The notes under the pieces: model-generated | Database searches by the model: none | Told to the model about the DNA's origin: nothing | The model's input: the letters and a program-made list of their open reading frames with translations, nothing else | Program-made: the position numbers and the translations under genes | NCBI GenBank assembly: GCA_019240525.1 | Contig: JAFAYE010000001.1 | Coordinates: forward strand, 1 to 33,299 | Length of the DNA stretch: 33,299 bases | Source: Candidatus Eremiobacterota bacterium | Lineage (GTDB): Bacteria; Vulcanimicrobiota; Vulcanimicrobiia; Vulcanimicrobiales; Vulcanimicrobiaceae | Direction: 5' to 3' | Shown here: positions 1 to 33,299 of the stretch, piece after piece | Position numbering within the stretch: position 1 is the first letter of the stretch | How the letters are laid out: every line of letters begins with the position of its first letter

Positions 1-1170
<1,170 letters not shown>

Positions 1171-1278
1171 TAACGTGTGCGCGCGTGCGGCACTGGAAGT
1201 TCTTCTCTGTACAGCTTTGAAGCTTCCCGGCGCGATCGGCTCGAGCTCCGGCTCGCCATCGCGCTCGGGGACCAGATT

Positions 1279-1394
1279 TCTGGCGCCCATGGCGGCGGGG
1301 TCCCACCCGTTCCCATCCCGAACACGGCAGTTAAGCTCGCCAGCGCCGATGATAGTTTGGCCGCAGGGCCTCTCGAAAGTAGGACGGTGCCAGA
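1279..1394 (+). rRNA. rrf: 5S ribosomal RNA
   Basis: The 116-nt gene is bounded by the terminal helix TCTGGC (1279-1284) and GCCAGA (1389-1394). It contains the highly conserved loop segment CCCATCCCGAACACGG and the 3' segment AGTAGGAC expected in bacterial 5S rRNA. It lies about 108 nt after the 23S end, in the usual 23S-5S order, and is followed immediately by the operon terminator. Confidence 0.95.
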
Positions 1395-1404
1395 TTAGTA
1401 GAGC

Positions 1405-1435
1405 AGAGCCCGTCGCACTTAGTGCGACGGGCTCT
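1405..1435 (+). terminator. rRNA operon terminator hairpin
   Basis: There is a perfect 14-bp inverted repeat with a 3-nt loop: AGAGCCCGTCGCAC, TTA, GTGCGACGGGCTCT. The T-tract after it is weak (CTTGCATG), but the stem is very strong and sits just after 5S. The nearest gene beyond it is convergent, so the hairpin could serve both directions. Confidence 0.85.
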
Positions 1436-1466
1436 TGCATGTGGTGAGCTCGTTGCGGTCAGCGCG

Positions 1467-2708
1467 CTATGGAAGCGCGACCTTCTCGAATTCGCGTCGA
1501 AATGTCTCCGGGGTCAGATTCGTCTGAGAGGAGAGTGCCGCGAGTTTTTCGGTATCGGTGAAATCTGCGGGCTCGAAGTAGACCATGTAGTCGCGCGCGA
1601 CCCGATAGGCTTCAGTCGTTCGATCGACCTGACGCGTTCGAATTCGGCCCGTCGCGGGGTCGAGTAAATCGGCTAAATCAACCGGACGAACGTTGCCGCC
1701 TTCCAGGGCGATCAATGCCCCGCTGCCGCCGCCAACCAAGTACCGGACCGCGCCGTAGCCCAATGTCCGCGTATAGTCGACGTCGAACGCGACGGGCTTT
1801 GCGCATCGCAACTCGTAACCGATATCCTTCGAGTGGACCACGCAGTCGACGCCAATCTGATTGAGCCGGTCGCGCACGGCGTCGCGCAAAACGGTTCCAA
1901 GCGGCACCTCGGCGAGAGGGACATTGCCAAACGAGTCGCGACTAAGGTGCTCGTTGGTTGCGAAGAGGTCGTCCCACACGCGTTCGGCGATGCCCTCGGC
2001 GACAACGACGACGCCGTGCCGCCGCCCGACGGCGCGACGCTTGACGATCGCTCCAACGATGGTATCGCGCACCGCTGCCAGTGTCGCTTTTTCGGGGAAC
2101 TCTTCGGGCAGCACGGCGAGGGTCGAGCCGGCGGCCTTGCACATTCCGAGGGCAAGCGATCCAGATTTTCGCCCCATGCAGACCACGACGTACCAACGCG
2201 AGGTCGTGCGCCCATCCTCCATCAAGCTCTCGAGGATGCCCGCCCCGATCGACCGCGCCGTTTCAAAACCAAAAGTTGGAGCGTTCTCAAGGAGCGGGAG
2301 GTCGTTGTCGATTGTTTTCGGCACCGTCGCCAGACCGATGCGGCCGTTCGTGCGCTCTGCGATCCTGGCTGCGCCGTAGGTCGTGTCGTCACCGCCGATG
2401 CAGACGAGGTAACGCGCACCGAGTTCAACGATCGAGTTGACGCATCGCTCCAAGGTGGCCTCGTCCTTTGCTGGATTGGTCCGCGAGGTCCGTAGGATCG
2501 AGCCGCCGCTGGTGTGGATTCGCGAAACGTCGTCAAATGTCAATTCTTTCGTCTGCGGTGGACGCCCGGCAGCTAGATCGCGATATCCGTCGTAGATGCC
2601 CATTGCGCGCAATCCGCACTTGAATGCCTCCATCGCTGCGGATGCAATCACGCCGTTGATGCCGGGGGCGGGGCCGCCTCCAACTAGGATGGCGACTCTA
2701 TCAGCCAT
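1467..2708 (-). CDS. pfp: 6-phosphofructokinase, probably pyrophosphate-dependent
   Basis: The 413-aa PfkA-superfamily enzyme phosphorylates fructose 6-phosphate to fructose 1,6-bisphosphate. The N-terminal GGGPAPGINGV (10-20) is the phosphate-donor loop. GGDDT at 105-109 and PKTIDND at 130-136 carry the Asp and Lys that, in this family, mark PPi-dependent enzymes; ATP-dependent ones have Gly at both places. The catalytic Asp lies in TIDND, and MGRKSG follows downstream. PPi use would make the step reversible, which fits the nearby pckA and a role in both glycolysis and gluconeogenesis. The start chosen is the ATG at 2708, where the family homology begins (MADRVAILVGG). It overlaps the preceding gene's stop by 8 nt, suggesting translational coupling. 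Donor specificity rests on two motif residues only. Confidence 0.9.
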   Translation of the reverse strand: MADRVAILVGGGPAPGINGVIASAAMEAFKCGLRAMGIYDGYRDLAAGRPPQTKELTFDDVSRIHTSGGSILRTSRTNPAKDEATLERCVNSIVELGARYLVCIGGDDTTYGAARIAERTNGRIGLATVPKTIDNDLPLLENAPTFGFETARSIGAGILESLMEDGRTTSRWYVVVCMGRKSGSLALGMCKAAGSTLAVLPEEFPEKATLAAVRDTIVGAIVKRRAVGRRHGVVVVAEGIAERVWDDLFATNEHLSRDSFGNVPLAEVPLGTVLRDAVRDRLNQIGVDCVVHSKDIGYELRCAKPVAFDVDYTRTLGYGAVRYLVGGGSGALIALEGGNVRPVDLADLLDPATGRIRTRQVDRTTEAYRVARDYMVYFEPADFTDTEKLAALSSQTNLTPETFRREFEKVALP

Positions 2709-3858
2709 GGGTAGGGCGCACGCGGTAGATCGCGCCGGCAGTATCGTCGGCGACGAAAAGCGAACCGTGGGCGCCGATCGCGACGCCGGTCGGCCGGCCG
2801 ATGCGCTCGGTGCAGCCACTCTGAAAACCGGTCGCGAAATCCGTCCACTGGCGCGTTGGATTGCTCCAATCGACGGATCGCGCAGGACGGTCGCCCTTCA
2901 TTGCGATGAAGACGACGCGAGGCGGAGCCGCATAACAGCCGCTTCGGTCGCGATGCCAGGAACCGTGGACCGCGGCGAAGAGACCACCGCGGTACGATGG
3001 CGGAAAGGCATAGGGACCGGCTTGATGCAGCGGATAGAATGTCGCGCCGATGATCGTCGAGTAGGCCGGAAGCTCGACAAGCGGCTCGACCGTCTTGGAG
3101 CAATCCGATCCGGACACGTATGCATGGTGGTTCTCTTCGCACGCCGGCCAGCCGTAATCGGCATCGCCCGGATGCGCAAAAAGATCGTCGAGAAACTCGT
3201 AAGGGTGGCCGAATGGAAGATCGTCCTGACCGGCGTCACCGACCCACAACGAACCGGTTGCCGGATTCACGGCAAGCGCAATTGCGTTCCGAATGCGCGT
3301 CGCGCGTTGTTCAAAGTTTGACCCATCGGGTCTCATAACGGAAATAGCGGCGCGGGTCGGGTCGACCTCCACGCATGGGTGCCCGCCTTGCATTGTCGCG
3401 TTGCACGACGAGCCTGCCGAGATGTAAATCAGGCCCTTCGTATACGCGACCGAGGTTGTCGTGTGAACGTCGCCGTCGGATTCCGGCGCCTCGCTTCGCG
3501 CTCGCACGTCGGCGATGCGGTGAGGCGCTGGCGAGTTGCGCTGCGCAGGATATGCAATCGACCAAACGTGGTGCATCGTTCCCACGTAAACCTCGTGCCG
3601 CGAGGGCGCGTAGAAAACGCCGGCCGCCAGTTGGTCGTCGAAGGTCGCGAAGACCCGCGGCGCCGCGGCATTCCCTTCCGCCTGCGGCACGATGTAAACG
3701 TCGGAGCCTTTAGTGCCAACAAGCAGATCGCCATTGGGAAGCGCCGCGAGCTCGCGCGCGCCGGCGATCGTCGCTATCTTCTCAATAAGGAAACCGCCGG
3801 GCACATGAATGCCGACGGCGGGCGCTGCGGTGACGAGGGCGAGAATCGCTGCGCGCAT
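2701..3858 (-). CDS. Secreted PQQ-dependent sugar (sorbosone) dehydrogenase-like protein
   Basis: The 385-aa beta-propeller protein is of the glucose/sorbosone dehydrogenase (GSDH) type. A short hydrophobic N-terminus (residues 1-15) looks like a signal peptide, so it probably works outside the membrane. Blade-like repeats are visible: LAALPNGDLLVGT near the N-terminus, AIALAVNPATGSLWVGDAGQDDL in the middle, GGLFAAVHGSWHRD with conserved His residues, and a C-terminal GVAIGAHGSLFVADD. Members oxidise aldoses or sorbosone using PQQ, but many relatives have unknown substrates and no PQQ synthesis genes are in the window. The start at 3858 is supported by GAAGGAG five nt upstream. The stop overlaps the phosphofructokinase start, so the two are probably co-transcribed. 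The substrate cannot be told. Confidence 0.8.
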   Translation of the reverse strand: MRAAILALVTAAPAVGIHVPGGFLIEKIATIAGARELAALPNGDLLVGTKGSDVYIVPQAEGNAAAPRVFATFDDQLAAGVFYAPSRHEVYVGTMHHVWSIAYPAQRNSPAPHRIADVRARSEAPESDGDVHTTTSVAYTKGLIYISAGSSCNATMQGGHPCVEVDPTRAAISVMRPDGSNFEQRATRIRNAIALAVNPATGSLWVGDAGQDDLPFGHPYEFLDDLFAHPGDADYGWPACEENHHAYVSGSDCSKTVEPLVELPAYSTIIGATFYPLHQAGPYAFPPSYRGGLFAAVHGSWHRDRSGCYAAPPRVVFIAMKGDRPARSVDWSNPTRQWTDFATGFQSGCTERIGRPTGVAIGAHGSLFVADDTAGAIYRVRPTHG

Positions 3859-3910
3859 GCGCACTCCTTCGAATGCGCACACGCGATTACCCGGCTAGGA
3901 GTCGTGCTCC

Positions 3911-4558
3911 CTAAACAGGCGGTGGACCTTGCTGATCTTGATCCGGCGGCGGGCCTTGCTGATATTGACCCGGCGGGGGTCCTTGCTGCTGATACTGTTG
4001 ATCCGGCGGAGGGCCTTGCTGATATTGATCCGGCGGCGGACCTTGCTGATATTGACCCGGCGGCGGACCTTGCTGCTGATACTGTTGATCCGGACCGCCT
4101 TGCTGGTACCGCTCGTCGGGCGCTCCTTGCTGGTACTGCTGATCGGGCGCTTGTTGGTAGCGCTGGTCATCGCCCTGCTGTTGGTACTGCCCTTGCTGCT
4201 GATGCATTTGAGCGCGACGTGCGCGCATCTGCTGGCGGTATTGATTCTGCTGATCGCCATTGAGTTGGCCCATGATTTGCTGGCGCAACTCGCGATCGGC
4301 ACCGCGATCGCGCGGGCTTCCTGCCGGATGCGTCTGCGAATACTGATGAATGAGCGATTGAATGCGCTGTTGCTGATCGCCCGAGAGATTGAGGTTTCCG
4401 AAGCGCTTTCCCCAGCGGTGCTGGAGGCGCGTTTCGCTTGGGGTGGTGCTGTGGCCGTTTGCGCGCTGCGCCGAGGGCTGAGCTTGCTGGGCGCCGGCAC
4501 CGAGCGGCATCGCAAGCGCCAGGGCAAAAGCGCCCGCGGCCAGGAGGTTGATCTTCAT
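3911..4558 (-). CDS. Secreted Spy/CpxP-like protein with Q/P/G repeat tail
   Basis: The 215-aa protein has a clear signal peptide (MKINLLAAGAFALALAMPLG, cleavage near GAGA-QQ). Residues of about 45-105 form a charged helical region with LSGDQQQRIQSLI and LNGDQQNQYRQQM. These resemble the paired LTxxQ motifs of the Spy/CpxP family of extracytoplasmic chaperones and stress sensors. The rest, about 110 residues, is low-complexity sequence built from units such as GPPPDQYQQ and GPPPGQYQQ, and is probably disordered. The start at 4558 has GAGG four nt upstream. It lies downstream of pckA on the same strand with a 46-bp gap. The assignment to Spy/CpxP rests on short motifs and is tentative. The function of the tail is unknown. 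Confidence 0.7.
   Translation of the reverse strand: MKINLLAAGAFALALAMPLGAGAQQAQPSAQRANGHSTTPSETRLQHRWGKRFGNLNLSGDQQQRIQSLIHQYSQTHPAGSPRDRGADRELRQQIMGQLNGDQQNQYRQQMRARRAQMHQQQGQYQQQGDDQRYQQAPDQQYQQGAPDERYQQGGPDQQYQQQGPPPGQYQQGPPPDQYQQGPPPDQQYQQQGPPPGQYQQGPPPDQDQQGPPPV
3925..4160 (-). repeat. In-frame tandem repeat encoding GPPP(D/G)QYQQ units
   Basis: About eight degenerate copies of a 24-33 bp unit are seen on the plus strand as CCTTGCTGATATTGA(T/C)CCGGCGG. They lie inside the preceding coding sequence. Unit length varies in multiples of 3, so the reading frame is kept, as expected for expansion by slippage or unequal recombination under selection on protein. Confidence 0.85.
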
Positions 4559-4604
4559 GGCCTCGATAGTAGCCCGTTCCGGGGTAGGGCGCCTGAACGA
4601 CGGA

Positions 4605-6179
4605 TTAGGACCGAGCGAGCGGCCTAATCGCAACTGAACGTATGGCTGGTGAAACGTGTGCCTCGAATCGCGCAAAGTTATCGAAGAAAAGCTGCGCGAG
4701 CTTGCGCGCTTGTTCGTCGTACGCACTCCGATCCGGCCACGCGTTACGCGGATTGAGCACGTCACTTGGAACGTCGGGAACTTGCTTCGGAATCATCAGA
4801 CCAAAGAACGGTTCGAGATCGTACTCGTCGCGAATCCGACCTTCGATTGCGGCATTGACCATTGCCCGAGTGTGCGCTATGGCCATCCGGTGCCCTACAC
4901 CGTACGGGCCGCCGGTCCAGCCGGTATTGACGAGCCAGCATTCGACGTGGTGATCGTCGATTTTGCGGCCGAGAAGCTCGGCGTAGACGGTGGGATGGTG
5001 CACCATGAACGGCGCGCCAAAGCACGTCGAAAAGGTGGCCTGCGGCTCGCTGATGCCGCGTTCGGTGCCTGCTACCTTGGCCGTGTATCCGGAAAGAAAA
5101 TGGTACATCGCCTGGTCGCGTGAGAGTTTTGCGATGGGCGGAAGCACGCCGAATGCATCCGCGGTCAGCATAACGATCGTTTTCGGATGGCCGGCTCGAC
5201 TGCCGGTGACGATGTTCGGAATGAATTCTAGCGGATACGCCGAGCGAGTGTTCTCGGTTTTTGCATCCGAATCGACGTCCAGGCGGCGGCTGGATTCATC
5301 GTAGACGACATTCTCCAGTACGGTCGAGAAGTGGTGCGTTGCTGCCCAGATCTCGGGCTCGGCTTTGGCGGAGAGCCGAATAACCTTGGCGTAGCACCCT
5401 CCCTCGAAGTTGAAGACACCATCGGCCGACCAGCCGTGCTCGTCGTCACCGATGAGCGGTCGTCGCGAGTCGGACGACAGCGTCGTCTTCCCCGTGCCCG
5501 AAAGGCCGAAGAGAATCGCTACGTCGCCGGCCCGTCCGACGTTCGCCGAACAATGCATCGGCAACGTGTCTCGCAACGGCAAGAGGTAATTCATCACGGT
5601 GAAGATCGACTTCTTGATCTCCCCTGCATATCGCGTGCCGCCGACAAGGATGATGCGGCGTCCGAAGTTCACCAGGATAAACGTCCCCGTACGGGTTCCG
5701 TCACGCTGCGGATCGGCTGTAAAGAGCGCAGCATCGATGACGGTGAACTCGGGGACGAAATTCGGTTCGGATCGTTCGGGCGTTATGAACAGGTGCCGGG
5801 CGAAAAGGTTGTGCCAGGCAAGTTCCGTGTAGACGCGCAAGGGCATACGATAACGCTCGTCCGCGCCGACGTAACAATCGAGGCTGTAGGCCTCGCGTTC
5901 CGAAAAATGGGCGGCAACCCGATCGAAAAGGGCGTCGAATCGGTCTTCGTCGATCGCCTGATTGGACTCGCTCCAATCGATGTGCTCCTCGCTCGAAGGC
6001 TCACGCACGAAGAACTTGTCCTTCGGCGAGCGGCCGGTATGCGGACGAGTGTCGACAATGAGCTGTCCGTCAGCGCCGAGCACGCCTTCGCCGCGAGCAA
6101 TTGCGTGCTCGATCAGCTCGGGAGCCGAAAGGTTCTCCCAGAGTTTGACGACCTTGAGTTTTTCCGGAAGCGAGAGAAT
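4605..6179 (-). CDS. pckA: Phosphoenolpyruvate carboxykinase (ATP)
   Basis: The 524-aa enzyme converts oxaloacetate and ATP to phosphoenolpyruvate, CO2 and ADP, the entry step of gluconeogenesis. Visible motifs in order are TGRSPKDKFFV, the substrate region RMPLRVYTELAWHNLF, GGTRYAGEIKKSIF, the P-loop GLSGTGKTTLS, the metal site GDDEHGWSADGVFNFEGG, and the adenine-binding region SGYTAKVAGTERG. The first ATG (6083) would remove a conserved N-terminal helix (KLWENLSAPELIEHAIARGEG). That helix is in frame back to an ATT at 6177-6179, which has a perfect AGGAGG six nt upstream (6186-6191). I therefore place the start at ATT, giving the usual family length (about 525-540 aa). No ATG, GTG or TTG lies between. 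The gene is divergent from the P1 peptidase gene. Confidence 0.95.
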   Translation of the reverse strand: MLSLPEKLKVVKLWENLSAPELIEHAIARGEGVLGADGQLIVDTRPHTGRSPKDKFFVREPSSEEHIDWSESNQAIDEDRFDALFDRVAAHFSEREAYSLDCYVGADERYRMPLRVYTELAWHNLFARHLFITPERSEPNFVPEFTVIDAALFTADPQRDGTRTGTFILVNFGRRIILVGGTRYAGEIKKSIFTVMNYLLPLRDTLPMHCSANVGRAGDVAILFGLSGTGKTTLSSDSRRPLIGDDEHGWSADGVFNFEGGCYAKVIRLSAKAEPEIWAATHHFSTVLENVVYDESSRRLDVDSDAKTENTRSAYPLEFIPNIVTGSRAGHPKTIVMLTADAFGVLPPIAKLSRDQAMYHFLSGYTAKVAGTERGISEPQATFSTCFGAPFMVHHPTVYAELLGRKIDDHHVECWLVNTGWTGGPYGVGHRMAIAHTRAMVNAAIEGRIRDEYDLEPFFGLMIPKQVPDVPSDVLNPRNAWPDRSAYDEQARKLAQLFFDNFARFEAHVSPAIRSVAIRPLARS

Positions 6180-6185
6180 ACGTAA

Positions 6186-6191
6186 CCTCCT
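6186..6191 (-). promoter_or_regulatory. Shine-Dalgarno AGGAGG deciding an ATT start of pckA
   Basis: The minus strand reads AGGAGG, then TTACGT, then ATTCTC. The ideal 6-nt spacing to the in-frame ATT, and the lack of any standard start codon nearby in frame, make this ribosome-binding site the main evidence for the unusual start. Confidence 0.7.
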
Positions 6192-6276
6192 ATTCGAGCC
6201 TGGGGCCTACCCTGTTTTTCCGGGTCCGATATGCGAGCCTGCAGGCGGGCCCCGGCGCTGGTCCAATGCATCCGCA

Positions 6277-7380
6277 ATGCGCTGGCTGCTCTTCGTCCTA
6301 CCCTTTCATTTTGGATTCTTCGCATCCGGCCCCCTCGACGGTATTACCGACGTCGCCGGCGTTCGGGTCGCGCACGTGACCAAGATCGAAGGCAGCGCGG
6401 TCAGGACGGGCGCGACCGCGGTGCTCCCCAACGCCGATCCGTGGGATCACAAGGTCTCGGCCGCTTTCTTCGCTTTCAACGGCAACGGCGAGATGACCGG
6501 TACGCTTTGGATTGAGGAATCGGGCTATCTCGAAGAGCCCCTCGTTCTTACCGATACGCTCGACGTGGGGCGCGCCGCGGACGGCGTTGTGAGTTGGGTG
6601 ATCGAGCACCATCCTCGGGTCGGTCGTGGCGATGACGTCCCGTTGCCAGTCGTTGGGGAGTGCGACGACGGCCTGCTCAACGACATTCAAGCGCGCGCGG
6701 TCATGCCCAACGACGTCGTGGCGCTCCTCGATTCGGCGAACTCCGGGCAGTTCGCGCGCGGCAGCGTGGGCGCCGGGACTGCCATGAACGCGTTCGGCTT
6801 TCGCGCCGGCGTCGGCTCGGCGTCGCGCCTTCTACCAAGCGATGCGGGAGGCTATCGCGTGGGGGTGCTCGTCAATGACAATACGGGCAGCAGCCGCCGC
6901 CAACTGACCATTTTGGGCGTACCCGTCGGCGAACGGTTGGGCAACGAATATCGTCCGGTCTTTCCGCACGGTTACGCATTCAAGGGACGGCTCGCGGAAG
7001 GCAGCATCATCATCGTCATCGCCACCGACGCCCCACTCGATAGCCGTCAGCTACGGGCGCTCGCGCTTCGTGCGGCGATGGGAATGGCACGGACTGGACT
7101 CACATCCTCGGTCGGTAGCGGCGATCTGATCGTCGCCTTCTCGACCTCGCGCGTCTTCGAAAGGGTCGCGGACTTCACCGTGGCGGCCCCAAAGGAGCCG
7201 ATGGTCGAAGACGACGACGTGCTCGATGCCCTCTACACGGCGACGGCCGAGGCAACGCAAGCGGCCATTTACGACGCGCTTTTCGAGGCGACGACGATGA
7301 CGGGGCGCGACGGCGCGACGCTGTACGCCCTGCCGGTCGATCGCGTGATGCAGATGCTGCGGGGAGCGGGGGCAATATGA
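6277..7380 (+). CDS. P1-family (DmpA-like) N-terminal nucleophile peptidase
   Basis: The 367-aa protein is of peptidase family S58/P1 (DmpA, L-aminopeptidase D-Ala-esterase/amidase). These proenzymes cut themselves at a Gly-Ser bond, and the new N-terminal Ser becomes the nucleophile. The family opening GPLDGITDVAGVRVAHVT is at about residues 18-35. GSVGAGTAMNAFGFRAGVGSASR is in the middle, and the self-cleavage site is visible as AEGSIIIVIATDAPL (cut expected between G and S). A hydrophobic stretch, residues 1-17, may be a signal peptide, suggesting export. The start at 6277 is the last ATG before the homology. No strong ribosome site is seen. The natural substrate is unknown; relatives act on short peptides, D-Ala amides or beta-peptides. 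Confidence 0.88.
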   Translation: MRWLLFVLPFHFGFFASGPLDGITDVAGVRVAHVTKIEGSAVRTGATAVLPNADPWDHKVSAAFFAFNGNGEMTGTLWIEESGYLEEPLVLTDTLDVGRAADGVVSWVIEHHPRVGRGDDVPLPVVGECDDGLLNDIQARAVMPNDVVALLDSANSGQFARGSVGAGTAMNAFGFRAGVGSASRLLPSDAGGYRVGVLVNDNTGSSRRQLTILGVPVGERLGNEYRPVFPHGYAFKGRLAEGSIIIVIATDAPLDSRQLRALALRAAMGMARTGLTSSVGSGDLIVAFSTSRVFERVADFTVAAPKEPMVEDDDVLDALYTATAEATQAAIYDALFEATTMTGRDGATLYALPVDRVMQMLRGAGAI

Positions 7381-7434
7381 CGCCAGCTCGGTTGCACCGA
7401 CTTCACGCTGGGTACAAACCCTGCGGAGGAGACC

Positions 7435-7671
7435 ATGCAGACTGCCGAGCTTTGGATCCGGTTGAGCGACGGCCGGACGCTCCGAGAGCGATACAATCAA
7501 GTCGAGATGGCTGAGTTCGTACGCCAGGCTATGATGCGATGCCTCGATCGAGGAGCGCCGTTGCACTGCTTCGACGGGGAGCATCTTCGAATTCCTGCGG
7601 AGGAGGTTCGCGGCGTCGAGCTCATCGTCGCGCACGAAACCGTCCGCGCGCCGGCTATGAGTGCACGCTGA
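7435..7671 (+). CDS. Small hypothetical protein
   Basis: This is a 78-aa protein that I do not recognise. A good ribosome site (GGAGGAG, 4 nt before the ATG) supports that it is translated. The sequence alternates short strands and a helix (LWIRLSDGRTLRERY, EMAEFVRQAMMRCLDRG, LHCFDGEHLRIPAEEV), so it looks like a small folded cytosolic domain without signal or membrane segment. It lies 54 bp after the P1 peptidase and may share its transcript. Its 3' end overlaps the 3' end of the convergent VOC gene by 17 nt. Confidence 0.7.
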   Translation: MQTAELWIRLSDGRTLRERYNQVEMAEFVRQAMMRCLDRGAPLHCFDGEHLRIPAEEVRGVELIVAHETVRAPAMSAR

Positions 7672-8062
7672 CCATCCACTGAACTCCAAAGCGATCCGTT
7701 AGCGAACCAAACTTTCCGCCCCAGAACGCTTGCTCGAACGGCATCGTCACCGTACCGCCAGCCGCGAGCGCATTGAAGACGCGTTCGCCCTCGGCGTCGT
7801 CGGTCGTTGCCAGCGATAACGCCACATCGTCATTGCCGTCGGGTGGCGAACCCGCCTCGCCGTCCGACGCCATGAACTTTACGTCGCCGGCCACGAAGCT
7901 TGCGTGCATCACCTTATCGCGGTAATCCGGTGACACGTTCTGTTCCATGGGCGACCCGCTAAAGCGATTGATGCCGACGATCTCGCCATTCAAACACTCC
8001 TTGTAAAAATTGAGCGCCTCTTCGCAACGACCGTGGAAAAAGAGATACGGCTCGAGCTGCAT
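7655..8062 (-). CDS. VOC-family protein, PhnB/YjdN-like
   Basis: The 135-aa protein is of the glyoxalase/bleomycin-resistance (vicinal oxygen chelate) fold, PhnB subtype. It opens with QLEPYLFFHGRCEEALNFYKE, the typical first beta-strand plus helix, and ends with the paired GGKFGSLTDRFGVQWMVS, the family's usual C-terminus. Relatives have no established reaction. Older names call them 3-demethylubiquinone methyltransferase-like, which is not supported by the fold. The start at 8062 is preceded by AAGGAG at 10 nt. The gene is divergent from dnaE with an 80-bp gap. Confidence 0.88.
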   Translation of the reverse strand: MQLEPYLFFHGRCEEALNFYKECLNGEIVGINRFSGSPMEQNVSPDYRDKVMHASFVAGDVKFMASDGEAGSPPDGNDDVALSLATTDDAEGERVFNALAAGGTVTMPFEQAFWGGKFGSLTDRFGVQWMVSVHS

Positions 8063-8142
8063 GCGACACGAACTCCTTTCAGATTTAGAGGGCCACCCGC
8101 GTCGATTAGTGTAAACGTCTGCGTGTCCTTCAGGCGACGCGC

Positions 8143-11100
8143 TTGACCCAGTTCGTTCACCTCCACGTCCATTCGGAATACTCATTGCTCGACGGAGCGT
8201 GCCGCATCGAAGCGCTCTGTCGTCGCGCCGCCGAGGTCGGCGCGACCGCGGTCGCTCTAACCGATCACGGCGTAATGTACGGCGCGATGGAGTTCTACTA
8301 CGCCGCGCGAGAGATGCGGCTCACGCCGATTCTCGGTTGCGAAGCGTACGTCGCTCCGCGCGGCCGGCTCGATCGCACGGCACGTGAGGAGGCCCACGTT
8401 ACGTTGCTCGCCGGCGACCTCGTCGGTTATCGCAACCTCATCGCCTTGGTCTCCAAAGGCTTCCTCGAAGGCTATTACTACAAGCCCCGTATCGACCTCG
8501 AGCTGCTTGCCAAACATCACGACGGCCTCATCGCGCTCTCCGGCTGCATGTCGGGCTTGGTCGCGGCGCCGCTTCTGCGAGGAGACTACGACGCGGCGGC
8601 TCGGAACGCTAAAACCTACGTCGAGATCTTTGGGGATCGATTCTACATCGAAGTCATGCGCCACGGCATGCCGGAGCAGGACGCAATCAATGACGGCCTG
8701 GTCAGGATCGGCCGGGAACTGAACATACCTTTGGTCGCAACTAACGACTCGCATTATCTCGAGCAGAAAGACGCCGGCGCCCACGACGTTTTGCTCTGCA
8801 TCGGTACCGGCAAGACCGTCTCCGATGAGAACCGCATGCGTTTTTACTCCGATCAGTTCTATCTCAAATCGCCGGCCGAAATGCACGAGCTTTGGAGCGA
8901 TCTACCCGAAGCTTGCGAAAACACCGTGCGCATCGCCGAGCGCGTCGACATTCGTATTCCCGAGAAAATCTTTCACTTGCCGGAGTATCCCGTGCCTCAA
9001 TCTGAGGGCGACCGCGAGCGCAGCGACGCCGAGTACCTCCGCGAACTTTGCGAATCGGGATTGCTCGAACGTTACGGAAGAGAGCGGATTGGAGCCGACG
9101 CTACTCTCCGGACGCGGCTCGACTACGAGTTGGCGGTCATTACGAAAATGGGTTTTTCGTCGTACTTTCTCATCGTCTGGGACTTTATCAAGTATGCGCG
9201 AGACCGCGGCATTCCCGTCGGCCCAGGGCGCGGATCGGCCGTAGGGTCGCTCGTTGCCTATTGCCTGAAGATCACCGATCTCGACCCGCTCCGATTTAAC
9301 TTGATGTTCGAGCGATTTCTCAATCCGGAGCGCATCTCGATGCCCGACATCGATACCGATTTTTGCGTCGACCGCCGCGACGAAGTGATCGCTTACGTGA
9401 CTGAAAAATACGGCAAGGAGCGTGTCGCGCAGATCGTAACCTTCGGTACAATGGCGGCGCGTGCTGCAATTCGCGACGCCGGCCGTGCGCTCGGGGTTCC
9501 GCTACCAGACGTCGATCGGATTGCCAAGCTCGTTCCGTCGGGTCCCGGTGGCTTCTCGATCAAACGCGCCATCGAACAGATCCCCGAATTGAAGAGCGTC
9601 TACGCGCTCCAACCCCAGATGCGCAAGCTGCTCGATACCGCCAAAGAGATCGAGGGACTCTCCCGCAACGCGGGGACGCACGCCGCCGGCGTCGTGATCT
9701 CGGCCGGGCCGCTGACCGAATATACGCCGCTCTGCCGCTTCGGGGATGGCGGCATTAACACTCAGTACGACATGGACTCGATCGAGCGCATTGGGTTGCT
9801 CAAAATGGATTTCCTTGGGCTTCGCAATCTCACCGTCATGGATAAGGCGGTGTCGGAGATACGAAGAACCGTGGCGCCGACGTTTGCGCTCTCCGAAATT
9901 TCGTTCGAAGACTCGCGAACCTATGAAATGCTCGGGCGCGGTGAAACCGTCGGCGTTTTCCAGCTCGAGTCGGAGGGGATGAAGCGCGTCTGCGCGGAGC
10001 TCCAGCCCTCGGGCTTCGACGACATCATGGCATTGGTTGCGCTCTACCGTCCTGGCCCCATGGAGCTCATTCCGCAGTACGTCGCGGCCAAGCACGGGCG
10101 GGCGAAGCCGCAGTACCTGCATCGGAGCTTGGAGCCAATCCTTTCGGAAACGTACGGCATTCCGATCTATCAAGAACAGGTCATGCGCATGGCGCGCGAG
10201 ATCGCCGGCTTCACGTTGAGCGAGGTCGACGAATTGCGCAAAGTCATCAGCAAGAAACAGAAGGAGAAGATTCCGTTCTACCAAGAGAAATTCGTTGCCG
10301 GAGCCTTCGTTACGTCGCAGGTCGACCGGCTCCTTGGCGAGCGGCTTTTCCACTATATCGAACCGTTCGCAGGATACGCGTTCAACAAAGCGCACGCCGC
10401 CGCGTACGCGTGGATCGCCTATCAAACGGCGTACCTCAAAGCAAATCATCCGCTGCAATATTTAGCGGCGCTCATGACCTCGGTCAAAGACAAGACGGAA
10501 AAACTCGCAGAGTATATCGATGAGGCAAAGAGGATCGGCATCGAGGTGCTGCCGCCAGACATTAACGAATCGCTCGTCGACTTCACCGTCGTGGCTGGTG
10601 CGATTCGCTTCGGCTTGGCGGCGGTCAAGGGCGTCGGCGAGGCGGCGGTACGCAATACGATCGACGTCCGTACGCGCGACGGGCGTTTTGCCGACCTCTT
10701 CGATCTAGCCGAGCGCGTCGACGGTAAACAGGTGAACCGCCGCGTTTTCGAGGCGCTGGTCAAGTGCGGTGCGCTCGATGGTCTGCCCGGAAACCGCGCG
10801 CAAAAGCTCGCCGCGCTCGATACGGCACTCGAGCTCGCGGCCCGTGCCACGCGCGACGCAGAGCTTGGCCAGGCGTCGCTTTTCGGTGAAATGGACGCGC
10901 GAGCGTCGAGCCTAGCCCCGAAAATGCCCAGCGTAGCCGCGCCCACGACGCGAGAGATGCTCGCTTGGGAACGCGAAACTCTGGGGATCTTCGTTTCGGG
11001 ACACCCGCTCGCGGAGATCGCTCCGCTTTTGCGGCGCGCCGGCGCGACGCCCATCAAAGCGCTGCAGGCGATGCAAGACGATGCACTGGTAACCATTGCC

Positions 11101-11610
11101 GGAACGGTGACCGGCGCGCGGCGCTCGCTAACGAAATCGGGTCAACAAATTTTGGTCGCTCAGCTGGAAGATACGAGCGGAGTCTGCGACGTCGTGCTTT
11201 TCTCAAAGACCTATCCACAAGCGCAGCATCTCTTCGAAAATGACGCGCTTCTGGTCGTCAAGGGAAGGATTCGCCTGCGCGAACGGCCGGCCGCCGTGCC
11301 GGGAGACGAGCCGCGCTTGGAGTTGTCGGTCGTCGCGAATGAAGTTGCGCCATTCGTGCCGCCGGCCATTGTCGCATATGGCGGCGCCGTTCGGGGCTGG
11401 CACGTCGATGTAACCCATCGCGATCAAATCGATCGGCTCGCGCGGCTCATCGACGACTGGCCCGGCGAAGTGCCGGTCGTGATGCACGTCCAAGGACGTG
11501 CTCAGCGCGTGGCTCGCGCGATTGCCCGCGATGTGCGCGTGCGCGCGGAGCTCGAGCGCATCTTCGCTCCGCAGGGTGTGCGCGAAGGTTCCTTGGATGG
11601 TTACGTGTGA
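8143..11610 (+). CDS. dnaE: DNA polymerase III alpha subunit
   Basis: The 1155-aa replicative polymerase belongs to the DnaE class. The N-terminal PHP domain (about 1-280) retains its metal-binding motifs (HLHVHSEYS, LTDHG, GCEAY, TNDSH), so a proofreading-type nuclease may be active here, unlike in E. coli. GRGSAVGSLVAY and PDIDTDF (401-407) supply two catalytic Asp, and LKMDFLGLRNL supplies the third (D556). The fingers and helix-hairpin-helix region follow, with QASLF at 910-914 as an internal clamp-binding motif. An OB-fold region (TIAGTVTGARRSLTKSG) comes next. The start is TTG at 8143, chosen because homology begins five residues later; the ribosome site is poor. It overlaps the HAD gene by 4 nt (GTGA). 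Confidence 0.98.
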   Translation: MTQFVHLHVHSEYSLLDGACRIEALCRRAAEVGATAVALTDHGVMYGAMEFYYAAREMRLTPILGCEAYVAPRGRLDRTAREEAHVTLLAGDLVGYRNLIALVSKGFLEGYYYKPRIDLELLAKHHDGLIALSGCMSGLVAAPLLRGDYDAAARNAKTYVEIFGDRFYIEVMRHGMPEQDAINDGLVRIGRELNIPLVATNDSHYLEQKDAGAHDVLLCIGTGKTVSDENRMRFYSDQFYLKSPAEMHELWSDLPEACENTVRIAERVDIRIPEKIFHLPEYPVPQSEGDRERSDAEYLRELCESGLLERYGRERIGADATLRTRLDYELAVITKMGFSSYFLIVWDFIKYARDRGIPVGPGRGSAVGSLVAYCLKITDLDPLRFNLMFERFLNPERISMPDIDTDFCVDRRDEVIAYVTEKYGKERVAQIVTFGTMAARAAIRDAGRALGVPLPDVDRIAKLVPSGPGGFSIKRAIEQIPELKSVYALQPQMRKLLDTAKEIEGLSRNAGTHAAGVVISAGPLTEYTPLCRFGDGGINTQYDMDSIERIGLLKMDFLGLRNLTVMDKAVSEIRRTVAPTFALSEISFEDSRTYEMLGRGETVGVFQLESEGMKRVCAELQPSGFDDIMALVALYRPGPMELIPQYVAAKHGRAKPQYLHRSLEPILSETYGIPIYQEQVMRMAREIAGFTLSEVDELRKVISKKQKEKIPFYQEKFVAGAFVTSQVDRLLGERLFHYIEPFAGYAFNKAHAAAYAWIAYQTAYLKANHPLQYLAALMTSVKDKTEKLAEYIDEAKRIGIEVLPPDINESLVDFTVVAGAIRFGLAAVKGVGEAAVRNTIDVRTRDGRFADLFDLAERVDGKQVNRRVFEALVKCGALDGLPGNRAQKLAALDTALELAARATRDAELGQASLFGEMDARASSLAPKMPSVAAPTTREMLAWERETLGIFVSGHPLAEIAPLLRRAGATPIKALQAMQDDALVTIAGTVTGARRSLTKSGQQILVAQLEDTSGVCDVVLFSKTYPQAQHLFENDALLVVKGRIRLRERPAAVPGDEPRLELSVVANEVAPFVPPAIVAYGGAVRGWHVDVTHRDQIDRLARLIDDWPGEVPVVMHVQGRAQRVARAIARDVRVRAELERIFAPQGVREGSLDGYV

Positions 11611-12419
11611 ACGCCTCGCCGCGCCTCGTCGCCTTTGACGTCGACGGGACGATTGTCGGGCGCGATTTGGCGGTCTCCGAGGGCGTTCGCGCCGCAATCG
11701 CTCGCATGTTTGCAGCCGGAGAGACGGGCTGTCTGGTGACGGGCCGCATGTACCGCGCCACCGTACCGTTCGCGCGTGACCTCGGTTTCAAGACGCCGCT
11801 CATCTGCTATCAAGGAGCTGCAATCGTCGATCCCACAACCGACGAAGTGCTCGCGCACACGGCGCTCGAGAACGAAATCGTCAAGGAGCTCATCGGTTTG
11901 AGCGAGCGCGACGGCATGCATCTACAGCTCTATCGCAACGATGAATACTATTGCGAGTCTCGCAACCGCTTTTCCGACCTTTACGCGCGGCTTGCGATGA
12001 CGCAGCCCGTCTTGGTTCCGTCGCTTCGGGAAGCATTTGCGTATAGTTCGGCGACCAAAGCGCTAGTAATCGGTGACGAGCCGGTTGCGGCGCGATACGC
12101 GGAGAAGCTCGGTAAAATTTTTGCCGGACGCGCGAACGTAACGCGCAGCCTGCCGGAGTTCGTCGAGCTCTTCGATCGTACGGTTGACAAGGGCGCCGCG
12201 CTGCGTTTCGTTGCCGGGCGACTGGGCATTCCGATGGAGCGAACGATTGCAATCGGCGACTCGTGGAACGACGCACCGCTACTGAAGGCGGCAGGCTTTG
12301 GCGTGGCCATGGGCTCGTCACCGCCGGAGCTACGCGCTCTTGCCGACGCCGTCGTCGGCGACGTGGCGCACGACGGGGTCGCGGAAGCGATTGACAAGTA
12401 CGTTCTGTCATGCGCGTGA
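11607..12419 (+). CDS. HAD-superfamily hydrolase, Cof type
   Basis: The 270-aa phosphatase is of the Cof/YidA-like HAD subfamily IIB. The nucleophile motif FDVDGTI has its Asp at 11 and 13. The large C2 cap lies in the middle, and the C-terminal GDSWNDAPLL (D218, D222) binds Mg. Relatives dephosphorylate sugar phosphates or flavin precursors, and the specific substrate cannot be read from the sequence. The GTG start lies inside the dnaE stop (4-nt overlap), and the gene end overlaps ftsQ by 10 nt. It is therefore probably translated in series with both. Confidence 0.92.
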   Translation: MNASPRLVAFDVDGTIVGRDLAVSEGVRAAIARMFAAGETGCLVTGRMYRATVPFARDLGFKTPLICYQGAAIVDPTTDEVLAHTALENEIVKELIGLSERDGMHLQLYRNDEYYCESRNRFSDLYARLAMTQPVLVPSLREAFAYSSATKALVIGDEPVAARYAEKLGKIFAGRANVTRSLPEFVELFDRTVDKGAALRFVAGRLGIPMERTIAIGDSWNDAPLLKAAGFGVAMGSSPPELRALADAVVGDVAHDGVAEAIDKYVLSCA

Positions 12420-13150
12420 GAACGCGCCGCAAACGTTCGCCGCTCGCTCGACTACGGGCCTTTTGGCTGCCGATCGCGCTCAGCTCACTCGCTCTGGTCG
12501 CCGTCCTCGTCCTCGCTGCGACGTGGCCGGGTTTTATTGCCAAGCACGTCACCGTGAGCGGCAATCACGAGGTTAGCCGAAGTGAGATCCTCGCGCGCGC
12601 CGCGGTTCGGCCGCACATCAGCATTTGGTTGCAAAACACGCGCGCGATGGTCGCGCGCATCGATGCCATTCCCTATATTGCGACGGCGAGGATTGTGCGC
12701 GTACCCCCCGCGACGATTCGCATCGACGTGACCGAACGCGCACCGTTCGCCCTGTTAAGAAGCGGCGGAAACGAGGCCCTTGTCGATCGAAGCTTGCGCG
12801 TACTCGAACCTGCGACCGGCGCGGAACCGTATCCGGTGCTTGCGATCGAGCCCGAGGTCGAGTTCGAGCCGGGCGAGTTCGTACGAACCCACGACGCAAC
12901 GGAACTGCGCGACGCCTTGATGGTCATTGCCGCTCGGCAAATGGAGCCCGTGGAACTAGAACTCGACCGCTTCGGCGGACTGACCGTCACGATGCGCGGC
13001 GGCATTCGGCTGCTCTTGGGCGAGGATCAGGATCTCGCACAGAAACTCACCCTCGCCGCGGCGATTCGATCCCAGGTCGTGGTTCGCCGGCGGCGCGTCG
13101 CGGCGATCGATCTTCGGGCGCCGGCAACGCCCGTTCTCGTCTATCGCTGA
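12410..13150 (+). CDS. ftsQ: Cell division protein FtsQ/DivIB
   Basis: The 246-aa protein has a basic cytoplasmic tail (RVRTRRKRS), one membrane segment (about 19-38) and an outside POTRA domain. The POTRA opens with HVTVSGNHEVSRSEIL and continues to about residue 115 with IRIDVTERAPFALL. A beta domain follows. FtsQ links early and late division proteins at the septum. The ATG start overlaps the HAD gene by 10 nt. Although ftsA and ftsZ follow in the usual order, a 600-bp stretch with an opposite-strand gene separates them, so ftsAZ probably has its own promoter. Sequence conservation in this family is low; position and POTRA carry the call. Confidence 0.9.
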   Translation: MRVRTRRKRSPLARLRAFWLPIALSSLALVAVLVLAATWPGFIAKHVTVSGNHEVSRSEILARAAVRPHISIWLQNTRAMVARIDAIPYIATARIVRVPPATIRIDVTERAPFALLRSGGNEALVDRSLRVLEPATGAEPYPVLAIEPEVEFEPGEFVRTHDATELRDALMVIAARQMEPVELELDRFGGLTVTMRGGIRLLLGEDQDLAQKLTLAAAIRSQVVVRRRRVAAIDLRAPATPVLVYR

Positions 13151-13160
13151 GGGATGGCGG

Positions 13161-13448
13161 TTAGTGGCTGGTCAGGTCGAGATAGACGGCGACTTTTCCG
13201 TTGACAATCGACAGCTTCAACTGATCGTTCGTCTGCACTTTGGAGAAATCAACCGTCGAACGTGCCGCCGCAAGAATCGTGTCGCCTCCATTGTCCATCA
13301 TCACCTCGATATGCTGCGGATCGACAACCTTCACGACTTTCACCGTGTAGGTTCCACTCGCAATGGTCGAAGGGTCGACTGTCGCCGGTCGGGCCACAAG
13401 CGGAAGCGATGCGAGCGAGACGGCAACGAGAACGGTCAAGCGATTCAC
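13161..13448 (-). CDS. Small secreted protein of unknown function
   Basis: The 95-aa protein starts at GTG 13448 with GGGAG about 10 nt upstream. Residues 1-25 are a signal peptide (VNRLTVLVAVSLASLPLVARP-A), leaving about 70 residues exported. The mature part is rich in beta strand (GTYTVKVVKVVDPQHIEVMM, DQLKLSIVNGKVAVYLDL) and has no Cys. I do not recognise a family; the pattern suggests a small OB- or SH3-like barrel. It is read against the ftsQ-ftsA direction. An in-frame ATG lies upstream (13601), but the stretch before GTG lacks coding character. Confidence 0.65.
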   Translation of the reverse strand: MNRLTVLVAVSLASLPLVARPATVDPSTIASGTYTVKVVKVVDPQHIEVMMDNGGDTILAAARSTVDFSKVQTNDQLKLSIVNGKVAVYLDLTSH

Positions 13449-13766
13449 AAGCGCGGGCTCCCTCGTGAGCAGATGTGATTGATCGTTACTGTTAAGAGGT
13501 CGGCGTACTTTTAGGGTGCGCCAACCCAATGTCAGCGCTTGATTTGAGGTTTTTTTGAGAAGCCCTTCGGGCGGAGCCGCGCCGCGACCATTCCCATGCA
13601 CAATCCATCCACACCTTTTGCAAGTCTCTCCTCAAGGAAATGGCGGAACGCTCGCTAAGGTTTGCGAGGCTCACGGCGGAAAGCCATGAGTAGTAGGAAT
13701 CCAGGGGACTGACCACAATATATCGTGGCGGCTCGGCAATTACTGAAGATAGGTGTTACGGAGCGG
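13449..13766. other. Divergent intergenic region upstream of ftsA
   Basis: These 318 bp lie between the small secreted gene and ftsA. I see a run of seven T (about 13549-13556) next to a short GCCCTTCGGGC hairpin, but the T-run is on the wrong side for a terminator in either direction. AT-rich AATATATC (about 13717-13724) precedes ftsA without a convincing -35. It probably holds the ftsAZ promoter, but I cannot point to it. Confidence 0.5.
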
Positions 13767-14975
13767 ATGAAGCACGAGACCGTATGCGCCCTCGACATCG
13801 GCACGACCAAGACGTGTACGGTCGTCGCCGTCAACGGCTCCTCCGGTCTGGAGATCGTCGGCTTTGGCGAAGCGCCGTCGCTGGGGATGCGCAAAGGCGT
13901 CGTCGTCGATCTCGAGGAGACGATCAAATCAATCGAGGCCGCCACGGAGAGGGCCGAGCGAATGGCCGGCTTGCACTTCCACGAGGTCGTCGTCGGCATC
14001 ACCGGCGACCACATTCGCAGCACGAACAATCGCGCCGTAGTAGCCGTCTCGGGAGGGGACCGCGAGGTGAGCTCCGGGGACGTTCGTCGGGTCGTTGACG
14101 CGAGTAAGATCATCAATCTGCCCAGCGATCGCCAGATCATTCACGCTCTGCCACGTTACTTCACCGTCGACGGACAGGAGGGCGTGAACGATCCGGTCGG
14201 TATGGCGGGCGGTCGTCTGGAAGTCGACACGCATATCGTAACCGGCAGCAACAGTTTCATTACGAACGTTGTCAAATGCGTTCACCGGGCGGGCTTGGAG
14301 GCTAGTGGGCTTGTCTTCGAGCCGTTGGCGAGTTCCGCCGCGACCTTGCTGCAGGAGGAAAAGCAGGTTGGCGTGGTGCTGCTCGATATCGGCGGCGGAA
14401 CGACTGATATTGCCGTCTATTCGCTGGGGAGCGCCATCTATACGGCGACGATTCCGGTCGGCGGAAACGTCTTGACGAGCGACATCTCACTCGGCTTGAA
14501 AACAACGCTGGCAGAAGCCGAAGAAATCAAGAAACGCGTCGGCGCGACCGCCAAGGACGAACGATTCGAAGTGCGCACGCTCGACGGCCGGGCGACGCGA
14601 GAACATGCTATGGCCGAACTGCGACAAATAGTCGTTCCGCGCGTTCTCGAGACTTTACGCATGGCAAAGCAGAAGATCGTCGAAAACGTTCCGCGCGACT
14701 TGGTGCTGGGAGAAGTCGTACTCACCGGCGGCGGCGCGCAGCTCCCGGGCATCGAGCCTATCGCCGAGGAAGTTTTCGGCTTGCCCGTTCGCGTGGGAAC
14801 GCCGAACACGATTGGAGGATTGACCGACGCGATGGGGTCGCCCCAATACGCAACGGCCGTTGGTTTGGTCCTCTTCGGCGCAAACGGTGGACGCGAGGAC
14901 GCGCTGCGCGTCGGAAGGCGAGGCGGGGCAATGATTGGTAAGGTCCAGCGGTGGCTGGCGGATCTATGGACTTGA
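13767..14975 (+). CDS. ftsA: Cell division protein FtsA
   Basis: The 402-aa actin-like ATPase anchors FtsZ to the membrane. The actin-fold motifs are ALDIGTTKTCTVVA (phosphate 1, near the start), VVLLDIGGGTTDIAVY (phosphate 2, about 205-220) and VVLTGGGAQLPGI (adenosine). The SHS2/1C domain lies between about 80 and 165. The C-terminus ends in an amphipathic segment (MIGKVQRWLADLW) typical of the FtsA membrane anchor. I chose the ATG at 13767, where homology starts and GGAG lies just upstream. A GTG 14 codons earlier (13725) is possible. The gene is followed by ftsZ after 36 bp. Confidence 0.97.
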   Translation: MKHETVCALDIGTTKTCTVVAVNGSSGLEIVGFGEAPSLGMRKGVVVDLEETIKSIEAATERAERMAGLHFHEVVVGITGDHIRSTNNRAVVAVSGGDREVSSGDVRRVVDASKIINLPSDRQIIHALPRYFTVDGQEGVNDPVGMAGGRLEVDTHIVTGSNSFITNVVKCVHRAGLEASGLVFEPLASSAATLLQEEKQVGVVLLDIGGGTTDIAVYSLGSAIYTATIPVGGNVLTSDISLGLKTTLAEAEEIKKRVGATAKDERFEVRTLDGRATREHAMAELRQIVVPRVLETLRMAKQKIVENVPRDLVLGEVVLTGGGAQLPGIEPIAEEVFGLPVRVGTPNTIGGLTDAMGSPQYATAVGLVLFGANGGREDALRVGRRGGAMIGKVQRWLADLWT

Positions 14976-15011
14976 ACTTACACTTAATTCTTGACGGAGG
15001 GACCCGAGGCA

Positions 15012-16091
15012 ATGGCTGATGGACGACGTTCCACATTCGAACCCGAGCACGCGGCGGCGATCAAAGTAATCGGCGTCGGCGGCGGCGGCTGCAACGCCGT
15101 CAATCGCATGATCGCGGCCGGCTTGAGCGGCGTCGACTTTTTCGCGGTCAACTCAGACGTTCAAGCGCTTCGGGGCACGCTGACCGAAAACCGCGTTCAC
15201 ATCGGCGGGAGCCAAACGCGCGGACTCGGCGCCGGGGCGAATCCAACGTTGGGACGTGAGGCGGCCGAGGCCTCACGCGAGGACCTCGGGCTCGTTCTCG
15301 AGGGCGCCGATCTGGTCTTCTTAACGGCAGGCATGGGCGGTGGCACCGGAACTGGGGCAACGCCGGTGATCGCCGAGCTCGCGCGCGAATCGGGCGCGTT
15401 AACGATCGCGGTGATAACCAAGCCGTTTGCCTTCGAAGGCAAAAAGCGGATGCAGATCGCGGAGAACGGCATCGCCGAACTGGAGTCGAAAGTCGACACC
15501 CTTATCACGATTCCGAACGAGCGAATCCTACAAGTTATCGAGAAGAAGACGCCTCTCAACGAAGCCTTCTCGTACGCCGACGACGTGCTTCGCCAAGGGA
15601 TCGCCGGGATCAGCGATCTGATAACGCAGCCCGGGCTGATCAATTTGGATTTTGCCGATGTCAAGACGGTCATGACCGATGCCGGTTCGGCAATGATGGG
15701 CATTGGCGAAGGTACGGGCGAGCATCGCGCTGCCGACGCCGCGCAAAAGGCGATCGCTTCGCCGCTGCTCGAGACGACGGTCGAAGGCGCACACGGCGTC
15801 ATCTTCAACATCACCGGCGGCCCCGATATGGCGATGTACGAAGTAAACGAGGCAGCAGAGATGATCAGCCGCGCCGTCGATTCGGAAGCGCAGATTATCT
15901 TCGGCGCCTCAATCGACCCGGCAATGTCCGGAAAAGTTCGCGTGACGGTTCTCGCCGCCGGCTTCGGCTCGCGCCGGGGCTACCGCAACGCACAGAGCGG
16001 GTACGGGATGGATACCGGTCGCCTCGAAGCCGTCGCTCCCGTGTCGATGGACGACATCGACGTTCCCGCGTTCTTACGCTATCGCGGCTAG
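15012..16091 (+). CDS. ftsZ: Cell division protein FtsZ
   Basis: The 359-aa tubulin-like GTPase forms the division ring. GVGGGGCNAVNRM lies at 21-33, and the tubulin signature GGGTGTG at 109-115 binds GTP. The T7 loop NLDFADVKTVM (211-221) carries the catalytic Asp residues for the next subunit. A short linker leads to the C-terminal peptide DDIDVPAFLRYRG, the docking site for FtsA and other partners. The start is ATG 15012 with GGAGGG ten nt upstream. An in-frame TTG at 14991 lies before that ribosome site and is less likely. Confidence 0.99.
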   Translation: MADGRRSTFEPEHAAAIKVIGVGGGGCNAVNRMIAAGLSGVDFFAVNSDVQALRGTLTENRVHIGGSQTRGLGAGANPTLGREAAEASREDLGLVLEGADLVFLTAGMGGGTGTGATPVIAELARESGALTIAVITKPFAFEGKKRMQIAENGIAELESKVDTLITIPNERILQVIEKKTPLNEAFSYADDVLRQGIAGISDLITQPGLINLDFADVKTVMTDAGSAMMGIGEGTGEHRAADAAQKAIASPLLETTVEGAHGVIFNITGGPDMAMYEVNEAAEMISRAVDSEAQIIFGASIDPAMSGKVRVTVLAAGFGSRRGYRNAQSGYGMDTGRLEAVAPVSMDDIDVPAFLRYRG

Positions 16092-16103
16092 CCAATAGCC
16101 GCG
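16083..16103 (+). other. Stem-loop over the ftsZ stop codon
   Basis: The inverted repeat CGCGGCTA, GCCAA, TAGCCGCG is perfect over 8 bp and contains the ftsZ TAG. No T-tract follows, so it is not a classic terminator. It could stabilise the ftsZ transcript end or reduce read-through into the next gene, which starts 7 nt later. Confidence 0.45.
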
Positions 16104-16109
16104 ACGGCG

Positions 16110-16910
16110 GTGGCCTATAGCGCGCGCGTGCTGCTGGACTCCGTTGCTCCCAATGGAGTCCGCCTGACCACGCTGGAGGTGACATTCCCCCGTTTCGTAT
16201 TGGCCGAGTTCAATACGCATCGCCAGTTCTCGCGAAATTCGGCAAGCTCGCGTGCCGTGCCGACATCGAAAATGATCGAGCGTGCCGAGCGCGATCCCGT
16301 TCTGCCGCTCGAATGGGGATTAAACACTCCAGGGATGTCGGCGCGCGAGACCCTCGCCGCCGACGACGCCAACCTTGCTCGAACCGTCTGGCTGCAAGCG
16401 CGTGACGCCGCCGTCGGGCACGCTCGTCGGCTCGCCGAGCTCAAAGTCCACAAGCAGGAGCTCAATCGGATTTTGGAGCCGTTTCTCTGGCATACCGTGA
16501 TCGTCACCGCGACCGAGTGGGAAAACTTCTTCGAGTTGCGATGCGCGGTCAACGCGCAACCGGAGATCCGCGAAGCCGCATTGCGAATGCGCGAGGCGAT
16601 GCAAGTCAGCCGGCCGCACGCCCTCGAAGACGGCGGATGGCATACACCCTTAATCCAAGACGACGAACGCGTCCTGGATATTGAAACGCGCAAACGCGTT
16701 TCGGCGGCTCGCTGTGCGCGCGTTTCCTATCTCACGCACGAAGGTCAGCGAGAGATTGCCAAAGATCTGGAACTCTACGAACGCCTCAAGAGCGACCGGC
16801 ACCTGAGCCCATTCGAACATATTGCAACGCCGGCGGCGGACGCCCGGTTCCATGCAAATTTTCGCGGCTGGGTTCAAATGCGGGCGAAGATTGAAAGGCC
16901 ATTCGCCTGA
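16110..16910 (+). CDS. thyX: FAD-dependent thymidylate synthase, divergent ThyX
   Basis: The 266-aa ThyX-fold protein converts dUMP to dTMP using methylene-tetrahydrofolate and FAD. The signature is altered: THRQFSRNSASSR (36-48) in place of RHRxxSxNExSxR. The first Arg is Thr and the Glu is Ser, while the other key residues remain. SPFEHIATP near the C-terminus is the second typical motif. The same variant is known in a branch of phage and bacterial ThyX-like proteins, so activity is plausible but not proved. The start is GTG 16110, directly at the homology, 18 nt after ftsZ; no clear ribosome site. A dTMP gene next to ftsZ joins DNA supply with division. Confidence 0.82.
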   Translation: MAYSARVLLDSVAPNGVRLTTLEVTFPRFVLAEFNTHRQFSRNSASSRAVPTSKMIERAERDPVLPLEWGLNTPGMSARETLAADDANLARTVWLQARDAAVGHARRLAELKVHKQELNRILEPFLWHTVIVTATEWENFFELRCAVNAQPEIREAALRMREAMQVSRPHALEDGGWHTPLIQDDERVLDIETRKRVSAARCARVSYLTHEGQREIAKDLELYERLKSDRHLSPFEHIATPAADARFHANFRGWVQMRAKIERPFA

Positions 16911-16930
16911 CCCTGCGCGATCGTTGACGA

Positions 16931-18301
16931 CTATTCGTCGTCCACCGGCTTGTTCGACGGCCTTTCTCGTAAGAAGTAGGATCGCGAATATGGCGATTCG
17001 ATCGGAACGAACTTACGCGGCTTCTGACTGAAGTCGAAGAAGTCCTTAACGAAGTCGGACGAGGTCACGTCGGTCGTTCCAAGGCTGCCCAAGTTCCAAT
17101 TGTCTTCCACAAATCTGACGACGCTGCCGAACTCGTACTGAGCGTGCGAGACGTATCCCGCTCTCGCAAAAGGTGAAAGCACAATCAGCGGCACTCGAAA
17201 ACCCGGGCCGCCGTCGCGGCGCCGGGCCGGCGGCGCGACGTGATCGTACCAGCCCCCCCAGTCGTCCCACAGGATCAATATCGCGGTCGTATTCCAAGCC
17301 GGGCTCTCGCCGATTGCATTGACCACCTGCGCCACCCAGGAAGGGCCCTTATCTGCCCCCTTGCCGGCATGGTCGGAGTTGTCGAAGTCCGGGATCACCC
17401 ACGACACCCCGGGGAGCGTGCCGCGCTCGACGTCGGTGAAGACCTTTGTTTCGGGCGAGGCCTGGTTCGTCGCCCACTCGGGACCGTAGCGCACTGCTTT
17501 GATTGCGTCGAAAGCGTCCCAGACGTTCCCGCCAAAATTTTGACCGACGGTCGGAGAATAATACCGCCAAGAAACGTTCGCAGCGTCGAGCAGATCGCGC
17601 AAGGTGCGATACGAGAGGCACGGAAACGGACCGCCGTTGCGCTCGTACTGATTCGACGAAGTAATTAGCGACGTGACCGTTCCGGGGGGCGCGTCGCAGC
17701 CCCAGGGCGTCTGCGTCGGCGAGTCGATAAGACTTACCGACGAGTTGAGGTCGGTGGCTCCGCGAATTAGGTCTTGGTGCGCGGTAAAGCTGCCGCTGCC
17801 TTGCGTTTGAAAAAAATGATCCGAGAGCACGTATTGCTTGGCCATGTCCCAGTACGGTTTGATCTGGGATGGGTCGACGTATTGGTAGACGTAGGTGCCA
17901 GGTGTCGTTCCGATTCGAACGGTGTCGAAGCCGTTCATTTTGCATCGGCCGCTGTTCCCGCGGTTGCAGTCCTGAGTCCAATAAGCGTAACCGTTGTTTG
18001 GATTGATCGAGCTGAACAAGTTGCTTTTGCGCAAGTGTCTCGTACCGTTGTGCGTCTTGCCAACCGTCGTGCCGTCGGCACCTGGAAAGGTTGCAAAGAA
18101 GTTATCGAAGGTGCGATTCTCTTGAACGAGGATGACGATGTGCGTAACGTACGCACCATTCGGTGGTGAGGGGAGCGGCACGAGCGGGGCGGATCCCGGC
18201 GAGCTTGCGCCCCCGCAACCAACCAAAGCGGTGACAAGCACCAACGCCGGCAAGCAGCTTCGATCGCGCATGCCCATGTATCCACGAGCGTCGGCCGTCA
18301 T
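16931..18301 (-). CDS. Phosphoesterase (phospholipase C / acid phosphatase family) lipoprotein
   Basis: The protein has up to 456 aa and belongs to the alkaline-phosphatase-like phosphoesterase family PF04185. Motifs are HIVILVQENRTFDNFF (metal/nucleophile region), SDHFFQTQGSGSFTAHQ, ILWDDWGGWYDHVAPP and RVPLIVLSPFARAGYVSH. A lipobox (ALVGCGG) after a hydrophobic stretch predicts a surface lipoprotein. I use ATG 18301 because ATGA overlaps the stop of the preceding gene, as at the other junction of this operon. ATGs at 18277 and 18271 would give a shorter, more usual signal peptide. Relatives cleave phosphate mono- or diesters, including phospholipids, and the substrate here is unknown. Coupling with two GT87-like genes hints at a glycophospholipid or lipid-linked sugar role. 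Confidence 0.85.
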   Translation of the reverse strand: MTADARGYMGMRDRSCLPALVLVTALVGCGGASSPGSAPLVPLPSPPNGAYVTHIVILVQENRTFDNFFATFPGADGTTVGKTHNGTRHLRKSNLFSSINPNNGYAYWTQDCNRGNSGRCKMNGFDTVRIGTTPGTYVYQYVDPSQIKPYWDMAKQYVLSDHFFQTQGSGSFTAHQDLIRGATDLNSSVSLIDSPTQTPWGCDAPPGTVTSLITSSNQYERNGGPFPCLSYRTLRDLLDAANVSWRYYSPTVGQNFGGNVWDAFDAIKAVRYGPEWATNQASPETKVFTDVERGTLPGVSWVIPDFDNSDHAGKGADKGPSWVAQVVNAIGESPAWNTTAILILWDDWGGWYDHVAPPARRRDGGPGFRVPLIVLSPFARAGYVSHAQYEFGSVVRFVEDNWNLGSLGTTDVTSSDFVKDFFDFSQKPRKFVPIESPYSRSYFLRERPSNKPVDDE

Positions 18302-19740
18302 CCCTCCCGGGTCAGTTCCACTCTACGAAGGTCCGATCGGGAGCGCCCTGTGCGTACGACGATTCCGAGCGCCGCGAGGAGTGCGGCCCACGCCGGGAGC
18401 TTGATGGCGAACCAGAGTGGATCCGCGCTGCTGCGTCCCTGCGCATAGTGCTTCCACTCGTCTTGCACGAGAGCGTTCGACGCGTAGGTGCCGCGAAAGG
18501 AAGGAACCGGCAAGTGGGGCGGATGCAGCTCGAAAATATAGATCAGAAGGCCGGTAAGGCAAAGGGATACGATCGCGAGCCGGCGTCCAACGCCGGCGCA
18601 GAACAGTATTACCGCGCAAACGAAAACGCTCGCGAGAAAGAGCTTCTTCGAACCCCAAACAAGAATCCATGGAATCGACAGCGCACAGAGCGCCAGCGCG
18701 AGAACGTTTCGCGTCCAACCGCGCGTAATCGTCGTCAGAACCAAGAGCGCGGGTAGACCGAAGCACAGCTCTTCTGCATGCAGATAGGTTCCGCCGATGA
18801 CCGAACAAAGCGCGGGAACGAAGACGAGCAACTCCCGCCGTGCCAACCTCCGAGTGAGAGCCGGTGCCAGCACCAGACCGGTGACGAGCATCGCGGCGTA
18901 GGAAGCGGCCCCCGCGCCGATGGCAGCAGGCACCCGGAGACCCAGATGCGCGAGTGCGTACGTGAGGCTGTATTGAAACGGGAAGTGTACTTCCGAAGCG
19001 GCTTGCGCCGGAAGAACGACGGTAGTGTATTGGAAAAGCGTTTGCGGGCTCACCAACGTCAGCGCGACGACGGCAAGGAAGCCCGCCGTAACGACAGTGG
19101 CCAATCGAGCGCCGGGCACGAAGAGCAGCGTCGCGAGCACAACCGGTAGACCGACGGCCGGCTCGATCGCCGTCAAGACCGCGAGGACTCCCGCGAGTCG
19201 ATCGTGGCGTCGCGCCAAGGCGAGCGCGCAAAGAACGAGCGCCAGAAGCGCAAAAGGGACGATTTGTCCCGTGTTCAGCTCCATATAGGCCGTCGACAGC
19301 ACGAGCGCGGGCAGCGAAAGCTCGAAAGGCACGCAGACTTTCGACAGCGCGATGACGCAGAACGCTACCGCGGCCAGAATCGCGGCTGCGTCGATCGCGC
19401 GTGCCGCATGAAACGGCAACCGCGCTAAGCCCATGAACGGGACGAAATCGTACGGCGGTAGCGGAGCCGGGATGGCGATGGCTGGGTTCGCGGCGAAGAG
19501 CTGCGCTCGAAACGTATCGCCGGCGTTCACGCGGTGTTCGCACGTACGCAGCGGCTCGTAGGTGTACGGGCTCTTGCCCGCCTGAAGGACTGCGCCGGCG
19601 CAATAAAAATCGGGGAAGTCGTCCATCGTACGCCATGGCGACAATTCGCCAAGGTGAGCGAGATCGCGCAGTGCAGCGATACCGAGCAGCACCAAAACCG
19701 CGGCGATCGCGTAATTGGCTCGGCGTTCGCTCGATCTCAT
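18298..19740 (-). CDS. GT87/DUF2029-like polytopic membrane glycosyltransferase (copy 2)
   Basis: The 480-aa protein has many hydrophobic segments (about 10-12) from residue 11 onward (ANYAIAAVLVLLGIAAL). After the first segment comes MDDFPDFYCAGAVLQAGKSPYTYEP, the acidic outer-loop signature of GT-C enzymes of the GT87 (DUF2029) type. Relatives transfer sugars from polyprenyl-phosphate donors on the outer face of the membrane. It is a paralog of the adjacent upstream gene, sharing ALRDxxxLG, DFxDFYCAGA, YEPLxxCEHxVNA and LPPYxFxPFM. ATG 19740 overlaps that gene's stop (ATGA), and its own stop overlaps the phosphoesterase start. The donor and acceptor sugars are unknown. Confidence 0.82.
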   Translation of the reverse strand: MRSSERRANYAIAAVLVLLGIAALRDLAHLGELSPWRTMDDFPDFYCAGAVLQAGKSPYTYEPLRTCEHRVNAGDTFRAQLFAANPAIAIPAPLPPYDFVPFMGLARLPFHAARAIDAAAILAAVAFCVIALSKVCVPFELSLPALVLSTAYMELNTGQIVPFALLALVLCALALARRHDRLAGVLAVLTAIEPAVGLPVVLATLLFVPGARLATVVTAGFLAVVALTLVSPQTLFQYTTVVLPAQAASEVHFPFQYSLTYALAHLGLRVPAAIGAGAASYAAMLVTGLVLAPALTRRLARRELLVFVPALCSVIGGTYLHAEELCFGLPALLVLTTITRGWTRNVLALALCALSIPWILVWGSKKLFLASVFVCAVILFCAGVGRRLAIVSLCLTGLLIYIFELHPPHLPVPSFRGTYASNALVQDEWKHYAQGRSSADPLWFAIKLPAWAALLAALGIVVRTGRSRSDLRRVELTREG

Positions 19741-21131
19741 GGAGTGGCTGACAGGCGGCGATTTCGAAGTGCGCCCAAACATGCCGCGAGCAGCAGTGCC
19801 AGCGCGATCCAGCTCGGCAGTTTGACCGCTAACCACGTCGAACTGGCTTGCGGGAGTCGTTCAACGTATGCTGCCCACGCGCGCTGCGCGAGATCGGTTG
19901 CCGCGAACGTTGCCGGGGTGACGGCCACGAGCGGCGCCGGCGGCGCGAGCTCAAGAACGTAGATACAGGTCACAATTGCCGCGAAGGTCGCCAACGAGAA
20001 GCCGACCCCGGCGCGTAAGCGCACGAGCAATGCCGCGACGACAAAGGCCGATGCAAGAAAAAGCTTCTTGGCGATCCAGACGGGAATCCACGGCACTGCG
20101 AGCAGGCAAAGCGCGAGCGCTGTCGCCTGACGCCACGGGCCACGCAACGAAAACGTGAGCACGAGGGCAGCCGGAACCGCAAACGAGAGATCGACCATGT
20201 GGACGTACGCACCGGCGAGCACGCCGAACGCGGCTGGCAAATAGGCAAAAAGTTCGCGACGTTTCAGCTTCCGCGCGAGCGGGCGGCTCACCGCAACGCC
20301 GGCGACGAGCATTGCCACATAGGATGCATTACCGGCGATCAGTGCCGGCACGGGCCCCGCGCCGAGAGCCCGGAGCGCATACGTGAGACTGTACTGGTAG
20401 ACGTAGCCGCTCTCGGCCAACGCCTGCGCCGGCAGAACGCGTCCTAAGAACTCGACGGTGCCGCTCAATCCGACGACGAGCACCGCGACGCCGGCCAAAG
20501 CTAGGCCGGTCGCGATCAAGCCGAGCCGGCTTCGTGGTACCCAGAGTAGCAAGGCGACTCCCACGGGCAGGCCGAGATGCGGCTCGACGGCGACGAGGGC
20601 GGCGAGAACTCCCGCAAGCCCGTCGCGTCCCTGCGAAAGCGCGACACCGCAAAAGACGAGCGCGACCAACGAAAAGGGCACGACCTGGCCTGCGTTAAGC
20701 AGCACGTATCCCGCAGAGAGAATCAAAGCGAGCGCGGCGACGTCAACCGGCACGAGCAAGCCGAGGCCGGCAATCGATGCAATCACGGCAAGGACGATCG
20801 CCGCCGTATCGATGGCACGTGCCGTCGCAAAATCGAAGCGCGCAAGAAGCATGAACGGAGGAAAAGCGTACGGCGGAAGGGGCGCAGGAACGATTCGCGC
20901 AGGATCGTTGCGATAGGCGGCGCTCGCGTTCACCGCGTGTTCGCAGCGATGGAGCGGCTCGTAGCGATACGGATCGGCGCGTAGGTCGAGGGCGGCGCCC
21001 GCGCAATAGAAGTCGGCGAAGTCGTAGAGCTGATGCCAGGGGAGCGCATTGCCCAAGCGCGAGAAATCACGTAGCGCCGCAATCGCCAAAAGCGCCAGCG
21101 CCACGAGCAACACGCCGCGCGACGCTTTCAT
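19737..21131 (-). CDS. GT87/DUF2029-like polytopic membrane glycosyltransferase (copy 1)
   Basis: This 464-aa membrane protein is the first gene of the minus-strand trio. Residues 8-22 form the first membrane segment, followed by YDFADFYCAGAALDLRADPY, the GT87-type acidic loop, and about ten more hydrophobic stretches. It is clearly homologous along its length to the next gene, so the pair arose by tandem duplication. The start at ATG 21131 has GTGGA nearby but no strong ribosome site. A divergent 129-bp region separates it from the sigma factor gene. GT87 membership is judged from topology and the DFxxFYxAG pattern and is not certain. Confidence 0.8.
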   Translation of the reverse strand: MKASRGVLLVALALLAIAALRDFSRLGNALPWHQLYDFADFYCAGAALDLRADPYRYEPLHRCEHAVNASAAYRNDPARIVPAPLPPYAFPPFMLLARFDFATARAIDTAAIVLAVIASIAGLGLLVPVDVAALALILSAGYVLLNAGQVVPFSLVALVFCGVALSQGRDGLAGVLAALVAVEPHLGLPVGVALLLWVPRSRLGLIATGLALAGVAVLVVGLSGTVEFLGRVLPAQALAESGYVYQYSLTYALRALGAGPVPALIAGNASYVAMLVAGVAVSRPLARKLKRRELFAYLPAAFGVLAGAYVHMVDLSFAVPAALVLTFSLRGPWRQATALALCLLAVPWIPVWIAKKLFLASAFVVAALLVRLRAGVGFSLATFAAIVTCIYVLELAPPAPLVAVTPATFAATDLAQRAWAAYVERLPQASSTWLAVKLPSWIALALLLAACLGALRNRRLSATP

Positions 21132-21173
21132 GCGTTCCACTAGTCGGTGCCTGCAAACGACTCCTGCTAGGTA

Positions 21174-21202
21174 TTGCGCTTTCGAAATGCGTGGTATATA
21201 AC
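21174..21202 (+). promoter_or_regulatory. Sigma-70-type promoter for the sigma factor-aro-priA operon
   Basis: TTGCGC (21174-21179) and TATAAC (21197-21202) are separated by 17 bp, close to the housekeeping consensus. Transcription would begin near 21209, giving a leader of about 50 nt. The leader contains a hairpin TGACGC, CTCGA, GCGTCA (21214-21230) before the AGAGG ribosome site. Confidence 0.65.
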
Positions 21203-21260
21203 TGAGCAACGGATGACGCCTCGAGCGTCAGCCGACGGGTGTCAGAAGAAGAGGTTGGGT

Positions 21261-22001
21261 GTGGCTCTTCAATTCCGTGCAATGCCGTTGCGCCGGCTTG
21301 GGCGCGAGCGTCTCGTTACGGAGTACGCGTATCTGTGTCGCCGGGCTGCGCGGCGCTTCATGCGTCGCGGTCTTGACCCGGCGGATCTCGAACAAGTCGG
21401 TGCGATCGGCTTGATCAAAGCGGTCGATCGTTACGATCCCACGCAGCCGGCGCCATTCGAAGCCTACGCATGGCTTTTGATTGTCGGCGAACTGATGCAT
21501 TACGTTCGCGATAGCGAGCGCGCGCTGCGCGCACCGCGCCGCGTTCGTGCCTTGGAACGCCAGTGGGCCGCGGCCGAGCAGGAGCTCTGGGCGCTTCTCG
21601 GGCGCGAGCCATCTGAAGAGGCGGTGCGCCGGTACGCAAAGGTTACACCCGATCAAGCGCGCGACGTTCAGGCGTATCGTGCCAGCAACCGCGTTCTCTC
21701 CGTGGAACGCTCGGGTCGCTGCGTGGCGCCGCCTCTTTTTGGAGGCATCGACGACCTGCTCGACCGATTGACGGTCGAAGGAATGCTTTCGGCGCTCCCG
21801 CCGCTCGAACGGCAAATCGTGGTTTCGATTCACGTGTGCGGCAGTACGGTGATCGAACTCGCCGCACGTCTGGGCTACTCGCGGCGTCACGTGACGCGCC
21901 TTCATCGCGCGGCGATGGAGCGTCTGCGAAACTCATGTGAAGTAGGCGCGGAAGGGCACGCCGAAGCCGGGCGTGATGTTTCGCTATCTCACCGCCGGTG
22001 A
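21261..22001 (+). CDS. RNA polymerase sigma-70-family factor (SigB/SigF/FliA-like)
   Basis: The 246-aa alternative sigma factor lacks region 1. Region 2 contains DLEQVGAIGLIKAVDRYDP, the core-binding and -10 melting segment, followed by FEAYAWLLIVGELMHYVRD. Region 3 spans LGREPSEEAVRRYAKVTP. Region 4 has LPPLERQIVVSIHVCGSTVIELAARLGYSRRHVTRLHRAAMERLR with the DNA-binding helix-turn-helix. The order and length fit group 3 factors that control stress, sporulation or motility. GTG 21261 follows AGAGG by 6 nt. The gene end overlaps aroC by 26 nt. No anti-sigma factor gene is adjacent, so its control cannot be inferred from neighbours. Confidence 0.88.
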   Translation: MALQFRAMPLRRLGRERLVTEYAYLCRRAARRFMRRGLDPADLEQVGAIGLIKAVDRYDPTQPAPFEAYAWLLIVGELMHYVRDSERALRAPRRVRALERQWAAAEQELWALLGREPSEEAVRRYAKVTPDQARDVQAYRASNRVLSVERSGRCVAPPLFGGIDDLLDRLTVEGMLSALPPLERQIVVSIHVCGSTVIELAARLGYSRRHVTRLHRAAMERLRNSCEVGAEGHAEAGRDVSLSHRR

Positions 22002-23130
22002 ATCGCACGGTCCGGCGCTTGTCGGAATCCTCGACGGAATCCCATCGCATTTGCGGCTGGATGTCGGTGCAATCAACGAAACGCTAGCGCGCCGCCAAGG
22101 GGGCTACGGCCGAAGCCCCCGCATGAAGATCGAGCGCGACGAAATCGAGTTTCTCGCCGGCGTTCGCGGCGGCGAAACGCTGGGGTCGCCGATTGCCGCA
22201 GCGGTGCGCAATCGCGATTACCTCACCCCGAAGGTACGCGCACTCATGGATCCTTTGAGCGGTGCAGGCGATCCGCTCACGAATCCTCGGCCCGGACACG
22301 CCGATTATGCCGGCGCATTGAAGTATCGTCAGCGTGATTTGCGTAACGTGCTCGAGCGCGCGAGCGCCCGCGAAACCGCAATGCGGGTCTGTCTCGGTGC
22401 GATTTGCGCTCAGTTCCTTTCGGCGCTTGGCATTGGCACGCGCAGTTACGTAACGCAGATCGGCGACATCGAAGCGCCCGAACTCGACGACTGGAATCAA
22501 GCCGACGTCGAGAGCAGTGACGTGCGTTGCCCAGACCGTGAATCAGCGCAACGAATGATCGATGCGATCGACGCCGCAAAGTCAGCCGGCGATACGCTGG
22601 GCGGGCGCTTCGTCGTCCGTGTCGACGGGATGCCGGCGGGGGTCGGCAGCAATCGGCAGCCGCACGAGCGGCTCGACGGCGTCCTCGCCGGTGCGGTTAT
22701 GGGGATGCAAACGGTTCGAGCTGTGGAGATCGGGCTCGGCACCGAAGTCGCGGCGACGCCGGGTTCGCGCGCGCACGACGTATTCGCGCTCGAGCAGGGA
22801 AACGTCGTTCGCGGCAGCAACCGCGCCGGCGGAATCGAGGGCGGAATGAGCAACGGCGAACCACTTTTTCTTCGAGTCTCCGTCAAGCCGATTCCAACCT
22901 TGATGAGGGCATTGCCGTCAGTCGATCTTCACGCCGGCAGTGATGCCCCCGCGACGATCGTGCGAAGTGACGTTTGCGTCGTGCCCGCGGCGGCGATTGT
23001 CGGCGAAGCGATGGTTCGGCTCGCTCTCATGGGCCCGTTGCTGGAAAAGTACGGCGGCGACTCCATGGAAGAGACGCTGGACAATTACGAGCGCAGTCGC
23101 ACGGCGGCGGCAAGCCTTTTTCGCCGATGA
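21976..23130 (+). CDS. aroC: Chorismate synthase
   Basis: The 384-aa enzyme makes chorismate from 5-enolpyruvylshikimate 3-phosphate using reduced FMN, the last step of the shikimate pathway. Motifs are TAGESHGPALVGILDGIP at the N-terminus, GYGRSPRMKIERDEIEF, LERASARETAMRV (conserved Arg and Ser region) and GGIEGGMSNGEPL. The start is ATG 21976 inside the sigma factor gene (a GTG one codon earlier is also possible). The stop overlaps aroK by 4 nt (ATGA). Confidence 0.97.
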   Translation: MFRYLTAGESHGPALVGILDGIPSHLRLDVGAINETLARRQGGYGRSPRMKIERDEIEFLAGVRGGETLGSPIAAAVRNRDYLTPKVRALMDPLSGAGDPLTNPRPGHADYAGALKYRQRDLRNVLERASARETAMRVCLGAICAQFLSALGIGTRSYVTQIGDIEAPELDDWNQADVESSDVRCPDRESAQRMIDAIDAAKSAGDTLGGRFVVRVDGMPAGVGSNRQPHERLDGVLAGAVMGMQTVRAVEIGLGTEVAATPGSRAHDVFALEQGNVVRGSNRAGGIEGGMSNGEPLFLRVSVKPIPTLMRALPSVDLHAGSDAPATIVRSDVCVVPAAAIVGEAMVRLALMGPLLEKYGGDSMEETLDNYERSRTAAASLFRR

Positions 23131-23666
23131 AGCGCCACGTGGCGCTCGTCGGATTTATGGCCTCGGGAAAATCGACAATCGGACGAAAGCTCGCTAGAAA
23201 TCTGAATCGGCACTTCGTCGATACCGACGCACTGATCGTTCGTGCGCACGGCCCAATTGCAAGGATCTTTTCCGAACAAGGGGAGGCGGCATTTCGCGAC
23301 TTCGAGCACGCCGCGCTGCGGGAAGCACTCGATACGAGCGAAGCATGCGTGATCTCGCTCGGCGGCGGCGCGCTAACCAAACCCGAGAACCGCCGCTTGC
23401 TCGAAGAATACGCCGACCGGGTATTCATTAAAATGTCGCCGGAGCAGATTTTTTCGCGAGTCTTGCGAAGCCGCGAGGTCCGGCCGATGCTCGGAGCGAG
23501 CCCAACGCTCGCGCGAATTCAAGAGCTGTACGCCAAGCGAATGGCCGACTATGAAAGTGCCGATTTGATCGTCGACGCATCGCACCGCAGCGACGCGGAC
23601 GTGATTCGCGGAATCGTTGGCTGGCTGCGCGCGCGCGATGACGGCGGCCGACGAGCGGAATCATGA
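23127..23666 (+). CDS. aroK: Shikimate kinase
   Basis: The 179-aa P-loop kinase phosphorylates shikimate with ATP. The Walker A loop GFMASGKST is at 9-17, followed by FVDTDALI (shikimate-binding Asp), the FRDFE segment and SLGGGAL (glycine loop). The lid region holds SREVRPML. The length is normal. ATG 23127 overlaps the aroC stop, and the stop overlaps aroB (ATGA), giving strict translational coupling. Confidence 0.96.
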   Translation: MKRHVALVGFMASGKSTIGRKLARNLNRHFVDTDALIVRAHGPIARIFSEQGEAAFRDFEHAALREALDTSEACVISLGGGALTKPENRRLLEEYADRVFIKMSPEQIFSRVLRSREVRPMLGASPTLARIQELYAKRMADYESADLIVDASHRSDADVIRGIVGWLRARDDGGRRAES

Positions 23667-24745
23667 GCGAGGCGCTGCGGAATGACGACTTAGGCTATCC
23701 AATTGTCGTGGGTGAAAATCTGCGCGGCGAGATCGCGGAAATTCTTGGCAAGCGAGGCGACGTGGCCGTTGTGCTGAGCGATGCGAACCGCCACGTTCGC
23801 GCGACGGCGAGCGAGGTCGCCCGGGCGTTGGGATCGCCGAAGGTGCTCGCATTCGCGCTCGGCGAGAAGCGAAAGCGCTTTTCAACCCTGGAACTCGTTC
23901 TCGACGCGATGGGTGAAGCCGGAGTCGAGCGAACCGGCCTCGTGCTCGGTGTGGGGGGCGGGGTTGCGAGCGACCTGTTCGGCTTTGCTTGCGCGATCTA
24001 CATGCGCGGCGTTTCCTACGCGCACGTGGCGACCTCGCTTGTGGCAATGGCCGACGCGGCCATCGGCGGAAAGACCGGCGTAGATTTACGCGGCGGCAAG
24101 AATCTCGCCGGCGCCTTTCGCGACCCGGTCGGAGTTTTTTGCGACGTCGCGAGCCTGGGGACGCTGCCGCGGCGTGCGATGCGCGAAGGGCTCGCCGAAA
24201 TCGTCAAAGCTGCGATCATCGAAGGCGGTGACTTCTTCGATGCGCTCGAGGAACTCGCGCCACATCCGTTAGCGCGCTGGCCATGGAGCAGCGTCCTGGA
24301 AGCAGCGATTAAAGTGAAGACGATGACGGTCGGCGATGACCGCCTCGAAGCGGGTGCGCGCGAAGTCCTGAATCTCGGCCACACGTTTGCGCATGCCATC
24401 GAGCGGGCGTCGCGATTTCGTGTCACCCACGGCGCGGCGGTCGCGATTGGTCTGCGCGCCGCGGGTCTGCTCGCGCTGCGAACGGGTCGCTTCACGCAGG
24501 CCGAGCATCTGCGGGTGCTCACCTTGCTGACCTTGCTCGGTCTTCCGTTGCAGACCGCGGAACATCCCGAAGACATCGTCGCGGCAATGGAGAGCGATAA
24601 GAAGAGGCGGTCGGGGCGGCTGCGTTTCGTGTTGCCGCGCGCGATCGGCGACGTGGAGTATGGAATGGAGTGCGACGGCCGCACGGTGCGCTCAGTCGTT
24701 GCGCGCCTTGCGGAGCCCCCGGAGCGATTTCGTGCGCGTCGTTGA
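23663..24745 (+). CDS. aroB: 3-dehydroquinate synthase
   Basis: The 360-aa NAD- and metal-dependent enzyme makes 3-dehydroquinate from DAHP, the second step of the shikimate pathway. The nucleotide-binding GVGGGVASDLFGF and the strongly conserved SLVAMADAAIGGKTGVDL, KNLAGAFRDPV and LNLGHTFAHAIE are all present; the metal-binding Glu and two His lie in the later motifs. It overlaps aroK by 4 nt and priA by 14 nt. Confidence 0.97.
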   Translation: MSEALRNDDLGYPIVVGENLRGEIAEILGKRGDVAVVLSDANRHVRATASEVARALGSPKVLAFALGEKRKRFSTLELVLDAMGEAGVERTGLVLGVGGGVASDLFGFACAIYMRGVSYAHVATSLVAMADAAIGGKTGVDLRGGKNLAGAFRDPVGVFCDVASLGTLPRRAMREGLAEIVKAAIIEGGDFFDALEELAPHPLARWPWSSVLEAAIKVKTMTVGDDRLEAGAREVLNLGHTFAHAIERASRFRVTHGAAVAIGLRAAGLLALRTGRFTQAEHLRVLTLLTLLGLPLQTAEHPEDIVAAMESDKKRRSGRLRFVLPRAIGDVEYGMECDGRTVRSVVARLAEPPERFRARR

Positions 24746-27116
24746 CGCGCTTGCGATAATTCGTTCCTCGCGGTTCGATCGTCCGCTCACGTATGATGCC
24801 GGCGATTTGCCGTTGCAAGTTGGCGACGTCGTGCGCGTTCCGTTGGGCAGCCGTGAGGCCGTGGCGTTCGTCCTATCGCCCGTCCGCGAGGTGCCGCTCA
24901 CGGAGCCGCCGCTCAAACGGGTCATCGAACGGCTCCCCGTGCCGCGCGCTTTCGACGAGGTGGGGTTGCACTTGGCCACGTTTGTAGCCGAGCATTATCT
25001 CAGCACGCTCGGCGAAGCTCTTCGTGCGGTTGTGCTCGCCGACGCGGTGCCGCGCGTGCGCGACTCATTCCTTCGCGGAGCGCAACCGAATCCGCGCCGG
25101 CATCGTTCGGTGCCTGCGCGATTGATACGTCTCATCTGGGAGGATTTGGACGACGGCTTTGCGCTCGAAACTCTTCTGCGCCATCCCGAAGCTCGGCGGA
25201 TCGGCGATCGCTCCGCGTTACTAGGATTCATTCGCTCGTTGGTTCGTGCCGGCGCGCTGCGGCGGGAACGGCGTTTCATCACGCCGCGCATTGGCGAGTA
25301 TTCAGTACGAGTGCTCGACCTCGGTGAGGCTGCCATCCGAGGTAAGAAGGCTGAAGCGCTCGTCGAGTTCGTACGCGAGCGTCCCGGCGTTCCGCGCGCT
25401 GATGCCGTGCTCGCCGGCTTCAGCAATGCCGTCATCGCGCGGGCCTTGCGCGCAGGTGCAGTGCGCGAACGCGAAATCCGGCCGCTTGCCCGTCACCGTT
25501 ACCACGCGCCGGCGCAGGAGGCGCTGCAGCCTACGCCCGAGCAGGCGCAGGCGTTGAGTTGGATCGAGACTGCACTCGATAAGCACGAATTTGCAGCCGC
25601 CTTGCTCTACGGCGTTACCGCAAGCGGGAAGACGATGGTCTACGTCGACGCGATCAAACGCGTCGTTCGTGATGGCGGCCGTGCGATCGTGCTCGTACCT
25701 GAAATCTCGCTGACCCCGCAGACGGCGCAACGATTCGAAGCCGAGTTCGGCGAGCGCGTTGCCGTGCTGCACTCAGCGCTCTCCGACCGGGAGCGCTTCG
25801 AAGCGTGGCAAGCCTGTGCCCGCGGGGAGATCGACGTCGTCGTCGGCGCCCGCAGCGCCGTATTTGCACCGTTGCCGCGCGTGCGACTGATCGTCGTCGA
25901 CGAAGCACACGATCCTTCGTACAAACAAGACGTAGCGCCGCGCTACTACGCCGTCGCCGTCGCGCGAGAACGCATGTACTACGAGGGCGGCGTGCTCGTT
26001 CTCGGCAGCGCCACCCCCTCGTTGGAGAGCTTCGCCGCAGCGTTGGCAGGAAGGATCGCGTTGCTCCAGCTACGCCGGCGCGCGACGGCTCAACCGCTTC
26101 CAGACGTGCGGATCGTCGATATGCGTGAGGAATTTCAAAGCGGCAATCGCGGTATCTTTAGCAGCGCTCTGGTTCAAGCGATCGGCGAGCGGTTGCGCGA
26201 TGGCGAAAAGAGCGTGCTTTTTGTGAATCGGCGCGGCAGCGCTGGGGCGCTGGTCTGCCGTAACTGTGGAGACTCCCCGCACTGCCCCCGCTGCAGCATC
26301 GCTCTGGCCGTTCACCGAAGCGAGAGATTGTTGCGCTGTCACTACTGTGACTATCGTGAGCCCCTTCCGCGCGCCTGTCCGAGATGCGGGTTAGAGAGTA
26401 TACGCGAGCTCGGGATCGGCACCGAACGCGTCGTGGACGAGGTGCTTCGGCTCTTTCCGCAGGCGCGGGTATTGCGGATGGATTCGGATACGACGACGCG
26501 TGTCGGCGATCACGCGCGTATTCTTGCGGAGTTTGAAGCGCGAGGTGACGTCTTGGTGGGAACCCAGATGATTGCGAAGGGGCTCGATTATCCGACGGTA
26601 ACGCTGAGCGGAGTGGTCGCGGCAGATCTCGGGCTTTGCGTTCCCGATTTCCGTGCCGTCGAGCGCAGCTTTGCGCTCATCGCCCAAGTATGCGGACGAA
26701 GCGGGCGGATGAAGCGCGGCGATGCGGTCGTGCAGACATACGCGCCGAGTCATCCGGCGATTCATTTCGCCGCAACTCACGACTACGACGGCTTCGCCGC
26801 GGTCGAACTTCAGGAACGCGCCGCCGCCGGCTTTCCGCCCGCCCAGCGCCTGATTTATCTCGGCATTATCGGGCGCGACCGTCGCCGAGTCGCGCAGACG
26901 GCGCAACGCTATGCTGCACTGTTGCGGGGCAGCGAGAACGTCGAAGTCCTTGGTCCCGCGCCCTATCCCGTGGCGCGAGTCAATAACGAATGGCGCTACC
27001 GATTAGCGCTGCGGACGCGCCGCCCGGCGCAGCTGAGGCAGATGATTCGCGAGCGGATATTGAAAGTCGCGCGCGCCGATCGTCAGACTCGATTGGCGGT
27101 CAACGCCGATCCCTAG
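24732..27116 (+). CDS. priA: Primosomal replication restart helicase PriA
   Basis: The 794-aa 3'-5' DNA helicase reloads the replisome at stalled forks. The N-terminal DNA-binding domain starts at VDALAIIRSSRFDRPLTY. The helicase core has GVTASGKT (Walker A), VDEAHDPSYKQD (DEAH) and VLGSATPSLES. The zinc-binding insert contains eight Cys in the expected paired pattern (CRNCG, CPRC, CHYC, CPRCG). The C-terminal lobe holds IGTERVVDEV and MIAKGLDYPTVTL. GTG 24732 has GGAGCG about 6 nt upstream and overlaps aroB by 14 nt. A longer frame from ATG 24660 would lie wholly inside aroB and adds no homology. Confidence 0.96.
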   Translation: MRVVDALAIIRSSRFDRPLTYDAGDLPLQVGDVVRVPLGSREAVAFVLSPVREVPLTEPPLKRVIERLPVPRAFDEVGLHLATFVAEHYLSTLGEALRAVVLADAVPRVRDSFLRGAQPNPRRHRSVPARLIRLIWEDLDDGFALETLLRHPEARRIGDRSALLGFIRSLVRAGALRRERRFITPRIGEYSVRVLDLGEAAIRGKKAEALVEFVRERPGVPRADAVLAGFSNAVIARALRAGAVREREIRPLARHRYHAPAQEALQPTPEQAQALSWIETALDKHEFAAALLYGVTASGKTMVYVDAIKRVVRDGGRAIVLVPEISLTPQTAQRFEAEFGERVAVLHSALSDRERFEAWQACARGEIDVVVGARSAVFAPLPRVRLIVVDEAHDPSYKQDVAPRYYAVAVARERMYYEGGVLVLGSATPSLESFAAALAGRIALLQLRRRATAQPLPDVRIVDMREEFQSGNRGIFSSALVQAIGERLRDGEKSVLFVNRRGSAGALVCRNCGDSPHCPRCSIALAVHRSERLLRCHYCDYREPLPRACPRCGLESIRELGIGTERVVDEVLRLFPQARVLRMDSDTTTRVGDHARILAEFEARGDVLVGTQMIAKGLDYPTVTLSGVVAADLGLCVPDFRAVERSFALIAQVCGRSGRMKRGDAVVQTYAPSHPAIHFAATHDYDGFAAVELQERAAAGFPPAQRLIYLGIIGRDRRRVAQTAQRYAALLRGSENVEVLGPAPYPVARVNNEWRYRLALRTRRPAQLRQMIRERILKVARADRQTRLAVNADP

Positions 27117-27141
27117 CGTGCGACGGTTCCTAGGGCTCGGC

Positions 27142-27438
27142 TTATTTCTTGCGGCTAGAGCGCCCCTTGGACTTGGCGACCGTCGTGGCGCCGCGCCGCA
27201 GCGCTTGGGCCAGCCGCGCTTTCTTGCGCGCCGCCTTGTTGGGATGGATCACGCCTTTGGCCGCAGCCTTATCGAACGCGCTCTCGACCTGCGCCGCTGC
27301 TTGCGTCTCCTTTGAATCGGCAGCGCTTCGATAGAGCGTCTTGAGTCGGCTCTTAACCCCCTTATTACGAAGGGCGCGCTTTTCGGACTGAAGGACCCAC
27401 TTTTCGGCGGCTTTGATGTTCGGCACGGCGAGTATCAT
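27142..27438 (-). CDS. rpsT: Small ribosomal subunit protein bS20
   Basis: The 98-aa basic protein binds 16S rRNA. It contains the typical opening PNIKAAEKWVLQSEKRALRNKGVKS, the middle KAAAKGVIHPNKAARKKARL and a Lys/Arg-rich tail. ATG 27438 is preceded by GGAGGGGG at about 5 nt, giving four residues before the usual PNIK start. A GTG at 27426 matches the family start more closely but lacks a ribosome site. It lies 36 nt after rsgA on the same strand and is convergent with priA; no terminator hairpin is evident in the 25-bp gap. Confidence 0.95.
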   Translation of the reverse strand: MILAVPNIKAAEKWVLQSEKRALRNKGVKSRLKTLYRSAADSKETQAAAQVESAFDKAAAKGVIHPNKAARKKARLAQALRRGATTVAKSKGRSSRKK

Positions 27439-27474
27439 AGCAGCCCCCTCCCGGGGTGTCCAGCACGAGTCGCC

Positions 27475-28362
27475 CTAGGTTGGTTCGAGGAGCATCTTGC
27501 GGTAACTGGCGTACCGGCTCGCCGCCATCGCGCCATCGGAGACGGCCTCCCGCACCGCACAGCCGGGCTCCTGGAGGTGCGTACAATCCGTGAAGCGACA
27601 CCGAAGCCCCGTCTCGCGCGCTTCGGGAAAGCCTTGGGTCAGCGTTCGCGCGTCGATTTTTCCCAGGCCAAACTCGTTGATTCCGGGGCTGTCGATGAGA
27701 AAGCCCGTACCGAAACGGTACAGGCGCCCCGCCGTCGTGGTTTGACGGCCCAAGCCAAAACGCGAGACGTCGCCGATGACTGACTCTCCGCCGAGCGCGC
27801 GAAAGATCGTGCTCTTGCCGACGCCTGAGTTCCCGACGAGCAGTGCGCGGTGTCCGCTGATAAGCTCGCGCAAAGCCTCGAGATTTTCGGCTGTCTTGGG
27901 ATTGACGACGATCGTGTCGTACTCGAGCTGCCGGTAGAGTCCGACGAGGGCTTCGCGCTCGCCGGCATCGCCAAGGTCCGGCTTGGTAAACACGACGGCG
28001 GCGGCAATGTTCGCACCTTCGGCAAAGACGAGGAGCTGATCGAGCGTCACGAGCCGAGGCGGCGGATTCGCAAGGGCCGTGACGGTGACAAGCAGGTCGA
28101 CGTTCGCAGCCATCGTCTTCGCCCGCCCGCCCGCGCTGCGCCGCTGCAGGGTAAAGCCGCGATCTTCCAGACGCGTTACCAACGCTTGACCGTCTTCGAG
28201 AAGCCGAACCTCGGCGACGTCGCCGGGCACGGGCATGAAACGCTCGCCGGTCATTCGCGGCAGTTGCGCTACGCGTAAACCGCTTTCGCCATCAACCGAG
28301 ATGAGAGCGGAGTTCTTTCCCGTCGAAATGACGAGCGCTCGATGCGTTTGCGCTATCCGCAA
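27475..28362 (-). CDS. rsgA: Ribosome small-subunit-dependent GTPase RsgA
   Basis: The circularly permuted GTPase helps mature the 30S subunit. An N-terminal OB fold (VISTGKNSALISV) precedes the GTPase, in which G4 (FTKPDLGD) comes before G1 (GNSGVGKST) and G3 (DSPGI). The C-terminal zinc knuckle is CRFTDCTHLQEPGC. The start is uncertain. TTG 28362 gives 295 aa and begins nine residues before the OB fold, without a good ribosome site. ATG 28509 gives 344 aa but would overlap the divergent gene. Pairing with rpsT, another 30S gene, fits its role. Confidence 0.93.
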   Translation of the reverse strand: MRIAQTHRALVISTGKNSALISVDGESGLRVAQLPRMTGERFMPVPGDVAEVRLLEDGQALVTRLEDRGFTLQRRSAGGRAKTMAANVDLLVTVTALANPPPRLVTLDQLLVFAEGANIAAAVVFTKPDLGDAGEREALVGLYRQLEYDTIVVNPKTAENLEALRELISGHRALLVGNSGVGKSTIFRALGGESVIGDVSRFGLGRQTTTAGRLYRFGTGFLIDSPGINEFGLGKIDARTLTQGFPEARETGLRCRFTDCTHLQEPGCAVREAVSDGAMAASRYASYRKMLLEPT

Positions 28363-28398
28363 GATTGCACGGCTGAAACGGCCAACGATGCGACGAGC

Positions 28399-28932
28399 GT
28401 GATTTACTTGACCCTGAGGCTCATGGGAGAGATCGACGAGGCTCGCCGTGCGTCCGTTAACGAACGGCTGCGCGAAAAGAGTGGGTCCGCGATTTGGCGA
28501 GTCAACCAACGCGTTGGGCGGACGTATGCTTTATTGGAGCTTCCCGATCGGGAGAACCTCGACGCAATCGTCCAAGCCTCGGGCGGAACCTTATACGAGA
28601 AGCCGATCATCGCATTGGCACTTTTCCCTGCAGTGCCGGAAGCCTTGCCGTTGCTCCTCGAGGCCTTAGGGGGTGCCGGCCGGCCGGCGGGCGTGCTTGC
28701 ATGCGATTCGGAGCGCGGGGGGCTGGTCGTGGAATGGGACCCGTCGCTGACCGGCGCGGACGTCGTAATGGCCGTCGCGGACGCGGAACTGGCGCGCTGG
28801 CAGAGCGGACGTACTGCGGAACTCCTCGCACCGTTGCCGCCGTCGCTGGTGGCAACAATCGCAGCGAGCAGTTTACAGGCGCCGCAAATAGAAGAACGGC
28901 GCATTTTAGAGCTGCGGATCGATCGTGGCTAG
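28399..28932 (+). CDS. Unrecognised protein heading the cdaA operon
   Basis: This 177-aa protein starts at GTG 28399, where plausible coding begins (VIYLTLRLMGEIDEARRASVNERL). I recognise no family. It has no signal peptide or membrane segment and appears as mixed alpha/beta. A basic-acidic first helix, a strand pair around TYALLELPDRENLDAIVQASGG, and a later RGGLVVEWDPSLTGADVVMAVADAELARWQSG are the clearest elements. It overlaps cdaA by 8 nt, so translation is coupled to c-di-AMP synthesis. This makes a regulatory or partner role possible but unproved. An in-frame ATG at 28342 would extend it into the rsgA region. Confidence 0.75.
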   Translation: MIYLTLRLMGEIDEARRASVNERLREKSGSAIWRVNQRVGRTYALLELPDRENLDAIVQASGGTLYEKPIIALALFPAVPEALPLLLEALGGAGRPAGVLACDSERGGLVVEWDPSLTGADVVMAVADAELARWQSGRTAELLAPLPPSLVATIAASSLQAPQIEERRILELRIDRG

Positions 28933-29785
28933 CCCCTTCGGCTACGTTAGCATCTCCGACGTCGTCGACGTTATCGCGACGAGCATTCTCATTTACTACG
29001 TCCTGCTGCTGATTCGCGGCACTCGAGCCGTGCAAATTCTCATCGGCATTCTGGTTTTGCTGGGATTGCTCGGCATCGCGACGCTCCTGCATCTGACATT
29101 GCTCGGAACCATTTTGCGCTTAGTGTTGGTCGGCGCCGCGGTAACGATTGCCATTGTATTTCAGCCGGAGTTGCGCCGCGCGCTCGAACAGATTGGCCGC
29201 GGCGGCCTCTTTCGCATGGAGACCGAACACGGCGCCGGCGGACGGACCGAAGATCGCGCAATTGCCGTTATTGCCGGAACCGCATTCGTCCTCGGACGCG
29301 CTCGCCGAGGGGCCTTAATCGTCATCGAACAACACAGCGGATTGAAGGATTATTGCGAAACCGGTACGATGCTCCACGCCGACCTCTCCGAAGAGTTGCT
29401 CGTGTCGATTTTTGCGGCGGGCTCGCCGCTGCATGACGGCGCGGTCGTCGTACGGGAAGGGCGCATCGAGGCCGCACGGTGTTTGCTGCCGCTTTCTGAG
29501 CAATCACCGGCGCGGAGCCGGCTCGGCACGCGCCACCGGGCGGCGATCGGGCTGACCGAGCAGACTGACGCCGTCGTGCTCGTCGTCTCGGAACAGACCG
29601 GGGCCATCACGATTGCGCGCGCCGGGCTCCTCTCGAGGCCAGTCGACGAAGAGCAACGACTGATCAAGATGCTGCTGGCCGTGACCCGGCCGCCGCGCGA
29701 CCGGCGCCGACGCGGAGATCTCATTGCCACCCTCCGCTCGCGTCTGCGAACGCAACGCGGAGAACCCCAATCGCGGGTCTCCTGA
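28925..29785 (+). CDS. cdaA: Diadenylate cyclase CdaA
   Basis: The 286-aa membrane enzyme joins two ATP into c-di-AMP. Three membrane segments fill residues of about 12-80. The DAC domain follows with the catalytic DGA (171-173) and RHR (203-205) motifs, together with LHADLSEELLVSIFA and GSPLHDGAVVV. A C-terminal basic tail (RRRRGDLIATLRSRLRTQRG) is longer than I would expect. GTG 28925 overlaps the preceding gene by 8 nt. cdaA-cdaR-glmM order is the classic arrangement, in which CdaR and GlmM tune CdaA activity. Confidence 0.96.
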   Translation: MASPFGYVSISDVVDVIATSILIYYVLLLIRGTRAVQILIGILVLLGLLGIATLLHLTLLGTILRLVLVGAAVTIAIVFQPELRRALEQIGRGGLFRMETEHGAGGRTEDRAIAVIAGTAFVLGRARRGALIVIEQHSGLKDYCETGTMLHADLSEELLVSIFAAGSPLHDGAVVVREGRIEAARCLLPLSEQSPARSRLGTRHRAAIGLTEQTDAVVLVVSEQTGAITIARAGLLSRPVDEEQRLIKMLLAVTRPPRDRRRRGDLIATLRSRLRTQRGEPQSRVS

Positions 29786-29797
29786 CGAGGGCTCTCC

Positions 29798-30466
29798 TTG
29801 CAGATCATTCGCAAGAACTTCGCGCTTAAAGTGCTCGCGCTCGTGCTCGCCATCGTCGGCTGGGCGTATTTCCGCCTCGCCGGCAACCCGATCGTCGCGA
29901 CCCCGCAATTTCAACAGTTGTCGATTCCGATCGCCGGTGTCAACATGCCGTTGGGGTACGTCGCTCGTTTTAGCGATCATCAGGCAGTCGTGAACGTCGA
30001 GACCAAATCCGGGGAGCCCGCGGTCAAGCCGGAAGAAATCAAAGCCGTGCTGGATCTTTCGAACAAGACGAGCGGCGTGTATAACGTCCCCGTGCAACTC
30101 GTGGCGCCCAACGTCGTCGTACAGAGCTTGAGCCCGGCGTCCGTGACGTTGACCATCGAAAAGATCGAAGCGCGTTCGTTTCCGATCACGGTTCATTACG
30201 TCGGCGCACTTCCCACCGGGGTTGTCGTGAGCTATACGACGATCGGTCCCGACGCGGCGACGGTGCGAGCGCCCGCATCATTGCTCGGTCAGATCGCCGC
30301 ACTTCATGCCGACGTCGCGCTTCCAAATCAACCCAAGACACTCGACGAAATGGTGCGCCCGATTCCTGTTGACGCCTCCGGGCTCGAGCTGAGCGATGCC
30401 GCCGTCTCACCGAATCTCGTGCGCGTGCAGATACGCGTCGTGGCGGCGGCCGGCGCGCCCCAGTGA
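29798..30466 (+). CDS. cdaR: CdaA regulatory protein CdaR (YbbR-like)
   Basis: The 222-aa protein has one N-terminal membrane segment (KVLALVLAIVGWAYFRLAG, about 11-29) and an outside part with YbbR-like repeats. Examples are IPIAGVNMPLGYVA, VPVQLVAPNVVVQSLSPASVTLTIE and FPITVHYVGALPTGVVV. CdaR is known to bind CdaA and alter c-di-AMP output from the cell-wall side. TTG 29798 follows GAGGG by about 6 nt. The end overlaps the glmM start by 4 nt. Only about two and a half repeats fit, fewer than the four of Bacillus YbbR. Confidence 0.92.
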   Translation: MQIIRKNFALKVLALVLAIVGWAYFRLAGNPIVATPQFQQLSIPIAGVNMPLGYVARFSDHQAVVNVETKSGEPAVKPEEIKAVLDLSNKTSGVYNVPVQLVAPNVVVQSLSPASVTLTIEKIEARSFPITVHYVGALPTGVVVSYTTIGPDAATVRAPASLLGQIAALHADVALPNQPKTLDEMVRPIPVDASGLELSDAAVSPNLVRVQIRVVAAAGAPQ

Positions 30467-31824
30467 GCCGGCTCTTCGGCACCGATGGAATCCGCGGCGT
30501 AGCGAATCGCGAGCTTACGCCCGAACTGGCGCTACGTGTCGGGCGTGCGGCCGCCGTGGTGCTCCTCGATGCAGCGGAGGCGAACCGGCCGATTCTCGTG
30601 GGACGCGATACTCGATTGTCGGGCACCATGCTCGAGGCGGGTTTGATCGCTGGAATCACATCGGCGGGAAGAGACGCAACCTCGCTGGGCATCGTGCCGA
30701 CACCAGCCGTTGCGTGCGTGACCCGAGCCATCGGAGCTGCTGGAGGCGCCGTTATCAGCGCGTCGCACAATCCCATTGCCGACAACGGCATTAAATTCTT
30801 TGGCTCGGATGGTTTTAAACTTTCCGACGAGCTCGAGGACCGTATCGAAGCATTGCTCGGATCGAGCGATATTCCCAGGCCGACGGGTGCCGGGGTCGGA
30901 ATCGCGCGTGTCGCGCAAAATCTCGCGCGGCATTACTATAGCGCGCTCTATGAGGGGGCCGCCGATCTCAACGGCTTGCACGTGGTCGTCGATTGCGGCC
31001 ATGGTGCGGCATATGCCGTTGCGCCGTATGCGTTGCGCAAGCTGGGGGCGCGAGTGACCGAGATGAACTGCGATGCCGATGGCGGTCGCATCAATGTCGC
31101 ATCCGGAGCAACCGACCTGCGCGGGCTCCAAGCGGCGGTTCGCCAAAGAATTGACGCTGGCGAGCGCCGCGTCATTGGTGTCGCCTTTGACGGGGACGCC
31201 GACCGGGCACTCTTCGTCGATGAAACCGGCACGGCAATCACCGGCGACCACGTACTCTTCGCTTTAGGGCGATCGATGCAACGCCGCGGTGAGTTGGCAG
31301 GCAACACGATCGTCGCAACGTTGATGAGTAACGTCGGATTCGAGCGCGCCTTGCGAAAGCACGGTCTCAATTTGATTCGGACTGCCGTCGGCGATCGCTA
31401 CGTCCTCGAACGAATGCGGGCCGGTGGTTTCGTCCTGGGCGGCGAGCAATCGGGCCATGCCATCGACTTTCGCTACAATACCACCGGCGATGGCCCGCGC
31501 ACGGCGATAACGCTACTCAGCATCGTTGCGCAGGAGCAGACGACCTTGCACGATTTGGTTCGGGAGATCGTCTATGCGCCGCAGATGCTGCTGAACGTCC
31601 GGAGCGAGCGACGCGACGTTCTCGAGTTGCCGGTGATTCGCGACGCGATCGCGTCGGCTCAAGCGCAGCTCGGCGAAGCGGCGCGACTCGTGGTTCGTGC
31701 GTCGGGAACCGAACCGCTGATCCGGGTGATGGCGGAGGGCGAAGACCGCGACGCCGTCGAGCAAACCGTCCGGCATCTTGTGTCGCAAATCGAGCAGGAG
31801 GTAGGGCGCTCGGTTTCAACGTAA
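30463..31824 (+). CDS. glmM: Phosphoglucosamine mutase
   Basis: The 453-aa enzyme converts glucosamine 6-phosphate to glucosamine 1-phosphate for UDP-GlcNAc and cell-wall synthesis. It opens with LFGTDGIRGVAN. The phospho-Ser loop is ISASHNP with Ser101, the Mg site is DGDADR (243-248), the sugar loop is GGEQSGH, and the phosphate-binding loop is RASGTEPLIRVMAEG. The GTG start overlaps cdaR by 4 nt. In Firmicutes GlmM binds and inhibits CdaA, so the operon links precursor supply and c-di-AMP. Confidence 0.97.
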   Translation: MSRLFGTDGIRGVANRELTPELALRVGRAAAVVLLDAAEANRPILVGRDTRLSGTMLEAGLIAGITSAGRDATSLGIVPTPAVACVTRAIGAAGGAVISASHNPIADNGIKFFGSDGFKLSDELEDRIEALLGSSDIPRPTGAGVGIARVAQNLARHYYSALYEGAADLNGLHVVVDCGHGAAYAVAPYALRKLGARVTEMNCDADGGRINVASGATDLRGLQAAVRQRIDAGERRVIGVAFDGDADRALFVDETGTAITGDHVLFALGRSMQRRGELAGNTIVATLMSNVGFERALRKHGLNLIRTAVGDRYVLERMRAGGFVLGGEQSGHAIDFRYNTTGDGPRTAITLLSIVAQEQTTLHDLVREIVYAPQMLLNVRSERRDVLELPVIRDAIASAQAQLGEAARLVVRASGTEPLIRVMAEGEDRDAVEQTVRHLVSQIEQEVGRSVST

Positions 31825-31858
31825 GCCCAGGCATCGGAGATTAAATGTGTGTGAAGGG

Positions 31859-31909
31859 CGTCCCCGGTTTATGCCGAAGGCGCCTGACACCGAGGGACTC
31901 CGGGGGGCG
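31859..31909 (+). other. Long GC-rich stem-loop after glmM
   Basis: CGTCCCCGG (31859-31867) pairs with CCGGGG plus GGCG (31900-31909), with one bulge. The loop holds a smaller GCC-GAA-GGC hairpin. A T-poor stretch (CTCTTTGG) follows, so a terminator for the cdaA-glmM operon is possible but not classic. It could also be a structured part of the leader that precedes the c-di-AMP riboswitch. Confidence 0.4.
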
Positions 31910-31944
31910 ACGATGCTCTTTGGAAGTTCCTCTACCTATACTAG

Positions 31945-32073
31945 GTCACTGAGTCGGAACCGAAGTTCCGAGCGGGGGATATCCCGGCAGGGGTGAATGG
32001 GCCGGTCGGCCCTAGGGCGATTCTTTCACGTCCGAACCCGTCAACTAACCCCGCAAGTGTCGTGAAAGAGGAG
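31945..32073 (+). promoter_or_regulatory. ydaO/yuaA (c-di-AMP) riboswitch with adjoining ribosome site
   Basis: The aptamer spans about 31945-32061 and contains the hallmark segments in order: GAGCGGGGGAT, GGGGTGAAT, CTAGGGCGA and TCCGAACCCGTCAACTAACC. These align with the Thermoanaerobacter ydaO aptamer (CGGAGGAACCGC, GGGGUUAAUC, GUAGGGAUA, CCGCACCCGACAGCUAAC). The outer helix P1 may be CACT 31947-31950 with AGTG 32056-32059. TCTTTCACG inside the aptamer (32022-32030) is fully complementary to CGTGAAAGA (32061-32069), which overlaps the AGAGGAG ribosome site (32067-32073). This suggests control of translation initiation. It precedes a cell-wall hydrolase gene, a known target class of this riboswitch. 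Confidence 0.9.
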
Positions 32074-32080
32074 CGGTTTC

Positions 32081-32686
32081 TTGCGTTATGCGTTAGCTGT
32101 AGGGGCACTGGCCCTATCGATTGCCGGTTCCGGTGCAATTGCCCGAGCCGGCGGCAGCCCACCCCAAGTCGATTATTTTGGAGCTACCGAAAGCACCAAT
32201 GCCCAAGCACTGAGCCCCGATGTCGCCGAATGGACGTCGCGGCTGATCGTTACCACCCAGCCGCGGCATCATAACGGGATCGAGCGTTTCGCCGGCGGAA
32301 TTCTTGCCCGAACCTCGAGGATCGCTCAGCGCCTGACCAGCAGCGCGCTTCGCTTCCTCGGCGTCCCGTACGTTTTCGGCGGCACGACAGCCTCCGGCTT
32401 TGATTGCTCGGGCTTCGTTCAGCACGTCTTCGCTCTGCTCGGCGTCGAATTGCCGCGAACCGCCGACGCTCAATACGACGTTGGCCGGCCGGCGCTGGGC
32501 GGTCCACGGCCCGGCGACCTCGTTTTCTTCGATACTTATGGTGGCGTATCGCACGTCGGCATCTATCTCGGAGGGGGCCAGTTCGTCCACGCCAGCTCTT
32601 CCCATGGGGTCATGGTCAGCCGGCTATCGGAATCGTACTGGGCTTCGCGGTATGTCGGCGCGAAGCGCCTTCTCGCTTCACGGTAG
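32081..32686 (+). CDS. Secreted NlpC/P60 cell-wall endopeptidase
   Basis: The 201-aa protein has a signal peptide (about 1-23, cleavage after ARA). A linker follows, and then an NlpC/P60 domain from about residue 85. The catalytic triad is visible: Cys109 in FDCSGFVQHVF, His158 in GVSHVGIYLGGG, and the third polar residue His170 in QFVHASSS. PGDLVFFD is also typical. Such enzymes cut D-Glu-diaminopimelate bonds in peptidoglycan stems. No SH3 or LysM wall-binding module is present. TTG 32081 follows GAGGAG by 7 nt, and the upstream c-di-AMP riboswitch should control it. Confidence 0.94.
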   Translation: MRYALAVGALALSIAGSGAIARAGGSPPQVDYFGATESTNAQALSPDVAEWTSRLIVTTQPRHHNGIERFAGGILARTSRIAQRLTSSALRFLGVPYVFGGTTASGFDCSGFVQHVFALLGVELPRTADAQYDVGRPALGGPRPGDLVFFDTYGGVSHVGIYLGGGQFVHASSSHGVMVSRLSESYWASRYVGAKRLLASR

Positions 32687-32714
32687 CGCAACAACCGAAC
32701 GTTCGCGCGAAAAT

Positions 32715-32745
32715 GCGCCGCCGGTTCCGGCGGCGCTTATTCTTT
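32715..32745 (+). terminator. Rho-independent terminator
   Basis: A 10-bp perfect stem GCGCCGCCGG/CCGGCGGCGC with a TT loop is followed by TTATTCTTT. It ends the NlpC/P60 transcript 28 nt after the stop codon. Confidence 0.9.
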
Positions 32746-32826
32746 GGCGGAGACCAAGACCTCAGCGGGCTGACCCGGGAAGTACGAGCGCGACCAGCTA
32801 AGCGTGGCTGCGTCGGCGCCATGCAA

Positions 32827-32898
32827 TGGGGTGTAGCCAAGTGGTAAGGCAGCGGACTTTGACTCCGCCATTCGTTGGTTCGAATCCAGCCACCCCAG
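32827..32898 (+). tRNA. tRNA-Gln (anticodon TTG)
   Basis: The 72-nt gene folds as a cloverleaf. The acceptor TGGGGTG pairs with CACCCCA, with discriminator G32898. The D arm is GCCAAGTGGTAAGGC. The anticodon stem is GCGGA/TCCGC with loop CTTTGAC (anticodon TTG), and the T arm is GTTGG-TTCGAAT-CCAGC. The initial U-A pair is typical of tRNA-Gln. CCA is not encoded. Confidence 0.97.
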
Positions 32899-33006
32899 CT
32901 CTAAAGCACGAGCCGCCTTGTCATGCTGAGCTGCAGTAGAAGCGCGTTCTACTCCTGAAGACGCCGTGGTGCGAGGAGTTCCGTAGCGACGCGATCGGCA
33001 GCGACG
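32899..33006. other. Spacer with short inverted repeat
   Basis: GTAGAA (32936-32941) and TTCTAC (32947-32952) form a small stem-loop. It is preceded by TTGTCATGCTGAGC, a sequence reminiscent of short dispersed intergenic elements seen in several bacterial groups. With one copy in the window, repeat status cannot be judged. Confidence 0.35.
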
Positions 33007-33299
33007 CTGCACGTCACGAACGGTGACGGTGTGCTGTACCTTCTCAAGAAAGCGGGGATTCTTGGGACGCACGTTGCGTGGCGCGATGCGCTCAACGAAG
33101 GTCCGGTTCCGGCGGGACTAACATTGGAGGAGGTCAGCGCGCTGCGCGCGCGCTACTTGGCCGAGCGGGGATTCGGGCCTCCAATCAAAATGATCCACGA
33201 TTTTGAACGGCGGGATGCTTTGATTCGGCGCGCCGCCGATTTTGACGAAGTCGTCCTATGGTTCGAGCACGATCTCTACGACCAACTCCAGCTGCTGCA
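33007..33299 (+). CDS. DUF1835-domain protein, N-terminal part (runs off the window)
   Basis: The visible frame reads LHVTNGDGVLYLLKKAGI, WRDALNEGPVPAGL, RARYLAERGF and VVLWFEHDLYDQLQLL, which matches the start of DUF1835 proteins (LHVTNGD, W-D-LHEGP, LWFEHDLYDQ). The function of the family is unknown. No ATG, GTG or TTG lies in frame between the TGA at 32956 and the conserved LHVTNGD. The earliest codon fitting the family is CTG 33007, with GAGGAG 29 nt upstream, which is too far. The start is therefore unresolved, and the 3' end is outside the window. Confidence 0.75.
   Translation, partial: MHVTNGDGVLYLLKKAGILGTHVAWRDALNEGPVPAGLTLEEVSALRARYLAERGFGPPIKMIHDFERRDALIRRAADFDEVVLWFEHDLYDQLQLL

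Follow-up and report, generated by a model that had tools for sequence, protein, structure and literature searches.

What does a 177-residue protein of no recognised family do at the head of a diadenylate cyclase operon? The question arose in a stretch of 33,299 nucleotides from a Candidatus Eremiobacterota bacterium (hereafter the window), for which a first-pass annotation had reported an open reading frame of 177 amino acids as the first gene of the cdaA operon, overlapping cdaA by 8 nt, and had remarked that the usual cdaA operons begin with cdaA itself. The sequence and the Pfam assignments of the neighbouring genes bear out this description, and the remark agrees with the gene order in Firmicutes, where cdaR and glmM lie downstream of cdaA (PMC8573169). 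The gene, here called X, occupies positions 28399..28932 of the forward strand, from a GTG start codon to a TAG stop codon (28930-28932). It is followed on the same strand by cdaA (28925..29785, GTG start, Pfam CdaA_N and DAC), with an overlap at 28925..28932, by ybbR/cdaR (29798..30466, Pfam YbbR) and by glmM, encoding phosphoglucosamine mutase (30463..31824); rsgA (27475..28362, reverse strand, Pfam RsgA) is its divergent neighbour.

The rsgA start is a TTG near 28362, placed by eye from relatives, which leaves a gap of about 36 nt to X. The rsgA-X intergenic stretch is very short (about 28335-28399), and GCAAGATTG around the rsgA start is common to several relatives. An alternative start for X, the ATG at 28342 (196 amino acids), was rejected as unlikely because in close relatives the gene starts at this GTG or at an ATG that replaces it. 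A c-di-AMP riboswitch is present just past glmM (31937-32075, forward strand, Rfam RF00379, 78.3 bits), and the organism therefore very probably uses this signal. The riboswitch directly precedes an NlpC/P60 open reading frame (32081-32686), which suggests that a cell-wall hydrolase is under c-di-AMP control next to the operon responsible for c-di-AMP synthesis. At its two ends the window carries the end of a 23S rRNA gene followed by a 5S rRNA gene (1-1395) and, further on, a tRNA gene (32827-32898).

The distribution of X was determined in a sample of 117 genomes of the class, 99 from family f1, 4 from f2 and 14 from f3. A profile of 49 X proteins found X in 97 of the 103 f1 and f2 genomes, and the diadenylate cyclase domain (DAC) was found in 96. 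In all 96 genomes with a cyclase, X lies directly upstream of it on the same strand, the X match and DAC being 345-388 nt apart. The six f1 and f2 genomes without X have no cyclase match either. The lack of both X and cdaA in G007 (98% complete) was dropped as a case of joint loss, the contig carrying glmM ending near ybbR in an assembly gap. G105 is the sole f1 or f2 genome with X and no DAC match; a cdaA start follows X immediately and the contig then ends. Weak second matches to X occurred in G054 and G113, and a second DAC match in G127.

Among 22 X sequences, the 14 pairs of highest similarity had dN/dS values of 0.18-0.45, indicating purifying selection; from this range and its presence in 97 of 103 genomes, X is conserved beyond chance. 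Over the 49 X proteins, 14 columns are at least 90% conserved, one of them the start methionine, and they include a glycine-rich loop and acidic positions. Outside the class, in the same phylum, nine loci (from the cdaA of 14 genomes) have another same-strand open reading frame of at least 80 amino acids ending about 200 nt or less upstream of cdaA; none of the nine matched X, its f3 form or glutamate formimidoyltransferase (FtcD, see below), and the window protein matched none of 19 phylum genomes from outside the class. A genome scan with a single peptide pattern returned 13 loci in Candidatus Eremiobacterota / Eremiobacteria, the pattern being too insensitive to infer absence from other phyla. 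At seven loci from other classes of the phylum (L073, L075-L077, L079, L082, L085), cdaA is preceded by a protein of about 310-390 amino acids, which by eye resembles a spermidine-synthase-type enzyme.

The 25 nt before the GTG of cdaA in the window contain no AGGA, GGAG or GAGG core. Together with the 8-nt overlap, this lack of a Shine-Dalgarno-like core makes translational coupling of X and cdaA plausible at this locus. The upstream reading frame overlaps the cdaA start at 54 of 63 loci (starts chosen mechanically). A Shine-Dalgarno-like core was present before cdaA at 22 of the 63, compared with 10% of random windows, so cdaA does not necessarily depend on coupling everywhere.

The same annotation had stated that X matches no family, and for the single sequence this was correct: the window protein had no significant match in Pfam, NCBIfam or PADLOC (best Pfam E 0.62, to MHYT, rejected as chance), and a search of the PDB sequences with it gave nothing useful. 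The statement did not survive the use of profiles. In family f3, the counterpart of X, that is the open reading frame before cdaA, is 277-348 amino acids long, and three alignments were built to connect the forms. A1 holds 49 X proteins (48 relatives and the window protein), 14 of the 63 f1 and f2 loci being excluded (L025, L057 and 12 forms that were short or doubtful at the N-terminus). A2 holds seven long forms from the 13 f3 genomes with X, leaving out five genomes without a detected cyclase and G069, in which X is split. A3 holds 20 canonical FtcD proteins from 31 FtcD loci fetched. Compared with hhalign, A1 matched A2 (E 7.2e-6, probability 84.3, 97 columns) and A2 matched A3 (E 4.9e-10, probability 96.6, 256 columns). 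The direct comparison of A1 with A3 gave E 1.4e-4 over 112 C-terminal columns, with a probability of only 52.9. All 13 controls with reversed, column-shuffled or CdaA alignments had E of at least 0.15.

Of five f3 forms compared with the NCBIfam FtcD model TIGR02024, four matched its C-terminal part weakly (E 2.5e-4 to 0.1); the five forms scored at most 20.1 bits, compared with a cut-off of 221.25. The Pfam FTCD models matched none of six f3 forms, and a canonical FtcD from a relative passed both (PF07837 and PF02971). In a search of the whole class, the A2 profile picked canonical FtcD in three genomes and f1 X in two (E 3.2e-5 to 9.5e-4). Searches of the PDB sequences with the A2 profile and with a single f3 form found no match; with the A1 profile the sole match was PilM (E 0.038), which had no passing stretch and was rejected as chance. 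The window's genome encodes canonical FtcD in a gene of its own (C1:480979-481794), and FtcD is matched in 91 of 98 relatives, in 89 of them above the cut-off. That X is a shrunken derivative of glutamate formimidoyltransferase, and a member of the formiminotransferase superfamily by descent, is well supported. We file it as FtcD-derived and not as FtcD, because it falls below the family cut-off and does not keep the catalytic residue.

The structure prediction proposed with the first-pass annotation leads in the same direction. An AlphaFold model of X built from 14 sequences (mean pLDDT 89, pTM 0.81) has two b-a-b-b-a-b units. Residues 1-68 (28399..28602) form the first ferredoxin-like unit and are taken, on the model and the VIA alignment, as the counterpart of the core of the formiminotransferase N-subdomain; this unit is unmatched in about a third of the relatives. 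Residues 69-147 (28603..28839) form the second ferredoxin-like unit, which the model and hhalign identify as the counterpart of the C-subdomain; in all 97 genomes with X the best match extends over this unit, the match in G019 being shortened at an N stretch. Residues 148-177 (28840..28929) comprise a helix (148-158) and a low-confidence C-terminal helix with a conserved Leu-Glu; all three segments are on the forward strand.

The formiminotransferase domain 1QD1 was aligned with the model over 168 of 177 residues (Z 9.6, rmsd 3.8). By Z it was second to a designed two-unit protein (Z 10.7) and the highest natural protein among the matches listed; by Foldseek E-value it was only 13th (7.9e-4), and its query TM-score of 0.61 was the top value among the 50 matches listed. 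Single-unit ferredoxin-like folds (HMA, ACT-type, PII, ribosomal S6) matched one unit of X with Z of about 7.5-9; these folds are common, and the matches were given no weight as evidence of relationship. PstA (4rwx), a PII-like c-di-AMP receptor, matched one unit only (Z 7.7 over 64 residues), a score shared by many ferredoxin-like folds.

Has the derived protein kept the activity of its ancestor? In the pig enzyme, His82 is the proposed catalytic base (PMC12622545). A histidine occupies this column in 20 of 20 canonical FtcD proteins and in one of the seven long f3 forms. Among 45 aligned positions that are invariant in FtcD, 12 are retained in at least five of the seven f3 forms and 33 are lost. 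The window protein has no residue aligned to the catalytic histidine, as its profile match is limited to the C-terminal part, and at 177 residues, compared with about 300 in FtcD, it is shorter by about 120. The reduction in size is graded, from about 280 to about 115 amino acids. The match to X begins at model position 40 or beyond in 29 of the 97 genomes, where roughly the C-terminal unit alone remains, and at positions 20-39 in six more (some matches read through a stop). C-terminal-only forms of about 112-131 amino acids occur in several genera (L048, L049, L054, L057, L168, L169), which suggests that the first unit is dispensable. Judged from these sequences, the series from FtcD through the long f3 form and the 177-residue X to a lone C-terminal unit speaks for a pseudoenzyme in which selection keeps the C-terminal unit. 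The first-pass annotation had held that a clear match to an unrelated enzyme family would refute a role of X with the cyclase; descent from FtcD touches on this argument, yet no active enzyme seems to remain.

Family f3 includes genomes with X and no detected cyclase. In five of its 14 genomes (L127-L131, three genera) no DAC domain was detected. None of the five had a YbbR match or a c-di-AMP riboswitch; the riboswitch was found in eight of the nine f3 genomes with DAC and in five of five f1 or f2 genomes searched, and YbbR in six of the nine. The YbbR family search is weak here, missing three of nine f3 genomes with a cyclase (among them G069, where a YbbR-like frame is seen by eye at L137), so the absence of YbbR from the five counts mainly alongside the direct junction of X and glmM. 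All five have a stop-free X frame. From the end of its stop to the conserved FGTD motif, which lies close to the start of GlmM, there are 8 nt in four genomes and 20 nt in the fifth; with the in-frame Met, Val or Leu shown as the first residue of GlmM, X and glmM would overlap by 4 nt. Among the nine f3 genomes with DAC, X is whole and adjacent in seven; in G069 it is split over two contigs, its end lying beside cdaA, and in G074 DAC is at a contig edge and X was not found. The five genomes thus seem to have lost the cyclase, YbbR and the riboswitch together, X staying next to glmM. The f3 FtcD tree has low resolution, with 8 of 15 inner branches open, and the cyclase-less label needs two changes on it, which corresponds to one or two losses.

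The rate of evolution of X was compared with that of FtcD in 12 of the 14 f3 genomes. The median X-to-FtcD divergence ratio was 3.27 in the cyclase-less five (10 pairs) and 2.38 in the seven others (21 pairs). Faster evolution in the five speaks for a partial loss of constraint, affecting a part of X function that is related to CdaA. As the gene is still there, either X has a role independent of c-di-AMP or the time for decay has been too short.

The reading that we prefer, to which we give a probability of about one half, is that X is a non-catalytic FtcD derivative recruited to the first position of the cdaA-cdaR-glmM operon, where it acts as an accessory protein of the CdaA-CdaR-GlmM module and is more likely anchored on GlmM. 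We infer a function as a module subunit, the link to the module being one of gene order only. X would be a small cytosolic subunit whose synthesis is tied to that of CdaA by the overlapping start, and its retained C-terminal unit would serve as a binding surface. Its primary partner would more likely be GlmM, or the amino-sugar and cell-wall branch that GlmM serves, since X outlives CdaA and CdaR beside glmM in one family. The Firmicutes proteins CdaA, CdaR and GlmM assemble into a complex, and GlmM inhibits CdaA by blocking its oligomers (PMC8573169); X might adjust CdaA activity through this GlmM-CdaA contact. Two considerations weigh against a GlmM role: the faster divergence of X in the cyclase-less genomes could be decay after the loss of CdaA, and the adjacency of X and glmM may be a mere remnant of a cdaA-ybbR deletion.

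An alternative is the one that the first-pass annotation had proposed, in which X is a cytosolic partner or regulator dedicated to CdaA; its survival without CdaA would then be slow decay. The adjacency in 96 of 96 f1 and f2 genomes with a cyclase match, the overlap with the cdaA start at 54 of 63 loci and the faster evolution of X where CdaA is undetected all stand on its side. A stop-free X overlapping glmM in five of five f3 genomes from three genera, with no detected cyclase, riboswitch or YbbR, means that a partnership limited to the cyclase does not account for the retention of X; the proposal is partly supported, and we consider an exclusive CdaA partner rather unlikely. The overlaps at the 54 loci, and that with glmM where cdaA is undetected, would also be expected if X were mainly an upstream coding region that sets the translation of cdaA (or glmM) by termination-reinitiation, the protein itself having little function. 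The dN/dS values, the 14 conserved columns and the confidently predicted compact fold argue against this, and make it very doubtful.

Conserved columns can also be read differently. The glycine-rich loop and the acidic positions among them, together with the formiminotransferase ancestry, would suit a protein with a ligand-binding site still in use, for folate, glutamate or some other small molecule, which would make X a metabolite sensor or an enzyme of altered chemistry. This is improbable, given that 33 of the 45 invariant FtcD positions are gone already in the long forms and that a match starting at position 40 or beyond, as in 29 of 97 genomes, leaves little room for a formiminotransferase site. 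A bolder version of the accessory-protein reading, to which we give little credence, is that the dead formiminotransferase is a fourth, metabolite-responsive subunit which links a one-carbon or amino-acid signal to the synthesis of cell-wall precursors and to c-di-AMP, and which stayed a regulator of GlmM where c-di-AMP was given up.

On the accessory-protein reading or any other, nearly all genomes of one bacterial class have at the head of the cdaA operon an extra protein with an identifiable enzyme ancestor. The five f3 genomes that apparently gave up c-di-AMP and still have X at glmM serve as a natural experiment, in which a role with GlmM can be told apart from one with the cyclase. In the paper library searched, no literature was found that links formiminotransferase with CdaA or with c-di-AMP, or Eremiobacterota with c-di-AMP; for Eremiobacterota with GlmM, only community studies were found, in which GlmM probably denotes a statistical model.

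X resembles the formiminotransferase domain of FtcD/FTCD (TIGR02024; 1QD1) in its two ferredoxin-like units in equal order, in a C-terminal subdomain detectable by profiles and in a fold match of 168 residues. It differs from FtcD in its size (177 compared with about 300 residues), its sub-cut-off scores and the catalytic histidine, which is not kept in the long relatives, and also in its place at the cdaA operon, or beside glmM in five f3 genomes, canonical FtcD being encoded separately in the window's genome. The name of human FTCDNL1 marks it as a relative of the formiminotransferase N-subdomain. It would thus, by its name, also be a partial formiminotransferase-type protein, but one in which the N-subdomain is kept, whereas the X lineage keeps the C-subdomain. 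Knowledge of how CdaA is regulated is described as incomplete, even for systems with known CdaR and GlmM (PMC13289029). Like CdaR/YbbR and GlmM, the CdaA regulators of Firmicutes, X is encoded in an operon with CdaA, and by inference it would belong to the same functional module (PMC8573169); unlike them, it matches neither of their Pfam families and lies upstream of cdaA.
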